Part shown: positions 1 through 64,000 of the stretch, piece by piece
Numbering within the stretch: position 1 is the stretch's first letter
How the letters are laid out: each line of letters opens with the position of its first letter
NCBI RefSeq assembly: GCF_000023465.1
Contig: NC_014041.1
Span: 889,001-953,000, forward strand
Direction: 5' to 3'
Origin: Zunongwangia profunda SM-A87
Lineage (GTDB): Bacteria; Bacteroidota; Bacteroidia; Flavobacteriales; Flavobacteriaceae
Length of the DNA: 64,000 nt
Translations under genes and position numbers: made by a program
The notes under the pieces: generated by a model
Database searches by the model: none
Seen by the model: the letters and a program-made list of their open reading frames with translations, nothing else
What the model was told of the DNA's origin: nothing

Positions 1-26
1 GTGTTATAGCTATAAGCGTTATTTTT

Positions 27-34
27 TATATTCG
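27..34 (+). promoter_or_regulatory. Possible -7 promoter box of the first gene
   Basis: TATATTCG, one mismatch from the Bacteroidota -7 element TAnnTTTG, lies 28 bases before the ATG at 63. No good -33 TTTG is seen because the window edge is close. Confidence 0.35.
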
Positions 35-62
35 CCACATTTAATAATATACCGATCAAAAA

Positions 63-629
63 ATGAACAGATTCATCATCATTTTACTTTTTTTATTTTT
101 ATGGAGTTCAGGTTTAAAAGCACAAAATTATTCAGTGGAAGAATCTTTATACGGAATTCAAACCGGTGTTTTAGGCGTTTGGGCATATAATGAATTACGA
201 TTGGCTGACGAGTTTTCATTCAGAACAGAAATTGGCTTTGATGGCGGTCTATGGGCAAATTCTTTTTATTCTAATGGAGATATGCACTATGTTTTTGCTC
301 CAGTAATAACTTTAGAGCCCAGATGGTACTATAATCTAAATAAACGAGCTGATAGAGGTAGGAAAACCTGGAATAATGCGGCTAATTTCTTGAGTTTAGA
401 CATTACTGTACATCCTGATTTATTTGTTATTTCAGATGAAAATAATGTAAGTGTGCCTAACCAAATTTCATTTATCCCAAAATGGGGAATTAAAAGAAAT
501 ATAGGTAGACACTTTGGTTATGAATTAGGAATAGGTATTGGTTATGCTACTTATTTTAATGAAAAAAATTATTACGACAGTGATGGAGGAGTAATAAGTC
601 TAGATTTAAAAATAGGTTACAATTTCTAA
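63..629 (+). CDS. Putative outer-membrane beta-barrel protein (unknown function)
   Basis: I do not recognise a named family. The 188-residue product starts with a Sec signal peptide (hydrophobic residues 5-18, likely cut near LKA-Q at 20/21). The mature part is rich in Tyr, Phe, Trp and Gly with alternating hydrophobic and polar residues, as in transmembrane beta strands. It ends in Phe (GYNF), as outer-membrane barrel proteins often do. It would therefore sit in the outer membrane. The gene is convergent with ddl, with only three bases between the stop codons. Function cannot be assigned; a small porin-like or OmpW/PorT-like barrel is possible. Confidence 0.7.
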   Translation: MNRFIIILLFLFLWSSGLKAQNYSVEESLYGIQTGVLGVWAYNELRLADEFSFRTEIGFDGGLWANSFYSNGDMHYVFAPVITLEPRWYYNLNKRADRGRKTWNNAANFLSLDITVHPDLFVISDENNVSVPNQISFIPKWGIKRNIGRHFGYELGIGIGYATYFNEKNYYDSDGGVISLDLKIGYNF

Positions 630-632
630 CAA

Positions 633-1613
633 TTATACCAAAGAAGCTTCAATCGCACTGCCGTATAAATCCTGTAAACTAATACCTGCTTTTGCTGCTT
701 GCTGAGGTAAAATACTAGCCTGGCTCAATCCTGGTGTAGTATTCATTTCAATAAAATGTGGCTCACCGTTGTGGAAAATAAATTCCGATCGGGTAAATCC
801 TTTCATTTTTAATTTCTTATAGATCAGCTTGGCTATTTCCTGAACCTTTTTTGTGTCTTTTTCTGAAATTCTGGCTGGAGTAATTTCCTGGGATTTTCCT
901 AAATACTTGGCTTCGTAATCAAAGAATTCATTTTCTGAAACAATTTCGGTTACCGGAAGAGCTATGATCTCCCTGTTATAAGTAATCACACCTACTGAAA
1001 CTTCAGTACCATCAAGAAAAGATTCAATTATAGCTTCATCATCTTCCTGAAATGCATTTTGTGCAGCTCGGTATAATTCATTTTTTTGTTTTACCTTGGT
1101 GATTCCGAAGCTGCTTCCGGCACGATTTGCTTTTACAAAACAGGGTAATCCTACTTTCTTGATAATTTCATCTGGATTAATCGCATCTTCTTTATTGAGA
1201 AAATAATTTTTTGCGCTTTTGATTCCGTAAGGTTTCAATACACTTATTAAATCTCTTTTATTAAAAGTTAATGCCGACTGGTAATGATTGGCTGCTGTTT
1301 GCGGAATATTTAGCAATTCTAAATAGGCCTGTAACAATCCGTTTTCACCTGGCGTACCGTGAATAGTATTAAAAACACAATCAAATTTTATAATTTCAGT
1401 ACCCATTTTTACCGTGAAATCATTTTTATTAATAGGGTAGGGCGTATCGTCGTGAGCAACTACAAACCATTCATTTTGTAAAATATGCACGCGATAGGGT
1501 TCGTATTTATTACGATCCAGGTTTTCGTAAACCATGTTTCCACTATTAATAGAAATGCGGTATTCACTTGAAAAACCGCCCATTGCGATGGCAATTTTTT
1601 TCTTCATATTCAA
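633..1613 (-). CDS. ddl: D-alanine--D-alanine ligase
   Basis: ATP-dependent cytoplasmic ligase joining two D-Ala residues for the peptidoglycan stem peptide. The 326-residue length is normal. The N-terminal domain carries GGFSSEYRIS (Ddl GG-S-E motif) and GENGLLQAYLELL (substrate-domain signature). The ATP-grasp domain follows, with FVKANRAGSSFGI and the C-terminal metal/ATP site FIEMNTTPGLSQASILPQ. The start could be the ATG at 1613 or the one two codons later (MKKK). It is divergent from the PASTA protein gene, an arrangement with rluD nearby that I recall as common in Bacteroidota and that links it to cell-wall growth. Confidence 0.95.
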   Translation of the reverse strand: MNMKKKIAIAMGGFSSEYRISINSGNMVYENLDRNKYEPYRVHILQNEWFVVAHDDTPYPINKNDFTVKMGTEIIKFDCVFNTIHGTPGENGLLQAYLELLNIPQTAANHYQSALTFNKRDLISVLKPYGIKSAKNYFLNKEDAINPDEIIKKVGLPCFVKANRAGSSFGITKVKQKNELYRAAQNAFQEDDEAIIESFLDGTEVSVGVITYNREIIALPVTEIVSENEFFDYEAKYLGKSQEITPARISEKDTKKVQEIAKLIYKKLKMKGFTRSEFIFHNGEPHFIEMNTTPGLSQASILPQQAAKAGISLQDLYGSAIEASLV

Positions 1614-1686
1614 TATCTAAGATGATGTTGCGTTTAAAACAAAAATATCAAGAAAAAAGGGTGTCACCAAAACCAAGGTGTTTTTA

Positions 1687-1694
1687 TATCTTTG
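1687..1694 (+). promoter_or_regulatory. -7 promoter box of the PASTA-rluD operon
   Basis: TATCTTTG matches the Bacteroidota -7 consensus TAnnTTTG and lies 19 bases before the ATG at 1714. Its position argues for the 1714 start and against the GTG at 1678, which would lie upstream of the transcript start. Confidence 0.55.
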
Positions 1695-1713
1695 CTTTTT
1701 ATTTTGTAAATAT

Positions 1714-2331
1714 ATGGGATTGTTCAAATTCATTTTCAGTAAAACATTTTTAATTCAGCTAGTGCTGGCAATTATTTTTGTGGTCGTTTTAGGATATGCT
1801 GCCATGCAGTGGTTAGATTATACTACAAACCAGGGAGAACGAATAGAAGTTCCAAATCTTGCCGAGTTGTCGCTAAGCGAAGTAGAAACCATGCTGAAGG
1901 AAAAAGACCTTAGATATGAGATTTTGGATTCTGCTAATTTTAATCCGGATTATCCACGATTTTCGGTTATCGAGCAAGTCCCTAAAGCAGGGAAATTTGT
2001 AAAGGAAAACAGAAAAATATATCTTACTTTAAACCCTTCGGGTTATCGTAAAGTGTTAATCCCAGATCTTATTCGTCGTACCCGAAGACAAGCAGAACCT
2101 ACGTTAAAATCATTAGGTTTTGAAATAGGGGAGATTACTTATAAACCAGATATCGCTGAAGATGCCGTGTTGGAACTTCGTCATAATGGGGAACTAATAG
2201 AGCCGGGAGACGAATTAATGAAAACTTCTAAAATCGATTTGGTTTTAGGAGATGGTTCTGGAAGCTATAGTCGTCCTGTGGAAGATAGTGTTGAGACGGA
2301 ACAAACGAACGAAGACCAATTTGATTTTTAA
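1714..2331 (+). CDS. PASTA-domain membrane protein
   Basis: About 205 residues from the ATG at 1714 (MGLFKFIFSKTF); the GTG at 1678 is open but precedes the promoter box. A short cytoplasmic N-terminus is followed by one transmembrane helix (about residues 12-30, IQLVLAIIFVVVLGYAAM). The periplasmic part has PASTA-type modules beginning around GERIEVPNLAELSLSEVETM and VLIPDLIRRTRRQAEPTL. PASTA domains bind muropeptides or beta-lactams in other proteins, but there is no kinase or PBP domain here. The stop overlaps the rluD start (TAATG), so the two are translationally coupled. A cell-wall role is inferred from PASTA and the adjacent ddl. Confidence 0.85.
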   Translation: MGLFKFIFSKTFLIQLVLAIIFVVVLGYAAMQWLDYTTNQGERIEVPNLAELSLSEVETMLKEKDLRYEILDSANFNPDYPRFSVIEQVPKAGKFVKENRKIYLTLNPSGYRKVLIPDLIRRTRRQAEPTLKSLGFEIGEITYKPDIAEDAVLELRHNGELIEPGDELMKTSKIDLVLGDGSGSYSRPVEDSVETEQTNEDQFDF

Positions 2332-3389
2332 TGAGCGAGCATCCCGAAGAAAATAACGAGCTGGAAGACCAGAACGACGAAACGTTATACGAGCATCATA
2401 AATTTATTGCTGAAAAAGGCCAAAATCCGCTTCGTGTTGACAAATATTTGATGAATTATATCGAGAAAGCGACTCGTAATAAAATTCAGAAAGCGGCAAA
2501 AGATGGGAACATTTACGTGAACGATGTCCCTGTAAAGCAAAACTATAAGGTAAAAGCCGGTGATGTGGTGCAGGTGATGTTCGAGCATCCGCCGTATGAA
2601 TTTTTGCTAACGCCAGAGAATATTCCTTTAGATATTGTTTATGAAGATGATACACTACTCGTTGTAAATAAACCGGCAGGAATGGTAGTGCATCCCGGTC
2701 ATGGTAATTATAGCGGGACCTTAATTAATGCCCTGGTATATCATTTCGAAAATCTTCCGAATAATAGTAGTGATCGCCCCGGTCTGGTGCATCGAATCGA
2801 TAAAGATACCAGCGGACTGTTAGTGATCGCTAAAACAGAACATGCCATGGCTCATTTATCAAAACAATTTTTTGATAAAACCAGTGAGCGCGAATACATA
2901 GCTATAGTTTGGGGGAATGTAGAGGAAGACGAAGGCACCGTGGAAGGTAATATTGGCAGGCATCCAAAAAACCGACTTCAGAATACCGTTTATGAAGGTG
3001 AAGATGCTGAAAAAGGAAAACCTGCTGTAACTCATTTGAAGGTGTTAGAACGATTTGGCTATGTGACCCTGGTGGCTTGTAAACTGGAAACAGGAAGAAC
3101 ACATCAAATCAGGGTACATATGAAGCATATAGGTCATACCCTTTTTAATGATGAACGCTATGGCGGGGAGAAAATCTTAAAAGGGACAACCTTTACCAAA
3201 TACAAGCAGTTTGTAGAAAATTGTTTTAAGATTTTACCAAGACAAGCACTTCATGCGAAGACTTTAGGCTTTACCCATCCAAAAACAGGAGAGTGGATGA
3301 GTTTTAATTCAGACTTGCCAGAAGATATGCTTGGCGCTATTGAGAAATGGCGCAACTACGCTAAAAATCAAAAAGAAATGCTGGAGTAG
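2331..3389 (+). CDS. RluD-family 23S rRNA pseudouridine synthase
   Basis: 352 residues. An acidic N-terminal extension is followed by an S4 RNA-binding domain (about residues 34-95, PLRVDKYLMNYIEKATRNKI) and the RluA/RluD catalytic domain. The catalytic motif is LVHRIDKDTSGLLVIAK (the Asp of HRIDKDTSG is the nucleophile), with the later GRTHQIRVHMKHIGHTL signature. It isomerises uridines in large-subunit rRNA, probably at RluD-like sites, though exact specificity cannot be told from sequence. The ATG overlaps the stop of the PASTA gene by one base. A rho-independent terminator follows at 3413. Confidence 0.9.
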   Translation: MSEHPEENNELEDQNDETLYEHHKFIAEKGQNPLRVDKYLMNYIEKATRNKIQKAAKDGNIYVNDVPVKQNYKVKAGDVVQVMFEHPPYEFLLTPENIPLDIVYEDDTLLVVNKPAGMVVHPGHGNYSGTLINALVYHFENLPNNSSDRPGLVHRIDKDTSGLLVIAKTEHAMAHLSKQFFDKTSEREYIAIVWGNVEEDEGTVEGNIGRHPKNRLQNTVYEGEDAEKGKPAVTHLKVLERFGYVTLVACKLETGRTHQIRVHMKHIGHTLFNDERYGGEKILKGTTFTKYKQFVENCFKILPRQALHAKTLGFTHPKTGEWMSFNSDLPEDMLGAIEKWRNYAKNQKEMLE

Positions 3390-3412
3390 TTTAGCGAAAT
3401 TCGATATAATAT

Positions 3413-3458
3413 AAGACCTTTTTATTGCTGTATAAATAAGTGATTAAAGGTCTTTTTT
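3413..3458 (+). terminator. Rho-independent terminator after rluD
   Basis: AAGACCTTT (3413-3421) pairs with AAAGGTCTT (3446-3454) across a 24-base loop, followed by a T run to 3458. It lies 24 bases after the rluD stop. Confidence 0.7.
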
Positions 3459-3515
3459 ATTTTCGGAAAGCGAAGTCTTATCTTCGTAATTGTTTAAATT
3501 TATGAAGTCTTGCTG

Positions 3516-3533
3516 TTCCGATAAATATCGGAA
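3516..3533. repeat. Short extragenic dyad, CCGATA/TATCGG family
   Basis: TTCCGATA-AA-TATCGGAA, an 8-bp inverted repeat with a 2-base centre. Related dyads occur at 7154-7167 and 26791-26808. No T run follows it on either strand, so it is not an obvious terminator. Confidence 0.6.
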
Positions 3534-3625
3534 TTTATTGAGCATCTCATAATTTTTTATGAGACCCTGAAACCAGCCCGCCTCACCGGCCGGTTTAGGG
3601 AGACTAAGAAAAAAAGAAAAGAAAA

Positions 3626-4387
3626 ATGAAAATAGTTGTTTCACCGGCAAAAAGCCTGGATTACGAATCAAAATTACCTACTACGCGAGGAACGCAGCCT
3701 GCTTTCCTGGAAACTACTGCGAAACTGAATCGAAAATTGGCCAGAATGACCAAAAAAGAGATTTCAGAATTAATGAGTATTAGCGATAAGCTGTCCGATT
3801 TAAATTATACACGTTATCAGGAATTCGAAGAAGATCATACTAAAAAGAATTCACGTCCCGCAATGTATGCCTTTAATGGTGATGTTTATAATGGGCTGGA
3901 TGCCTATACGCTTCCTGAAGAAAAATTAGATGTTATCCAGAATACCCTGCGAATTCTATCGGGTTTATACGGAATTTTAAGACCACTCGATCTCATTCAG
4001 CCCTACCGTTTAGAAATGGGTACTAAAATAGGAATTGAGAGCACAGATACACTTTATGAAGTGTGGAAAGAAAAAGTGACCAATTATTTAAATTCTGAAT
4101 TAAAAGATGATGAGCTTTTTGTGAATCTTGCCAGCAACGAATATTTTAAAGCAGTGGATACTAAAGCTTTAAAAAAACCGGTGATTTCTCCTGTTTTTAA
4201 GGATTACAAAAACGGAAAATTAAAGATCATTAGTTTTTATGCAAAAAAAGCTCGTGGTGCTATGGTACGTTATATTATCGATTCTTCGGCAAAGAATTTA
4301 GATGATATTAAAGGCTTCGATTATGATGATTATAAATTTAGCGAAGAGCATACCGAAAAAGAAAACGAACCGGTGTTTATTAGATAG
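3626..4387 (+). CDS. yaaA: YaaA family protein (peroxide stress, DUF328)
   Basis: 253 residues, full family length. The N-terminus [15 protein letters not shown] is the family signature, followed by conserved blocks [32 protein letters not shown] and [14 protein letters not shown] [16 protein letters not shown]. In E. coli YaaA lowers free iron and DNA damage during hydrogen peroxide stress; the molecular activity is thought to be DNA-related. Single-gene unit between the rluD terminator and a HAD phosphatase. Cytoplasmic, no signal peptide. Confidence 0.92.
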
Positions 4388-4558
4388 TTTCTTAACGAAA
4401 GTTTGATTTTCATGTGGGTTGCCTCGAAATTCATGATGAGTTTTCTATGTATTTCCCGAGCTCTCCTTAATAAAAGAACTTACAGTAACTTAATATTAGT
4501 AATAAAAAGCTTTATTTCTGCGGAAGTATTTTCGTAGAAAATTCCAAAAACAACAACA

Positions 4559-5224
4559 ATGGCTGAAATAAAAACAGCAATTTTCGATTTCGACGGTACA
4601 TTAGTAGATTCAGAACATTATCATTACAACTCGTGGGTAGAAGTTTTAAACGATTATGGTGCCGAACTGGATTACGATTTTTATATAAAAACTTACGCCG
4701 GTACGCCTTCTCCCATCAATGCAAAAGCCATAATAGAACAATTTGATTTGCCAATTTCAAGGGAAGACTTAACCTATAAGCGTGAGCGTATGGCCGAGAA
4801 ACTGGTAAAAGAATCTGAAGTTGAATTTATGCCTTATGCCATAGAAACTTTAGATCTCTTTAAAGAAAAAGGCATTCCTATTTATCTGGTTACCGGTAGT
4901 CCGCGTAATAATGTTGAGTTTCTTTTGGAGAAAACAGGTATCGCAAAATATTTTAAGTTCACGATTACCAGAACCGATGTAAAAAATAGCAAACCAGATC
5001 CTGAAAGTTATCTAACTGCTATTGAAAAAATCAACTTGCCAAAAGAAAACATGGTCGTTTTTGAAGATACGAGGACTGGAGTAGCTTCGGCAAAGGCTGC
5101 AGGATTGGAATGTTTGGCTATTCAGGGGAATCCTAATTTAAAAGATAATGTAAAGGCTGCCGATAAGATTTTTGATAGCTTGCGGGAAGCCACGCAATAT
5201 TTAGAAAAAGAGGGTCGAATTTAA
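4559..5224 (+). CDS. HAD-superfamily phosphatase (beta-phosphoglucomutase-like)
   Basis: 221 residues. Motif I is IFDFDGTLVDSE (nucleophile DxD), with an alpha-helical cap at about residues 17-90, motif II LVTGS, the Lys-containing motif III region KNSKPDPESYL, and motif IV VVFEDTRTGVASAKAAG. This is the subfamily I cap-1 layout of sugar-phosphate phosphatases and beta-phosphoglucomutases. The substrate cannot be named. A weak -7 box TATTTTCG lies at 4527-4534. The stop lies inside the open frame of the following glycosylase-like gene, suggesting coupled translation. Confidence 0.88.
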   Translation: MAEIKTAIFDFDGTLVDSEHYHYNSWVEVLNDYGAELDYDFYIKTYAGTPSPINAKAIIEQFDLPISREDLTYKRERMAEKLVKESEVEFMPYAIETLDLFKEKGIPIYLVTGSPRNNVEFLLEKTGIAKYFKFTITRTDVKNSKPDPESYLTAIEKINLPKENMVVFEDTRTGVASAKAAGLECLAIQGNPNLKDNVKAADKIFDSLREATQYLEKEGRI

Positions 5225-5295
5225 ATAATACTGATATTTTTCATCACAAACATCCATTTCCGCCTTTTATTCCTGAAGAAGCTACCAAGCTCATC

Positions 5296-5895
5296 GTGGG
5301 AACCTTACCACCACCAAGATTTACACAACGTAGCCTAAAAGAACGCGATGTAGATTTTTGTTATGGAAGTCAGGATGGCCTACTTTGGCCAATTTTAGAC
5401 CGAATTTTTGATCTGGAATTAATTTATGATAATTCCCACGAAGCTATTGTACAACGCAAGGATTTTCTCCGGAAGCGAGGCATTGGGATTTGTGATGTGG
5501 TGGAAAGTAGTTTCAGAGAGAAAATTGATGCTTCAGATTTAGGGATGCAGAATGTAGAGCTTAGAAATATGCTTCAGATTTTACGAAATCATCCAAAGAT
5601 CGAAACCCTTTTATTTACTGGAGGGAATAGTAAGAATGGACCCGAGTATTTCTTCCGAAGACATTTAAAAAATTCTGAAGAAGATATAAAACTGAAAATA
5701 GTAGATAACGCCCCCCCCAGGATTCATCAATTTATTTTAGATGGTCGTTTAATTAAAACGGTTTCTTTAATTGCACCTTCGGGCTCAGCAAATATGGCGA
5801 TAGGGAGTAATCAGCTTTATAAACAATTAAAAGCTCAAAATCCCGCTTTTAACACATTGGATTTTAGAGTGCTTCAGTATAAAGAGTTTTTTTGA
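5296..5895 (+). CDS. Uracil-DNA-glycosylase-like protein, true start probably upstream
   Basis: 199 residues from the GTG at 5296. GTLPPPRF at the very N-terminus is the family's first strand-loop, which in relatives should be preceded by 20-30 residues. The same frame is in fact open back to 5179, and from 5221 it encodes LNNTDIFHHKHPFPPFIP directly before KLIVGTLPPP, which looks like real family sequence. No ATG, GTG or TTG occurs there. Other motifs are DVDFCYGSQDGLLWPILD, GICDVVESS, LLFTGGNS and the C-terminal IAPSGSANMAI. The fold suggests a base-excision repair glycosylase or relative; substrate is unknown. It is closely linked to the HAD gene. A non-standard start (for example ATT 5236) or a lost start codon are both possible. 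Confidence 0.75.
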   Translation: MGTLPPPRFTQRSLKERDVDFCYGSQDGLLWPILDRIFDLELIYDNSHEAIVQRKDFLRKRGIGICDVVESSFREKIDASDLGMQNVELRNMLQILRNHPKIETLLFTGGNSKNGPEYFFRRHLKNSEEDIKLKIVDNAPPRIHQFILDGRLIKTVSLIAPSGSANMAIGSNQLYKQLKAQNPAFNTLDFRVLQYKEFF

Positions 5896-5922
5896 GTTCA
5901 TTAAAATTCAATGAAAAGCAAA

Positions 5923-5955
5923 AAACCTCACAGGTTTTTAAAACCTGTGAGGTTT
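5923..5955. terminator. Long near-perfect hairpin, bidirectional terminator or extragenic palindrome
   Basis: AAACCTCACAGGTTTT (5923-5938) and AAAACCTGTGAGGTTT (5940-5955) form a 16-bp inverted repeat with a single central base. It sits between the convergent glycosylase-like gene (+) and the THX gene (-), so it can terminate both. Its unusual length and symmetry also fit a repeated flavobacterial extragenic palindrome. Confidence 0.65.
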
Positions 5956-5980
5956 AAATAAAATATTCTATACTAAACTT

Positions 5981-6115
5981 TTACTGTAAGTCTTTTTTAT
6001 CTTGCTCGGCAAGGGTAGTTGGCTTTACTTTAAACTTTTTACGCTTAGGGCGTAGCTTTCCATTAGTACCGATAGCTATTTTCCCTCGTTTTGTTTTTTT
6101 ATCGCCTCTTCCCAT
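5981..6115 (-). CDS. 30S ribosomal protein THX
   Basis: A 44-residue, strongly basic protein found by reading the minus strand. It begins MGRGDKKTKRGKIAIGTNGK and continues with LRPKRKK. MGxGDKKTxRGKI-GxxGKxRP is the signature of THX, the small peptide bound in the head of the 30S subunit of Thermus and conserved in Bacteroidota. The tail (KPTTLAEQDKKDLQ) is longer than the Thermus form. It follows a 47-residue ORF by five bases on the same strand, and both lie 77-230 bases beyond trpA, so they could share a transcript. Confidence 0.88.
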   Translation of the reverse strand: MGRGDKKTKRGKIAIGTNGKLRPKRKKFKVKPTTLAEQDKKDLQ

Positions 6116-6120
6116 AAAAG

Positions 6121-6264
6121 TTATTTTTTGTTTTGTTGATCTTTAATCGTTTTTTCATCGATATCTACTTTGTTAGTAGACTCATTTCTATTTCCCGATG
6201 GTTGTGTTGGATTTTTTTGATCTGTTTTTCGTGTTCGGCGGTTATCTTCAATTGGCCCTCCCAT
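6121..6264 (-). CDS. Small hydrophilic protein, unknown (47 residues)
   Basis: ATG at 6264 to TAA at 6121. The product begins MGGPIEDNRRTRKTDQKNPT and ends KTIKDQQNKK; it is highly charged, without Trp, Cys, signal peptide or membrane segment, and probably disordered. I do not recognise a family. Support is its position: it ends five bases before the THX start, on the same strand, with an ATG, a clean stop and no overlap with other genes. A weak box TATCTTTA (minus, 6289-6296) lies 24 bases before the start. It could be a conserved flavobacterial small protein or a chance ORF. Confidence 0.5.
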   Translation of the reverse strand: MGGPIEDNRRTRKTDQKNPTQPSGNRNESTNKVDIDEKTIKDQQNKK

Positions 6265-6341
6265 AATTCATGTTTTTTAAGTTCATCTTAAAGATACAAA
6301 TACATACTCTTAAAAGCTCCCAATACATTGTTAGACTTAGG

Positions 6342-7109
6342 TTAAACCGGGCGAACCGATTTTACAAAATCCTGAATATTCCCTATGCCATTTTTATTTA
6401 AATGCTTGATAAAAGCACTACCAATAATAGCACCTTTAGCATATTTGGTAGCATCATTAAACGTAGCCTCATCACTAATTCCAAATCCAACCACTTGCGG
6501 ATTTCTAAGTTTCATTTCTGAAATTCGTTTAAAATATGCTTTGGTTTCGTCGCCAAAACCTTTAGTGCTTCCGGTAACGCTAGCGGTACTTACCATATAA
6601 ATAAATCCGTCGGAAACTTTATCTATAAAACGAATACGTTCTTCTGAAGTTTGTGGCGTGATTAGGAATATATTCTTTAATCGATGTTTTTCGAATATCA
6701 CTTTATATTCATCCTTATAAACGTCTACAGGAAGATCCGGAATAATGAGCCCGTCGATACCAACTTCTTCACATTTTGCGCAAAATTTTTCTACGCCAAA
6801 TTGAAGAATGGGATTAAAATAGCCCATAATAATTAGTGGAATCGAAACTTCCGAACGAATATCTTTTAATTGTTCAAAGAGCTTGTTGGTGGTCATTCCG
6901 TTTTTTAATGCAATTGTAGAACTTTCCTGAATGGTAGGACCATCAGCTAAAGGGTCACTAAACGGAAGCCCGATTTCAATAAAATCGACCCCACTTTTTT
7001 CAAGGTTTTTAATAATATGTACCGTGTCTTCAATTTCAGGATATCCTGAAGTAAAATATATAGAAAGAAGTTTTTTGTCTTCTTTCATTCTTTGATTTAT
7101 TCTATTCAT
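6342..7109 (-). CDS. trpA: Tryptophan synthase alpha subunit
   Basis: 255 residues. Cleaves indole-3-glycerol phosphate to indole and glyceraldehyde 3-phosphate and channels indole to TrpB. TIM-barrel signature FIEIGLPFSDPLADGPTIQ contains the catalytic Glu, with the second acid in GIDGLIIPDLPV. The phosphate site is at VVGFGISDEATF and GAIIGSAFI. Last gene of the trp cluster, 202 bases after trpB. No strong terminator follows, so readthrough into the two short genes below it is possible. Confidence 0.97.
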   Translation of the reverse strand: MNRINQRMKEDKKLLSIYFTSGYPEIEDTVHIIKNLEKSGVDFIEIGLPFSDPLADGPTIQESSTIALKNGMTTNKLFEQLKDIRSEVSIPLIIMGYFNPILQFGVEKFCAKCEEVGIDGLIIPDLPVDVYKDEYKVIFEKHRLKNIFLITPQTSEERIRFIDKVSDGFIYMVSTASVTGSTKGFGDETKAYFKRISEMKLRNPQVVGFGISDEATFNDATKYAKGAIIGSAFIKHLNKNGIGNIQDFVKSVRPV

Positions 7110-7153
7110 TTTTTATCGCTTTTGGTTTTTAGCTTCTTTTAGTCATTCTTTCC

Positions 7154-7167
7154 CCGATAGCTATCGG
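7154..7167. repeat. Short extragenic palindrome CCGATAGCTATCGG
   Basis: A perfect 14-bp palindrome in the trpB-trpA gap. Same family as 3516-3533 and 26791-26808. Confidence 0.65.
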
Positions 7168-7311
7168 AAGAAACGGAATCTCATCTATTATCTCAGTAAT
7201 TGTATGGATGATATCCCGTATCAATCCTATCTGAAGCATGGATAGTTTTAAGGTAACAGTTGTTTTAAAATGTTTTCTTTTGCGATTTAAATATTAAACA
7301 TTTACTGTTTA

Positions 7312-8493
7312 TTATAACTCAAAATAATCGATATATGTATTTAGATCTTTATCGCCACGGCCAGAAAGATTTACTACCACCACATCATCTTCTTTAAATT
7401 TTCGATCTTCAAAAATTGCCAGAGCATGAGAGGATTCTATCGCCGGGATAATTCCTTCTAATTTCGCTAATTCCAGCCCTGCTTTCATGGCGGCGTCATC
7501 GGTGATAGAAATAAACTCACCACGGCCGCTTCTAAATAAATGCGCATGCATAGGCCCCACTCCTGGATAATCCAGCCCAGCTGAAATTGAATAAGGTTCT
7601 GTTATTTGCCCGTCATCAGTTTGCATTAGTAAGGTTTTACTGCCGTGAATAATACCTTCTTTTCCTAAAGCAGAGGTTGCAGCACTTTCACCGGTATAAA
7701 TTCCTTTTCCGGCAGCTTCTACAGCAATAATTCCAACTTCAGGATTGTCTAAATAATGAAAGTAGGCACCGGCAGCATTACTACCTCCACCAACACAGGC
7801 CACAATATAATCTGGATTTTCACGATTTTCTTTTTCCTTTAGCTGTGTTTTGATTTCTTCTGAAATTATCGCCTGAAATCGTGCAACCATATCTGGATAT
7901 GGATGCGGGCCGACAACCGAACCGATAATATAATGCGTATCTACGGGATTATTAATCCAATCACGAATCGCTTCGTTGGTTGCATCTTTAAGGGTTTTAC
8001 TACCCGATTTTGCAGGAACTACTTTGGCGCCAAGCATTTTCATACGGGCTACATTTGGTGCCTGGCGTTCAATATCGATTTCCCCCATGTACACAATACA
8101 TTCTATTCCCATAAGCGCACAAACGGTAGCAGTGGCAACACCGTGCTGTCCGGCACCGGTTTCAGCGATAATTCGGTTTTTTCCCAGTCGTTTTGCCATT
8201 AAAATTTGCCCAACCGTATTATTTACTTTGTGAGCGCCGGTATGGCAAAGATCTTCACGTTTTAAATAGACTTTAGTGTTGTATTTTTTACTAAAACGTT
8301 CGGCGTAATAAAGTGGGGTAGGGCGGCCTACATAATCTTTAAGAAGCGCTTTAAATTCTTTCTGAAAAGAATCTTCTTTCATAATGTCTAAGTACTGCCT
8401 GCGTAATTCTTCAACATTAGGATATAGCATTTCAGGAATAAAGGCGCCACCAAATTCGCCGTAATATCCTTTTTCGTTTGCCTGGTATGTCAT
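7312..8493 (-). CDS. trpB: Tryptophan synthase beta subunit
   Basis: 393 residues, TrpB1 type. PLP enzyme that condenses indole with L-serine to tryptophan. N-terminal [15 protein letters not shown] is the TrpB signature. The PLP lysine is K89 in HTGAHKVNN, the phosphate-binding loop is [13 protein letters not shown], and [20 protein letters not shown] is the substrate carboxylate region. It works as an alpha2-beta2 complex with TrpA. Upstream is a 420-base gap full of repeats, so expression depends on readthrough of that gap or an unseen promoter. Confidence 0.98.
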
Positions 8494-8913
8494 TTTATTT
8501 AGCTTTTTAGCCTACAGTTTTTAGCTTTCGGCTTAATTTTTCTTATTTATATAAAAGTTTACAGTTAACAGTGAACAGGTTTTGTAAGGGATTTCTCCGT
8601 TTCGCTACGCTTCAGTCGAAATGACAATATTTATAATTCAAAATTCAGCATTCCAAATCCATAATAATTCATCCTGTTTCCTGGTTCTTGTCTCTTGCTT
8701 CTCAATTTAAATTTACAAATCATCACATCAACAAATTTTCTATTCTCTATGTTCTGTCAGCGGATGGGTGTATATTCTTCCTAAGGGATTTCTCCGTTTC
8801 GTTACACTTCAGTCGAAATGACAATATTTATAATTCAAAATCCATAATAATTCATCCTGTTTCCTGGTTTTTGTCTCTTGCTTCTCAATTTAAATTTACA
8901 AATCACCACATTA
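8494..8913. other. Repeat-filled gap between trpF and trpB
   Basis: No gene is supported here. The gap holds two tandem copies of a roughly 155-base repeat (8586-8741 and 8783-8941) and AT-rich sequence. An open frame at 8688-9032 (+) is an artefact of the repeats. Confidence 0.7.
8586..8741. repeat. Dispersed/tandem repeat, copy 1
   Basis: Starts AAGGGATTTCTCCGTTTCGC, continues through CTTCAGTCGAAATGACAAT, a TCATCCTGTTTCCTGGTT block and CACATCAACAAATTTTCT (8724-8741). Copy 2 begins 197 bases later; copy 3 is at 9772. Motifs of the type TCATTTCGA...GGAGAAAT are familiar to me from many Bacteroidota intergenic regions; function is unknown. Confidence 0.75.
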
Positions 8914-8941
8914 TCACATCATCACATCAACAAATTGTCTT
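8783..8941. repeat. Dispersed/tandem repeat, copy 2, running into trpF
   Basis: Same blocks as copy 1 with a few substitutions (GTTACACTTC for GCTACGCTTC) and a deletion near 8840. Its right end, CACATCAACAAATTG, forms the last codons and stop of trpF read on the minus strand. Confidence 0.75.
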
Positions 8942-9561
8942 AATTTTTCAATATCCTTTAGACCGGGTTCACTTTCAAAAGCACTATTTACATCTACTGC
9001 ATAAAGTAAATCTTGTTTGCCAATTTTGTTGAAATACATATAGAATTTCTTTAGATCTTCAAATTGTTCCAAACCAATACCACCACTTAGAAAAAATGGT
9101 TTTTCAGATGGGTATTCTTTTAATAAGGTCCAATCGAAAGTTTCGCCGTTCCCTCCTTTATGTTTGCCTTTGGTATCAAAAAGAAAATAATCAACATGAT
9201 CTTCAAAATCTGCTAACTGGTTAAAATCGAATTCCGATTTAACAGAAAACACTTTTATAATTTCAATAGATGTTTCTTTTAAAACTAATTTTAGCTCAGC
9301 ACAAAACTCGGCTGATTCGCCACCATGAAGCTGAATAGCATTAAGATCATATTTATTGATCTTATCCAGAATTTCTGCAATCTTGGATTTCACAAAAACA
9401 CCGGTCTTTTTTATTGAATTCTGGATCTTAGGAATTTCAGTATTAAAAAATCGAGGTGTTTTTTCATAGAAAATAAAACCCATATAATCTGGATTGAGAG
9501 CTGCGATATCCTGAATGTTTTCAGGGTATTTCATGCCGCATATTTTGAGTTTTAGGGTCAT
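8914..9561 (-). CDS. trpF: Phosphoribosylanthranilate isomerase
   Basis: 215 residues. Amadori rearrangement of phosphoribosylanthranilate to CdRP. The N-terminus LKICGMKYPENI holds the catalytic Cys motif (KICG). The catalytic Asp/phosphate regions are FLFDTKGKHKGGNGETFDW and FFLSGGIGLEQ, and DVNSAFESEPGLKD is the conserved C-terminal block (DVNSGxExxPGxKD). The final residues QFVDVMM and the stop are encoded by a dispersed repeat that also occurs in the following gap, so the native C-terminus seems to have been replaced. It is separated from trpC by 373 bases. Confidence 0.96.
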   Translation of the reverse strand: MTLKLKICGMKYPENIQDIAALNPDYMGFIFYEKTPRFFNTEIPKIQNSIKKTGVFVKSKIAEILDKINKYDLNAIQLHGGESAEFCAELKLVLKETSIEIIKVFSVKSEFDFNQLADFEDHVDYFLFDTKGKHKGGNGETFDWTLLKEYPSEKPFFLSGGIGLEQFEDLKKFYMYFNKIGKQDLLYAVDVNSAFESEPGLKDIEKLRQFVDVMM

Positions 9562-9934
9562 GGTTTTAGTTTTTAGCCCAGCCTTTAGCTGTCAGCTAAT
9601 ATTATTTATAAGATTAAAAATTCTAATTCTATTTTACTTCTCGATTTTATTTTTTTATTCTATTTAAAAATCACTCGAAGTGGCATTTAGCTGAAAGCTA
9701 AAAGCTGACAGTTTTTTTTTGAATCACCTCGTCTATTCTCTATTTTCTAAGTGAAACGTCTATATTCTTATTAAGAGATTTCTCCGTTTCGCTACGCTTC
9801 GGTCGAAATGACAATATTTATAATTCAAAATCTATAATAATTCATCCTGATTCTTGAATCTTAAATCTTGTCTCTAGATAAACTTTTTCAAATTACTACA
9901 TCTTCAAATCGTAGAATTTTCTCACTACTCAAAT
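9562..9934. other. Gap between trpC and trpF with inverted AGCT-rich blocks
   Basis: No gene is supported. Left part has TTTAGCTGTCAGCTAA (about 9584-9599), right part TTAGCTGAAAGCTAAAAGC and GACAG near 9688-9711, giving loose inverted repeats. A third copy of the dispersed repeat follows at 9772. Confidence 0.55.
9772..9875. repeat. Dispersed repeat, copy 3
   Basis: TTAAGAGATTTCTCCGTTTC followed by GCTACGCTTCGGTCGAAATG, the AATATTTATAATTCAAAAT block and TAATAATTCATCCTG, matching copies 1 and 2 in order. It is shorter and diverges after about 9860. Confidence 0.7.
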
Positions 9935-10720
9935 CTAACTACTAAGTTCCTCAATAAACTTCTTAGCATTTTCACCGGGATTATTGGTTTTCATAAAGTT
10001 TTCTCCAATTAAAAAACCTTCGTAGCCATATTGTTTTAGTTCTTTAATAGCTTCTACCGAACTGATTCCGCTTTCGCTAACTTTTACAAAATCGTCCGGG
10101 ATTTTTTCAGAAAGATCTTTGCTTATCTGAGTGCTAACTTCAAAGGTTTTAAGGTTTCGGTTATTTACGCCCAACATATCTAAACTAGGCATGATCGATT
10201 TCTTCAATTCCTCTTCGTTATGTACTTCAAGCAATACATCTAAACCAAGGTTTTTAGCAAATTCAGATAATTGTTTGATTTGCTCGCGTTCAAGAACGGC
10301 AGCGATCAATAGGATCACATCGGCGCCATGAGCTTTGGCTTCTAATAATTGGTATTCGTCAATTATAAACTCTTTTCTTAGGATTGGCATTTTTACTGCA
10401 GCACGTGCATACAGCAAATCGTCTAAAGAACCTCCAAAATATTTTCCGTCAGTTAAAACCGATATTCCGCTTACTCCAGCATGTTCGTAACCCCTGGCTA
10501 CATCTTCTATATTTAAGCTTTGGTTGATTATCGATTTAGAAGGAGAGCGGCGTTTATGTTCGGCTATAATTCCGCTTTTGCTTTCTCGAAGTGCATTGGC
10601 TAAAGAAATCGTTTCTCTTTTAAACAAAGCCGAATTTTCTAATTGTGATACCGGAACCACTAGTTTTTTAAGAAGTAGTTCTTTATGTTTATCTGCGATT
10701 ATTTTATCAAGAATATTCAT
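9935..10720 (-). CDS. trpC: Indole-3-glycerol-phosphate synthase
   Basis: 261 residues, monofunctional. Decarboxylating ring closure of CdRP to indole-3-glycerol phosphate. The N-terminal MNILDKIIADKHKEL and IIAEHKRRSPSKSIIN give the substrate-binding Lys/Ser motif (usually IAEIKKASPSKG; His-Lys here). Other signatures are ILRKEFIIDEYQLLEAKAHG, LGVNNRNLKTFEV and KVSESGISSVEAI. It starts five bases after the trpD stop, so the pair is probably translationally coupled. Confidence 0.97.
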   Translation of the reverse strand: MNILDKIIADKHKELLLKKLVVPVSQLENSALFKRETISLANALRESKSGIIAEHKRRSPSKSIINQSLNIEDVARGYEHAGVSGISVLTDGKYFGGSLDDLLYARAAVKMPILRKEFIIDEYQLLEAKAHGADVILLIAAVLEREQIKQLSEFAKNLGLDVLLEVHNEEELKKSIMPSLDMLGVNNRNLKTFEVSTQISKDLSEKIPDDFVKVSESGISSVEAIKELKQYGYEGFLIGENFMKTNNPGENAKKFIEELSS

Positions 10721-10725
10721 AGCTA

Positions 10726-11718
10726 TTATTCGCTTAAATGCTGTAATTTTTTTAATGCCTCTAAGGCTTTTCCAGATTTAATCGATTCTTTTGCTGCAGA
10801 AAAGCCTTCTTTTATCTTAATATTTTTAGCGGTCGCAATTGCCATACCCGCATTAGCACACACCACATTTTCCTGGGCTTCGGTACCTTCGCCCCTAAGA
10901 ATTTTTACTAAGATCATAGCCGAATTCTCGATGGTTCCGCCACCGTAAATTTCTTTTTGTTCTAGTTTACGAACTCCAAAATCAGCCGGTTTCAACATAC
11001 TTTCTGTATGATTTGAAATTACTTTAGTGTCGCTGGTTAACGAAATTTCATCGTATCCATCTAAAGCGTGAAGAATACTAAAATTCTTATCGGTATTTTG
11101 ATACAGATAGCCATACATTCTAGCCAACTCTAAGTTAAAAACTCCTACTAACTGATTTTTTGGAAATGCTGGATTTACCATTGGTCCTAACATATTAAAA
11201 AATGTTTTTACCGCTAAGCTTTTACGGATAGGAGCTACATTTTTCATGGCCGGGTGGAATAGGGGAGCATGCAATACGCAAATGCCTGCTTTATCAATGC
11301 ATTTTTCCAGAAAAGAAGCATCACTGCTAAAACGTATGCCCAGGTGCTCCATAGCATTAGAACTACCACTAACAGATGATACTCCGTAATTACCATGTTT
11401 AGCTACTTTTACACCAGCACCGGCAGTTACAAATGATGAGGTTGTAGAAATATTAAAGGTATTTTTACCATCGCCCCCGGTTCCGCAAAGATCAATAGGA
11501 TTATAGGCGCTAAGATCTACCGCTACGCAAAGTTCTAAAAGTGCGTCTCTAAAACCTTCAAGCTCTGCAATCGTAACACTTCGCATCATATAGACCGTAA
11601 GAAAAGCGGCAATCTGACTTTCATTATACTCTCCATTAGAAATATTGAATAAAGCTTGTTTTGCTTCTGCTTTACTTATCGTCTCGTGATTAATAAGCCT
11701 GTTTAGTAATTCTTTCAT
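10726..11718 (-). CDS. trpD: Anthranilate phosphoribosyltransferase
   Basis: 330 residues, not fused to TrpG. Transfers phosphoribose from PRPP to anthranilate. PRPP/phosphate-binding motif DLCGTGGDGKNTFNIST and the following VAKHGNYGVSSVSGSSN are diagnostic; FNMLGPMVNPAFPKNQLVGV and HALDGYDEISLT are also conserved. Gap of 97 bases from trpG contains a small hairpin (CCGGTA/TACCGG, 11777-11791). Confidence 0.97.
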   Translation of the reverse strand: MKELLNRLINHETISKAEAKQALFNISNGEYNESQIAAFLTVYMMRSVTIAELEGFRDALLELCVAVDLSAYNPIDLCGTGGDGKNTFNISTTSSFVTAGAGVKVAKHGNYGVSSVSGSSNAMEHLGIRFSSDASFLEKCIDKAGICVLHAPLFHPAMKNVAPIRKSLAVKTFFNMLGPMVNPAFPKNQLVGVFNLELARMYGYLYQNTDKNFSILHALDGYDEISLTSDTKVISNHTESMLKPADFGVRKLEQKEIYGGGTIENSAMILVKILRGEGTEAQENVVCANAGMAIATAKNIKIKEGFSAAKESIKSGKALEALKKLQHLSE

Positions 11719-11815
11719 TTTATAACGACAACTCGGTTAAACCGAATCTAAATTTATAGTTTTTAAAATTCTATGCCCGGTATTCTACCGGTGGGTCTGA
11801 AGTTGTTTTATGAGC

Positions 11816-12382
11816 CTAGGCTTTCACCCAGTTAGCAATCATTTTTTTCCCTTCAGGAGTTAAAACCGATTCTGGATGAAATTGTACGCCTCTCACATCA
11901 AATTCTCGATGGCGTAAAGACATGACTTGCCCCTTATCATCAAATGAAGTGGCTTCTAAAACGTCTGGTAAATCTTTTAATACTACCCAGGAATGGTAAC
12001 GTCCTACTTTTATTTTTTTATCTAGCCCTGCAAATAAAGGTTCATCGTCTACCACAATATCAATATCTGTTGCCACGCCGTGATAAACCGATTCTAAATT
12101 ACCTAAAGTGCCGCCATAAACTTCGCCGATAGCCTGTTGGCCAAGGCAAACGCCGAAAATACTTTTGGTAGCACCATACTTTTCTATAATAGGTTTTAAT
12201 AGCCCGGCTTCAGAAGGAATTCCCGGGCCCGGAGACAGTAAAATCTTATCGAAATTTTGTACAAAATCGATATCCAGTTGATCGTTTCTCTTTACGGTTA
12301 CCTGGCATTCTAAATCCTCCAGATAGTGTACAAGATTGTATACAAACGAATCATAATTATCTATCACTAATACTTTTTTCAT
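11816..12382 (-). CDS. trpG: Anthranilate synthase glutamine amidotransferase subunit
   Basis: 188 residues, class I amidotransferase. Supplies ammonia from glutamine to TrpE. Catalytic triad is visible: Cys79 in FGVCLGQQAIGE and His/Glu in VQFHPESVLTPEG. ILLSPGPGIP is the oxyanion-side motif. Separate from TrpE, which lies 117 bases upstream across a structured intergenic element. It could also serve para-aminobenzoate synthesis, as some TrpG/PabA proteins do, but its place in the operon favours tryptophan. Confidence 0.95.
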   Translation of the reverse strand: MKKVLVIDNYDSFVYNLVHYLEDLECQVTVKRNDQLDIDFVQNFDKILLSPGPGIPSEAGLLKPIIEKYGATKSIFGVCLGQQAIGEVYGGTLGNLESVYHGVATDIDIVVDDEPLFAGLDKKIKVGRYHSWVVLKDLPDVLEATSFDDKGQVMSLRHREFDVRGVQFHPESVLTPEGKKMIANWVKA

Positions 12383-12398
12383 TTTAAAGAGTTCTTTT

Positions 12399-12498
12399 CG
12401 CGTTAGGGATTGAGGTTTTGTTGGAGCTCTTTTTAAGCGAATTAGCGTTTAAAAAAGCGACTACCGAAAGCCCGACTGCCCTTTAGGTCAGTAACGCC
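12399..12498. repeat. Structured intergenic element between trpE and trpG
   Basis: Begins CGCGTTAGGGATTGAGG and ends AAAGCCCGAC...GTAACGCC, so the termini (GCGTTA/TAACGC) are inverted. An inner hairpin pairs CTTTTTAA with TTAAAAAAG (12429-12457). From memory, elements with GTTAGGGAT...AAAGCCCGAC...ACGCC recur in many Flavobacteriia intergenic regions; I cannot verify the match. Confidence 0.5.
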
Positions 12499-12499
12499 A

Positions 12500-13897
12500 T
12501 TATTCTATATTTTCAGCGATTTCTAATGCTTTGGTTAATGCTCCAAGTTTATTGTATACTTCCTGAAGCTCGTTTTCATCTTTAGATTCTGAGACCACCC
12601 CGGCACCGGCCTGATAATGTAATTGATGGTTTTTACTAACAAAGGATCTGATAATGATGGCATGGTTAAAGTTGCCGTGAAAATCCATAAATCCAATCGC
12701 ACCACCGTAGGCATCACGGTTTACATTTTCACATTCTTCAATAAGCTTCATGGCGCTATGTTTTGGTGCGCCGCTTAATGTACCTGCCGGAAATGTATCG
12801 GCTACCACCTGCATGGTTGGCGTATTAGGATTTTTGGTTCCGGTTACTTTGCTCACTAAATGAATAACATGAGAGAAAAATTGGATTTCTCGATAAGTTT
12901 CGACTTTTACATTGCTTCCGTTTCGACTTAGGTCATTACGAGCAAGATCAACCAGCATGACATGTTCAGCATTTTCTTTCTCATCGGCACTAAGTTGTTT
13001 GGCAATTTCGGCATCTTTTTCGTCGTTTCCGGTACGTTTAAATGTACCGGCGATAGGATGAATTTCGGCCTTGCCTTCATCGATGATCAATTGAGCTTCT
13101 GGCGAACTTCCAAAAATCTTAAAGTTGCCATAGTCAAAATAGAAAAGGTAAGGAGAAGGGTTGATACTGCGTAAAGCACGGTACACATTAAATTCGTCTC
13201 CTTTAAATTTTTGAGAGAAACGTCTGGAAAGTACAATCTGAAAGACATCACCACGATGACAATGTTTTTTACCGAATTTCACCTGTTCTATAAATTCTTT
13301 GTCGGTAAGGTTACTTTGGGTCTCGCCTTCGCGATGAAAATCGTAAGTGGCAAAATTCTTAACGCTTATCAGCTGTTCGATTTCTTCAATTTTATTATCA
13401 TCACTATAGGAGTGATTAAAAATAAATGCCTGATTATTAAAATGGTTAATGGCGATGATGTTTTGGTATACCGCATAGTACATATCTGGTAATTCCAGGT
13501 CGCCTTTTTTCTTGGTGATGTTTATGTCTTCAAAATAGCGTACACCATCGTAAGAAATATAGCCAAAGAGCCCGTTATTGATAAATTTAAAGTCAGATTC
13601 CTCGGTATCGAACAATTTTCCAAAATCCTGAATTTTTTCGGGAAGGTTAATCTCTGAACTGATTTTGGTTGTTTTTGAAGTTCCGTCTGGATATTCCTCT
13701 AAAATTTCCTCATTCTGTACTCTTATAGAGGCAACTGGATTGCAACAAATGTAGGAGAAGCTATTTTTATTGGCGTGGTAGTCGCTACTTTCTAATAGTA
13801 GGCTATTTGGATACTTGTCCCTTACCTTTAAGTAAACGCTTACAGGAGTAATGGTATCTGCAAGGAGTTTTTTGTAATTGGTCTTTAATGTGTACAT
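12500..13897 (-). CDS. trpE: Anthranilate synthase component I
   Basis: 465 residues. Converts chorismate plus ammonia to anthranilate. The N-terminal region carries SLLLESSDY, matching the LLES motif that binds tryptophan for feedback inhibition in other TrpE proteins. The chorismate-binding domain has DVFQIVLSRRFSQ, GSSPEAQLII, HPIAGTFKRTGNDEKD, EHVMLVDLARNDLSR, TFPAGTLSGAPKHSAM and YGGAIGFMDFHGN, all typical. First structural gene of the operon, directly after the leader peptide and attenuator at 13918-14036, so it is expected to be controlled by charged tRNA-Trp as well as by end-product inhibition. Confidence 0.97.
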   Translation of the reverse strand: MYTLKTNYKKLLADTITPVSVYLKVRDKYPNSLLLESSDYHANKNSFSYICCNPVASIRVQNEEILEEYPDGTSKTTKISSEINLPEKIQDFGKLFDTEESDFKFINNGLFGYISYDGVRYFEDINITKKKGDLELPDMYYAVYQNIIAINHFNNQAFIFNHSYSDDNKIEEIEQLISVKNFATYDFHREGETQSNLTDKEFIEQVKFGKKHCHRGDVFQIVLSRRFSQKFKGDEFNVYRALRSINPSPYLFYFDYGNFKIFGSSPEAQLIIDEGKAEIHPIAGTFKRTGNDEKDAEIAKQLSADEKENAEHVMLVDLARNDLSRNGSNVKVETYREIQFFSHVIHLVSKVTGTKNPNTPTMQVVADTFPAGTLSGAPKHSAMKLIEECENVNRDAYGGAIGFMDFHGNFNHAIIIRSFVSKNHQLHYQAGAGVVSESKDENELQEVYNKLGALTKALEIAENIE

Positions 13898-13917
13898 AAT
13901 TTAAAGTATCTTGAAAT

Positions 13918-13949
13918 AAAAAAAGGCTTGTCGTGAGACAAGCCTTTTT
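13918..13949 (-). terminator. trp attenuator terminator
   Basis: On the minus strand AAAAAGGCTTGTC (13949-13937) pairs with GACAAGCCTTTTT (13932-13920), loop TCAC, then a T run; a 13-bp stem. It lies 24 bases after the leader-peptide stop and 20 bases before trpE. CTCACGA across its loop (plus 13931-13937) is complementary to TCGTGAG in the last leader codons (13978-13984), giving a rival antiterminator helix. Confidence 0.9.
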
Positions 13950-13973
13950 CTTATATTTTTATATAATGGCAAT

Positions 13974-14036
13974 TTAGCTCACGAAGTTTGTACGTAAGTT
14001 AGACCACCACCAAGTATTTGCAATTCTGTTTTTCAT
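13974..14036 (-). CDS. trpL: trp operon leader peptide (three adjacent Trp codons)
   Basis: A 20-residue ORF, MKNRIANTWWWSNLRTNFVS. Three consecutive TGG codons in so short a peptide directly before trpE and an intrinsic terminator are the hallmark of ribosome-mediated attenuation. An in-frame ATG six codons upstream (14054) precedes the -7 box and cannot be in the expected transcript. The ATG at 14036 is only six bases after the -7 box TATATTTG, so the message is probably leaderless or nearly so. A Rfam motif I remember as Bacteroid-trp describes such trp leaders in Bacteroidota; this locus is probably a member. Confidence 0.88.
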   Translation of the reverse strand: MKNRIANTWWWSNLRTNFVS

Positions 14037-14041
14037 TGCCT

Positions 14042-14072
14042 CAAATATAGCCATCAATTTTTAAATCACAAA
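14042..14072 (-). promoter_or_regulatory. trp operon promoter, full Bacteroidota consensus
   Basis: On the minus strand TTTG (14072-14069), exactly 19 bases, then TATATTTG (14049-14042): the complete TTTG-N19-TAnnTTTG consensus. Predicted transcript start is at or next to the leader ATG (14036). Confidence 0.85.
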
Positions 14073-14081
14073 CAAATAATC

Positions 14082-14121
14082 AAAAAATAAATCCCGTAAT
14101 CTTCAGGGAAGATTACGGGAT
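14082..14121 (-). terminator. Rho-independent terminator after yceI
   Basis: A 14-bp perfect stem, ATCCCGTAATCTTC (14091-14104) with GAAGATTACGGGAT (14108-14121), loop of three, followed on the minus strand by TTATTTTTTG. It ends the marR-nitroreductase-yceI unit and insulates the trp promoter. Confidence 0.85.
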
Positions 14122-14142
14122 TGAAATACAATGGTTGGAATT

Positions 14143-14712
14143 TTAGAATTTTAAATCCACAGCGATTTTAAATTCGTCATAAATAGTTTTATCTCCCAGA
14201 TTATCAAAGAAACTTCCAGAGCCGTAACGTACATTGTATTTCGTACGATCGATAATAAGATTTGCATTGGCAGATTTCCCATTATAAACCATATCAAAAG
14301 TTACGGGATTGGTTATTCCTTTAATTGTAAGATCACCTACGATACCATAAGTATTACCAGATTTTTTGGATGCTGTGGTAATGATAAGTTTAGCTTCAGG
14401 ATGATTGGCAACACCAAAAAAATCGTCTGATTTTAAGTGACCTTCCAATTTTCCTTTGCTTTCGCCCTCAAGATCGGTAGATTGAAGAGAAGTCATATCG
14501 ATCACAAATTCTCCTCCTAAGATTTTCTCATCTTCTACATCTAAGTATCCGGATTTCAAATCGATGGTCCCTTCGTGACTGCCAGTTACCTTTTCGCCTT
14601 TCCAGGTAATCTTACTTTCTTTTACATCAATTTTTTTAGCCATACTGGTAAAAGCAAGTGAAGCAATTACAACAACTGAAGCTAAAGCTCCTTTAATGAT
14701 ATTCTTTTTCAT
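14143..14712 (-). CDS. YceI family periplasmic lipid-binding-like protein
   Basis: 189 residues with a Sec signal peptide (hydrophobic residues 9-24, cut near SMA-K). The mature part is a YceI lipocalin-like barrel: SKITWKGEKVTGSHEG, the F-V-D-MTSLQSTDLEG block, LKSDDFFGVANHPEAKLII, GDLTIKGITNPVTFDM and FKIAVDLKF. Relatives bind isoprenoid-type lipids; some are induced by alkali or oxidative stress. It follows the nitroreductase by 20 bases and is probably in the same MarR-controlled unit. Confidence 0.92.
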   Translation of the reverse strand: MKKNIIKGALASVVVIASLAFTSMAKKIDVKESKITWKGEKVTGSHEGTIDLKSGYLDVEDEKILGGEFVIDMTSLQSTDLEGESKGKLEGHLKSDDFFGVANHPEAKLIITTASKKSGNTYGIVGDLTIKGITNPVTFDMVYNGKSANANLIIDRTKYNVRYGSGSFFDNLGDKTIYDEFKIAVDLKF

Positions 14713-14732
14713 AGCAATTTTATTATTTGATT

Positions 14733-15365
14733 TTATATAAAGTGGAATAAATCCTGTGTTGATTTTCGTACTTTCGTCGCATGTTGATAGTCATCTTCTT
14801 CACTGCGATAACCAATACAAGCAATCACTGCAGTATGAAGCCCTTTTTCTTCTAAGCCAAGAATTTTATCGAAATTCTCTGCTGAAAATCCTTCCATTGG
14901 GCAAACATCTATTTTAAGATGTGCAGCTGTGTTTAGTAAAAAGCCCAATGCCAGGTAACTTTGTTTTTGAGCCCATTCGTTTTGCTGATCGGCTTCCATT
15001 TTTAAGGTTGTGTTTTTAATCATATCTGCCATACCTTGCAGATCTTCAACACTCATATTCCTGGTTTCTGCGATGTTTTTGATGTAGTCATCTACATAAG
15101 CTTCATCCAGTTTTTTATGATTAGCAAATACGATAACCTGTGATGCGTCAGTAAGTTGTGTTTGATCCCACGCTGCAGATTTTAATTTTTCCCTAATCTC
15201 TGGGTTTTCTATAACAAAAATCTGATAGGGTTGTAAACCATAAGAAGAAGCAGATAATTGCACTCCTTCCAAAAGTGCTTCTAGATCTTCTTGATCGATT
15301 TTTTTAGAGGCATCAAACTTTTTAGTGGCGTACCTCCATTTTAGATTTTTAATAACTGAACTCAT
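14733..15365 (-). CDS. Nitroreductase-family NAD(P)H-dependent oxidoreductase
   Basis: 210 residues, cytoplasmic FMN enzyme fold. The N-terminus has the family's WRYATKKFDASKKI and SYGLQPYQIFVIENPE; the C-terminal part has PMEGFSAENFDKILGL and IGYRSEEDDYQHATKVR. Similar enzymes reduce quinones, nitro compounds or dihydropteridines in two-electron steps. Position between marR and yceI fits a MarR-controlled response to quinone-like or electrophilic compounds, which is an inference. Confidence 0.9.
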   Translation of the reverse strand: MSSVIKNLKWRYATKKFDASKKIDQEDLEALLEGVQLSASSYGLQPYQIFVIENPEIREKLKSAAWDQTQLTDASQVIVFANHKKLDEAYVDDYIKNIAETRNMSVEDLQGMADMIKNTTLKMEADQQNEWAQKQSYLALGFLLNTAAHLKIDVCPMEGFSAENFDKILGLEEKGLHTAVIACIGYRSEEDDYQHATKVRKSTQDLFHFI

Positions 15366-15474
15366 AATTTTTTTCGGTTTTATTGGTATTGTATTATTAC
15401 ACGCTTTAGCTTGTCGTGAAATTGTAAAAAGTTTTTCCAGTCCTATCTGGGAATCTTTTCCCGCAGCTCTTTAT

Positions 15475-15924
15475 TTAATTTCTAACTTTTTCAAGTAGCT
15501 GGTTTAATGTTAATAATTCTTCTTTCGTAATAGAGTTAGAGAAGTTATCTTCCAGATGGTCTATTATTGGGTCTAGGATCTCTAGTAGTTTTAAGCCTTC
15601 TTTAGTGATAATGATTTCAATTTTTCGGCGGTTTTCTTTACAAACAAATCGTTCAACAAGATTCTTATGGATAAGTTTATCTACCAGTCTGGTGGTGTTA
15701 CTCATTTTATTTACCATTCGCTCCTGTATAGTACTAAGATTTGCGGGAGTTCCTTTTTGTCCCCGTAAAATGCGTAAAACATTAAATTGTTGTATAGAGA
15801 TTTCATGGGGTTTAAGTGACTCGTTCATCATTGTGGTTGCTTTGTCGGCACAAAGCATGATATTAATAACCAGTTTCTTGGTGTCTTTAAGATGGTCTGT
15901 TTTTAAAATCTCTTCAGTCTTCAT
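15475..15924 (-). CDS. MarR-family transcriptional regulator
   Basis: 149 residues from the ATG at 15924 (MKTEEILKTDH). The frame stays open to 16017, but that extension crosses the promoter and operator and is not typical. The winged-helix domain covers about residues 30-120: FNVLRILRGQKGTPANLSTI, NKMSNTTRLVDKLIHKNLVERF (recognition helix) and the wing with ENRRKIEIIITKEG. It probably represses itself and the downstream nitroreductase and yceI. A perfect palindrome, TTTGTATATACAAA, lies 14 bases upstream of the start. Confidence 0.9.
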   Translation of the reverse strand: MKTEEILKTDHLKDTKKLVINIMLCADKATTMMNESLKPHEISIQQFNVLRILRGQKGTPANLSTIQERMVNKMSNTTRLVDKLIHKNLVERFVCKENRRKIEIIITKEGLKLLEILDPIIDHLEDNFSNSITKEELLTLNQLLEKVRN

Positions 15925-15937
15925 TGTTTCTACAACA

Positions 15938-15955
15938 TTTGTATATACAAATATA
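15938..15955 (-). promoter_or_regulatory. marR promoter box overlapped by palindromic operator
   Basis: TTTGTATATACAAA (15938-15951) is a perfect 14-bp palindrome. On the minus strand TATATTTG (15955-15948) fits the -7 consensus and overlaps it, so a protein bound to the palindrome would block the promoter. Autorepression by MarR is the inference. Confidence 0.6.
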
Positions 15956-16038
15956 TATAACTTTTTAGTGTGATATATTAAAGAAAGGTTAAAAAAATAC
16001 AGTTGTTTGATGGGCACAGGAATGCAGTTAATTTAGAT

Positions 16039-16054
16039 AATGTATATTTACATT
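16039..16054. promoter_or_regulatory. Second dyad in the marR-rhodanese intergenic region
   Basis: AATGTATATTTACATT has a 6-bp inverted repeat (AATGTA/TACATT) with four bases between. It shares TGTATAT with the marR palindrome and lies 24 bases before the rhodanese start; ATGTACAT follows at 16067-16074. It may be a further binding site of the same or another regulator. Confidence 0.35.
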
Positions 16055-16077
16055 GCTTAATATAAAATGTACATATA

Positions 16078-16392
16078 ATGAAAGAACTTGAACAGGAAGA
16101 ATGGAGAGAACAGCTTGGTAAAGATGCTAACGCGGCTATTCTTGATGTTAGAACTGAAGAAGAAGTTGAAGAGGGATACATCCCAAATTCTAAGAATATT
16201 GATATTTATAAGGGGCAGGGGTTTATTGATGAGGTAGAGCAACTTGATAAAGATAAGAACTATTATATTTATTGCAGATCTGGTAAAAGAAGTGCACAAG
16301 CCTGTTCGATCCTTGACCAGCTAGGCTTTTCCAATACTTACAATTTAAAAGGAGGCTTTATGGAATGGGAAGGCGAAACGGCAGAAGACTAA
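16078..16392 (+). CDS. Single-domain rhodanese
   Basis: 104 residues, cytoplasmic, one rhodanese domain filling the whole protein. AILDVRTEEEVEEGYIPNSKNIDI is the typical first half, and IYCRSGKRSAQACSIL contains the active-site loop C66-RSGKR, with the persulfide-forming Cys present. GFSNTYNLKGGFMEWEG is the closing signature. Sulfur transfer to an unknown acceptor. Its stop overlaps the start of the next rhodanese-type gene (TAATG), so the two are coupled. Divergent from marR. Confidence 0.9.
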   Translation: MKELEQEEWREQLGKDANAAILDVRTEEEVEEGYIPNSKNIDIYKGQGFIDEVEQLDKDKNYYIYCRSGKRSAQACSILDQLGFSNTYNLKGGFMEWEGETAED

Positions 16393-16781
16393 TGAGAAAA
16401 TACCTTTTATTATTTACAATTTTGCTCTTATGTTCACAAGGCTGTAAGGAAGTTGAAGCCAGTGAAATTGAAATGATTTCTCCTGAAGAAATGCTGGATC
16501 GTATGAAGAAAGATGAAATTCAGGTTTTAGATGTGCGTTCAGCTCAACAATTTGATGATGCCCATATATTTAAAGCTAAGAATATCATTTTGAGTGAAAG
16601 CAATGATAATTCTCTTTTTTTTGATACGCTGGCTAAAGATAAGCCGGTGGTGATTTATGGTAAAAATAAGGGAAATACGAAAAAGGCGATTGAAATTCTT
16701 AAAGATGATGGCTTTGAGGAGGTATACGAACTGGAAGGAGGAATTGAAAATTGGATATTAGTAGGAGGTAAAGTTTACTAA
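16392..16781 (+). CDS. Rhodanese-fold lipoprotein lacking the catalytic Cys
   Basis: 129 residues from the ATG at 16392; the frame runs back to 16365, but this ATG overlaps the previous stop and gives a proper signal sequence. Residues 1-18 form a lipoprotein signal with lipobox SQGC (Cys18). The rest is a rhodanese fold: VLDVRSAQQFDDAHIFKAKN and VYELEGGIENWI. The active-site loop reads VIYGKNKGN, with Gly90 where Cys should be, so it cannot form the usual persulfide. It may bind or regulate rather than transfer sulfur. It is likely anchored in the cell envelope. Confidence 0.85.
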   Translation: MRKYLLLFTILLLCSQGCKEVEASEIEMISPEEMLDRMKKDEIQVLDVRSAQQFDDAHIFKAKNIILSESNDNSLFFDTLAKDKPVVIYGKNKGNTKKAIEILKDDGFEEVYELEGGIENWILVGGKVY

Positions 16782-16800
16782 TTCTCAATATAGATAATAA

Positions 16801-16843
16801 AAAAAGAACTGTCTAAAGTGTAATCTTAGACAGTTCTTTTTTT
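16801..16843. terminator. Terminator after the rhodanese pair
   Basis: AAAAGAACTGTCTAA (16802-16816) pairs with TTAGACAGTTCTTTT (16826-16840) and is followed by T's to 16843. On the minus strand it also has a T-rich exit, so it may terminate ftsE as well. Confidence 0.8.
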
Positions 16844-16893
16844 ATTATTTTCTTTTTGAAATTCCTAAAAGCAATTTTAGCTTTCTAACTTTT

Positions 16894-17577
16894 TTAGACC
16901 GTTTTCTGCACTACTTCAAATACACGTTGACCGTCACATTTTAGGGTTTTAGAAGGATATTTTAGTAACAATGCATAATCATGAGTAGCCATTAAGATAG
17001 TATTCCCGTTACGGCTAATTTCCTGTAATACTTCCATCACTTCTACCGAGGTTTGCGGATCCAGGTTTCCGGTAGGCTCATCGGCAAGGATTAATTCAGG
17101 ATCATTTAAAAGTGCGCGGGCAATCGCTACACGTTGTTGCTCTCCTCCTGAAAGTTGGTATGGAAATTTAAAACCTTTGGTTTTCATCCCTACTTTTTCT
17201 AAAACAAGATCAATTTTTTGATCCATATTGTTTTTGTCTTTCCAGCCTGTTGCTTTTAATACGAAAAGTAGGTTGTCTTTAATATTACGATCAGTCAACA
17301 ACTTAAAATCCTGAAATACGATGCCCAGTTTTCTACGTAAATAAGGAATATCTTTTTCCTTTAATTTTCTAAGATTAAAATCGACTATGGAGCCTTCACC
17401 TTCGGTTAAAGGAAGATCGCCATAAAGTGTTTTCATAAAACTACTTTTGCCAGTACCGGTTTTTCCTATAAGGTAAACAAAGTCACCTTTATTCACCGTA
17501 ACATCAACTTCAGAAAGTATAAGGTTTTCCCGCTGGTAAATTGCAGCATTTTTAAGTTCAAGAACAACATTGGCCAT
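16894..17577 (-). CDS. ftsE: FtsE-type ABC ATPase
   Basis: 227 residues. Walker [12 protein letters not shown]-loop [10 protein letters not shown], signature [15 protein letters not shown], Walker [13 protein letters not shown] and H-loop ATHDYALL are all intact. FtsE partners the membrane protein FtsX to activate peptidoglycan hydrolases at the septum. No ftsX is adjacent: the flanks are the rhodanese terminator and a divergent TPR gene. The family assignment rests on overall resemblance; a LolD/MacB-type ATPase is the alternative. Confidence 0.8.
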
Positions 17578-17832
17578 AAATCAGAATTCTTTTCAGTATA
17601 AAAACTTTTAAAGGTTATTGCCCAAGACCTTTGCTTGGATATTTCTTTTAAGCACCCTAAAAACTGAAGCCAAAATTATACAATTTAAGTTTCAATTTTT
17701 AGAAGAATCAGATAACACTTCAAGCTATAAAACTAAGGCTAAATATACATTTTTAGTACACTGCAAAAGCACTTTTTTCTACATTAACATAATTATAGTG
17801 TTTAAATCGCGTTTAGAATTAAAGCATTAAAT

Positions 17833-17840
17833 TATCTTTG
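17833..17840 (+). promoter_or_regulatory. -7 promoter box of the TPR-barrel operon
   Basis: TATCTTTG, fitting TAnnTTTG, 25 bases before the ATG at 17865. A TTTA stands about where the -33 element would be. Confidence 0.5.
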
Positions 17841-17864
17841 ATTACCAAACCTAAAAAACTATAA

Positions 17865-20800
17865 ATGACAACCGGCAAACCTTACCTAATTGTTGTTTTT
17901 TTATTGGTGGCAAGTATTGGATTTTCCCAGCAGTCTGCCATTTATACCAATGATCTTGTAAAATTTAATAAAGCCTTAGAATTGTATAATAATGAGCAAT
18001 ATCTGGCTGCACAAAAACTTTTTGCAGATGTTAAAGAACAAGCAACAGACGAGAAAATTAAAGGCGATTGTGCTTACTATGTAGCCAATGCCGCAGTGAG
18101 ATTAAACCAACCAGGGGCAGATGAGCTTATGGAGCGTTTTGTTTCCCGATATCCAACCAGCACTAAAACAAACTCTGCTTACCACGATGTAGCCACTTAC
18201 TATTTTAATACCGGTAAATATCCACAGGCACGTAAATGGTATGATATGGTCGATGAAAAAAGTATGAGCCGTGCCGATCTAGAGAAATATTACTTTAATA
18301 AAGGATATGTTTATTTTCAGACTAATGATTTAGAACAGGCGAAAAATTATTTTAACCGGGTTGTAGATTCTGAGCAGTATGGGGCCCAGGCGAAATATTA
18401 TATTGGTTATATGGCTTACGAATCAGACGATTATGACCAGGCAAACCAGTACTTTGATGAAGTAAAAGGGGACGAGCGTTACGGCAAAGAACTTTCGTAC
18501 TATCAGGCCGATATGAATTTTAAGCTTGGGAATTTTGAAAAAGCCATTCAGCTTGGTAAAGAGCAGTTGCCAAAATCGAACGTGGTAGAAAAATCACAGC
18601 TGAATAAGATTATAGGAGAAAGCTATTTTAATTTAAAGCAATACGATCAGGCTATTCCTTACTTAAAAGAATACCAGGGTGTAAGAAGAAAATGGAATAA
18701 TACCGATTATTACCAGTTAGGCTACGCTTATTATAAGCAAGGGGATTATGCAAATGCGATTTCAGAATTCAATAAAATTATTGATGGTAAAAACGCGATT
18801 GCTCAAAACGCCTACTATCATTTGGCACAATCGTATCTGGAATCGGGACAAAAGCAGCAGGCATTAAACGCATTTAAAAATGCCAGTGAAATGGATTTTG
18901 ATGCGAAGATCAAAGAAGATGCAATGCTGAATTACGCAAAGCTTGGTTACGAAATTGGGAATAGTTATGAGAGCCCTTCTAAAGTATTGATTACATTCCT
19001 GGAAACCTATCCAAATTCGCCAAATAAGGCTGAAGCTGAGGAATTATTAATCAACTCTTTTATCACTTCAGGAAATTTTGAAGAAGCGATGAACCTTTTA
19101 GAAAGCAATAGAAATTTTGCTGATAAAGTGGCTTATCAAAAAGTAGCGTATTATTACGGACTTCAGCTTTACGAAGAAGGCGATTATTATGAAGCGATCA
19201 AGAATTTTGAGAAAGCCTTAAAAGAACCTCGTGATCCAAAAATTACCGCAAAAGCGACCTATTGGAAAGCTGAAAGTGAATTTAATGTGAACAGAATTGA
19301 CGATGCGATTATAGGCTATAAAGAATTTGGAGGAATGACAGCTGCTGCCGGAACCGATGAAAAAACAGATTTAGATTATAATATTGGATACGCGTATTTT
19401 AAGAAAAACGAGTATGATCGCGCTATCGAATATTTTAAAAGATATGCTGAAAATAGCCAGCATGACGCAGCTAAAAGAAACGATGCTTATTTGAGGCTAG
19501 GCGATAGTTACTTTGTAAATAGCCAGTATTGGCCGGCAATGGAATCATATAATGCAGCTATCGCAAACGGAGTTGGTAATGCCGATTACGCGGCTTTCCA
19601 AAAAGCTATTAGTTATGGTTTTGTAGATCGAAACGAACGTAAGATCGAGGATCTTTCAGGATTCAATAGTAAATATCCCCGATCAGCTTTTCGTGACGAT
19701 GCATTATATGAATTAGGAAATACCTATGTGGCGACCAATAACACCTCGCAGGCGATTTCAACCTACGATCGTTTAATTAGAGAAGTGCCAGGAAGTGCTT
19801 TGGTTCCTAAAGCAATGTTGAGACAGGGATTAATTTATTATAATTCCAATCAGGGAGAAAAAGCGCTTAGTAAGTTTAAAAAAGTAGTAAACGATTATCC
19901 AAATACCCCTGAAGCGATGGAAGCGGTTTCTACAGCTCGTAATGTGTATGTAGACTTAGGTAGGACAGATGAATATGCGGGTTGGGTTAAGAATATTGAT
20001 TTTGTTGAGGTTAGTGATGCCGATTTAGATAACACTACTTACGAAGCTGCCGAAAATCAATATTTGGCAAATAATACCTCACAGGCAAAATCGAATTTCG
20101 AGAAATATTTAAAAAGTTTTCCTAACGGAATTCATGCTATTAATGCAAATTTCTATCTAGCGCAATTACAATATCGCGATGGTGATAAAGAAGGATCTGT
20201 TCCACATTATAAGTATGTTATCGCTAAACCAAATAATGAGTTTACCGAACAGGCCTTAGCAAGACTTTCTCAAATTTATCTTGAAAAATCACAATATCAG
20301 GAAGCATTACCATTGTTGCAGCGTTTAGAGCAGGTAGCCGGTGATACTCAAAATAAGATTTATGCACAGTCTAACCTGATGAAATCTTACGATGAGATGA
20401 ATCAGCCGGGACAGGCAGCAGCTTATGCCGATAAAGTTTTGGCGAATCCGGAAGCCGATAAACAGGCAAGAACCGATGCGCAATTAATAGTGGCAAGATC
20501 GGCTATAAAATCGGGTAACGAAGCAAAAGCAAAAACAGCTTATGCGGAAGTTCAAAAAACGGCGACTGGCGAATTAGCTGCTGAAGCACTGTATTATGAT
20601 GCTTATTTTAAAAATAAAAGTAATAATTATGAAGCTTCGAATGCTGCGGTACAGGTATTAGCCAAAGATTTTTCAGGATATAAAAAATGGGGGGCTAAGG
20701 GATTGGTGCTTATGGCTAAAAACTTCTATAAACTAGGGGATGCTTACCAGGCCACTTATGTTTTGGATAATGTGATTAAGAATTTTAGTAAATATCCAGA

Positions 20801-20888
20801 TGTGGTTCAGGAAGCTCAACAGGAGCTTTCCAGAATAAAAGCCGAAGAAGCAAAAACCAATTCTTCCGTACAAACCGGAAATAATTAA
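17865..20888 (+). CDS. Large periplasmic tetratricopeptide-repeat protein
   Basis: 1007 residues. A signal peptide (hydrophobic residues 8-20, cut near GFS-QQ) is followed by some twenty-five TPR or Sel1-like helical hairpins from about residue 30 to 980. Repeats are recognisable by YxxA-x4-G-Y-x5-A-x-x-YF patterns such as YYFNKGYVYFQTNDLEQAK, YYQLGYAYYKQGDYANAI and DYNIGYAYFKKNEYDRAIEY. No catalytic domain is seen. TPR solenoids are protein-binding scaffolds. The next gene, 47 bases downstream, encodes an outer-membrane barrel, suggesting that the pair forms an envelope complex; that is an inference. Confidence 0.88.
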   Translation: MTTGKPYLIVVFLLVASIGFSQQSAIYTNDLVKFNKALELYNNEQYLAAQKLFADVKEQATDEKIKGDCAYYVANAAVRLNQPGADELMERFVSRYPTSTKTNSAYHDVATYYFNTGKYPQARKWYDMVDEKSMSRADLEKYYFNKGYVYFQTNDLEQAKNYFNRVVDSEQYGAQAKYYIGYMAYESDDYDQANQYFDEVKGDERYGKELSYYQADMNFKLGNFEKAIQLGKEQLPKSNVVEKSQLNKIIGESYFNLKQYDQAIPYLKEYQGVRRKWNNTDYYQLGYAYYKQGDYANAISEFNKIIDGKNAIAQNAYYHLAQSYLESGQKQQALNAFKNASEMDFDAKIKEDAMLNYAKLGYEIGNSYESPSKVLITFLETYPNSPNKAEAEELLINSFITSGNFEEAMNLLESNRNFADKVAYQKVAYYYGLQLYEEGDYYEAIKNFEKALKEPRDPKITAKATYWKAESEFNVNRIDDAIIGYKEFGGMTAAAGTDEKTDLDYNIGYAYFKKNEYDRAIEYFKRYAENSQHDAAKRNDAYLRLGDSYFVNSQYWPAMESYNAAIANGVGNADYAAFQKAISYGFVDRNERKIEDLSGFNSKYPRSAFRDDALYELGNTYVATNNTSQAISTYDRLIREVPGSALVPKAMLRQGLIYYNSNQGEKALSKFKKVVNDYPNTPEAMEAVSTARNVYVDLGRTDEYAGWVKNIDFVEVSDADLDNTTYEAAENQYLANNTSQAKSNFEKYLKSFPNGIHAINANFYLAQLQYRDGDKEGSVPHYKYVIAKPNNEFTEQALARLSQIYLEKSQYQEALPLLQRLEQVAGDTQNKIYAQSNLMKSYDEMNQPGQAAAYADKVLANPEADKQARTDAQLIVARSAIKSGNEAKAKTAYAEVQKTATGELAAEALYYDAYFKNKSNNYEASNAAVQVLAKDFSGYKKWGAKGLVLMAKNFYKLGDAYQATYVLDNVIKNFSKYPDVVQEAQQELSRIKAEEAKTNSSVQTGNN

Positions 20889-20935
20889 ATCCTAAAAGGA
20901 TCAGATCAACCTAACAACAATTTAAGAAATTATAT

Positions 20936-22672
20936 ATGAAATTTGTTTCAGTAAAAAGGAGCTTGTTTTTATGTCTGTTTTTAGTAAGTGGTTTTGCTTT
21001 TGCACAAGACCCAATAGATAGTGAAACAGTTACGGTGGTAAAACCTTATTCGCCATCGGTACGAGAGGCTTCTAAAATAAAAGCGGTACCAGGGAAAGCA
21101 GATTCGGTAAGTACTACAAAAAAGTCGGTCAAATATAATATTTTCTCGGTTCCGGTAGCTTCAACCTTTACTCCTGTAAAAGGAAGGGCCACCAGGGTAG
21201 AACGTGTTCGTCCTCCTAAAGCTTACGATAATTATGCAACTTTAGGATTAGGAAATTATACCAATGTCTTAGCCGAATTTTATAGTAATATCGAAGTAAA
21301 CCGCGATCAGAACTTTGGAGTTTATTTGCTGCATAATTCTTCTCAGGGAGGGATAGATGGTGTTTTATTGGATAATAAATTCTACGACACATCGCTTAAT
21401 CTTAATTATGGAAGTAAAGACCGTGATTATTCCTGGAATACTGAGCTTGGTGTGCAACATCAGTTATTTAATTGGTACGGTATTTCTGAAAACGTTCCAA
21501 TGACTGATGCTGAAATTCTTACCACGGTAGATCCGCAGCAAAATTATTATTCGGTTTTTGGAGGTGGAAATATCGAGCTGTATGATTCTTTCTTTAAAAC
21601 TGCCGATCTTGAAATTAGACAAACAGGTGATGCTTTTGGAACTTCAGAGCAAAAAGTAGATTTAAACAGTACGTTAGAATTTAATATTGCAGACGAATTA
21701 ATTACAACAGATGTTCAGGCCAATTTTGTAAATGGCTCGATGGATAGAATTTATGCCGAAAATGTTGAAAATAAATACACATTTTTAAATGTGGGAGTGA
21801 CTCCAAGTTTATTAATTCTAAGAAATAATTTAACCCTTAATATAGGGGCTGCATTTTTCTATGGTTTAGATACAGAAAATAGCGATAGTAACTTCTACTT
21901 ATATCCAAAAGTTACCGCCAGTTATAAGTTAGCCGGTGATTATTTTACGCCTTATGCTGGTTTGGAAGGGGGGCTTAAGCAAAATTCCTACTACGATTTT
22001 GTGCAGCAGAACCCTTATATTTCACCAACTATTATGGTAGCACCCACAGATAATTTATATAATTTTTATTTAGGTGCAAAAGGAAAATTGACCAACACTG
22101 TTTCTTATAATTTTAGAGGAGGCTACAATGCGGAGGATGTAAAACCCCTTTTTGTAAGAAATGTTTATAACCCGGATATTAGGGAAGGCTACGCTTACGG
22201 AAACTCTTTTGGGGTAGTTTACGACAATGTAAAAACACTCTCGTTTTTCGCGAATATTAGTGTAGATGTAAACGATAATTTTAGGTTAGGAATTACCGGA
22301 GAATTTTTTGATTATGATACTGATCGTGAACAGGAAGCATGGAATTTACCAAATTATACTGCCGAGCTCACCGCAGATTATCAAATTACAGAAAAATGGT
22401 ACGCTGGTGCTAACCTGTTTTTAGTAGGAGAGCGGGAAGCGATGGCAATTGTGGATAGTCGTCCTGTAGATGGCGGTATAGAGAGAGCATTTATTACTTT
22501 AGATAGTTATTTTGATGCGAATGCTCATGTAGGTTATCGCTTTAACGATCAACTTTCAGCGTTTGTGAAAGGTAGCAACCTTTTAAATAACGATTATCAG
22601 CGCTGGAGCGATTTCCAGGTACAGGGAATCCAGGTTTTAGGGGGCGTAACCTATAAATTCGATTATAATTAA
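20936..22672 (+). CDS. TonB-receptor-like outer-membrane barrel without plug
   Basis: 578 residues, signal peptide at about 1-23 (cut near AFA-QD). The N-terminal segment PIDSETVTVVKPYSPSVREA looks like a short periplasmic tail, and there is no plug domain. From about residue 75 on, alternating aromatic/polar strands run to the end, with late receptor-like motifs YFDANAHVGYRFNDQLSAF, NLLNNDYQRW and the C-terminal aromatic strand GVTYKFDY. This fits a TonB-dependent-receptor-type barrel (I recall similar proteins annotated as TonB-dependent receptors in Flavobacteriia). It is co-transcribed with the TPR gene and ended by a strong terminator. Confidence 0.82.
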   Translation: MKFVSVKRSLFLCLFLVSGFAFAQDPIDSETVTVVKPYSPSVREASKIKAVPGKADSVSTTKKSVKYNIFSVPVASTFTPVKGRATRVERVRPPKAYDNYATLGLGNYTNVLAEFYSNIEVNRDQNFGVYLLHNSSQGGIDGVLLDNKFYDTSLNLNYGSKDRDYSWNTELGVQHQLFNWYGISENVPMTDAEILTTVDPQQNYYSVFGGGNIELYDSFFKTADLEIRQTGDAFGTSEQKVDLNSTLEFNIADELITTDVQANFVNGSMDRIYAENVENKYTFLNVGVTPSLLILRNNLTLNIGAAFFYGLDTENSDSNFYLYPKVTASYKLAGDYFTPYAGLEGGLKQNSYYDFVQQNPYISPTIMVAPTDNLYNFYLGAKGKLTNTVSYNFRGGYNAEDVKPLFVRNVYNPDIREGYAYGNSFGVVYDNVKTLSFFANISVDVNDNFRLGITGEFFDYDTDREQEAWNLPNYTAELTADYQITEKWYAGANLFLVGEREAMAIVDSRPVDGGIERAFITLDSYFDANAHVGYRFNDQLSAFVKGSNLLNNDYQRWSDFQVQGIQVLGGVTYKFDYN

Positions 22673-22695
22673 GAACTCTTAAATATATAACTACG

Positions 22696-22726
22696 AAAGG
22701 CGACCAGATCATCTGGTCGCCTTTTT
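22696..22726 (+). terminator. Rho-independent terminator
   Basis: AAAGGCGACCAGAT (22696-22709) and ATCTGGTCGCCTTT (22711-22724) form a 14-bp inverted repeat and run into T's. Ends the TPR-barrel operon. Confidence 0.9.
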
Positions 22727-22892
22727 GTTTTATTAAACTGTAAATATCTGTTTTAATTCTTACAAGCAATTTAAAAACTTCTTAGTTTTGTCTCACAAAA
22801 TTGATAACAATAAGAAAACATAGGATCAAGAAAATTAATAATCTTTGTATGTTAATTTGCATCCAAATTTGTCAATAATCTAAGCGTAATTA

Positions 22893-24017
22893 ATGGCTAA
22901 AAAATTTAAACGTATTAACCGGGATCGTCCTTATTTAAATATCCTGGATTTTCTTGTAAAAGAAAGAACCTTCCTGGGCATCATCATGGTTGGTATTATC
23001 GTTGCCGGTATCTCTACCGGGTATGGTAGGGCCGCAATGTGGGTGGGATTCTTTTTTGCTGCTTATGCTACTGTAGCTAATGATAGTATCCAGTCTTTAG
23101 GAACTTTTATTGAAAGTAATAAAGCTAGAAAATGGTGGATATTATGGCTTTTTGTAGGATCGATTTTCCTGGTCACAGTTACGTGGAGTTTCCTTCATTA
23201 CGATGGAGATGTGACCTATCAACGACTTTTAAACCCCGATGGAACGTCAGATTATCCACATCCCGAGAAGTTTAGTTTCTTCCAGATCATAGCTCCTTTA
23301 GTGTTGTTAATTCTTACCAGAATGAGAATGCCGGTATCGACGACATTTCTTATTTTAAGTGTTTTTAGTGCGGATACCTCTGGAATCACTTCAGTAGTTG
23401 GTAAGAGTTTGTCGGGTTATGTAATGGCTTTTGTATTATCCTTTGCAGTATGGTATTTATCATATAATGCCATAAGAAAGTTTTTTAAAAGTCGTAAAGC
23501 GCATACCGGTTGGATGGCGGTACAATGGATTGTGAGTGGTTCACTTTGGGCGGTTTGGGTAATGCAGGATGGGGCAAACATCGCTGTTTTCTTACCCAGA
23601 CATCAAAGTCTGTTTCAGTTTATCATATTTGCGGTAACCATCTTTTTAGGGCTAGGATTGCTATTCTATTTGCGAGGCGATCGTATTCAGGAAGTGGTAA
23701 GTGAAAAATCACGAATTTCAGATATACGTGCAGCAACGCTGGTGGATTTAACTTACGTTTTATTATTAATCTACAAGCTGTTTATTAGTACTGTACCTAT
23801 GAGTACCACCTGGGTTTTCCTTGGAGTTATCGGGGGGCGTGAGATTGCTATAAGTTTGGCCCGTAAGAAAAAAGGTAAAAAACATCGAAAGAAAGCCTTT
23901 AAATTAATTGCCAGAGACTTTATTTACGCTTTTTTAGGACTCATTATTTCTGTTGCCCTTGCGGCGGCGGCAAATAAAAGTATTCGTGATGCAATTTTTG
24001 CAAGTATTAGCGTATAA
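22893..24017 (+). CDS. PiT-like (inorganic phosphate transporter-related) membrane protein
   Basis: 374 residues with about ten transmembrane helices. Two half-site motifs resemble the inverted repeat of the PiT/PHO4 family: AAYATVANDSIQSLGTFIES near residue 55 (compare GANDxANxxG) and RMPVSTTFLILSVFSADTSG near 150 (compare PxSTTH). A later segment, FISTVPMSTTWVFLGVIGGR, repeats the P-STT pattern. Long basic stretch KKKGKKHRKKAFK lies between late helices. A phosphate or related anion permease is likely, but the Asn/Asp sites are not canonical, so the substrate is uncertain. Confidence 0.75.
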   Translation: MAKKFKRINRDRPYLNILDFLVKERTFLGIIMVGIIVAGISTGYGRAAMWVGFFFAAYATVANDSIQSLGTFIESNKARKWWILWLFVGSIFLVTVTWSFLHYDGDVTYQRLLNPDGTSDYPHPEKFSFFQIIAPLVLLILTRMRMPVSTTFLILSVFSADTSGITSVVGKSLSGYVMAFVLSFAVWYLSYNAIRKFFKSRKAHTGWMAVQWIVSGSLWAVWVMQDGANIAVFLPRHQSLFQFIIFAVTIFLGLGLLFYLRGDRIQEVVSEKSRISDIRAATLVDLTYVLLLIYKLFISTVPMSTTWVFLGVIGGREIAISLARKKKGKKHRKKAFKLIARDFIYAFLGLIISVALAAAANKSIRDAIFASISV

Positions 24018-24055
24018 TTCTGGGAGCATTTCTTCAGAACCATATAATTTCATTC

Positions 24056-24084
24056 AAATGCACCTTAGATAAGGTGCATTTTTT
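24056..24084 (+). terminator. Rho-independent terminator
   Basis: AAATGCACCTT (24056-24066), loop AGAT, AAGGTGCATTT (24071-24081), then T's. Lies 39 bases after the PiT-like gene. Confidence 0.85.
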
Positions 24085-24114
24085 ATTTTTACAACTTATC
24101 TTAAAAAGTGAACT

Positions 24115-25740
24115 ATGCGTAATATTTTTACAATTTTATTTGTATCGGTTATTTTGTGTTCTTGCGATTCTAAGCAGAAAGTAGATCTCATTGTAACCAA
24201 TGCGAAGATTTATACGGTAGATGAAGATTTTTCTATGGCCGAAGCTTTTGCGGTAAAAGACGGAAAATTTGAAGCAATTGGGACAGCTTCAGAAATTACG
24301 TCGATTTATGAAGCAAATAAAACCATAGATGCCCACGGTAAAGCAGTCTATCCAGGTTTTATTGATGCTCATGCGCATTTTTATCGTTTAGGCCTTCAGC
24401 AGCAAATGGTAAATCTAGTCGGCACAAAAAGCTATGAAGAAGTAGTAGCAAGAATCGTTGAATTTCAACAAAAAAATAATAAGTCCTTTATCACAGGGGG
24501 TGGTTGGGATCAAAATGATTGGGAAAATAAAGAGTTTCCAGCCAAAGACACCTTAGATCGTTTATTTCCGGATACGCCAATTGCTTTAAGCCGAATTGAT
24601 GGTCATGCCTTACTGGTAAATCAAGCTGCGTTGGATAAGGCAGGGGTTACTACAGAAACTACTTTTGAAGGTGGTGATATCGAGCAGAAAAATGGGGAGT
24701 TAACCGGTATCCTGGTCGATAATCCTATGCAATTAATTTTTGATGCGCAACCAAAACCAACCGAAGACGAAATGGCTGAAGCCTTGATGACTGCTCAAAA
24801 AATGTGTTTTGAGTATGGTTTGACTACCGTGGTAGATGCCGGTATCGATCGTAAAGTGATCGAACTTATGGACAGTTTACAACAGCATCGGGATTTTAAA
24901 ATGAGAATCTATGCAATGATTAGCAATACCGAAGAAAACCTTAATTATTATCTTGATAAGGAACCTTATAAAACTGAGCACTTAAATGTACGATCGGTAA
25001 AATTTTACGGTGATGGCGCTTTAGGTTCTCGAGGAGCCGCTTTAAAAGAGGAATATAGTGACCGTCACGGTCATTTTGGGGCCTTGCTTTCTCCTATAGA
25101 GACTTTTAAAGAGGTAGCGGCTAGAGTTGCAAAATCAAAATATCAGTTAAATACGCATGCTATTGGGGATTCAGCTAATTATGTGGTGCTAACAACTTAT
25201 GATTCTTTGCTGAAAAATGATCCTGACCGCAGATGGCGGGTAGAACATGCTCAGATTATTGATGAAGAGGATTTTAAATACTTCAGTAAAAATATAATTC
25301 CTTCTGTCCAACCTACACATGCTACAAGTGATATGTACTGGGCAGAGGATCGTTTGGGTGAAGAACGGTTACAAGAAGGCGCTTATGCATATAAAAAATT
25401 ATTGGACCAGGCAGGATTGGTTGCTTTAGGTACTGATTTTCCGGTAGAGCAAGTAAGTACGTTCTTAACCTTTTATGCGGCAGTAGCAAGAAAGGACACT
25501 GAAAACTATCCTGAAGGCGGCTTTATGAAAGAGGAAGCTTTAACTCGTGAAGAAACCTTAAAAGGAATGACCATTTGGGCGGCTTATGCGAACTTTGAGG
25601 AAGAGGAAAAGGGAAGTATCGAAAAAGGTAAATTTGCCGACTTTATCCTATTGGAAAAGGATATTATGGAGGTAGACGAAAGCGAAATTCCTAATCTAAA
25701 AGTAGTGGAAACTTACCTTGGGGGAGAAAAAGTGTTTTAA
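24115..25740 (+). CDS. YtcJ-like amidohydrolase lipoprotein
   Basis: 541 residues. Lipoprotein signal peptide with lipobox LCSC at about residue 17-18, so it is probably an outer- or inner-membrane-anchored enzyme. Metal ligands of the amidohydrolase superfamily are visible: GFIDAHAHF (HxH), NTHAIGD (His), RVEHAQII (His) and LGTDFPVE (Asp). The fused small beta domain begins with VTNAKIYTVDED and ends with KGKFADFILLEKD. YtcJ/AepA relatives hydrolyse N-acyl or cyclic amides, but substrate is not predictable. It stands alone after a terminator. Confidence 0.88.
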   Translation: MRNIFTILFVSVILCSCDSKQKVDLIVTNAKIYTVDEDFSMAEAFAVKDGKFEAIGTASEITSIYEANKTIDAHGKAVYPGFIDAHAHFYRLGLQQQMVNLVGTKSYEEVVARIVEFQQKNNKSFITGGGWDQNDWENKEFPAKDTLDRLFPDTPIALSRIDGHALLVNQAALDKAGVTTETTFEGGDIEQKNGELTGILVDNPMQLIFDAQPKPTEDEMAEALMTAQKMCFEYGLTTVVDAGIDRKVIELMDSLQQHRDFKMRIYAMISNTEENLNYYLDKEPYKTEHLNVRSVKFYGDGALGSRGAALKEEYSDRHGHFGALLSPIETFKEVAARVAKSKYQLNTHAIGDSANYVVLTTYDSLLKNDPDRRWRVEHAQIIDEEDFKYFSKNIIPSVQPTHATSDMYWAEDRLGEERLQEGAYAYKKLLDQAGLVALGTDFPVEQVSTFLTFYAAVARKDTENYPEGGFMKEEALTREETLKGMTIWAAYANFEEEEKGSIEKGKFADFILLEKDIMEVDESEIPNLKVVETYLGGEKVF

Positions 25741-25754
25741 AAAACAGAAAAGAG

Positions 25755-25762
25755 TATCTTTG
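25755..25762 (+). promoter_or_regulatory. -7 promoter box of the PPIase fusion gene
   Basis: TATCTTTG, fitting TAnnTTTG, 20 bases before the ATG at 25783. It lies just after the amidohydrolase stop, giving the gene its own promoter. Confidence 0.55.
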
Positions 25763-25782
25763 CTAAAATTAAAAACTAAAAA

Positions 25783-26715
25783 ATGGATAACGGAATATAT
25801 GCTAAGTTTCACACCACGAAAGGTGAAATTTTAGTAGCATTAGAATATGAAAAGGCTCCGGGAACAGTAGGAAATTTTGTTGGGCTTGCTGAAGGAAATT
25901 TAGAAAACGAAGCAAAATCACAGGGAACGCCTTATTACGACGGATTAAAATTTCATCGGGTAATTCCAGATTTTATGGTTCAGGGTGGTGATCCTCAGGG
26001 AACTGGGTCTGGTGGTCCAGGTTATAAATTTGATGACGAAATTCATCCAGATCTTAAGCACGATGCTCCAGGTAAATTATCGATGGCCAATGCAGGTCCT
26101 GGTACTAACGGTAGTCAGTTTTTTATTACTCACGTAGAGACACCATGGTTAGACGGGAAGCATACGGTATTTGGAAGTGTGGTTGAAGGTCAGGATGTTG
26201 TAGATAGCATCGCTCAGGGTGATAAAATCGAAAAGTTAGAAATTATCCGTGAAGGGGAAGAAGCTAAAAATTGGAATGCAGTAGAAACGTTCCGTCAGTT
26301 TAATGGTGCTAAAGCAGAGCGTGAAGCTGCTGCCCTAAAGCAACAGGAAGAACTTCTTGGTAAATTAGCACAGGGTTTTGAAAAAACCGATAGTGGTTTA
26401 CGCTATAAAATTGAGAAAGAAGGAGACGGTAAACAAGCCGAAAAAGGAAAAACGGTTTCTGTACACTACAAAGGTCGCTTGGCCGATGGTACTGTTTTTG
26501 ATTCTTCCTATAAAAGAAATCAGCCTATAGAGTTTCCTATTGGTGTAGGACATGTAATTGCTGGTTGGGACGAAGGTATTTTAAAACTAAAAGTTGGTGA
26601 TCAGGCAAGATTTGTGATCCCTTCTCATCTTGGATATGGTGAGCGTGGTGCTGGTGGTGTAATCCCACCAAACGCAACCTTGATTTTTGATGTAGAGTTA
26701 ATGGATGTAAAATAA
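25783..26715 (+). CDS. Cyclophilin-FKBP fusion peptidyl-prolyl isomerase
   Basis: 310 residues combining two unrelated prolyl isomerase folds. Residues about 5-165 are a cyclophilin: [40 protein letters not shown] and [12 protein letters not shown] include the catalytic Arg (FHRV) and the drug-pocket residues. A charged helical linker (about 166-205) follows. Residues about 210-310 are an FKBP domain: [39 protein letters not shown] and [22 protein letters not shown]. There is no signal peptide, so it should be cytoplasmic, perhaps as a general folding helper. Two active domains are predicted from intact motifs. Confidence 0.93.
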
Positions 26716-26730
26716 TACAGAATAATTATA

Positions 26731-26761
26731 AAAAAAGCTGCTCGACCGAGCAGCTTTTTTT
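26731..26761 (+). terminator. Rho-independent terminator
   Basis: GCTGCTC/GAGCAGC stem (26737-26743 with 26748-26754), flanked by A's and T's (AAAAAA...TTTTTTT), 15 bases after the PPIase stop. Its flanks suggest it can act in both directions. Confidence 0.9.
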
Positions 26762-26790
26762 ATTGGTACCGCCAAAGGGCGTAATAGCCG

Positions 26791-26808
26791 TCCCGATAGC
26801 AATCGGGA
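26791..26808. repeat. Short extragenic dyad, CCGAT family
   Basis: TCCCGAT-AGCA-ATCGGGA, third member of the dyads at 3516 and 7154. It is followed at about 26820-26845 by GAGATTTTGTCTCTATCGAA and TGCCT, a segment repeated at about 62970. Confidence 0.55.
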
Positions 26809-26888
26809 TGCTTTGGAATTGAGATTTTGTCTCTATCGAATGCCTTGTGGGCTTGCCCAAAGGTAATTTACGATTGTTTTTTAAGAAA

Positions 26889-27530
26889 TTAGTCCAAATT
26901 GGGTTGTGGGGTCATTCTCAAATATGGTTTCACTTCTTTATATCCTTTAGGGAATAGACCTTTAGCATCTTCGTTAGAAACCGCAGGACTAATAACTACT
27001 TCTTCACCATGTTTCCAGTTTGCCGGAGTCGCTACTTTATGATACGCGGTTAATTGTAAAGAATCGATAACACGAAGAATTTCTTCAAAATTCCTACCGG
27101 TACTTGGTGGATAGGTTAATGTTAACTTTACTTTCTTATCAGGACTAATAATAAATACCGATCTTACCGTCGCTTTATTATCTTCATTTGGATGGATCAT
27201 GTCGTAAAGATTCGAAACATTTTTATCCTCATCAGCGATAATGGGATAGTTAAGTTTTACTTCCTGAGTTTCCTCAATGTCTTTTACCCAACCTTTGTGA
27301 GATTCCATATCGTCGATACTTAAAGCGATTACTTTAGTGTTACGCTTATCAAATTCTGGTTTGTAATTGGCTACAGTTCCTAATTCCGTAGTACAAACCG
27401 GCGTATAATCTGATGGGTGAGAGAATAATATTCCCCAACTATCGCCAAGATAATCGTAAAAATTTATTTTTCCTTCTGTAGTTTCAGCATCAAAATTTGG
27501 TGCAGTATCTCCTAATCTTATAGTACTCAT
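26889..27530 (-). CDS. 1-Cys peroxiredoxin (Prx6 type)
   Basis: 213 residues. Reduces peroxides through Cys46 in SHPSDYTPVCTTELG, the Prx6 active site (PxxxTxxC); Arg in SVFIISPDKKV-preceding TVRS and the C-terminal HGEEVVISPAVSNEDAK domain fit the Prx6/AhpC-extended family. No resolving Cys motif of 2-Cys types is seen. Cytoplasmic. Preceded on the same strand by a thioredoxin-fold gene 155 bases upstream, a plausible functional partner. Confidence 0.93.
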   Translation of the reverse strand: MSTIRLGDTAPNFDAETTEGKINFYDYLGDSWGILFSHPSDYTPVCTTELGTVANYKPEFDKRNTKVIALSIDDMESHKGWVKDIEETQEVKLNYPIIADEDKNVSNLYDMIHPNEDNKATVRSVFIISPDKKVKLTLTYPPSTGRNFEEILRVIDSLQLTAYHKVATPANWKHGEEVVISPAVSNEDAKGLFPKGYKEVKPYLRMTPQPNLD

Positions 27531-27685
27531 AGTCTGATCTTTTTAAATTGTATTCAAAATTAAAGAAAATCAAATCAAATAACCTATTAAATCTATAGGA
27601 TAATTGTGTTTTGTGAAAAGTTTAACCCGATATTTCTTTTTCTGGAGAAATAAGAGGTTATTTCATATAATTTAAGCAGTTGGCA

Positions 27686-28246
27686 CTAAGACTGTTTCCA
27701 TTTAATATTGCAGCCAATACTCGGTTTTTGATCATCCGCAACTTTTTCTCCGGCAAGAATAGCATCCATGGCATTTCTAAGATCTTTTCCGGTAACCGGT
27801 TTTTCGTTTCCGGGACGAGAATCGTCTAGCTGACCACGATAAGCGAGTTCTAAATTTTCATCAAAAAGAAAAAAGTCTGGCGTGCAGGCAGCATCATAAG
27901 CTTTTGCAACACTTTGGTCTTCATCGTATAAATAAGGGAAAGTATATCCTTCTTTTTGAGCAGCTTTTTTCATTAATTCCGGGCTGTCGTCAGGATAATT
28001 TTCAACGTCATTGCTGGAAACTGCCACTATTCCAAATCCTTTAGCCTGATATTCTTCGCCTAGTTTGGCGATTTCTGAATTTACATGCTTTACGAATGGA
28101 CAATGGTTGCAAATAAACATGATTAATATTCCTTTTGGTCCTTTTAGTGCTTCAAGATCAAAGGTTTTATCGGTTACTGTATCGTATAATTCAAACTCTG
28201 GAGCTTTAGTGCCCAAAGCCAACATATTTGATGGAGTACGTGCCAT
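27686..28246 (-). CDS. Thioredoxin-fold redoxin with CNHC site
   Basis: 186 residues, AhpC/TSA-TlpA-like fold without signal peptide. The CxxC motif is Cys46-NH-Cys49 in MFICNHCPFVKHV, unlike the usual CGPC; His between the cysteines usually raises redox potential. Other conserved blocks are VSSNDVENYPDDSPE, YLYDEDQSVAKAYDAACTPDFFLFD and the C-terminal KPSIGCNIKWK with an extra Cys. From memory this type is common in Bacteroidota. Probably a peroxide- or disulfide-linked reductase near the peroxiredoxin gene. Confidence 0.85.
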   Translation of the reverse strand: MARTPSNMLALGTKAPEFELYDTVTDKTFDLEALKGPKGILIMFICNHCPFVKHVNSEIAKLGEEYQAKGFGIVAVSSNDVENYPDDSPELMKKAAQKEGYTFPYLYDEDQSVAKAYDAACTPDFFLFDENLELAYRGQLDDSRPGNEKPVTGKDLRNAMDAILAGEKVADDQKPSIGCNIKWKQS

Positions 28247-28314
28247 AATTTTTTACTATAAATTTACAATTTTGTACTCTAGAATATCTAAATTTCCGTA
28301 GAAATACAAATGCT

Positions 28315-28650
28315 ATGGAAATAAGTTGGAAAGACTTTGAAAAAGTTGAAATGCGGGTAGGAACAATCATCGAGGCCAAGCAGTTCCCAGAAGCCAGGAA
28401 GCCCGCTTACAAATTAAAAATTGATTTTGGAAAACATATAGGTTTTAGAAAGACCTCTGCACAAATTACCAGAAACTACGAGCCACAGGATCTGGTAGGG
28501 AAACAGGTCATTGCGGTAATTAATTTCCCAGATAAGCAAATCGCTAATTTTATGAGTGAATGCCTGGTTTTGGGAGCAGTAGGAGATCATAACGATATTG
28601 TCCTTATTGAGCCTGGTTTAGAGGTTGAAAATGGCATAAGAATTGGGTAG
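28315..28650 (+). CDS. CsaA-like tRNA-binding-domain protein
   Basis: 111 residues forming one OB-fold tRNA-binding (EMAP/Trbp111-like) domain: FEKVEMRVGTIIEAKQFPEARKP, LKIDFGKHIGFRKTSAQI, LVGKQVIAVINFPDKQIANFMSECLVLGA and VLIEPGLEVENGIRIG. The same fold occurs at the C-terminus of MetRS and alone as CsaA, a dimeric RNA- or chaperone-like protein. Divergent from the redoxin gene, 68 bases apart. Molecular role not known beyond RNA binding. Confidence 0.88.
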   Translation: MEISWKDFEKVEMRVGTIIEAKQFPEARKPAYKLKIDFGKHIGFRKTSAQITRNYEPQDLVGKQVIAVINFPDKQIANFMSECLVLGAVGDHNDIVLIEPGLEVENGIRIG

Positions 28651-28710
28651 GGTACACTAATAATGATTGCAATAATGCTTCAATTTTGAAGTGATTTTTT
28701 CAATTCAAAA

Positions 28711-29412
28711 TTATCGATCTCTTTTCTGCTGATCTTCTAATAATTTTCTGATATCTTTTTTGTTTCCGTAGATCACCATGATATCGCCTTTGTATAGTTT
28801 GGTGCCTGCGGAAGCAACGCCTTTAATATTGGTTATTTTTTTTGCGCACCCAAGATCGTTTTTACCTTCAGTGACTTTCATTGTAGTCAAAATAATAAGG
28901 TCATAATCTTCTCTAAAGCGTATTTCCTGTAAGGTTTTATCGTGGTATTGATCCGGTACCTGCACTTCAACAATACTATAATCCTCATTAAGTTCAAAGC
29001 TATCTACCACTCCGCGCATATTCAGTTTTTTGGCCCAGCGCTCGGCGGTTTCTTCTTCAGGGTGAATAATCTCATCTACGCCCATAGCTTCTAATACCAT
29101 TTCCTGCAATCCCTGTTGTGCACGGCTAATAAGTCGCTTTACATTTAACTTTTTCATCAAAGCTGTGGTCATCACATTGGCGCCCTGATTTTCTCCAATG
29201 GCTACCACTACAACATCGGTATCCCTAAGAGGCAGGTTAGATACAGCAGCCGATTCTGTTGCATCAAGATTAATCGCATGTGTGATTTTATCTTTTATGG
29301 ATTCGATACGATCCATACGAATATCTACACCAATAACTTCATTGTTAAGTGCAGTAAGCTTTTGGGCTAATGAAGAACCAAAGTTTCCTAATCCAATAAT
29401 GATATATTTCAT
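28711..29412 (-). CDS. TrkA/KtrA potassium-channel regulatory subunit
   Basis: 233 residues. RCK-N Rossmann domain at about 1-130 with IIGLGNFGSSLAQKL (GxGxxG), VIGVDIRMDRIE and VVAIGENQGANVMTTAL; RCK-C domain at about 145-230. One RCK module of this size resembles KtrA rather than the doubled E. coli TrkA. It binds nucleotides and gates the partner pore. It follows the trkH/ktrB-like gene by seven bases on the same strand, so they are one operon. Confidence 0.92.
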   Translation of the reverse strand: MKYIIIGLGNFGSSLAQKLTALNNEVIGVDIRMDRIESIKDKITHAINLDATESAAVSNLPLRDTDVVVVAIGENQGANVMTTALMKKLNVKRLISRAQQGLQEMVLEAMGVDEIIHPEEETAERWAKKLNMRGVVDSFELNEDYSIVEVQVPDQYHDKTLQEIRFREDYDLIILTTMKVTEGKNDLGCAKKITNIKGVASAGTKLYKGDIMVIYGNKKDIRKLLEDQQKRDR

Positions 29413-29419
29413 AATGCTA

Positions 29420-31183
29420 TTAGTTAATTAAAACTTCCTCTGTAGGGTATTTATAATTTAAATGTTTTACATCAGCCAAAAATGCGGCCATAATAGTAAG
29501 CATGCTTACTCTACCGGCAAACATGGTCATGATAATTACAATTTTTGAGGCACCGGAAAAATTTGCAGTAATCCCTAAGCTTAATCCTACGGTACTGTAA
29601 GCAGAAATAGATTCGAAAGCCACATCAAGTAAGTGCATATCGGGGTCAAAATAAGAGATCATTAAAATCGATAATCCTACAAAAAGTATAGATAAGGTCA
29701 TGATCGCAAAAGCTCTTCGTAAAGAGTTATTTGCAATTTCCCGGTTATAAACTTCTACACGGTCTTTACCTTTTGCCAGACTTAAAAAATTAAGCGTAGC
29801 AATAGCTATCGTGCTTGTTTTAATACCACCACCTGTAGATCCAGGGGAAGCACCAATCCACATTAAAAACATAATCACCATGATGGTAGAGAAATGCAAT
29901 GCCCCCATATCGACCGAGTTAAACCCGGCAGTTCTAGGAGTCGAGGAACCAAAGAAAGAAGCAGCCAGTTTTCCAAGGAAATTATAATCTTTTAGGGTAT
30001 TGTTGTATTCAAAGAACATAAAGAAAACCGTACCGCCCACGAGTAATATCGCTGTGGTGACCAGTACAATTCTGGAATTCAAATTCAAAATCCATGGCAT
30101 ATGAACCGGCTGGTCTGGTCTTTTAAACCGTAAAAAATTCTTTTTGATAAAATACTTTCCATACTTATATATGTTAAGTACAATAGGAAATCCTAAACCT
30201 CCCAGAATAAACAGTACTGATAAAATGATATGCAATGGAAAATTAAATCGATATTCCGGTTGGTATAGACTATATTCTAAAGTAGAAAAACCGGCATTAC
30301 AAAACCCTGAAATGGTGTGAAAAACCGAAAAGAAAATACGATCACCAACAGTTTCGAATAATTGAGGATCTAAGCTCATATAAATTAATAAACCTCCTAT
30401 AAATTCGAATACAAAAGTGATAAATAAAATCTTTTTTAATGCCGAAAAAACTTCGCCCAGTGTCTCTGAATCTGTGACGTTTTTCATCATTAACTGATTC
30501 TCATACGAGGTGCTACCCCGGAAAAAATAACTAAAGTAACTGGCAAAAGTCATGATTCCCAATCCCCCAAGCTGAATTAAAACCAAAATGATACTTTGTC
30601 CAAAAGTTGTAAAATAGCTACCTGTATCGACCACAATAAGTCCGGTGACACAAACTGCGCTGGTAGAGGTGAATAAAGCATCTAAAAACGAAATGCCGTT
30701 GTGAGTAGCTTTAGGAAGCATAAGGCACAGTGTCCCTATTATTATGAGTATTAAAAAACTAATAATAAACAGTTGTGCCGGATTGATAATTTCTCGATCG
30801 ATCTTTAATTCGAACCTGGATAATTCCCGGATAAAATAAATAACGATAGCCAGGTAGATCCAGCCCATTTTATTGAAAAATTCGAAAAATACAAGATTCT
30901 CTCTAATAGCATCAACCTGTGCAAGAGCGAGGAGGCCAAATAGCGAGAAAATGATAGTATCGAAAAATCTAACCTTGTTAGGGAAACGATCATTGGCGAT
31001 AAAATAACGTAAAGCAATAGAAGGAATTCCAACGAGAAGGGTAATAAAATAAAAGGTTCTTATTTCGATTTCAACAAATTTCTCATGAGAAAAGCCTAAA
31101 TCAAAAATTATTGCTATTACCGCAAAGAAACTTAGCCAAAAAGAAAACCTTCTTAGGTACTCTAAAATTTTATATTTACTCAT
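29420..31183 (-). CDS. TrkH/KtrB-type potassium transporter pore
   Basis: 587 residues, integral membrane. An N-terminal block of about four extra helices (residues 10-130) precedes the four M1-P-M2 pore repeats. Pore-loop signatures are SAVCVTGLIVVDTG, GFCNAGFSTL, STPRTAGFNSVDMG and SAYSTVGLSLGIT, each with the Gly of the K+ selectivity filter. IGASPGSTGGGIKTST is the typical M2 loop. It imports K+, gated by the adjacent RCK protein. First gene of the two-gene operon; a long repeat array lies upstream. Confidence 0.93.
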   Translation of the reverse strand: MSKYKILEYLRRFSFWLSFFAVIAIIFDLGFSHEKFVEIEIRTFYFITLLVGIPSIALRYFIANDRFPNKVRFFDTIIFSLFGLLALAQVDAIRENLVFFEFFNKMGWIYLAIVIYFIRELSRFELKIDREIINPAQLFIISFLILIIIGTLCLMLPKATHNGISFLDALFTSTSAVCVTGLIVVDTGSYFTTFGQSIILVLIQLGGLGIMTFASYFSYFFRGSTSYENQLMMKNVTDSETLGEVFSALKKILFITFVFEFIGGLLIYMSLDPQLFETVGDRIFFSVFHTISGFCNAGFSTLEYSLYQPEYRFNFPLHIILSVLFILGGLGFPIVLNIYKYGKYFIKKNFLRFKRPDQPVHMPWILNLNSRIVLVTTAILLVGGTVFFMFFEYNNTLKDYNFLGKLAASFFGSSTPRTAGFNSVDMGALHFSTIMVIMFLMWIGASPGSTGGGIKTSTIAIATLNFLSLAKGKDRVEVYNREIANNSLRRAFAIMTLSILFVGLSILMISYFDPDMHLLDVAFESISAYSTVGLSLGITANFSGASKIVIIMTMFAGRVSMLTIMAAFLADVKHLNYKYPTEEVLIN

Positions 31184-32143
31184 ACACTACTGAAATTGTA
31201 GTAAAATTCAGTTTAGTTGGGTGCAAATCGAAGTACGCACGCGCTAAAATATAGCGCAAGATAAATAGAAAAGGATAGACTTTAAGAAAGATTGTTTTAA
31301 ATAAAACCCAAAATTTACTCGATAAGCGAAAGCTTAAGCAGCCGCTGTTGAGTTCAAAGTTTAAAAGTTCAAGGTTTAAAGTTGTTTTTTTCTATCTTCA
31401 TTTTCAAATCAATAAATTTTCTTGTTTTCAAAATCAAGACTCCATCATCTATTTTCTCTTCTCTCTTTTCTAGCTTCTTTCACGCTTTGGCTTCGATACA
31501 ATCGCTCCTTTGTCGCAATCACTCAGCCGCCGTTGAGTCCAAGTACAAAAGTTCAAGGTTTAAAGTGTTGTTTTCCTATCTTCATTTTCACATCAACAAA
31601 TTTTCTTTTTTCCAGAATCAAGACTCCGTCATCTATTTTCTCTTCTCTCTTTTCTAGCTTCTTTCACGCTTTGGCTTCGATACAATCGCTCCTTTGTCGT
31701 AATCACTCAGTCGCTGTTGAGTTCAAAGTTTAAAAGTTCAAGGTTTAAAGTGTTGTTTTCCTATCTTCATTTTTACATCAACAAATTTTCTTGTTTCCAG
31801 AATCAAGACTCCGTCATCTATTTTCTCTTCTCTCTTTTCTAGCTTCTTTCACGCTTTGGCTTCGATACAATCGCTCCTTTGTCGCAATCACTCAGCCGCC
31901 GTTGAGTCCAAGTTTAAAAGCTCAAGGTTTAAAGTGTTGTTTTCCTATCTTCATTTTCACATCAACAAATTTTCTTGTTTCCAGAATCCAGGTCTGTTTT
32001 CAGGATCCATTTTGTAGCCATTCAACATTCAGCATTTAAAATTCAAAATCCCTCCTGATTCTTGGTTCCTGTTTCCTAAATTTCTTTTTTCTAGTCTATT
32101 TTCTAATGTCTAACAGCGTAGCGATCTAACTTCTAACTTCCTA
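31184..32143. other. 960-base non-coding region with tandem repeats
   Basis: Contains the repeat array at 31341-31999 and AT-rich flanks with decayed blocks (ATTCTTGGTTCCTGTTTCCT near 32058) like those in the trp gaps. Open frames at 31382-31657, 31422-31733 and 31791-32039 (+) share the same peptide because they lie in repeats, and none looks like a gene. It lies upstream of the minus-strand potassium operon and downstream of the minus-strand peptidase. Confidence 0.7.
31341..31999. repeat. Tandem array, about 185 bp x 3.6, alternating unit types
   Basis: Units start at about 31341, 31526, 31710 and 31895 (period 184-185); the fourth is cut at about 31999. Units 1 and 3 begin GCTGTTGAGTTCAAAGTTT, units 2 and 4 begin GCCGTTGAGTCCAAGT. 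Shared core blocks are GGTTTAAAGT, CATCAACAAATTTTCTT, AGACTCCGTCATCTATTTTC and CTTTGGCTTCGATACAATCG. The A-B-A-B order suggests duplication of a two-unit block. CACATCAACAAATTTTCT is also found in the trp-region repeat (8724-8741). Confidence 0.88.
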
Positions 32144-34663
32144 TCACATGTGATCGCCGAAGAATATAGCATTCATCAATAATTTATTGGTGCCATACCA
32201 GAATGCTCTAAAGTTGGTGTTGTCTGTAAAGTAAATTACCTGTCCTTTGCCAAAACCATTTGTTTTGAATGGGACCGTATTTTTTATCTCTTCGTTTTTT
32301 TCTTCACTTATATAACCACTTAACAAAGGATCGTTGGTGTATTGAATGGGATTGTTAAAGCTCTGTTCGTCAGCTTCAACAAAAATAGTGGTATTTCTAA
32401 AAAGCGCTAAATGGTCATTTTTATATCCAAAGTTAATAGGATGAGAGCGGTCTAATTTTGTTTCAAAAATTGCCCCGCCAATACCTTGAGATCCGTAAAA
32501 ATCACTGCGCTGCTCAAAACTAATATTTTTAGCTTTTATTGGATTGTTTTTGGTTTTAATGTCTAGTAAATTATTGGTACTTAGGTAACGTGAAGCATTT
32601 CTATATGCAATTAAAGTGCCTCCGTTTCTAATCCATGTTTTAAGTTTTTCAGTATCATTTTTATCCAGAGCAGTTCCCCAGTTGTTTACTAAAATAATAT
32701 CGGTGTATCGGCTAAGATCGGCACGTCCAAAGTTACGGGTATTTAGTTTGGTTACTTTAATATCATAGCGTTGATCAAACAAGTGCCAAATTTCACCGGC
32801 ATCATATGGGGTAATACCTTCGCCAACTAAAAGAGCGATTTCCTGATTCTCTATCGGAAGGAAAAAGCGACTCCCCAGATTGATCCCTGAAGTTAAGCCG
32901 GTATCTACCGCATCGATCGTAATATTAGCCGTTTCAGCAACATTTTGTAGAAAATCGAAAAGTTCTTCTTTGTTTAGTTTTTGATTCTGAACGGGAATCA
33001 TGATACTGCCGTAGTCATATTGTTTTGTTTTAGTACCAAATCTTTGCATAGCAACTCGCGCCCTTAATCCTTTATTAAGGATCATGTTTAAGGCTTTTGG
33101 TGCATTATAATCATGCCACTCCATTACATAGGCATAAGAGCTTTTTTCCATGGCAGGAACTTGTGGTTGCTCCAGTACCTCAATCATTTCTCCGGCATGA
33201 TCTAAAGAAGCATTCTCCGTATAATCTAAATTAAAAGCCAGAGGAAATGTCCAGGCAGAGATATCATAAAATAAACTATCTTCAAAACTTGTTCTTTTTT
33301 CAAACATAGCTTCTACCAGTTGGTGTTGTCTCTGGTTTTTTGGGATGATATATGCTGAACCTGGTTTGTATGTTTTTCCGTCTTTACTAAATTCTTTTGT
33401 TACAGGGTGAATTTTAATTTGGTGTCTTTTCATAATCTCAGCCAAATGATAAGCTGTGGTGGCATCTTTGGTATTTCCAAAAGCCCAGGCGCCTTTACCG
33501 GCAGAACTCCTGGCGTTATTATAGAAATCGCGTTGGTAATTCAACAACTTCACTCGCATGTTTTTTGCAGCTTCTAAAGTAGAGAGAGCGGCGGTAAATT
33601 GATTTCTTATAGTGAATGGAAAAGTTAATAAGCCATTATCGGTTTCTTGTGCATGCCCGCGAGAACTTGCCTGTTCAAATAAAATCCCGATGCTTCCATT
33701 GATATCGGGGAAGGTAGATCCTTTTCCGTAATAAAAGTCATCATAGCTTTCTTCTGTAAAATAAAAGCTTCCCAATTTATCAAAAGCGGCTGCATGATAT
33801 TTCCCGATCTCTTGTGTTAATTCTTGATTTAGGTTTGGTGTTAGAGGATGGGTTCTGGAAGGAATGCCAGGTTGAAAGAAAAAAGAAGAATTAGAACCCA
33901 TTTCATGGTGATCTGTAAGAATGTTAGGATACCATTTATGGAAGGTTTTAATTCTAGCCTGTGATTCCGGTAATTGTGCCGGCAGCCAGTCACGGTTAAG
34001 ATCAAACCAATAGTGGTTGGTACGACCGCCCGGCCAAACTTCGTCATACTCCCGATCTTGCGGATCTGCATTAATATTGGCACTACGATTGGTATTTGCC
34101 CAATAGGCAAAACGTTGTAATCCATCTGGGTTGAAAGAGGGATCAAAAAGAATAATGGTATGGTTTAGTAAATCTTCAATTTCATCACCTTCGGCAGCGG
34201 CTAAATAATAGGCGGCAATAAGTGCAGCATTAGAACCACTGGGTTCGTTACCATGTATGGAAAACCCCTGGTTTACTACGATGGGCATCTCTTTGGTGTT
34301 AAGATTGGCAGCGCCATCTTCAACTAAAGCTTTATGATCCTGCCGGATCTTGTCGATATTTTGAATGTTTTTTTCTGAAGAGATCGTTAGTAATAAAAGT
34401 GGTCGTCCTTCGTAGGAGGTGCCGCGATTTTCTATACTAATACGTGGGGAAACTTCAGCAAGTTTGGTCATATAGTTCACCAATCGATCATGGCTTACAT
34501 GCCATTGTCCCGGCACAAAGCCAATAATGTCCTGTGGTTTTGGAATGTCAGCATTATAGCTAATGGTTTTTGGTAAATAGTAATCGAGGCTTAAAGTATC
34601 GAAATCCTGTGCCTGAAAACCCAATGATGAAATTAGAAAAAAGAGGGTGAGAAATTTCTTCAT
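32144..34663 (-). CDS. M14 zinc carboxypeptidase, secreted
   Basis: 839 residues. Signal peptide MKKFLTLFFLISSLGFQAQ. The M14 domain occupies about residues 45-400: zinc ligands HGNE in NQGFSIHGNEPSGSNAA, the third His in ILTDHHEMGSNSSFFF, substrate Arg/Asn in DLNRDWLPAQ, and Glu in ILFEQASSRGHAQE as the catalytic base. A long C-terminal part (about 430-839) includes a glutamine-amidotransferase-like fold (IILVNNWGTALDKNDTEKLK, GGTLIAYRNASR). Such proteins degrade peptides outside the cell or in the periplasm. A terminator hairpin lies just 20 bases before the start (34683-34712). Confidence 0.9.
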   Translation of the reverse strand: MKKFLTLFFLISSLGFQAQDFDTLSLDYYLPKTISYNADIPKPQDIIGFVPGQWHVSHDRLVNYMTKLAEVSPRISIENRGTSYEGRPLLLLTISSEKNIQNIDKIRQDHKALVEDGAANLNTKEMPIVVNQGFSIHGNEPSGSNAALIAAYYLAAAEGDEIEDLLNHTIILFDPSFNPDGLQRFAYWANTNRSANINADPQDREYDEVWPGGRTNHYWFDLNRDWLPAQLPESQARIKTFHKWYPNILTDHHEMGSNSSFFFQPGIPSRTHPLTPNLNQELTQEIGKYHAAAFDKLGSFYFTEESYDDFYYGKGSTFPDINGSIGILFEQASSRGHAQETDNGLLTFPFTIRNQFTAALSTLEAAKNMRVKLLNYQRDFYNNARSSAGKGAWAFGNTKDATTAYHLAEIMKRHQIKIHPVTKEFSKDGKTYKPGSAYIIPKNQRQHQLVEAMFEKRTSFEDSLFYDISAWTFPLAFNLDYTENASLDHAGEMIEVLEQPQVPAMEKSSYAYVMEWHDYNAPKALNMILNKGLRARVAMQRFGTKTKQYDYGSIMIPVQNQKLNKEELFDFLQNVAETANITIDAVDTGLTSGINLGSRFFLPIENQEIALLVGEGITPYDAGEIWHLFDQRYDIKVTKLNTRNFGRADLSRYTDIILVNNWGTALDKNDTEKLKTWIRNGGTLIAYRNASRYLSTNNLLDIKTKNNPIKAKNISFEQRSDFYGSQGIGGAIFETKLDRSHPINFGYKNDHLALFRNTTIFVEADEQSFNNPIQYTNDPLLSGYISEEKNEEIKNTVPFKTNGFGKGQVIYFTDNTNFRAFWYGTNKLLMNAIFFGDHM

Positions 34664-34682
34664 AATTTAAAGTTGAGGTATA

Positions 34683-34712
34683 AAACAAAAAACGCCCCGG
34701 ATTAGGGGGCGG
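34683..34712 (-). terminator. Terminator between the DUF3276 gene and the peptidase
   Basis: On the minus strand CGCCCC...GGGGCG closes a hairpin, followed by TTTTTTGTTTTA. It ends the upstream DUF3276 message, yet its T run is only about 20 bases from the peptidase ATG (34663), leaving no room for a separate promoter downstream of it. Confidence 0.75.
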
Positions 34713-34734
34713 TTAACAATTTAAGTGTAATTTT

Positions 34735-35112
34735 TTAGATATCGTCAAAGCTAACATCAGTAAAATTTTCTGGAGCAGTTTTGGCTTCAACTGCACCGGT
34801 ACCTTCATAGGAAGGTTTAAAATCTTTTTGGTGACGTTCACTTATTACCTCTTCTCCTTTTTCATCAAGAATAAAATCGGTCATTTCCTGAAGAATCTCT
34901 GTAAAACCGGCAAAATCTTCCTTATAAAGGTAGATTTTGTGTTTTTTGTAATAGAAAGATCCATCGTCATTGGTGAATTTCTTGCTTTCTGTGATGGTAA
35001 GGTAGTAGTCGTTGGCACGCGTCGCTCTCACATCAAAGAAATAAGTTCTTCTTCCTGCTCTTAGTACTTTAGAGAATATTTCTTCTTTCTCCATCAATCC
35101 CTTGTCGCTCAT
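34735..35112 (-). CDS. PUR-family DNA/RNA-binding protein (DUF3276)
   Basis: 125 residues. The PUR-like region covers about residues 8-95: EEIFSKVLRAGRRTYFFDVR, NDYYLTITESKK, YKKHKIYLYKEDFAGFTEIL. This matches bacterial Pur-alpha-like proteins described from Bacteroidota and spirochaetes, which bind single-stranded nucleic acid. An acidic, probably flexible tail follows. Cytoplasmic. It sits 76 bases after the ABC exporter gene. Confidence 0.88.
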   Translation of the reverse strand: MSDKGLMEKEEIFSKVLRAGRRTYFFDVRATRANDYYLTITESKKFTNDDGSFYYKKHKIYLYKEDFAGFTEILQEMTDFILDEKGEEVISERHQKDFKPSYEGTGAVEAKTAPENFTDVSFDDI

Positions 35113-35188
35113 AAAATATAATTCTTTAAATGGTTTAGTAAAGTTGCTTTCAAAAATCTAAAAAAAATTAACATCTTACAAGAAATTT

Positions 35189-36946
35189 TCACATTTCTTT
35201 TTCATTTAACTGTTTTGCGTACAGTTCTTTATAATATCCGTCTATTTTAATTAATTTTTCGTGAGTGCCCTGTTGTACGATATTTCCGTCTTCGAGAATA
35301 ATTATCTTATCTGCATTTTTTGCAGAAGAAATTCGATGACTTACAATAATAGTTGTCTTATCCCTTGATATTTTGAAAAGATTGCTAAGAATAGCTTCTT
35401 CTGTTTCGGTATCTACTGCGGAAAGGCAATCGTCGAAAAGCAGAATTTGTGGATTTTGGATAATCGCTCTTGCGATAGAAACCCTTTGCTTCTGTCCTCC
35501 AGATAAAGTAATCCCTCGTTCCCCTAATACCGTATCGTAACCTTTGCTAAAGTTTTTGATGTTTTGATGTACAGAGGCTGTTTTCGCAGCTTCGATTACA
35601 TCTTCATCGGTAGCATTGTCTTTCCCAAATTTAATATTGTTTCTAATAGAATCACTAAATAAAAATGCATCCTGGGGCACGTATCCAATATTACGTTTTA
35701 AATTATCAAGATTTAGGTTTTTTACGTTTATACCATCAACTTCAATCGATCCTTCTTCGACATCATATAATCGCCCAATGAGATCCAGAACAGTAGATTT
35801 TCCGGATCCTGTTTTACCAATAATCGCCAGAGTTTCTCCCTGATTTACTTCAAAAGATATATTTTTTAGAGCCGTAATATTGGTGTCTTCATAAGTAAAA
35901 GTCACATTTTTAAAATTGACTTTACCTTTAATAATATCAGTGGTTTCTTTATGATTTTTAATTTCTGGTTCGCTATCCAGAAACTCATTAATTCGTTCCT
36001 GGGAAGCTTCGGCCTGCTTAACCAAAGAAGTTACCCACCCAATTGAAGCTACCGGCCAGGTAAGCATATTTACATACAATAAAAATTCTACAATGATACC
36101 AAGGTTATCAATTTGTCCGGTGATATATTGTCGACCGCCTACATAAATCACAAGAACGTTGCTTATCCCAATAAGGAGAACCATAAGAGGAAAGAAAAAA
36201 GCCTGTACTTTTACCAGATCGATATTTTTATCTCTGCTGGTATTAGAAAGATCGGTAAAATTATTATCGGTTTGCTGTTCTAAACTGTAGGATTTTATCA
36301 CAGCGATTCCGCTAAAACTTTCCTGAGTGAAGGTGTTGAGTTTTGATAAATATTGCTGAACTACGGTACTGCGTTTTTGAATGGCGACACTTAATTTATA
36401 AATCGCAAATGATAGAATGGGCAGCGGAATTACGGTGTATAGCGTAAGGACAGGGGCGGCCTGGATCATAAAGATCAATACTACTATTGTTGAAGTAAGC
36501 GTGGTTACCGTATACATAATGGCAGGCCCCAAGTACATTCTTACCTTACTAACATCTTCACTAATACGGTTCATTAAATCCCCCGTGCGATTTTTTTTAT
36601 AAAAGTTAAGGGATAATTCCTGATAGTGTTTGTAAACTACATTTTTTAAATCGTATTCAATATGACGAGAAACTACAATAAAAGTTTGTCGCATAAGAAA
36701 GGTGAAAAATGCAGAAATCAGAGTGGTACCTACCAGTAATAAAATGTTTTTTAATAATTCTGCTTTTAGGGAATCGTAGCCGGTAATTTCTCCATTTATA
36801 TATTGCTCTATAGCATCGGTAGAGTTCCCCACCAATGGAATAAAATATAGACCAAAAATCCTGGAAATAATCGTTACGACCAGCCCTAGAATAAGTTTCC
36901 ATTTATATTTTAAAAAGAATTTATTGAGTGTTCTTAAATGTTTCAT
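35189..36946 (-). CDS. ABC-type exporter, fused membrane and ATPase domains
   Basis: 585 residues, a half transporter that should work as a homodimer or heterodimer. Six transmembrane helices in about residues 15-310 (the first near KWKLILGLVVTIISRIFGLY), then the nucleotide-binding domain from about 340: Walker A IIGKTGSGKSTVLD, Q-loop GYVPQDAFLF, signature LTLSGGQKQRVSIARAI and Walker B ILLFDDCLSAVD. Resembles MsbA/LmrA/BmrA exporters of lipids or drugs; the cargo is unknown. The Walker B carboxylate region reads DDC rather than the usual DE, so the catalytic Glu is replaced by Asp, as in one half of heterodimeric exporters. Confidence 0.9.
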   Translation of the reverse strand: MKHLRTLNKFFLKYKWKLILGLVVTIISRIFGLYFIPLVGNSTDAIEQYINGEITGYDSLKAELLKNILLLVGTTLISAFFTFLMRQTFIVVSRHIEYDLKNVVYKHYQELSLNFYKKNRTGDLMNRISEDVSKVRMYLGPAIMYTVTTLTSTIVVLIFMIQAAPVLTLYTVIPLPILSFAIYKLSVAIQKRSTVVQQYLSKLNTFTQESFSGIAVIKSYSLEQQTDNNFTDLSNTSRDKNIDLVKVQAFFFPLMVLLIGISNVLVIYVGGRQYITGQIDNLGIIVEFLLYVNMLTWPVASIGWVTSLVKQAEASQERINEFLDSEPEIKNHKETTDIIKGKVNFKNVTFTYEDTNITALKNISFEVNQGETLAIIGKTGSGKSTVLDLIGRLYDVEEGSIEVDGINVKNLNLDNLKRNIGYVPQDAFLFSDSIRNNIKFGKDNATDEDVIEAAKTASVHQNIKNFSKGYDTVLGERGITLSGGQKQRVSIARAIIQNPQILLFDDCLSAVDTETEEAILSNLFKISRDKTTIIVSHRISSAKNADKIIILEDGNIVQQGTHEKLIKIDGYYKELYAKQLNEKEM

Positions 36947-37020
36947 CCTTAAAATTGATCTCTTATTTTAAGAATATGTTATTTTTACCACAATTCCATG
37001 GTGTAAAATTAAAATATTCT

Positions 37021-37028
37021 TATTTTTG
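37021..37028 (+). promoter_or_regulatory. -7 promoter box of the amino-acid dehydrogenase
   Basis: TATTTTTG, fitting TAnnTTTG, 55 bases before the ATG at 37083, giving a 5' leader of about 45 bases. Confidence 0.5.
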
Positions 37029-37082
37029 CGCCGTCATTTTTAGGATATTTAAAAATGACATTAATTTAAAAACCCGCAAATT

Positions 37083-38186
37083 ATGCAAGTTGATGTTTTA
37101 AATGCTAAAGAACTTAAAAAAGCTGCACCGGTATTTGGACAGCTTTCGTTCGATAATCATGAACAGGTTGTTTTTTGTAACGACAAAGATACAGGATTAA
37201 AAGCAATAATAGGTATTCACAACACAGTTTTGGGACCGGCTTTAGGTGGTACCAGAATGTGGAATTATACCAGTGAATGGGAAGCATTAAATGATGTATT
37301 ACGTTTATCTCGTGGGATGACGTTTAAAAGTGCGATTACCGGTTTAAACCTTGGTGGTGGTAAGGCTGTTATTATAGGTGACGCCAAAACCCAAAAAACT
37401 CCAGAGCTAATGATGAAGTTTGGAGAGTATGTAGATTCTTTGGGTGGAAAATACATTACCGCAGAAGATGTAGGGATGGAAACTGCAGATATGGATCTGG
37501 TAAGAGATGTAACGCCATATGTAACCGGGATATCTGAAGAAAGAGGAGGATCAGGAAATCCTTCACCTGTTACTGCCTACGGTGTGTTTATGGGAATAAA
37601 GGCAGCTGCGAAATATCAATTTGGTACAGATGAGTTAGAAGGACGCTCTGTATTGGTACAGGGTATTGGTCATGTAGGAGAGACCTTAGTGGAATACTTA
37701 ATAAGTGATGGAGCTAAAGTTTATATAAGTGATATTAGCGAAGAGCGTTTACAGGAAGTGAGCAAGAAATATGGTGCGATTATTTTTGATGAAGCCGATG
37801 TTTATAGTGCACATGTAGATATTTATGCTCCCTGTGCTTTAGGAGCTACAATTAATGATGAAACCGTAAACCGTCTTAATTGTAAAGTTATTGCCGGTGC
37901 CGCAAATAATCAATTGTCAGACGAGGTAAGACACGGACAAATTTTACGTGAACGTGGAATTGTTTATGCTCCCGATTTCTTAATTAACGCCGGAGGAATT
38001 ATAAATGTATATGCTGAATTAGAGAAATACAGCAGACAAGAGATTATGTCTAAGACTCAGAATATTTATAATACCACACTGCAAATCCTTGAAACTGCGG
38101 CTAAAGAAGACATGACAACACATTTTGCAGCACTTAAAATTGCAAGGCAAAGAATAGAAGATAGAAAAAAATCAAGTTTGAAGTAG
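37083..38186 (+). CDS. Leu/Val/Phe/Glu-type amino-acid dehydrogenase
   Basis: 367 residues, the length of leucine dehydrogenases. Oxidative deamination with NAD+. The catalytic domain shows GPALGGTRMWNY, the catalytic Lys in LNLGGGKAVIIGD and the Asp in TAEDVGMETADMDLV. The Rossmann motif is VLVQGIGHVGETLVEYL. PCALGATINDETV and IAGAANNQLS are also typical. Leucine or valine is the most probable substrate, linking it to branched-chain amino acid use. Single-gene unit ended by a hairpin at 38214. Confidence 0.9.
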   Translation: MQVDVLNAKELKKAAPVFGQLSFDNHEQVVFCNDKDTGLKAIIGIHNTVLGPALGGTRMWNYTSEWEALNDVLRLSRGMTFKSAITGLNLGGGKAVIIGDAKTQKTPELMMKFGEYVDSLGGKYITAEDVGMETADMDLVRDVTPYVTGISEERGGSGNPSPVTAYGVFMGIKAAAKYQFGTDELEGRSVLVQGIGHVGETLVEYLISDGAKVYISDISEERLQEVSKKYGAIIFDEADVYSAHVDIYAPCALGATINDETVNRLNCKVIAGAANNQLSDEVRHGQILRERGIVYAPDFLINAGGIINVYAELEKYSRQEIMSKTQNIYNTTLQILETAAKEDMTTHFAALKIARQRIEDRKKSSLK

Positions 38187-38204
38187 CCAGAATCAAAATA
38201 TTGG

Positions 38205-38212
38205 TATTTTTG
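38205..38212 (+). promoter_or_regulatory. TATTTTTG box upstream of nusB
   Basis: Fits TAnnTTTG but stands immediately before the terminator hairpin at 38214. If it drives nusB, the hairpin would lie within the first transcribed bases. Confidence 0.35.
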
Positions 38213-38213
38213 C

Positions 38214-38243
38214 AGGGCGAAAGAATAATCTTTCGCCCTTTTT
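38214..38243 (+). terminator. Terminator after the dehydrogenase, close to nusB
   Basis: GGGCGAAAG (38215-38223), loop AATAAT, CTTTCGCCC (38230-38238), then TTTTT. It ends 28 bases before the nusB start. Confidence 0.85.
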
Positions 38244-38270
38244 AAATTCTAAAAAAGTTCTTTTACAATT

Positions 38271-39215
38271 ATGTTGACAAGAAGACATATTCGAGTTAAG
38301 GTGATGCAATCCTTATATGCATTCAACCAAAGTGAAAATGACAATCTTGCAAGCGAGGAGAAATTCTTGCTAAAAAGCATGGAAGAGATGTATGATCTTT
38401 TTGTGCTTCAGCTAAGTTTGTTAACCGAAATTAAAGCGCATGCCGAAACTTTTTTAGAACGTTCCCAACAAAAACATCTCGCCACACAGGAAGATAAAGA
38501 TCCAAATAGGAAATTTGTTCAAAATGCGGTTTTTGAAATTTTAGAACAAAATACTCAATTAGAGCAAATTATCGACGATCGTAAACTTAATCACTGGAAG
38601 TTTGATGATGAGTACGTGGCGATCTTATGGAACGAGATTAAAGAAAGTAATGCGTTTGCCGATTATATGGAAACGAGAGATAACTCGTTTAAAGAAGATA
38701 AAGATTTTGTTCTTGCTATATTTAAAAAAGTAATTGCTCCAAACGATAAGATTTACGATTACTTTGAAGATAAAAAATTAACATGGTTGGATGATCTTCC
38801 TTTAGTGAATACCGCGGTAGTAAAAATGCTGCAGAAATTAAAGCAAACTGCAACCCCGGAAGATAAACTTCCAAAGCTGTTTAAATCTATAGATGATAAG
38901 GAATTTGCGGTCAACCTTTTTAGAAAAACCTATCTGAAAGATGGTAAACTTTCTAACGAAATGCAGGGAAAAACACCAAACTGGGATAAAGACAGAATTG
39001 CAGAGATTGATACGGTGCTTTTAAAAATGGCGATTTGTGAGTTTTTAGAATTCCCTTCTATTCCGGTGAAAGTAACTATAAATGAATATCTTGAGATTAG
39101 TAAAGAATATAGTACCCCAAAAAGTAGTATTTTTATAAATGGAATTCTGGATAAGCTTTCTAAAGAGTACAAAACCGACGGGAAATTAAATAAAATAGGG
39201 CGTGGCCTTATGTAG
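38271..39215 (+). CDS. nusB: NusB transcription antitermination factor, extended
   Basis: 314 residues, about twice the E. coli length but usual for Bacteroidota. The N-terminus MLTRRHIRVKVMQSLYAFNQSE carries the Arg-rich RNA/box A-binding motif. An intermediate helical insertion (about 60-200) is followed by the C-terminal NusB fold: IAEIDTVLLKMAICEFLEFPSIPVKVTINEYLEISK and FINGILDKL, with the typical I-P-KV-INEYLE-K core. It joins NusE/S10 on rRNA transcripts. A conserved cluster with DUF1573 and yajC follows. Confidence 0.93.
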   Translation: MLTRRHIRVKVMQSLYAFNQSENDNLASEEKFLLKSMEEMYDLFVLQLSLLTEIKAHAETFLERSQQKHLATQEDKDPNRKFVQNAVFEILEQNTQLEQIIDDRKLNHWKFDDEYVAILWNEIKESNAFADYMETRDNSFKEDKDFVLAIFKKVIAPNDKIYDYFEDKKLTWLDDLPLVNTAVVKMLQKLKQTATPEDKLPKLFKSIDDKEFAVNLFRKTYLKDGKLSNEMQGKTPNWDKDRIAEIDTVLLKMAICEFLEFPSIPVKVTINEYLEISKEYSTPKSSIFINGILDKLSKEYKTDGKLNKIGRGLM

Positions 39216-39258
39216 TCTAGATTTTTTCTTAATTTTAAACCTCAAATTTATACACATT

Positions 39259-39723
39259 ATGAAAAAAGGAATTTTATTAATAGCAGCAGTGGGAACGATG
39301 TTCTTCACTTCTTGTAAAGACGCTGGTAACAGTGCCTCAGAAAAGGTGAAAGCTGAAAACGTAGACGCGGCAGCAGCACGTGACTCTAAAGCAACGGTAT
39401 ATCCAGAGCTAAGTTTCGATGAAACCGAATTCGATTTTGGGAATATCCCACAAGGTGAACCGGTAGAGCATGTATTTACTTTTACAAATACGGGTAGAGC
39501 GCCATTAGTAATAACCAATGCCAAGAGTACTTGTGGATGTACGGTGCCAGAATATCATAAAAACGAATCTATCCAACCCGGTGAAACAGGGGAGATGCTT
39601 GTAAAATACAATGGTTCTGGTAGAGGACAGGTTCAAAAAACAGTAACAATTTCTGCAAATACTGAAAACGGGCAAGAGCAAATTAAAATTAAAGCTTTTG
39701 TAGAGGCAGATAAAGCAAGCTAA
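39259..39723 (+). CDS. DUF1573 lipoprotein
   Basis: 154 residues from the ATG at 39259 (MKKGILLIAAVG); an earlier frame start at 39202 gives an atypical N-terminus. Lipobox FFTSC near residue 15. The DUF1573 domain has FDETEFDFGNIPQGEPVEHVF, FTNTGRAPLVITNAKSTCGC and GETGEMLVKYNGSGRGQVQKTV, an Ig-like fold with the CGC motif. The family is abundant in Bacteroidota; function is not known beyond an envelope location. Co-oriented between nusB and yajC with short gaps. Confidence 0.9.
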   Translation: MKKGILLIAAVGTMFFTSCKDAGNSASEKVKAENVDAAAARDSKATVYPELSFDETEFDFGNIPQGEPVEHVFTFTNTGRAPLVITNAKSTCGCTVPEYHKNESIQPGETGEMLVKYNGSGRGQVQKTVTISANTENGQEQIKIKAFVEADKAS

Positions 39724-39744
39724 AAGCTAGAATTAAATTTATAT

Positions 39745-40068
39745 ATGGATCAAATACAACAGTTTCTTCCCTTAATCTTAATGTTCGCGGTTGTGTATTT
39801 TTTTATGATACGCCCGCAAATGAAAAAGGCTAAGCAGGAGAAAAACTTTATTTCTGAATTAAAAAAAGGAGATCGAATTGTTACCAAAAGTGGTATGCAT
39901 GGTAAAATTATCGATTTTAGTGAGAAAAACAACGCGGTAGTTATTGAAACCGGTGCTGGGAAAATCACTTTCGATAAATCTTCAATTTCTCTTGAAATGA
40001 GTCAAAAGCTTAACGAACCGGCAAAACCGGTTAAGGAAGAGAAAAAATTAAAAGAAGAGAAAAAATAA
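39745..40068 (+). CDS. yajC: YajC, Sec translocon accessory subunit
   Basis: 107 residues. One N-terminal transmembrane helix (residues 5-22, FLPLILMFAVVYFFMIRPQ) followed by the YajC signature PQMKKAKQEKNFISELKKGDRIVTKSGMHGKI-type block and a charged Lys/Glu tail. YajC associates with SecDF-YidC in the inner membrane. The gene is 21 bases after DUF1573 and is followed by a terminator. Confidence 0.94.
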   Translation: MDQIQQFLPLILMFAVVYFFMIRPQMKKAKQEKNFISELKKGDRIVTKSGMHGKIIDFSEKNNAVVIETGAGKITFDKSSISLEMSQKLNEPAKPVKEEKKLKEEKK

Positions 40069-40086
40069 TTTACTCTTTTAAATAAT

Positions 40087-40126
40087 AAAAAATCCCTTCA
40101 GTATTCTATTCCTGGAGGGATTTTTT
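40087..40126 (+). terminator. Terminator after yajC
   Basis: AAAAAATCCCT (40087-40097) pairs with AGGGATTTTTT (40116-40126), extended inward by TCAG/CTGG with one wobble. Ends the nusB-DUF1573-yajC operon. Confidence 0.8.
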
Positions 40127-40348
40127 CTGTATTCGGGATAAATTTTTCGGTTACTTGTTGTTGAAATATTTTATCACCGGGGTAATTTTTCGGCAGAGTT
40201 AGCCGTCCCTTTTGAGGAGTAGAAAAATCACATAATCTCTTGTTTCATTATTTTGAAACAGAAACTCCTTCTATTGGTTTGATAACAAATCGTATGGAAT
40301 CTTTGTACAGATTCGACAGTGTTATGTAGAGAGAGATTTATAAAATCA

Positions 40349-40942
40349 TTAGCAATTTTTATACTTATCATGTAATCCAACTCCTTTTTTTATCATGGGG
40401 ATTATTTTTTCAAGTCGGTTTATACGCGTTGCCTCACGTTTAGCATCATTAATATAATCGGCATATTCTCTTTGTTTGCCAGAAGTTAATTGGCAGTAAG
40501 ATTCATCTAAGTCAGCATCCTTTTTAAGTGCAGCTCTTAGTTCAGACGGAATGATCAATTCTTGTTTTCTGGAGGCTTTTATCGTTTTCCCCAGTTTTTG
40601 ATTTTCGATCGCTTCTAAAACATACCGAAGTAAAACTTCGGTATTAATTTCATCACCTTTTTCAAAACGTATTTGCCGTAGCGATTTTGTCTTTCCTTCC
40701 TGAGCATTCAAAAGTAGATCCGTATTTTGCTTAAGTAAGTCGCCGTTAAAGAACCATAATGCAATATGATTTTTAAATGCAGCCAGTCCGGCAACATTTT
40801 TATCTTTTAAAGTATAGGTTGGCGCTCCCCATTTTATGGTTTCTTCTAGTTTAGTATCCTGAAGCATTTGCCTAATTTGCTTCAATTCAGTTTGCCAGTA
40901 TTTGTGAATCTCAATGTATTCGTCTACATCTTTTACCGCCAT
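40349..40942 (-). CDS. YdeI/OmdA-like protein with DUF1801 domain
   Basis: 197 residues. The first part (about 10-115) is a DUF1801-type fold: YWQTELKQIRQMLQDTKLEETIKWGAPTYTLKDKNVAGLAAFKNHIALWFFNG. The C-terminal part has PSELRAALKKDADLDESYCQLTSGKQREYADYI and AKREATRINRLEKIIPMIKKG, the OmdA signature (bacteriocin-protection, YdeI). The biochemical role is unknown. It stands alone between the yajC terminator and pepT. Confidence 0.85.
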   Translation of the reverse strand: MAVKDVDEYIEIHKYWQTELKQIRQMLQDTKLEETIKWGAPTYTLKDKNVAGLAAFKNHIALWFFNGDLLKQNTDLLLNAQEGKTKSLRQIRFEKGDEINTEVLLRYVLEAIENQKLGKTIKASRKQELIIPSELRAALKKDADLDESYCQLTSGKQREYADYINDAKREATRINRLEKIIPMIKKGVGLHDKYKNC

Positions 40943-41005
40943 AGCTTTATAGTTTCTTTAGAAAACAAGATTACAAAATGCCCATTCTTGTTTTCTAAAT
41001 AATTA

Positions 41006-42238
41006 TTACCTGGCATTAAGTTCGGCAATTTTTATGATAACTTCAGTAGCTTTAACCATACTTTCTAAAGGTACATATTCGTATTTTCCATGAAAATTAT
41101 GTCCACCGGCAAAAATATTAGGGCAGGGGAGTCCCATAAAGCTAAGCTGAGAGCCATCAGTTCCTCCCCGAATAGGTTTAATGATAGGCTTAACTTTTAC
41201 CGCTTCCATCGCTTCTTTAGCCAGTTCAACAATATGCATCATGGGTTCTATTTTTTCGCGCATGTTGCGATATTGATCTTTTATTTCAACCGTTACGCAT
41301 TCGCTTTCGTATTGCTTACAAATCTCTACTCCAAGATCCTGAATCATTTTTTTACGAGCTTCAAAATGCTTTTTATCATGATCCCGAATAATGTATTGTA
41401 GTATGGTTTCTTCCACATCACCGTTGATATTACTTAAGTGGAAAAAACCCTGTCGACCTTCAGTATGTTCCGGAGTTTCTAATCGAGGCAATGAGTTGAT
41501 AAAATCCTGAGCGATGTACATGCTGTTTACCATTTTATCTTTAGCATAACCTGGGTGCACACTTTTGCCGCTTACCTTAACTTTTGCGCTGGCAGCATTA
41601 AAGTTTTCATATTCTAACTCACCAATTTGGCTGCCATCCATAGTATAGGCCCAATGAGCACCAAATTTCGAAACATCAAACTTATGCGCTCCGCGACCAA
41701 TTTCCTCATCGGGAGTAAAGCAAACTTTTAAAGTCCCATGTTTAATTTCGGGATGTTCTAAAAGATATTTCATGGCCGTCATGATTTCAGTGATTCCGGC
41801 TTTGTCGTCGGCGCCTAAAAGGCTGTTGCCATCGGTGGTAATAATAGTCTGACCCTTATACTGTTTTAGATCATCGAAATATTCCGAAGAAAGTATAATA
41901 TTTTTTTCTGCGTTGAGTACGATATCACCCCCATCGTAATTTTCGATAATCTGTGGCTTGATATTAGTACCATTAAAATCCGGTGAAGTATCAAAATGAG
42001 AAACAAATCCAATAACGGGTGTGTCTTTATTGATGTTTGATGGTAGGGTTGCCATGACATAAGCATTTTCGTCGATGCTCACCTCCTGCATTCCCATTCC
42101 TTCTAATTCTTTGGTCAATTTATTGGCAAGAATCCACTGCTTTTCGGTACTGGGCGTAGTTTCACTTTCAGGGTTACTTTGGGTATCGATACTTATATAG
42201 CTTATAAATCGATCTAAAACTTCTTGTTTATTGATCAT
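41006..42238 (-). CDS. pepT: Peptidase T (tripeptide aminopeptidase)
   Basis: 410 residues, M20 dizinc peptidase. Metal ligands are in FVSHFDTSPDF (His/Asp), SLLGADDKAGITEIM (bridging Asp), CFTPDEEIGRGAHKFD (catalytic Glu/Glu), YTMDGSQIGELE (Asp) and IFAGGHNFHGKYEYV (His). The lid/dimerisation domain lies at about 210-320. It removes N-terminal residues from tripeptides in the cytoplasm. Divergent from pyrD. Confidence 0.96.
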   Translation of the reverse strand: MINKQEVLDRFISYISIDTQSNPESETTPSTEKQWILANKLTKELEGMGMQEVSIDENAYVMATLPSNINKDTPVIGFVSHFDTSPDFNGTNIKPQIIENYDGGDIVLNAEKNIILSSEYFDDLKQYKGQTIITTDGNSLLGADDKAGITEIMTAMKYLLEHPEIKHGTLKVCFTPDEEIGRGAHKFDVSKFGAHWAYTMDGSQIGELEYENFNAASAKVKVSGKSVHPGYAKDKMVNSMYIAQDFINSLPRLETPEHTEGRQGFFHLSNINGDVEETILQYIIRDHDKKHFEARKKMIQDLGVEICKQYESECVTVEIKDQYRNMREKIEPMMHIVELAKEAMEAVKVKPIIKPIRGGTDGSQLSFMGLPCPNIFAGGHNFHGKYEYVPLESMVKATEVIIKIAELNAR

Positions 42239-42397
42239 GTTAATTGGTGTTAGTTTTCTAGATTTGGTTGATTTTTAAGGAGTGGTTTTTCTGAAATTTG
42301 TAAGAATAAGCTCCTTTTTTAAAGGATCAAAATTAGGGAATTGGCAATCGTACACAAAACCTTTTAAGATTTAGTATGTTCATTTTTCCAAATCATT

Positions 42398-42405
42398 TAT
42401 TTTTG
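42398..42405 (+). promoter_or_regulatory. -7 promoter box of pyrD
   Basis: TATTTTTG, fitting TAnnTTTG, 17 bases before the ATG at 42422, so the 5' leader would be only about 10 bases. Confidence 0.5.
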
Positions 42406-42421
42406 CACAAACCAGCCGAAT

Positions 42422-43450
42422 ATGTACAAGTCTTTAATTCGCCCGATACTTTTTAAATACGATCCGGAGACCATTCATCATTTTACCTTTAGTAGCCTAA
42501 AGAAATTAAATAAAATACCAGGGGTACCAGCAATTTTGAGATCAAAATTCAGTAATAATGATCCTCGATTGGAGCGTGAGGTTTTTGGACTCAAGTTTAA
42601 AAATCCTGTAGGCCTTGCAGCGGGATTTGATAAAGATGCCAAATTATACAAAGAATTATCGAATCTTGGTTTTGGTTTTATTGAGGTTGGTACGGTGACC
42701 CCAAAACCACAATCTGGCAATGATAAAAAACGATTGTTTAGACTAAAAGCCGATCAGGCGATTATTAACCGAATGGGATTTAATAATAACGGGGTTGAGC
42801 AAATGGTTTCACAGCTTAAGAAAAATACCAATGTATTAATTGGTGGGAATATTGGTAAAAATAAAGTAACTCCAAATGAAGAGGCGGTCGAGGATTATAA
42901 AATTTGTTTTGAATCTTTGTTTGATTATGTAGATTATTTTGTGGTTAATGTAAGTTCACCAAACACACCAAACTTAAGGGCGCTTCAGGATAAGGAACCT
43001 TTAACACATTTGCTGAAAACTTTAATGGAGCTGAATAATGCCAAACCAAAGCAAAAGCCCATATTGTTAAAAATTGCACCAGATCTCACAGATACTCAGC
43101 TTTTGGATATCATCAATATTGTTAAGGAAACAAAAATAGATGGTGTAATCGCAACAAATACTACCATTTCCCGAGAAGGTTTACAATCTGATAATAAAAA
43201 GGAAACCGGTGGCTTAAGTGGGAAGCCACTTACCAAAAGAGCTACCCAGGTGATTAAATTCCTTTCAGAAAAAAGTAATAGATCATTTCCTATTATTGGT
43301 GTAGGTGGAATTCATACGGCAGATGATGCTATAGAAAAGTTGGAAGCCGGTGCCAGCTTGGTGCAATTATATACTGGATTTATTTATGAAGGTCCTGCGC
43401 TTATTAAGGCCATCAATAAGAAGATCCTCAGCAACTATCCAAAATCGTAA
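42422..43450 (+). CDS. pyrD: Dihydroorotate dehydrogenase, class 2 (quinone)
   Basis: 342 residues. Oxidises dihydroorotate to orotate in pyrimidine synthesis with quinone as acceptor. The N-terminal helical membrane-association part (residues 1-45) marks class 2. FMN/substrate motifs are [43 protein letters not shown], the catalytic Ser in [14 protein letters not shown] and [24 protein letters not shown]. Peripheral on the inner membrane. lysE-type gene follows after 12 bases. Confidence 0.97.
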
Positions 43451-43462
43451 TATTTAAGGCAA

Positions 43463-44077
43463 TTGTTAGAGCAGCTCATTCCATTCTTAACCGCTACGAT
43501 GTTACTTACGCTCGCTCCGGGACCAGATATTATTTATGTTTTAGTACAGGGGATGGTTAATGGTAAAAAACACGCTATAGTTACCGCTTTAGGCCTGGTT
43601 AGTGGAGTTGTAGTCCATACTACTTTGGTAGCTTTTGGTGTTTCGGCAGTGATAAAACAATCTGAAACTATTTATTTGATTATTAAATGTCTTGGTGCTG
43701 CTTATCTCTTTTATTTAGCGTATAAGGTTTTTCAAAGCAATCCTGATATTGCTTTTTCGGCAGAAGGGATTAAACAAAAAAGTCTTTTCGCATTATATCG
43801 GCAAGGATTTATAATGAATGTTCTAAATCCTAAAGTAACCATTTTCTTTCTAGCCCTGTTTCCTGGTTTTTTATGGGATCCTGAAGGGAGTACAGTGCTT
43901 CAGTTCTATATTCTGGGCGGTGTTTTTATGTGTCAGGCATTGCTGATATTTACCCTGGTGGCGATCCTCGCCGGAAACATTTCAAAATACTTACAAAAAC
44001 ATCGAAAATCAGGTGTGATTTTAAAATGGACGCAAATCTTTGCATTTATTGCGATTGGCGTTTTTATTTTGATGTAG
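43463..44077 (+). CDS. LysE/RhtB-family amino-acid exporter
   Basis: 204 residues from a TTG start at 43463 (MLEQLIPFLTATMLLTLAPG), which places the family's N-terminal LTPGPD-type motif, LAPGPDIIYVL, correctly. About six transmembrane helices. GLVSGVVVHTTLVAFGVSAVI, YLFYLAYKVFQ and FIMNVLNPKVTIFFLALFPGF are typical of the family. Exports an amino acid or related solute; which one is unknown. Twelve bases after pyrD, so probably co-transcribed. Confidence 0.9.
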   Translation: MLEQLIPFLTATMLLTLAPGPDIIYVLVQGMVNGKKHAIVTALGLVSGVVVHTTLVAFGVSAVIKQSETIYLIIKCLGAAYLFYLAYKVFQSNPDIAFSAEGIKQKSLFALYRQGFIMNVLNPKVTIFFLALFPGFLWDPEGSTVLQFYILGGVFMCQALLIFTLVAILAGNISKYLQKHRKSGVILKWTQIFAFIAIGVFILM

Positions 44078-44209
44078 CTCTTGGTCTGTATTCTATAAAA
44101 AAGAATTAATTTTTATGGGATTGCAGTTGGATCTATTTAGTTTGATTCTTTCGAAGATATTGTTTATTTCTGAATAAATTTTAGATTTTATTATCAAAAT
44201 CTAAAAAAC

Positions 44210-44217
44210 TATCTTTG
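44210..44217 (+). promoter_or_regulatory. -7 promoter box of the HMG-CoA lyase gene
   Basis: TATCTTTG, fitting TAnnTTTG, only six bases before the ATG at 44223, with TTTA 19 bases upstream. The transcript would be nearly leaderless, like the trp leader. Confidence 0.5.
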
Positions 44218-44222
44218 GCTAT

Positions 44223-45086
44223 ATGGGAGAGATTAAGCTTATCGAATGTCCACGTGATGCCATGCAGGGGATTAAGGATTTTATTCCTACCAAGACTAAA
44301 GCAAGGTATATTCAGTCTTTATTACAATGTGGTTTTGATACGATCGATTTCGGTAGTTTTGTATCTCCCAGAGCGATACCTCAAATGCGCGATACTGCTG
44401 AGGTCCTTTCCATGCTAGATCTTAGCCGTACAAAAAGTAAGTTATTAGCCATCGTGCCCAATACACGTGGGGCTGAAGATGCTTCACAATTTCCTGAAAT
44501 TGATTATCTAGGGTATCCATTTTCTATTTCAGAAAACTTCCAGATGCGAAATACTCACAAAACCATTGCAGAATCTGTCGAGATATTGAAATCGATTCTG
44601 GATATTGCAAACAATGCGGATAAAGAGGTCGTAGCTTATTTAAGCATGGGGTTTGGAAATCCTTACGGTGATCCTTGGAGCGTGGAGATCGTAGGGGAGT
44701 GGACCGAGAAACTGGCAGCTATGGGCGTTGGTGTTTTGTCTCTCTCTGATACCGTAGGAACTTCGACGCCCGATATTATTGATTATCTTTTTTCTAACCT
44801 TATTCCCAAATATCCAAAAGTGGAATTTGGAGCACATCTTCATACCACTCCTACCAAATGGTATGAAAAGATTGATGCAGCTTATAAAGCAGGTTGCCAA
44901 AGGTTTGATGGTGCCATCCAGGGATTTGGCGGTTGCCCAATGGCTAAAGATGAGCTTACCGGAAACATGCCCACCGAAAAAATGTATTCCTATTTCAATA
45001 CTAAAAAACAAAATACAAATATCAGAATGGGAAGTTTTGAAGCAGCCTTTAATAGCGCCAGTAAAATCTTCACAGAATTTCATTAG
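44223..45086 (+). CDS. mvaB: Hydroxymethylglutaryl-CoA lyase
   Basis: 287 residues, TIM barrel of the HMGL family. Cleaves HMG-CoA to acetyl-CoA and acetoacetate in leucine breakdown. IECPRDAMQGI is the catalytic N-terminal motif (usually EVGPRDGLQ), the metal ligand is in FGAHLHTTPTKWYEKI (HxH), and the mobile Cys loop is GFGGCPMAKDELTGNMPTE. Its DAMQ in place of DGLQ is the Bacteroidota variant as I remember it. Single-gene unit before a histidine kinase gene. Confidence 0.87.
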   Translation: MGEIKLIECPRDAMQGIKDFIPTKTKARYIQSLLQCGFDTIDFGSFVSPRAIPQMRDTAEVLSMLDLSRTKSKLLAIVPNTRGAEDASQFPEIDYLGYPFSISENFQMRNTHKTIAESVEILKSILDIANNADKEVVAYLSMGFGNPYGDPWSVEIVGEWTEKLAAMGVGVLSLSDTVGTSTPDIIDYLFSNLIPKYPKVEFGAHLHTTPTKWYEKIDAAYKAGCQRFDGAIQGFGGCPMAKDELTGNMPTEKMYSYFNTKKQNTNIRMGSFEAAFNSASKIFTEFH

Positions 45087-45137
45087 GAAAAATTTCACAT
45101 TTCTTCTTATTATTGTGTAAATAATAGTTATTAAGTT

Positions 45138-47027
45138 TTGCGTATCAGGTTTTTAGGAATTTTCTTTCTTTTTCTTACAAAATTAGCTTTAGCTCAATCA
45201 AAATTCCCACAAGAGTCTACAGCTGATTCTGTGCGTTATTATTTAGAAGAAGCTGATCAATCGATTTTTAATGATTTTCAGGTAGCCAAAGAAAAGCTTA
45301 TAAAGGCCAGAAATTTTGTAGAAAAAACAGCAGATGTTAATTTAAAGGCTGAGGTAGTCCGCAAACTTGCTATAGCCTATTATGTAAAAGGAGAATATTA
45401 TCATTCATTATCTTACTTTCTGGACGCAGAAGACTTATTTAGAAAAGCAGAAAACTGGGAAGGTGTGGGGAAATCCTTAAATGGCTTAGGCTTAATCCAA
45501 CAGGGAATAGAACGTCACAGTGAAGCTATCGAATATTTTGAACAAGCGAGAGATTATTATAATCTCTCTAAAGATGAATATGCAGCTACTCCTGCCATTA
45601 TTAATTTAGGGATTTCTGAATTACAGTCGGGTGATTTAGAAAATGCAAAAACTACGTTAGATAACGCGCTAAGTATGGCGGTAGCTTCAGGTAGAAAAGA
45701 TATAGAGCATTTAACCTTAAATCATTTAGGAAATTTAGCTTACGAAAAAGATCAGTTGCCTCAGGCTTTGGCATATTTTGAAAGAGTACTACAAGATAGT
45801 GTAGAACCCAATAATTGGGAAAAAGCTTTTTCATTTTACGGTTTGGCAAAAGTTAATCTCGCCTTTCATAATTTAGATGAAGCAGAGGAATATGGTTTAA
45901 AAGCACTGGATTTTGCCAATACTAATGATTCATTTTTTGAGAAGGAAAGAATAACCGGCGTATTATTTAATATCTACGAAGCTAAGGGGGAACTGGAGAA
46001 TGCCGTTGTTATTTCCAAGCAAAATAGAATTTATAGAGATTCCCTTTATTATCAAAATAGAGTTAGAGCTATTGATCTTTTAAATTTAGAAAAAAAGGAA
46101 GCTGATAATCGTCGTTTACGTAACGAGAAGATGGAGAAAGAAAAAGAGCTTTCTAAAAATAAGTTGATTATTGCCGTACTTCTCGCTTTAGGATTTATAC
46201 TGATATTAATTTTATTCTTTTGGATAAAAAATTACCATCAAAAAGAACGCTTTAGAAAAGCCCTGGAAGAAAAGAATAAGCTGATTATTCATAAAAACGG
46301 TGTGATTACAGAACGGAATAAAGAACTGGCGAAAATCAACAAGAGTAAGGATCGTTTGTTTTCCATTTTATCGCACGACTTAAAATCACCTATTGGTTCT
46401 ATACAAAAACTCTTAGAGCTCATAAAATTAGGAGAGTTTACCCAATTAGAGCAGGCTGAACTTTTAGATGAGATGCTAAAGCAAGTGTCGGCAACTTCTT
46501 CGATGCTACAAAATTTGTTGCAATGGGCTAATTCCCAGTTAGAAGGTTCTATGGTGCATATTGAAGAAGTGGTTGTATCGCGGCGCGTAAAAGAAATTAT
46601 GGACGCACATTATCTGGTAGCAAAAGCTAAGAGAATCCAGATCATTCATGAAATTCCTTCCCATATGAGTCCGGTTTTTGTAGATAGTGGTCACCTTTCC
46701 ATTATTCTTCATAACTTAATTAGTAATGCGATTAAGTTCACTCATCCAGGTAAAGAAATAAAAATTCATTATTCAGAAAATGAAGAATGGGTTTTATTTA
46801 AAATAAAAGATGGAGGGGATGGTATTTCTAAAGAGCGTATTGATCAAATTCAGAATTTTAATACTCAGGTAATGTCTGAGATTGGTACTGATATGGAAAC
46901 AGGAACAGGTATAGGTTTGCTTCTTGTGAAACAGTTTTTGGTGATGAATAACGCAAGCCTTCAAATAAAAAGCTATCCAGGTGAAGGTTCAGAATTTATT
47001 GTTTGTTTCAGAAAAAAGAAGGATTAA
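45138..47027 (+). CDS. TPR-sensor histidine kinase
   Basis: 629 residues from a TTG at 45138. Signal peptide (about 1-20, LTKLALAQ), then periplasmic TPR repeats (about 30-300, for example WEGVGKSLNGLGLIQQGIERHSEAIEYF, split over several repeats), a coiled-coil rich in Lys/Glu (about 310-340) and one transmembrane helix (about 343-363). Cytoplasmic part: coiled coil, HisKA with His413 in FSILSHDLKSPIGS, and HATPase with N box HNLISNAIKFTHPG, G1 KIKDGGDGIS and G2 GTGIGLLLVK. All catalytic motifs are intact. No response regulator or output gene is nearby, so it is an orphan kinase. The ligand is unknown. Confidence 0.9.
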   Translation: MRIRFLGIFFLFLTKLALAQSKFPQESTADSVRYYLEEADQSIFNDFQVAKEKLIKARNFVEKTADVNLKAEVVRKLAIAYYVKGEYYHSLSYFLDAEDLFRKAENWEGVGKSLNGLGLIQQGIERHSEAIEYFEQARDYYNLSKDEYAATPAIINLGISELQSGDLENAKTTLDNALSMAVASGRKDIEHLTLNHLGNLAYEKDQLPQALAYFERVLQDSVEPNNWEKAFSFYGLAKVNLAFHNLDEAEEYGLKALDFANTNDSFFEKERITGVLFNIYEAKGELENAVVISKQNRIYRDSLYYQNRVRAIDLLNLEKKEADNRRLRNEKMEKEKELSKNKLIIAVLLALGFILILILFFWIKNYHQKERFRKALEEKNKLIIHKNGVITERNKELAKINKSKDRLFSILSHDLKSPIGSIQKLLELIKLGEFTQLEQAELLDEMLKQVSATSSMLQNLLQWANSQLEGSMVHIEEVVVSRRVKEIMDAHYLVAKAKRIQIIHEIPSHMSPVFVDSGHLSIILHNLISNAIKFTHPGKEIKIHYSENEEWVLFKIKDGGDGISKERIDQIQNFNTQVMSEIGTDMETGTGIGLLLVKQFLVMNNASLQIKSYPGEGSEFIVCFRKKKD

Positions 47028-48575
<1,548 letters not shown>

Positions 48576-48587
48576 TTAGAAAATATA

Positions 48588-48625
48588 TCAATAAAAAATC
48601 CAGCGATCGCTGGATTTTTTATTGA
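48588..48625. terminator. Perfect 38-bp palindromic bidirectional terminator
   Basis: The 19 bases from 48588 are the exact reverse complement of the next 19, with CCAGCGATCGCTGG at the centre and A6/T6 flanks. It serves guaB (+) and the OmpH-like gene (-), which converge here. Confidence 0.92.
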
Positions 48626-48643
48626 TAAGTTGCCTTATTGATT

Positions 48644-49201
48644 TTAATTAGAACCAGATTTGTTGCTGTCGGCCGAAGGTTGGGTCGTATTCACCTCCTC
48701 AATCGAAATTCCTAATTTTTCCATTACTTTTTCGGTAATATCACTTCCTGGTTTAGAATAGGCCAAAGCGCCACCACCTGCATGAAAAATCTGGGTGTAG
48801 CCTTCTTCCTTGATAACTTCCTGCATGGCCGCATCAATCTTTTGGTATAATGGCTGAGTTAGCTCGTTTCGCTTCATTTGAATCATCACCTGGGAACGCT
48901 GGCGAAATTGTTTAATTTCGTTCTCCAATCCAAGAATCTGGTTTTCCCGTTGCTTTTTTATGTCTTCAGTAAAAATGGCTGTGCTGTCCTGGTAGTTTTT
49001 AATGAGGCCTTCGTAGGCTTTTATGGCCTGCTCTACATCTGTCTGTAAAGACTCATTATAAGCCTTTACGCCGTCATTTACATTACTAATTTCAGGCATT
49101 TTCGTAATAATGTACTCCGCATCTATTGTTCCTATCTTACTTTGTGCGTTTCCCACAATTGCGAAAAATAAAAATGTAATTAATACGCTGATTTTTTTCA
49201 T
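48644..49201 (-). CDS. OmpH/Skp-family periplasmic chaperone
   Basis: 185 residues with a signal peptide (cut near GNA-QS at about 19-20). IGTIDAEYIITKMPEI matches the Skp N-terminal strand, followed by a long charged helical pair (about residues 45-130, coiled-coil tentacles) and the closing strands YTQIFHAGGGALAYSKPGSDIT. Skp holds unfolded outer-membrane proteins in the periplasm. A Ser/Asn-rich tail (TTQPSADSNKSGSN) ends the protein. It lies beside the PpiC-SurA genes, which have the related job. Confidence 0.9.
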   Translation of the reverse strand: MKKISVLITFLFFAIVGNAQSKIGTIDAEYIITKMPEISNVNDGVKAYNESLQTDVEQAIKAYEGLIKNYQDSTAIFTEDIKKQRENQILGLENEIKQFRQRSQVMIQMKRNELTQPLYQKIDAAMQEVIKEEGYTQIFHAGGGALAYSKPGSDITEKVMEKLGISIEEVNTTQPSADSNKSGSN

Positions 49202-49352
49202 TTTTTATCTCTTGTTTTGCGCAAATATAACAGGGAGCATTAATTAAACATAGAATTTTTTAAGAAAATGATACTTTTTGATTTTATAAAATGGAATTTT
49301 AGCTCTTTTTAGATGAAATACAAACAGTGCTTGATAATCAGTAAGGTTATAG

Positions 49353-49383
49353 CTTGCAGAACCTTTTGGAATTCTTATTTTTG
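49353..49383 (+). promoter_or_regulatory. Promoter of the ppiC-surA-moxR operon
   Basis: CTTG (49353-49356), 19 bases, then TATTTTTG (49376-49383): one mismatch in the -33 element and a full -7 element. The start codon TTG at 49450 leaves about a 60-base leader. Confidence 0.65.
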
Positions 49384-49449
49384 CTTCACTTAATAAGAAA
49401 TTTCAGAAAATAGCGTTTGTACTGAAGTTGAAAGAATTGTTAAACCGGT

Positions 49450-50310
49450 TTGAAAAAAGTTTTTAAGACAATTTTAATAGTCTTGGTAGCGATTTTGGTT
49501 ATTTCTTGTGATCTTTTTAAATCTCAGGATAATCGAAAAGTAATAGTGCGGGTAAATAATTCTTACCTATACGAGGAAGACATTAATAGTCTTGTAGGTG
49601 AAGGTATATCGGCAGAGGATAGTGCCATTATTGTAAATAGTTATATCAATAGGTGGGCAACGCAGCAATTATTGATCGACCGTGCAAAACTGAACCTTCC
49701 GGAAGCCAGACAAAAAGAGTTTAATGAACTGGTGGAAAATTATAAAAACGAATTATATACCAATGCTTATACCGAGGCTATAGTTTCAAAAGAAATGGAC
49801 TCTGTTTTTGCAGATACGCTTATTTCAAATTATTACGAAGAGCATAAAGAGAACTTTAAGCTGGGCCAGGATCTGGTAAAACTTCGATATATAAATTTAG
49901 AAGCAAACAATACCAATTTTGATAAAATTAAAGATTGGTTTATTCGTTTTAATGACAAGGATAAAGTAAAATTGCAGGAAAATGCATTGCAATTTAAAAA
50001 TTATTCTTTTAACGATTCCGTTTGGATCAAAACAACTACGGTTTACGAGAAAGTAACACCGTTAAGTGTAGGAGACAGAGCGAAACTATTACAAAAAGAT
50101 AAATACATAGAATTAAAAGATTCTTTAGAAACTTATTTAATTTATGTAAACGATGCGCTTAAGAAAAATGACCAGGCGCCATTGGAGTATGCAAAACCAA
50201 CGGTGGAACAGATTTTGCTTAATAAGCAAAAATTAGAGTTGGTAAAGCAGTTAGAAAAGGATATTACAAAAGATGCAATTAAAAACAATCAATTTGAGAT
50301 TTACAATTAA
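49450..50310 (+). CDS. SurA-N/PpiC-like periplasmic lipoprotein
   Basis: 286 residues from a TTG start at 49450 (MKKVFKTILIVLVAILVISC), a lipoprotein signal with Cys near residue 20. RKVIVRVNNSYLYEEDINSLV is the typical opening of SurA-type chaperones. The remainder is helical and charged; I see no parvulin active-site motif, so it is probably a chaperone without isomerase activity. Its 3' end overlaps the start of the next gene by up to 38 bases, showing coupled translation. Confidence 0.82.
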   Translation: MKKVFKTILIVLVAILVISCDLFKSQDNRKVIVRVNNSYLYEEDINSLVGEGISAEDSAIIVNSYINRWATQQLLIDRAKLNLPEARQKEFNELVENYKNELYTNAYTEAIVSKEMDSVFADTLISNYYEEHKENFKLGQDLVKLRYINLEANNTNFDKIKDWFIRFNDKDKVKLQENALQFKNYSFNDSVWIKTTTVYEKVTPLSVGDRAKLLQKDKYIELKDSLETYLIYVNDALKKNDQAPLEYAKPTVEQILLNKQKLELVKQLEKDITKDAIKNNQFEIYN

Positions 50311-51724
50311 AAGAAGTTTGATGCTGGGTGCTATACTGCTTGGATTACATGCAGGAGCACAGGAGATTATTGTTACAGATAGCACTTCGATCCCATTAGA
50401 GGACGAACTGGCGCAAAACGAAAACCTTACTGCCAAAGAAGGTGCACGCCGAAAAGTGGATGGCATTGCCGCAGTAATTGGGGATTATATTATTTTGGAT
50501 AGTGATATCGATTTAACCAGAAAAGATATTCAGTCTCAGGGAAACAGTACGGCAAATGTGACCGACTGCCAGTTAGCTGGTTCTTTAATGGAAAATAAAC
50601 TATATGCACACCAGGCTATTCAGGATAGTATTATCGTACCCGATGCTCAAATTAACAATTACATTGATCAGCAAATTGCAGGCATGGTAAGACAGTTGGG
50701 AAGTATAGAGGATGTATTGGAGTTTTATAAAAGGGATTCTGAAGCAGAATTTAGAAACGAATTGTTCGACTTAAATAAACAAAGTCAGCTTGCACAAAAG
50801 ATGCGACAAAAAATTATAGAGAATATCGAGGTGACCCCAGAAGAGGTAAGAGCTTACTTTAATGAGATTCCTAAAGACTCCCTACCTGTTTTTGGGGACG
50901 AAGTAGAAATCTCGGAAATCGTGGTAAAGCCTGAAGTACCTGAAGAAGAAAAGCAAAAAACAATAGACCGTTTAAATCAGTTTAGGGAAGATGTCCTGGA
51001 GAACGGTTCAAAATTCGCGACTAAGGCCATTCTTTATTCAGATGATACGCAAACGGGTGGTAATATTTTAAGCTTAGGTAGAAAAGATGCTTTTGTAAAA
51101 GAATTTAAAGACGTAGCCTTCTCTTTACGTGAAGGGGAAATAAGTGAACCTTTCGAAACTACGTACGGATATCATATCATACAACTGGTTAAGGTTAGAG
51201 GGCAGGAAATCGATGTACGCCATATCCTGTTAATTCCAGATGTGAATAATGCTGCGGTAGAAAAAGCTAAAAAAGAGATCGACCAGGTAAGGGAAAAAAT
51301 TGTTAATGGTGAAATCGAATTTGCTCAGGCAGCCAGAGAAGTTTCAGACAGAGAAGAAACAAAAGCAGATGGTGGGAAGATGAGAAACCCAACTACCGGG
51401 GATACTGGTTTCGATCAAAAGAATTTACCTCCCAGACTTTATAGCCAGATTTCAGAATTAAAAGACGGGGAAATTTCTTATCGACTTACCGAGCAGGATG
51501 AGATGGGGCGACCTATATTTAAAATTGTTAAAATCGATAAAAGAATTCCGCAACATATCGCAGATTACGGTACAGACTACATGAAGATTAAGGATCTTGC
51601 CCTTCAGGATAAAAGAATTAAAGCGATACAGGAATGGCAAAAAGAGAAAATTCAGGATACTTACGTTAAAGTTAGTGGAAAATACCGGGATTGTGAGTAT
51701 ACTAGCAACTGGTTAAAAAAATAA
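50273..51724 (+). CDS. SurA-like peptidyl-prolyl isomerase
   Basis: 483 residues if the ATG at 50273 is used; a TTG at 50294 gives a better signal peptide (MRFTIKRSLMLGAILLGLHA). The signal is followed by the SurA N-terminal chaperone helices (GIAAVIGDYIILDSDIDL, about 55-170) and two parvulin domains at about 175-285 (GDEVEISEIVVKPE, LREGEISEPFETTYGYHIIQLV) and 290-395 (IDVRHILLIPD, DGEISYRL). Folds outer-membrane proteins in the periplasm. It overlaps the lipoprotein gene upstream and precedes moxR by 13 bases. Confidence 0.93.
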   Translation: MQLKTINLRFTIKRSLMLGAILLGLHAGAQEIIVTDSTSIPLEDELAQNENLTAKEGARRKVDGIAAVIGDYIILDSDIDLTRKDIQSQGNSTANVTDCQLAGSLMENKLYAHQAIQDSIIVPDAQINNYIDQQIAGMVRQLGSIEDVLEFYKRDSEAEFRNELFDLNKQSQLAQKMRQKIIENIEVTPEEVRAYFNEIPKDSLPVFGDEVEISEIVVKPEVPEEEKQKTIDRLNQFREDVLENGSKFATKAILYSDDTQTGGNILSLGRKDAFVKEFKDVAFSLREGEISEPFETTYGYHIIQLVKVRGQEIDVRHILLIPDVNNAAVEKAKKEIDQVREKIVNGEIEFAQAAREVSDREETKADGGKMRNPTTGDTGFDQKNLPPRLYSQISELKDGEISYRLTEQDEMGRPIFKIVKIDKRIPQHIADYGTDYMKIKDLALQDKRIKAIQEWQKEKIQDTYVKVSGKYRDCEYTSNWLKK

Positions 51725-51737
51725 AAGTAATTACTAA

Positions 51738-52691
51738 ATGTCTGAGATTAGCTTACTAGAGAATTTTGTAGAAAAGCATAAAAGCTTAAAAAAAGAAATA
51801 AGTAAAGTAATTGTAGGACAGGAAAAGGTAATTGATCAGATACTGCTCTCCGTATTTTCCGGGGGGCATTCTTTATTAATTGGGGTTCCCGGTTTGGCGA
51901 AGACTTTAATGGTAAATACCATTTCCAAAGCTTTAGGTCTGGATTTTAAACGGATTCAGTTTACACCGGATTTGATGCCGAGTGACATACTGGGATCAGA
52001 AATTCTTAATGAGAAACGCGAATTTCAGTTTATAAAAGGTCCAGTTTTTACTAATATTTTACTGGCGGACGAGATCAATCGTACCCCGCCAAAAACACAG
52101 GCTGCGCTTTTAGAAGCCATGCAGGAGCGATCTGTAACGGTAGCAGGACATCGATATCAATTAGATTCACCCTATTTTGTACTGGCCACACAAAATCCTA
52201 TAGAGCAAGAGGGAACCTATCCTTTACCAGAGGCACAGTTAGACCGTTTTATGTTTGCGATTAACCTGGAATATCCAAGCTTTGAGGAAGAGGTAAATGT
52301 GGTGAAAAATACCACCACAGATAAACAATATGAGATTAATTCATTGTTCACTGCAGGCGGGATTAGCCAAATTCAGCAAGTGATCAGGAAAATGCCTGTG
52401 GCAGATAATGTGATCGAATATGCTGTAAAACTGGTTGGTAAAACCCGTCCAAATTCAGCAGTTGCTCCAGACTTTGTGAAAAATTATTTAGATTGGGGGG
52501 CGGGGCCAAGAGCTTCACAGAACCTTATTCTTGCGGCAAAAACTCATGCTGCCGTAAACGGAAAGTTTTCTCCAGATAAAGAAAATGTTCAGGCGGTTGC
52601 TGTAGGTATATTACGTCACCGAATTATCAAAAATTATAAAGCCGAAGCCGAAGGCCTTACAGTTGAAAATTTAATCAAAGAGCTTTTTTAA
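51738..52691 (+). CDS. MoxR-family AAA+ ATPase
   Basis: 317 residues. Walker A GVPGLAKTLMVN, Walker B LLADEINRTPPKTQAALLEAMQE, sensor 1 ATQNPIEQEGTYPLPEAQLDRF and sensor 2 DWGAGPRASQ are intact. MoxR proteins help insert cofactors or assemble complexes and usually neighbour VWA and DUF58 genes; none is present here. Instead it is the third gene after surA. I recall surA-moxR linkage in several Flavobacteriia. A folding role is inferred. Confidence 0.92.
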   Translation: MSEISLLENFVEKHKSLKKEISKVIVGQEKVIDQILLSVFSGGHSLLIGVPGLAKTLMVNTISKALGLDFKRIQFTPDLMPSDILGSEILNEKREFQFIKGPVFTNILLADEINRTPPKTQAALLEAMQERSVTVAGHRYQLDSPYFVLATQNPIEQEGTYPLPEAQLDRFMFAINLEYPSFEEEVNVVKNTTTDKQYEINSLFTAGGISQIQQVIRKMPVADNVIEYAVKLVGKTRPNSAVAPDFVKNYLDWGAGPRASQNLILAAKTHAAVNGKFSPDKENVQAVAVGILRHRIIKNYKAEAEGLTVENLIKELF

Positions 52692-53093
52692 TACTCTATT
52701 TAAGGCGTATAGGTATACAAAATTCCTTCCGATTTGTATCTTCGGAATGGTCTGGGGGACTGCTGTGCTACTGACCATCGATTCTACTGATACTATAAAT
52801 TTGTTGAGAAAACATAGTCATTTTTCGGGCTATCAATAATTAAGAATGGCTATAAATAAAACCAATCATTAAGATGAATGGATTTTATCTATGGAATTCT
52901 TATAAATACCGGGTTAATTTTGAGAAGTCTGCTTTTTGAGATGGTTAGTATTGTGTTTTATTGAATATTTCTTGTTTGTTGATTTCCTTGTAATCCCTTT
53001 TACGCAAACCTTTTAGAAGGTCTTTTCATTTTCGAAATCCGCTTAATTTTCTTATTTTTGCTGGACTTTTTTAGAACAAAAACTCTTAAAACG
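52692..53093. other. 402-base gap between moxR and acnA, no gene seen
   Basis: AT-rich with no ORF of credible composition; a 21-codon frame at about 52874 is not supported. TTCCGA/TCGGAA (52728-52744) forms a weak hairpin without T run. The acnA promoter lies at its end. Confidence 0.6.
53030..53060 (+). promoter_or_regulatory. Promoter of the aconitase gene
   Basis: TTTC (53030-53033), exactly 19 bases, then TATTTTTG (53053-53060). Near-perfect Bacteroidota promoter 33 bases before the ATG at 53094; it excludes the TTG start at 53058. Confidence 0.7.
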
Positions 53094-55364
53094 ATGGCAT
53101 ACGATATTGATATGATCAAAAAGGTGTACGACCAGATGGCAGATCGTGTTACAAAAGCACGTGACGTTGTTGGTAGACCTTTAACTCTTGCAGAAAAAAT
53201 TCTTTACTCTCACTTGTGGGATGGTGAAGCAACTACCGCTTACGAAAGAGCAAAAGATTATGTAGAATTTTCTCCAGATAGAATAGCCTGTCAGGATGCA
53301 ACCGCGCAAATGGCTTTATTGCAATTTATGCAGGCTGGTAAAAAGAAAGTAGCTGTTCCAACAACAGTACATTGTGACCACCTTATTCAGGCGAAAATGG
53401 GAGCTGCAATAGATCTACAAAGTGCCAATAAATCTAGTAGTGAGGTTTTCGATTTCTTAGAATCTGTTTCTAATAAATACGGAATTGGTTTTTGGAAGCC
53501 GGGAGCTGGGATTATTCACCAGGTAGTATTAGAAAATTACGCATTCCCGGGTGGAATGATGATTGGTACCGATTCCCACACTGTTAATGCAGGTGGTTTA
53601 GGTATGGTGGCTATTGGTGTTGGTGGAGCTGATGCTGTAGATGTTATGGCAGGTATGCCATGGGAGCTTAAATTTCCAAAGCTTATCGGTGTAAAATTAA
53701 CTGGTAAACTTTCTGGTTGGACCGCTCCTAAAGATGTAATTCTTAAAGTTGCAGGTATCTTAACTGTAAAAGGTGGTACCGGAGCAATTATTGAATACTT
53801 TGGCGAAGGTGCTCGTTCTATGTCTTGTACCGGTAAAGGTACAATTTGTAACATGGGAGCTGAGGTTGGTGCAACCACTTCTACTTTTGGTTACGACGAA
53901 TCTATGGAACGTTATCTGAAAGCAACAAATCGTGAAGATGTTGCTGAAGCTGCTAATGCTGTAAAAGAGCATTTAACTGGTGATGATGAAGTATACGCAA
54001 ATCCTGATAAGTATTTCGACGAATTAATTGAGATCGATCTTTCAGAATTAAAGCCTCACTTAAACGGTCCATTTACACCAGATCTAGCGACTCCGATTTC
54101 TGAAATGGGAGAAAAAGCTAAAGAAAATGACTGGCCTATTAATGTTGACTGGGGATTAATTGGTTCTTGTACCAACTCTTCCTACGAGGATTTGACCCGG
54201 GCAGCTTCAATTGCAAAACAAGCGGTTGACAAAAAAATTAAATCAAAATCAGATTTTGGTATTAACCCGGGGTCTGAACAAATTAGATATACGGCAGAGC
54301 GTGACGGACTTTTAAAGATCTTTGAAGACTTAGATGCTACTGTATTTACAAATGCCTGCGGGCCTTGTATAGGACAGTGGGATCGTAGCGACCGTAAAGG
54401 TGAAGAGAAAAATACTATTGTTCATTCTTTTAACCGTAACTTCTCTAAGCGTGCCGATGGTAACCCAAATACGCATGCTTTTGTAGGTTCTCCTGAGATG
54501 GTTGCTGCCATTGCAATTTCCGGTCGTTTAGATTTCGATCCAACTCGTGATAAATTAATGAACGAAGATGGAGAAGAAGTAATGCTGGATGAGCCACAAG
54601 GAATAGAACTTCCAACAAAAGGTTTTGCCGTAGAGGATGCTGGATACATTGCACCTAAAGAAGATGGTAGTAGTGTAGAAGTAAAAGTAGCTGAAGATAG
54701 CGAACGTTTACAGTTACTTACTCCCTTTGAGCCTTGGGATGGTAAAAACCTAACAGGGGCAAAATTGTTAATCAAAGCCTGGGGTAAATGTACTACCGAT
54801 CATATTTCTATGGCTGGTCCCTGGTTACGTTACCGTGGTCACTTAGATAATATTTCTAATAACTGCCTTATTGGAGCTGTGAATGCTTATAATAAGAAAA
54901 CCAATTTTGTAAAAAATCAGCTTACAGGAGAATATGATGGTGTACCTGCTGTACAACGAGAATATAAAAAGGAAGGGGTACCAACAGTAGTAGTGGGAGA
55001 TCACAACTACGGGGAAGGTTCTTCTCGTGAGCATGCTGCTATGGAGCCTCGTCACTTAGGTGTTAAAGTGGTATTGGTAAAATCTTTTGCCCGTATCCAT
55101 GAAACTAACCTTAAGAAGCAGGGAATGTTAGCGCTTACTTTTGTAAACGAAAATGATTATGATTTAATTCAGGAAGATGATACGTTCAACTTTGTGGATC
55201 TTGAGGAGTTTGCTCCAGACAAGAAAATCACTATAGAGGTCGTACATGCTGATGGATCTAAAGATACAATCAAAGCAGAACATACATACAACGAGCCACA
55301 AATTGAGTGGTATAAGCATGGTTCTGCATTAAACTTAATCAAAAAGCAAAATGGTGCTGCTTAA
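53094..55364 (+). CDS. Aconitate hydratase
   Basis: 756 residues from the ATG at 53094 ([15 protein letters not shown]), the mitochondrial-type AcnA length. Isomerises citrate to isocitrate in the TCA cycle with a [4Fe-4S] cluster. Cluster ligands are Cys in [13 protein letters not shown] (about residue 358) and the pair in [15 protein letters not shown] (about 421 and 424). The substrate-domain motifs [30 protein letters not shown] and the C-terminal swivel [22 protein letters not shown] are conserved. A terminator follows. Confidence 0.96.
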
Positions 55365-55387
55365 GTAAGTTTAAAATTTAAGACTAA

Positions 55388-55414
55388 AAGCCCTCGTGAA
55401 AACGAGGGTTTTTT
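55388..55414 (+). terminator. Terminator after aconitase
   Basis: CCCTCGT (55391-55397), GAAA-type loop, ACGAGGG (55402-55408), followed by TTTTTT. Confidence 0.85.
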
Positions 55415-55430
55415 GATTTTAAGTCGTTTT

Positions 55431-56273
55431 TTACTTTAGCTTTATTTCTAATAGCCGTGGTTTTTTAGAATTATTGAAAACCAGTATATTGTTGTTTTTT
55501 AAATGGCTTATTGTTGCTGGAACAGGGAAATCTTCTTCGCGAAGTTTATATAATTCTTCGCTCTTATTTAATTTATCTACTTTTAGCAGTTCATGATGTC
55601 TGGTGTCCAGGATATGAACTGTTTCTTTAGAATTTTTGCTTATTGCATTTGGTGAAAACCGCTGCGCTGCCTTCAGGTTTTTTCTTTCAGCAAATAAACT
55701 GCTATTAAGCTCAATTTCGTAATCAGGGTTAAAATTGATCCTATTCGTTGCGAGGCTGTATCCATAAATTCCTTTTGTTCCTTTACGCTCAAATTTATCA
55801 TCCTTCACAGCGATTAATAATCGGTTACTAGACGCGTCATAACTTAAGCCACTGGCATTTCTGGAGGCGTCATTGAATATTTGATATTCGGTGATTAAGG
55901 GATCTTTTTTGTAATGTTCAAGCTTAATAAGCATACCTTCTTTTTTAAGGATAAAAGCGGTAGTGCCTACAATTTCTATATCGGTGTAATTTTGACTATT
56001 CCCAAAGTTGATTTGCTTTTCAATATTTTGGGTTTTCAGATTATAAATATAAATACTGCCTTTATCCCTTGTAATACAGGCAATCTTTTGCTGATTTATC
56101 ATGCCGATTCCAGAGGTGTTTTTTAATTGGTCGGGTAAGTCCCATGTGCTGGTGATCTGATATCTAAAGATATCTGGCTCTGGATTCTTTTTTCTAAAAC
56201 TTACCACCAGGCTTGTAATAATTGCTAATAAACTGGCGGCTAAAATCATGCTTTTCTTCTTCATCATTTTCAA
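55431..56273 (-). CDS. SdiA-regulated-like beta-propeller protein
   Basis: 280 residues. N-terminal signal anchor (about 7-24, MILAASLLAIITSLVVSF). The rest has repeating blade-like motifs: TSTWDLPDQLKNTSGIGM, TDIEIVGTTAFILKKEGMLIKLE, NASGLSYDASSNRLLIAVKD, FSPNAISKNSKETVHILD and PATISHLKNNNILVFN. The order 'compare with prediction, then blade with ASGL' is typical of the SdiA-regulated/phytase-like propellers. Periplasmic; function not known. Convergent with aconitase, divergent from the TlpA gene. Confidence 0.7.
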   Translation of the reverse strand: MKMMKKKSMILAASLLAIITSLVVSFRKKNPEPDIFRYQITSTWDLPDQLKNTSGIGMINQQKIACITRDKGSIYIYNLKTQNIEKQINFGNSQNYTDIEIVGTTAFILKKEGMLIKLEHYKKDPLITEYQIFNDASRNASGLSYDASSNRLLIAVKDDKFERKGTKGIYGYSLATNRINFNPDYEIELNSSLFAERKNLKAAQRFSPNAISKNSKETVHILDTRHHELLKVDKLNKSEELYKLREEDFPVPATISHLKNNNILVFNNSKKPRLLEIKLK

Positions 56274-56403
56274 TTTTTATATATCCAAATATGAAAACTG
56301 AAACTGGAAAGAATTTGGAGTTTTGGCCGTCTAAGTATTAAAGATTACTTAAACAGATCGTTTTATAATGCAATGAGATTCCTTAAAATCCTCTTATTTA
56401 AGT

Positions 56404-56411
56404 TATTTTTG
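56404..56411 (+). promoter_or_regulatory. -7 promoter box of the TlpA-like gene
   Basis: TATTTTTG, fitting TAnnTTTG, 17 bases before the ATG at 56428. Confidence 0.5.
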
Positions 56412-56427
56412 CTAAAAATTACGGGTT

Positions 56428-56991
56428 ATGAAAAAGCTTTTTAAAAATGAATGGCTAAATATCATTTTGATTGTGATTATTATAGCCATGATTTTGCCAC
56501 AAACCAGAACCCCAATTGCTATAGTTTTTAATAAGCTTATAGCTTCAAATCCAAGTGTGACCGATGTGGAAGAGCGCCCACAAATCGAATCCTACAATTG
56601 GATTCTGGAAGACCGATTTAAGAATGAAGTTGACTTTAGCCAATTTAAAGGAAAGGTTATTCTAATCAATTATTGGGCTACCTGGTGTCCTCCTTGTATT
56701 GCTGAAATGCCTAGTCTGGAAGAAGTCTATCAGGATTATAAGGATAGGGTAGTTTTTCTTTTTATTAGCGGAGAGGATTTAGAAACCAGCCAGGGCTTTA
56801 TGAATGCCAAAGGCTATGATATGCCCGTCTATCGCATGAAAACGAATTATCCAGATCCTTTAGAGGGGTATAAACTGCCAACCTCTTATCTTATCGATAA
56901 AAATGGTAGGATAGTGATTAAAAAAGAAGGTGCCGCAGATTGGAATAGCAAAGGTTTTAGGAATACGCTAGAGGAGCTATTGGAGGATTAA
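56428..56991 (+). CDS. TlpA-like membrane-anchored thioredoxin
   Basis: 187 residues. One N-terminal transmembrane anchor (about 8-30, WLNIILIVIIIAMILPQTR), then a thioredoxin fold with CPPC (about residues 87-90) in INYWATWCPPCIAEMPSLEE and the cis-Pro in KLPTSYLIDKNG. Should reduce disulfides in the periplasm, for example for cytochrome c maturation or antioxidant use. Its last four bases overlap those of the convergent crtY. Confidence 0.93.
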   Translation: MKKLFKNEWLNIILIVIIIAMILPQTRTPIAIVFNKLIASNPSVTDVEERPQIESYNWILEDRFKNEVDFSQFKGKVILINYWATWCPPCIAEMPSLEEVYQDYKDRVVFLFISGEDLETSQGFMNAKGYDMPVYRMKTNYPDPLEGYKLPTSYLIDKNGRIVIKKEGAADWNSKGFRNTLEELLED

Positions 56992-58130
56992 AGACGAAAT
57001 TTTCTAAAAAAAGAAATGATAAACTCAGGGTCAAAAAGACTAAACATAATCTTTAGATCTTCATTGAAAGGGGTTTCTTCATCTAAATATGCGAATATTT
57101 CTTCAACCGAATTTTTCTGGTAAAATTTGCTGAAAATTTGTTCTCCTTTGTCATTTCTGCGGGCAAGGACATCTAAAAAAATAGCATCGTAAAATTTATA
57201 TTTTCTTAGGAAAAGATCTTTTGATGGTTTGTGACCAGATTTGATGTTTTTGATGATTTTTGAAATCTTTTTTTCGGTATGCTTAAATGAGTAACCTGTA
57301 GAAGCTTTAACCCATCCGCCACCAGTACCGATTTTAGTGATTTTAGCGCTATTATCTTTTTCAAAAGGAAAATCGGTCATGGGGATAATTCCCTTTTCTT
57401 TATTTAAAATTTCGTAGGTATCTAATTTTAGGTATTCTGAAATATATTTTTTCAGCTGCTCGTCATAGATGGTTTCTTCTGTAAGATACGGAGTGAAAAA
57501 GGTGTATTCTATCAGCGCTTCATTTTCAGAAAAAGGTAAGATGTAAGTGAAACTTGTACTGTTTTTATAGCTCAATCTAAAATCCATCATAGTAAATTGA
57601 TTGGGCGTAAAAACTGGGGATTCAGATTTTATATGATAACCTTTAAAATGTTGGTAGATTCTGGTGTAATCCTGAGTTTCGTAATACTCTGAAGGAATAC
57701 GGCTATCGAAAAAATGAGTGGCGTTATAGGTGTTGTTTTTTCCTATCGCTTTCATGGTTACCGGATCGATTTCTGAAATTTCATCTTCAATTAAAATAAA
57801 GTCTTCCGAAGTAGTAATTTCAGCGAGAGCGTATTCAAAAAAGCGTTCTGAAGCTAGCATTTTATAGGAATATGGCGTCAGATCCAAATGTTCATCAGCA
57901 ATATTAGAAATGAATTTTCCTTTTTGCCATTGTGTAGTAATCAAAGCATCCCATCGGCCATGTCCTTTTTCCCAAAAACACCATGTTTTGTCTCTAGTAA
58001 TTTTAAATGAGGGATCTATAATGGCGATTTTCTTTCCTTTAAAGAAAACATCCTCTTTTAAGCGTAAGGCCAGTTGAAGTCCCGCCAGACCACCCCCAAC
58101 AATCGCATAAAAATATACAGGGCCTAGCAT
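56988..58130 (-). CDS. crtY: Lycopene beta-cyclase
   Basis: 380 residues. Cyclises both ends of lycopene to beta-carotene, with FAD as non-redox cofactor. N-terminal dinucleotide-binding motif YAIVGGGLAGLQLALRL, then KTWCFWEKGHG (cyclase signature), THFFDSRIPSEYY, FLILPFSENEALIEYTFF-like FTYILPFSENEALIEYTFF and GTGGGWVKASTGYSF. Last gene of the carotenoid operon, nine bases after crtZ. Convergent, overlapping four bases with the TlpA gene. Confidence 0.95.
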   Translation of the reverse strand: MLGPVYFYAIVGGGLAGLQLALRLKEDVFFKGKKIAIIDPSFKITRDKTWCFWEKGHGRWDALITTQWQKGKFISNIADEHLDLTPYSYKMLASERFFEYALAEITTSEDFILIEDEISEIDPVTMKAIGKNNTYNATHFFDSRIPSEYYETQDYTRIYQHFKGYHIKSESPVFTPNQFTMMDFRLSYKNSTSFTYILPFSENEALIEYTFFTPYLTEETIYDEQLKKYISEYLKLDTYEILNKEKGIIPMTDFPFEKDNSAKITKIGTGGGWVKASTGYSFKHTEKKISKIIKNIKSGHKPSKDLFLRKYKFYDAIFLDVLARRNDKGEQIFSKFYQKNSVEEIFAYLDEETPFNEDLKIMFSLFDPEFIISFFRKFRL

Positions 58131-58139
58131 AGCTTAGGT

Positions 58140-58595
58140 TTACTTAGATTTTTTGAAGTATTTAAAAGGAACAAACAGCATCCCGAAGTTTTCACCGTCT
58201 TCTTTACCAATATGTTTATGATGCATTTTATGTGCTCTTCTAATTCCTTTCGCGTATGTACTGTTGGCGTTTCTAAAGATTTTAAAGCGTTGATGAATAA
58301 AAATATCATGAACACTAAAATAAGCGATACCATAAGCTAAGATTCCCAGACCAATGGGCAAGGTGAACCAAACATTTTCATAGCGCCATAAAAGGAAGCA
58401 GCCAATACTTACGGCAGCGTAGAATACAAAAAAAAGATCGTTGCGCTCCCACCAGCTGCTGTGATCTTTTTGATGATGGTCTTTATGCAAACTCCATAAA
58501 AAGCCATGCATAATATATTTGTGGGTAAACCAGGCCATGCCTTCCATGCCAATAAAAGTGGCTAAAAATATGAGGATCCAAAGTAGTGTAATCAT
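58140..58595 (-). CDS. crtZ: Beta-carotene hydroxylase
   Basis: 151 residues, diiron membrane hydroxylase of the fatty-acid-hydroxylase fold. Histidine boxes HKYIMHGFLWSLHKDHH, HDIFIHQRF and RRAHKMHHKHIGKEDGENFG are complete. About four transmembrane helices. Adds hydroxyls at C3 and C3' of beta-carotene to give zeaxanthin. It follows crtB by 16 bases and precedes crtY by nine, so the enzyme order fits a zeaxanthin pathway. Confidence 0.96.
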   Translation of the reverse strand: MITLLWILIFLATFIGMEGMAWFTHKYIMHGFLWSLHKDHHQKDHSSWWERNDLFFVFYAAVSIGCFLLWRYENVWFTLPIGLGILAYGIAYFSVHDIFIHQRFKIFRNANSTYAKGIRRAHKMHHKHIGKEDGENFGMLFVPFKYFKKSK

Positions 58596-58611
58596 AGTCT
58601 AAATTTACAAA

Positions 58612-59451
58612 TTATATAAGATTTAGTCGGCATGAGATATAAGATTTTGCAAGTAATCCTGCTTTTTGATAATCTGATACCCTAATTCGCTTTTTCTTAA
58701 TTTCTAAAGATGGGGTTTGTTTTAATTTGTAAAGTAATTTTTTGTAATAAATATAGGCAGTATAAACGCCAAATTTGGCTTCAACAGGCAAGTGGATTAT
58801 TCCGTTTAAACCTTTTCTAAAATCTTCTTCAATTTCAGCAATGATTCTTTTTTTACTTTCTTCATCTAATTGATCAAGATTGGTGTTAGGAAAATAACTT
58901 CGGTTAAGATCCTCAAAATCGGCTTTTAGATCTCTTAAGAAATTCACTTTTTGAAATGCCGATCCAAGGCTCATGGCCGACTCTTTAAGTTGGTCGTACT
59001 TTTTTTGATCTCCCTTTACAAATACTTTTAGGCACATAAGGCCAACAACATCTGCGCTTCCGTAAATATATTCTTTATATTCTTCGATGCTTAGGTAATC
59101 TGATTTATGAAGGTCCAGTCGCATACTTTTCATAAAAGCGACATACAATTCTTTATCGATATTGTATTTATGCACGGTTTCCTGGAAAGCATTAAGAATA
59201 GGGTTTAGACTAATTTTATCAGCTAAAGCTTTGTATAGGTCGGTTTCAAAATCATTGAATAATTTCTCTTTATCATAATCGTGAAAGCTGTCTACAATTT
59301 CATCTGCAAAGCGTACGAAACCATAAATGTTGTAAATGTCCTGTCTTATGCTGGGAGCTAACATTTTTGTAGCAGAAGAAAAAGAAGTACTGTAAGCATT
59401 GGTAACTTCTTTACTGCACGTTCTCGAGACAACGTCAAAAATAGATTTCAT
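58612..59451 (-). CDS. crtB: Phytoene synthase
   Basis: 279 residues. Head-to-head condensation of two GGPP to phytoene. Both Asp-rich motifs are present: FADEIVDSFHD (D50-x3-D54) and FLRDLKADFEDLNRSYFP. Typical YGFVRFADEI and GSAFQKVNFLRD. Prenyl-transferase alpha-helical fold, cytoplasmic. Four bases after crtI. No GGPP synthase gene (crtE) is in the window, so the substrate must come from elsewhere in the genome. Confidence 0.96.
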   Translation of the reverse strand: MKSIFDVVSRTCSKEVTNAYSTSFSSATKMLAPSIRQDIYNIYGFVRFADEIVDSFHDYDKEKLFNDFETDLYKALADKISLNPILNAFQETVHKYNIDKELYVAFMKSMRLDLHKSDYLSIEEYKEYIYGSADVVGLMCLKVFVKGDQKKYDQLKESAMSLGSAFQKVNFLRDLKADFEDLNRSYFPNTNLDQLDEESKKRIIAEIEEDFRKGLNGIIHLPVEAKFGVYTAYIYYKKLLYKLKQTPSLEIKKKRIRVSDYQKAGLLAKSYISCRLNLI

Positions 59452-59455
59452 AGCA

Positions 59456-60919
59456 TTAATTTTTATTTTTTGTGATTAGCCCGGCGGTTAATTTTCCAGA
59501 GATCAATGATGGCGGAACTCCCGGCCCCGGTACCGTTAGTTGTCCTGCAAAAAACAGGTTGTTTACTTTTTTACTTTTAAGCTTTGGTCTTAGAAAAGCT
59601 GTTTGCAGCAGGGTATTCGCGAGCCCATAGGCGTTTCCTTTATACGAATTATAAGCTTCTTTAAAATCGTTTACACAAAAAGACTCTTTAAATATAACAT
59701 TATTCTTAACACTTTGATTGGTGAGGGTTTCAAATCTAGTGATGATTTTCTCGAAATATTTAGCTCTTAATTCCGCCGTATCTTCAATATCCGGGGCTAG
59801 TGGAATTAAAAAAATTCCGGCTTCCTTTCCTTCCGGGGCTACATTATCATCGGTTACCGAAGGAAAGCTGGCATAGAAAAGCGGGTTTTCCGGCCATTTA
59901 GGATTATCGTATATATTTTGTGCATGTACATCAAAATCGGTATCAAAAAACAAACTATGATGTACCGTATCTTTTAATTTTTTATCAAACCCCACATAAA
60001 AAAGTAGGGAGGAAGGAGCAAATGTACGGCTCTCCCAGTATTTTTCAGAATATTGGCGGTGCTCTTCAGGAAGTAATTGTTCGCTGTGATGATAATCTGC
60101 ACCACTCAGCACGATATCGGTGGCTATAAATTCATCATTAACATATAAACCCTTAGCAGTATTATTTTCAACTTTAATATTAGAAACAGTGTTATTAGTT
60201 TTAATCTTTACGCCTAAACTTTCGGCTAGAGATTGAATGCCACGAATTACTTCGTACATTCCTCCTTTTGGATGCCATGTACCCAACCCAAAGTCGGCAT
60301 AATTCATAAAACTGTAAAAAGAAGGGGTGTTTGTAGGTTTAGCGCCTAAAAACAAGACCGGAAATTCAAGAATCTTGATGAGGTTTTGATTATTAAATTC
60401 TTTCCTGACCTTTTTGGAGATGGTACTAAAAAACTGCCCGATCCTGGCTGTGGTTTGGGGGGTAACCAGTTCCAGTGGCGAAACGCCGGGGCGGTATACC
60501 ACATCTTTTATAGCAATGTCATAATTTTCCCGGGCTTCTTTAATAAATTTCTTTAAAGCTTTAGAACTACCAGGCTCTTCTTTTTCGAAAGCAGCATAAA
60601 TTTTTTCAAGACTATCTTCAATACTTATATAATGACCTTTTTCAAAATATACCCTGTAGGCAGGATTGAGTTTGATCAACTGGTAATAATCCTCCGGTTT
60701 TTTACCAAAATCAGCAAAAAAGCGTTCAAAAACATCAGGCATCCAGTACCAGGTAGGGCCAATATCAAAAGTGAATCCCTCTTTTTTTAACTGTCTTGCT
60801 CTACCGCCAACCTCGCTGTTTTTTTCATAGATCGTGATATCATAACCTTCTTTAGCCAGGTAACACGAGGCCGCGAGTGAAGCAAACCCAGAGCCGATAA
60901 TACTTATTTTTTGCTTCAT
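59456..60919 (-). CDS. crtI: Phytoene desaturase
   Basis: 487 residues. FAD-dependent four-step desaturation of phytoene to lycopene. N-terminal FAD motif IIGSGFASLAASCYLAKEGY followed by VGGRARQLKKEGFTFDIGPT, and the C-terminal GRARQ-like LFFAGQLTVPGPGVPPSLISG. GLGTWHPKGGMYEVIRGI is the CrtI-specific block. It starts two bases after the CarH-like regulator, so the operon is tightly coupled. Confidence 0.96.
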   Translation of the reverse strand: MKQKISIIGSGFASLAASCYLAKEGYDITIYEKNSEVGGRARQLKKEGFTFDIGPTWYWMPDVFERFFADFGKKPEDYYQLIKLNPAYRVYFEKGHYISIEDSLEKIYAAFEKEEPGSSKALKKFIKEARENYDIAIKDVVYRPGVSPLELVTPQTTARIGQFFSTISKKVRKEFNNQNLIKILEFPVLFLGAKPTNTPSFYSFMNYADFGLGTWHPKGGMYEVIRGIQSLAESLGVKIKTNNTVSNIKVENNTAKGLYVNDEFIATDIVLSGADYHHSEQLLPEEHRQYSEKYWESRTFAPSSLLFYVGFDKKLKDTVHHSLFFDTDFDVHAQNIYDNPKWPENPLFYASFPSVTDDNVAPEGKEAGIFLIPLAPDIEDTAELRAKYFEKIITRFETLTNQSVKNNVIFKESFCVNDFKEAYNSYKGNAYGLANTLLQTAFLRPKLKSKKVNNLFFAGQLTVPGPGVPPSLISGKLTAGLITKNKN

Positions 60920-60921
60920 TT

Positions 60922-61815
60922 TTAGATGGTCTTTATAAAATTATTTAAATCGCGGTATATTTTAATATTTTCGGGTAATGGGGAATCTTTGAGCATATTT
61001 GCTTTATGACCAAATAAATTGAGTTCATACTGGCGGCCATCACAAATAATTTCCTGAAATTCATTAATAAAATCCTGCATATTCACAGGTGCAATGGTGC
61101 AGTAACTTAAAAAACGCACATTAGGATAACGTTCTAATAAAAATTTCATGTTGGAAAGGGGTAAACTTGGCCCCAGAAAGATGGTTTGATATCCGGAATG
61201 CAACAGCAGGTATTGTATATATAAGATCCCGATATCATGAATTTCGTTTTCTGGCAGAAAAAGAATAAACAGATCATCTTTAATGGGTTTTTTACTGCTT
61301 TTTATCTCTACAATATTTATATAAAGTTTTTGCTTTATTAAATCTACGATATAATGCTCGTGAATAGGTTTTATGGTATCAGTTTGCCAAAGCATTCCCA
61401 CCTCATTTAAAAGCGGAAGAAAGATATTGTTAAAGATGGTTTTAAACGTCTTTTTTTCGAGTAAAGCTTTATAGGTTTTGTCGAAAAGACTTTCGTCAAA
61501 ATTCATCATGGCCATCTTAAACTGATTGATCGCCCTGTTTTCGTCACTAATACTGGAAGTGATACGATGAACCATTGCGGTAATTTCTTCTTCGCTTAGT
61601 TTTGAAATCCGTGAAATCTTATATCCATTCTCGTTAAGAAAAGCGATGTTCAATATTTTTTGCAGACTGGAACTGTCGTACATTCTAATATTGGTGTCGG
61701 TACGTTCCGGTGTTAAAATATTATAGCGCTTTTCCCACATTCTTATCGTGTGAGCCTTAATACCGCTAAGATTTTCGAGATCTTTAATGCTAAAGTTTTG
61801 CTTAATTAATTCCAT
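60922..61815 (-). CDS. CarH/LitR-like B12-dependent MerR regulator
   Basis: 297 residues from the ATG at 61815 (MELIKQNFSIKDLENLSG); an upstream ATG at 61836 overlaps the -7 box. MerR-type DNA-binding domain at about 8-75 (GIKAHTIRMWEKRYNIL, TNIRMYDSSSLQKI), then a helical bundle with W143-x9-E153-H154 (LWQTDTIKPIHEHY) and a cobalamin domain with E191-I-H193-D-I-G196 (lower-ligand signature). These are the hallmarks of AdoCbl light sensors of the CarH type, which repress carotenoid genes in the dark. It heads the crt operon, two bases before crtI, so autoregulation is likely. Light release is inferred from the motifs, not shown. Confidence 0.85.
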   Translation of the reverse strand: MELIKQNFSIKDLENLSGIKAHTIRMWEKRYNILTPERTDTNIRMYDSSSLQKILNIAFLNENGYKISRISKLSEEEITAMVHRITSSISDENRAINQFKMAMMNFDESLFDKTYKALLEKKTFKTIFNNIFLPLLNEVGMLWQTDTIKPIHEHYIVDLIKQKLYINIVEIKSSKKPIKDDLFILFLPENEIHDIGILYIQYLLLHSGYQTIFLGPSLPLSNMKFLLERYPNVRFLSYCTIAPVNMQDFINEFQEIICDGRQYELNLFGHKANMLKDSPLPENIKIYRDLNNFIKTI

Positions 61816-61833
61816 ATAACCTATGATACTTAA

Positions 61834-61841
61834 CAAATCTA
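61834..61841 (-). promoter_or_regulatory. -7 promoter box of the carotenoid operon
   Basis: On the minus strand TAGATTTG fits TAnnTTTG, with the start ATG 18 bases downstream (61815). No good TTTG at -33, which fits a regulated promoter. Confidence 0.5.
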
Positions 61842-61880
61842 AAGAAATAGAACCTGTAATTTATATATAGAAAAGTTAAA

Positions 61881-61912
61881 ATGTTTAATCTAGAGATTAA
61901 TTGGTTAAACAA
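61881..61912. promoter_or_regulatory. Operator-like dyad upstream of the carH-crt promoter
   Basis: TTAATCT-AG-AGATTAA (about 61886-61901) forms a 7-bp inverted repeat, nested in GTTTAA...GTTAAAC over about 61881-61909. It stands some 40-70 bases upstream of the -7 box. A binding site for the MerR-type regulator is the inference. Confidence 0.4.
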
Positions 61913-61965
61913 AATAAAAAAAATGATATAATTGTCGATTTTTAATCACTATGGAACAGCGTTTT

Positions 61966-62724
61966 TTAAATACTTATCCCAAATCCCATTTGAAGTTTCG
62001 AGGTATATTCTTTAGTATTTAATGGTGTTTCATTATCAAAATAATAGTCATAAACCGCAAAGAATTTAAGCCATTTGTTTAAGGGAAAGTCGAATCTAAA
62101 TTGTTCGAGTAGTCGATAATCATCAAGATTTCTATACAACGGCTGATAGTAAAAAGTATTGGTGAGCATAAAATTGCGGGATGAAGAGGTGTAGGAAAAA
62201 CTAATATAGGTACTATTTCTATGATTATAGCTTTTACTTCTTAGTGTATCATTATATTCCACTTCGTACATATAGCTATTGCCTAAATGTCCAGTAAAGT
62301 TTTTACGGTCAATCCAATTAAAGCGTACACCAGCACCAATAAGATTTCTTTGTCGCACCACCAGTAGTTGGTTGTATTGTCCCTGTAGGAAAGCTTCCAA
62401 TTTTATAAGTTTATCAATACTATAGTTAAACCTTCCATGTAGAAACCAGGAGTTTTGTAAGTTTCCTTCATCGGCATCAACGAGATTATAATTCCCTAGC
62501 AGGAGGTAGGTTTTCTTAAGGTCTTTGGACCGAATTTGGGTAGTGATAGTTGCCTGAATCTGATTCACTGTAACACCATCATTATTAGAGTGATCAAAAC
62601 CAAAATCGGCATTAAGCACAAATTGAGTGGAATCAGACTGGATACGTTGAGTTTCTATATTAACCAGTTGGGCACTTAATAGCCAGGGTAGAAATAAGCA
62701 AATTAATAATAAGGTTTTAGGCAT
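61966..62724 (-). CDS. DUF481-family outer-membrane protein
   Basis: 252 residues. Signal peptide about 1-18 (cut near LSA-QL). DUF481 pattern: FVLNADFGFDHSNNDGVTVN, ITTQIRSKDLKKTYLLLGNYN, SWFLHGRFNYSIDKLIKLEAF, GAGVRFNWIDRKNF and KLQMGFGISI, giving about twelve barrel strands. Such proteins are called salt-induced outer-membrane proteins in some databases; function not established. On the same strand as, and upstream of, carH, but 150 bases before its start, so transcriptional readthrough is possible. Confidence 0.82.
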   Translation of the reverse strand: MPKTLLLICLFLPWLLSAQLVNIETQRIQSDSTQFVLNADFGFDHSNNDGVTVNQIQATITTQIRSKDLKKTYLLLGNYNLVDADEGNLQNSWFLHGRFNYSIDKLIKLEAFLQGQYNQLLVVRQRNLIGAGVRFNWIDRKNFTGHLGNSYMYEVEYNDTLRSKSYNHRNSTYISFSYTSSSRNFMLTNTFYYQPLYRNLDDYRLLEQFRFDFPLNKWLKFFAVYDYYFDNETPLNTKEYTSKLQMGFGISI

Positions 62725-63236
62725 ATCAAATGTTCAGAGCGCAAATATAATAGCTTTCGTGAATTAGCAACGGTAATCACTGCTGATTACAATACCCTAT
62801 AAATTTTGAGAGTGTAATTTATTTAAGTAAAATAGTTAGTAGTAAAAAACTATTTTAGGTGTTCTGTAAAATGAATGAAGGGATTGCGGGGGAGCCTCCC
62901 ATGCTTTAAGTTCTCTAATTCTCCTGAAATTATGATTTTATAAAAATTATAGCGGTTTTTTTAGAAAGTGAGATTTTGTCGCTATCGAATGCCTAGTTAC
63001 CTGAGTTCGATATAAAAGTTTTTGCAGGCATTTTGGATCATTGATTGAATTTTCAAGGAAAATTTGTATCGAAATGCTACCAAAATGGAAACTTCGATAC
63101 AAAATCTTTTGCCAAGATTTCACTCAGTCTCCGAAATTTTCTTAGATCAAACTAAGGGTTAGTAAATAAATTGCTTTGTCTTATTTGAAGATTCTTATAT
63201 TTGGCTACACAACTTTTCTTACCAACAAAAAAATTC
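62725..63236. other. 512-base non-coding tract before hsdM
   Basis: No gene seen. It contains GAGATTTTGTCGCTATCGAA and TGCCT (about 62970-62995), almost identical to about 26820-26845; the direct repeat TTCGATAtAAAAgtTTTTGC (63006) and TTCGATAcAAAAtcTTTTGC (63093); and the inverted pair GTATCGAA/TTCGATAC (63067-63100). It may be the decayed edge of a mobile element flanking the restriction locus. Confidence 0.5.
63175..63203 (+). promoter_or_regulatory. Promoter of hsdM
   Basis: TTTG (63175-63178), 17 bases, then TATATTTG (63196-63203), 34 bases before the ATG at 63237. Spacing is two short of the usual 19. Confidence 0.6.
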
Positions 63237-64000
63237 ATGTCTGAAGACCAAAAAAAAGCACTCGAAAAACAATTATGGGCTATAGCCAATTTGTTACGTG
63301 GTAAAATGGATGCCGACGATTACCGTAATTATATCTTAGGATTCATCTTTTTTAAATACTTATCTGAAAAACTTCATATTTATGCCGATCGTATCTTAGA
63401 ACCTGACGGACTTAAATATACCGAGATCGACGAAAATTCAGAAGAGGGGAAAGTGTATATCGAAGCCATTAAAAAAGCCTGTATCAAGAATATTGGCTAT
63501 TTTCTAAAACCTTCAGAATTGTTTACCAGTATTGCCAATAAAGGGGCAAATCTTACCGGTATAGCAACCAACGAAAATCAAGAAGCTACCCAGTTTTTTA
63601 TCTTAGAAGATCTAGAGCATATTCTAAATAATATCGAGCAGAGTACCATGGGTACCGATAGCGAAGACGATTTTGTGCGTCTGTTTGAAGATCTTGATCT
63701 TACCTCTTCTAAATTAGGGCGAACCGTAAAAGCAAAAAACGAACTCATCGCTAAAATCTTAGCGCATTTAAATCAAATCGATTTTCAGTTAGAAAATGCA
63801 GAAAGTGATGTGTTGGGAGATGCGTACGAATATTTAATCGGTCAATTTGCCGAGAATGCGGGTAAAAAAGCAGGCGAATTCTATACGCCTCAACAAGTAT
63901 CAACCATTTTAGCTAAGATCGTTACCTCACGTAAAAAACGTATCAAATCGGTGTATGATCCTACTTGTGGTTCGGGTTCGTTGTTATTACGGGTAGCCAA
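63237..64000 (+). CDS. hsdM: Type I restriction-modification methyltransferase HsdM, 5' part
   Basis: 254 codons seen, cut off by the window edge. N-terminal HsdM helical domain: KKALEKQLWAIANLLRGKM, DDYRNYILGFIFFKYLSEKL. The catalytic domain begins with VLGDAYEYLIGQFAENAGKKAGEFYTPQQV and the SAM-binding motif I VYDPTCGSGSLLLRVA. The NPPF-type catalytic motif should lie beyond the edge. It methylates adenine at the target of a type I system together with HsdS; hsdS and hsdR are expected downstream. Neighbouring non-coding repeats suggest a transferred locus. Confidence 0.93.
   Translation, partial: MSEDQKKALEKQLWAIANLLRGKMDADDYRNYILGFIFFKYLSEKLHIYADRILEPDGLKYTEIDENSEEGKVYIEAIKKACIKNIGYFLKPSELFTSIANKGANLTGIATNENQEATQFFILEDLEHILNNIEQSTMGTDSEDDFVRLFEDLDLTSSKLGRTVKAKNELIAKILAHLNQIDFQLENAESDVLGDAYEYLIGQFAENAGKKAGEFYTPQQVSTILAKIVTSRKKRIKSVYDPTCGSGSLLLRVA

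Follow-up and report, generated by a model that had tools for sequence, protein, structure and literature searches.

The element analysed here lies on the minus strand of Zunongwangia profunda SM-A87, directly ahead of the tryptophan operon trpEGDCFBA, in a stretch of 64,000 nt (contig NC_014041.1, positions 889,001 to 953,000) that is referred to below as the window and whose own numbering is used throughout. The operon runs from 13897 to 6342 and begins with trpE (12500..13897, minus strand), whose best NCBIfam match is anthranilate synthase component I, at a score below that model's curated cut-off. Each of trpE, G, D, C, F, B and A has a correctly named NCBIfam match, above the curated cut-off for trpG, trpD, trpC, trpB and trpA and below it for trpE and trpF, and the nearest named TrpE relatives are those of Zunongwangia species (96–97%). 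Upstream of the trp promoter is a YceI-family gene (14143–14712, minus strand), and a terminator-like inverted repeat (14090..14122, minus strand, read from the sequence by eye) lies between the two. Inside the operon, the trpB–trpF and trpF–trpC gaps are long (roughly 370–420 nt) and contain diverged copies of a repeat of about 150 nt (63–80% identity, window positions 8571–8920 and 9758–9910), which share a stretch like TTGTCATTTCGACYGAAGCGTAGCGAAACGGAGAAATC.

The leader region is composed of a promoter, a short open reading frame and an intrinsic terminator. The first-pass annotation had placed a full-consensus promoter, a 20-codon ORF with three TGG codons and a 13-bp terminator ahead of trpE, and all three were found at those places on the minus strand. 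The promoter is of the Bacteroidota sigma-A type (14042..14072), with a −33 TTTG at 14072–14069, a gap of 19 nt and the −7 box TATATTTG at 14049–14042; a search limited to TAnnTTTG found no second such box on the minus strand between 13880 and 14150. The leader peptide ORF, trpL (13974..14036, minus strand), extends from an ATG at 14036 to a TAA at 13974 and encodes MKNRIANTWWWSNLRTNFVS, with three adjacent TGG codons at 14012–14004 (WWW, codons 9–11) and no alternative in-frame ATG, GTG or TTG start between the ATG at 14036 and the Trp codons. The ATG had been described as six bases from the −7 box, which holds if the count is taken to the A of the ATG as the sixth base; five bases lie between. 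The terminator (13918..13949, minus strand; AAAAAGGCTTGTC/TCAC/GACAAGCCTTTTT) consists of a stem at 13949–13920 with 13 perfect pairs, or 15 if the flanking pairs of the computed fold are counted, a 4-nt loop and a U-tract that runs to 13918, and the end of the U-tract is 20 nt from the start of trpE.

Three further segments of the minus strand carry the alternative pairings. Segment 1 (CTTACG, 13993..13998) forms the top of a predicted protector hairpin, in which it pairs with CGTGAG of segment 2 in the minimum free energy (MFE) fold of the untranslated leader. Segment 2 (TCGTGAGCTAAATTGCC, 13968..13984) overlaps the last trpL codons and the stop codon. Segment 3 (GGCTTGTCTCACGA, 13931..13944) comprises terminator 5′ arm, the loop and the first two bases of the 3′ arm, and is the antiterminator partner of segment 2. 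The seven-base complementarity noted earlier between the end of the leader ORF and the terminator loop is exact (TCGTGAG, 13984–13978, with CTCACGA, 13937–13931), and a 7-bp match was equalled in 1 of 200 dinucleotide shuffles of the leader stretch of the window (p 0.005). For the leader RNA as a whole the fold energy is −35.4 kcal/mol; its shuffles average −17.5 (z −6.2), and none of the 200 was as stable.

A scan of the whole window against Rfam at gathering scores returned a single match, to Bacteroid-trp (RF01692; 13937..14056, minus strand), at 60.1 bits against a gathering score of 49 and an E-value of 7.8e-05, covering positions 1–131 of the 131 of the model. This bears out both the trp attenuator and the family name that the first-pass annotation had given: with a score above gathering and a position upstream of a trp biosynthesis gene in a member of the Bacteroidota, the window element is confirmed as a member of a known family. 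A permissive scan of 13500–14500 gave 41 matches, and all except Bacteroid-trp were under their own gathering scores. The element shares with RF01692 the Trp-rich leader, the position and a terminator 5′ arm at the end of the model. Unlike the window element, the model ends at GGCUUGUC, so that the antiterminator core lies outside it and its terminator is incomplete; as we read its structure line, the apical pairs also differ from the CTTACG:CGTGAG of the window. The motif itself has been published (Weinberg et al. 2010, Table 1, PMC2864571), a passage on Flavobacterium psychrophilum discusses Bacteroid-trp upstream of trp by analogy with Escherichia coli (PMC6414381), and part of another report mentions clues for leader-peptide attenuation ahead of amino acid operons (PMC9723704). 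Among the open-licence matches listed, no paper was found to describe either the antiterminator of Bacteroid-trp or its start spacing.

Matches to the family at an E-value of 0.001 were found in 31 of 60 relatives, 275 of 397 genomes of the same taxonomic family, 27 of 395 of the class and 42 of 395 of the phylum, and at 0.01 in 53 of 78, 15 of 119 and 57 of 121 genomes of three further groups; the samples overlap, so these tallies are not additive. From these searches 173 loci were fetched, of which 159 were parsed and 151 are unique (an earlier parser took 105 of 108 loci of a smaller set). The 14 unparsed loci were lost to the terminator or position filter, and all of them show a leader with a run of Trp codons. 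The leader ORFs of the parsed relatives contain two or three Trp codons. One locus, L030, has a second TGGTGGTGG short ORF (ATGTTAAATAATAAAATAAATAATTGGTGGTGG) right after its first terminator, a possible tandem trp leader. In all 151 unique relatives a trp gene lies within 1,400 nt of the terminator, and the first such gene is trpE in 86, trpB in 38 and trpD in 27, which means that the leader has kept its place in front of the operon through changes in the first gene.

The antiterminator predicted in the window is larger than the complementarity that was first noticed, which forms its top. It pairs TCGTGAG-c-TAA-att-GCC with GGC-TTG-t-CTCACGA and spans both the 5′ arm and the loop of the terminator. 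Covariation was assessed on an alignment (A1) of 61 non-redundant loci (<86% similarity) drawn from 124; the order of genome G419, which accounts for 27 of the 151 loci, was left out, and the A1 results for the 2:3 core, the terminator and the 1:2 core do not extend to it. In the 8-pair 2:3 core, 86.7% of cells are paired, as against 24–50% when the partners are slid by 1–3 columns. All eight pairs show changes on both sides. Double-change cells number 39, compared with 12.8 in shuffles, and on each of five measures the observed value lies above all 500 shuffles; because relatedness alone can place sequences beyond every shuffle, more weight rests on the slid controls and on the count of double changes. 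The terminator stem is paired in 94.2% of cells, with 13 covarying pairs. RNAalifold on A1 recovered the terminator alone, since the leader pairs are exclusive with it. That the Rfam model lacks the 2:3 pairing is explained by its end point, which falls before the terminator loop. Several orders retain the run of Trp codons, the terminator loop and segment 2, with compensatory changes, which argues against a reading with a constitutive terminator, a leader ORF that arose by chance or is a vestige, and control of trp by other means. The position of the leader before three different first trp genes argues in the same direction, and this reading is extremely unlikely, although the terminator alone is stable (−19.6 kcal/mol in the finished-state fold described below).

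At single loci, the helix between the leader and the terminator loop was distinguished from leader shuffles at p 0.05 in 99 of 151 relatives and at 0.01 in 39 of 151. By group, the 0.05 level was reached by 66 of 79 loci in f1, 21 of 26 in f26, 11 of 19 in the others and 1 of 27 in the order of G419, which makes 98 of 124 outside that order. A contiguous helix with the 5′ arm of the terminator shows the opposite distribution at p 0.05 (0 of 124 outside the order of G419, 13 of 27 inside). In this order the leader pairs with the terminator 5′ arm rather than the loop, for example through GGCAGCC with GGGTTGCC, and the split by order implies that the family uses two placements of segment 3. The leaders of this order (L069, L070, L102, L105 and L148–L173) precede trpD, and 26 of the 27 parsed have no TAnnTTTG box.

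Pairing between segment 2 and the terminator loop could also be read as a pseudoknot that stabilizes or times the terminator. The 7-bp core takes up the 4-nt loop and only three bases of the stem, and on paper a partial lower stem could coexist with it. In the fold of the window, however, the pairing continues into the terminator 5′ arm (TAA:TTG and GCC:GGC) and excludes the stem, and with segment 2 placed at the stop codon a role in promoting termination would be expected to give a physiologically inverse response. We regard the pseudoknot as very unlikely. Read as an antiterminator, the 2:3 pairing joins the other attenuator features of this locus: consecutive Trp codons, a terminator before the first structural gene and, by folding and covariation, an antiterminator and a terminator that are mutually exclusive.

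Folding of the window leader in successive states, with an assumed ribosome footprint that reaches 14 nt, counted from the start of the A-site codon, gives a distinct structure for each. Without translation, the nascent leader adopts a long hairpin (−15.8 kcal/mol) that extends between the Trp codons and ATTGCCATTA and is topped by CTTACG:CGTGAG. With the footprint of a ribosome stalled at Trp codon 9, 10 or 11 withheld, nascent RNA that ends with the loop folds into the antiterminator (−11.8 kcal/mol). If the RNA under a ribosome at the stop codon is withheld instead, −0.7 kcal/mol remains, and the terminator forms once its 3′ arm emerges; the finished-state fold consists of the terminator alone (−19.6 kcal/mol). 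The first-pass annotation had proposed a simple choice between antiterminator and terminator. This picture was incomplete on two counts, as the antiterminator enters the terminator 5′ arm and a third structure, the protector hairpin, takes up segment 2 in the untranslated-leader fold. With the complete terminator present, the terminator is in the MFE structure of every state folded, at −23.0 to −24.9 kcal/mol even with the RNA of the stalled ribosome withheld. The choice must therefore occur during transcription, and the model needs co-transcriptional kinetics. The E. coli trp attenuator likewise depends on such kinetics.

Among the relatives, the stalled-state fold has at least seven 2:3 pairs in 150 of 151 loci, a threshold that by itself discriminates little because leaders with the upstream part shuffled average 7.7–9.0 pairs; the group means are 12.5–14.0. 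The mean energy z of the stalled state is −2.5 in the group of the window and −0.68 in f26, where there is little gain over a shuffled upstream part, and a z of −1.5 was reached by 34 of the 61 non-redundant loci and missed by 27. The first 2:3 paired base lies 17–22 nt past the last Trp codon in 120 of 150 relatives; in 138 of the 150 it falls within −8 to +11 of the stop codon, as a model in which the terminating ribosome masks segment 2 needs. For the protector hairpin, the 1:2 core is paired in 72.6% of A1 cells against 30–50% when slid. Four of its pairs show changes on both sides, but 171 of 500 shuffles have at least as many, and on three of the five measures this core scores no higher than some of its slid versions, so that its support from covariation is mixed. 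The MFE structure of the untranslated leader contains at least seven 2:3 pairs in 70 of 151 relatives (45 of 79 in the f1 group; 9 of 27, 8 of 26 and 8 of 19 in the other groups). By folding, a 1:2 protector hairpin is likely in the window leader.

Taken together, these features most probably represent a ribosome-mediated transcription attenuator of the trp operon, of the Bacteroid-trp family and similar in layout to the E. coli trp attenuator, in which the RNA begins 0–1 base before the leader AUG. RNA polymerase would begin at the AUG or one base earlier, and the 20-codon leader would be translated from this near-5′-terminal AUG. When charged tRNA-Trp is scarce, the ribosome would stall at the Trp codons and cover or break segment 1. 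Segment 2, thus freed, would pair with segment 3 on its emergence, the terminator could not nucleate and trpE would be transcribed. When tryptophan is plentiful, the ribosome would reach the stop codon and mask segment 2, which would allow the terminator to form. In the case of a leader without a ribosome, the long hairpin that begins at the Trp codons and takes in segments 1 and 2 is also predicted to permit the terminator.

The start site in this model is predicted from the promoter spacing. In F. psychrophilum a sigma-A box at −12 to −5 is described in part of one report (PMC9723704), and in Flavobacterium johnsoniae distances of 4 or 5 nt from box to start site marked probable promoters in a section of another (PMC6847099). 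Given these Flavobacterium distances and the 5 nt between box and ATG, the predicted +1 is the A before the AUG (14037) or the A of the AUG itself (14036). The trpL message is thus apparently near-leaderless, with a predicted 5′ UTR of 0–1 nt. In the window at large, an ATG lies 4–8 nt downstream of 3 of the 78 TAnnTTTG boxes on the two strands of the 64 kb. Among 174 unique Bacteroid-trp leaders that have both a box and an ATG, the distance from box to ATG is bimodal: 4–8 nt in 67 (exactly 5 nt in 43), 9–12 nt in 13 and at least 14 nt in 94. This set leans towards the near kin of the window, as 80 source loci were chosen by TrpE similarity, and its proportions are not frequencies. After removal of the loci chosen in this way, the f1 group and two small families (n=78) comprise 26 near, 4 middle and 48 long spacings, and in f26 none of 26 leaders has a spacing below 14 nt. 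For the named genera (71 of 80 named loci parsed), a spacing of exactly 5 nt was found in 12 of 13 loci of Christiangramia, 5 of 5 of Allomuricauda, 7 of 7 of Flagellimonas, 2 of 2 of Gillisia and 3 of 4 of Zunongwangia. On a TrpE tree, built by a quick method with long branches flagged and one long-branch join warning, at least seven changes between near (≤8 nt) and long spacing are required, a count that gives no direction of gain or loss.

It is also conceivable that the same attenuator operates from a main promoter further upstream, with the AUG inside a 5′ UTR of normal length. Short leaders are uncommon among relatives: leaderless messages make up 5.5% in F. psychrophilum according to the part of the report cited above (PMC9723704), about 3.7% of the 5′ UTRs of Bacteroides thetaiotaomicron are shorter than 10 nt (PMC7366714), 87% of predicted transcripts of F. 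johnsoniae have leaders longer than 10 nt in the section cited (PMC6847099), and the more distant box (≥14 nt) occurs in many of the Bacteroid-trp leaders counted here (94 of 174). At the trp locus of the window, on the other hand, positions 13880–14150 of the minus strand contain a single TAnnTTTG box, which sits 5 nt ahead of the ATG and is preceded at 19 nt by a consensus −33 TTTG, and the terminator-like repeat follows the YceI-family gene upstream. The 5-nt spacing also recurs in most or all of the parsed leaders of Zunongwangia, Christiangramia, Allomuricauda, Flagellimonas and Gillisia. We consider the upstream promoter unlikely and retain initiation at or one base before the AUG as the preferred reading.

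A trp leader without a 5′ UTR is not new as such, as the leaderless trp leader of Sinorhizobium meliloti is already on record (PMC7298713). The window resembles S. meliloti trpL/rnTrpL, as described in the portion of that paper drawn on here, in having a trp leader ORF at the 5′ end of the transcript (in the window by prediction), and differs from it in that the S. meliloti peptide has 14 residues and belongs to a different phylum (PMC7298713). The E. coli trp attenuator has a leader peptide with Trp codons, a protector 1:2, an antiterminator 2:3, a terminator 3:4 and a stop codon placed for the masking of segment 2. The window matches it in its regulatory Trp codons, its 1:2/2:3/3:4 layout (with a likely protector, predicted by folding) and its stop placement, and differs in that its three Trp codons are adjacent, its AUG is predicted at about +1/+2 and its segment 3 includes the terminator loop.

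The his operon of the same genome has a leader of the same design (L174, G000:C1 about 2,558,500, before hisG). It has 19 codons with five His codons (MRTIQLHHHHHIYYCAQAR), and a box TAGATTTG, read by eye, lies 8 nt before its ATG, giving a predicted 5′ UTR of 4 nt. A segment 2 near the stop codon pairs with the terminator 5′ arm and loop, at −22.1 kcal/mol in the stalled state against −2.8 in the finished state. This leader differs from that of trp in its His codons, its predicted 4-nt 5′ UTR and its sequence. An Ile-rich leader, MNLGKQYIISSIIKVIFIWKTWP, is also found some 250 nt before an ilvD frame (L175, C1 about 3,014,100); its box TAGGTTTG, again read by eye, is 22 nt from the ATG, and pairing joins the end of this leader to the 5′ arm and loop of the terminator (−18.4 stalled, −0.5 finished). 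The his and ilvD results come from this one genome.

To our knowledge, Bacteroidota do not use Shine-Dalgarno pairing in initiation. Tentatively, and at rather less than even confidence, we suggest that in some Flavobacteriaceae promoter spacing ties the trp attenuator (and, in this genome, nearly the his attenuator as well) to a 5′-terminal AUG, and that a ribosome can load once the 5′ end has emerged from the polymerase. Synchronization, for which E. coli relies on pausing and a ribosome-binding site, would then be provided by leaderless initiation, and the bimodal spacing would reflect two modes of initiation that have interchanged in evolution.

For a named RNA family that the papers found present as a motif or liken to E. 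coli, the analysis offers an explicit and testable mechanism backed by compensatory changes. The family also lends itself to a natural test of early ribosome–polymerase coupling for attenuation in a phylum without Shine-Dalgarno initiation, as this switch occurs in lineages related to one another whose predicted 5′ UTR is 0–1 nt in some and about 13 nt in others.
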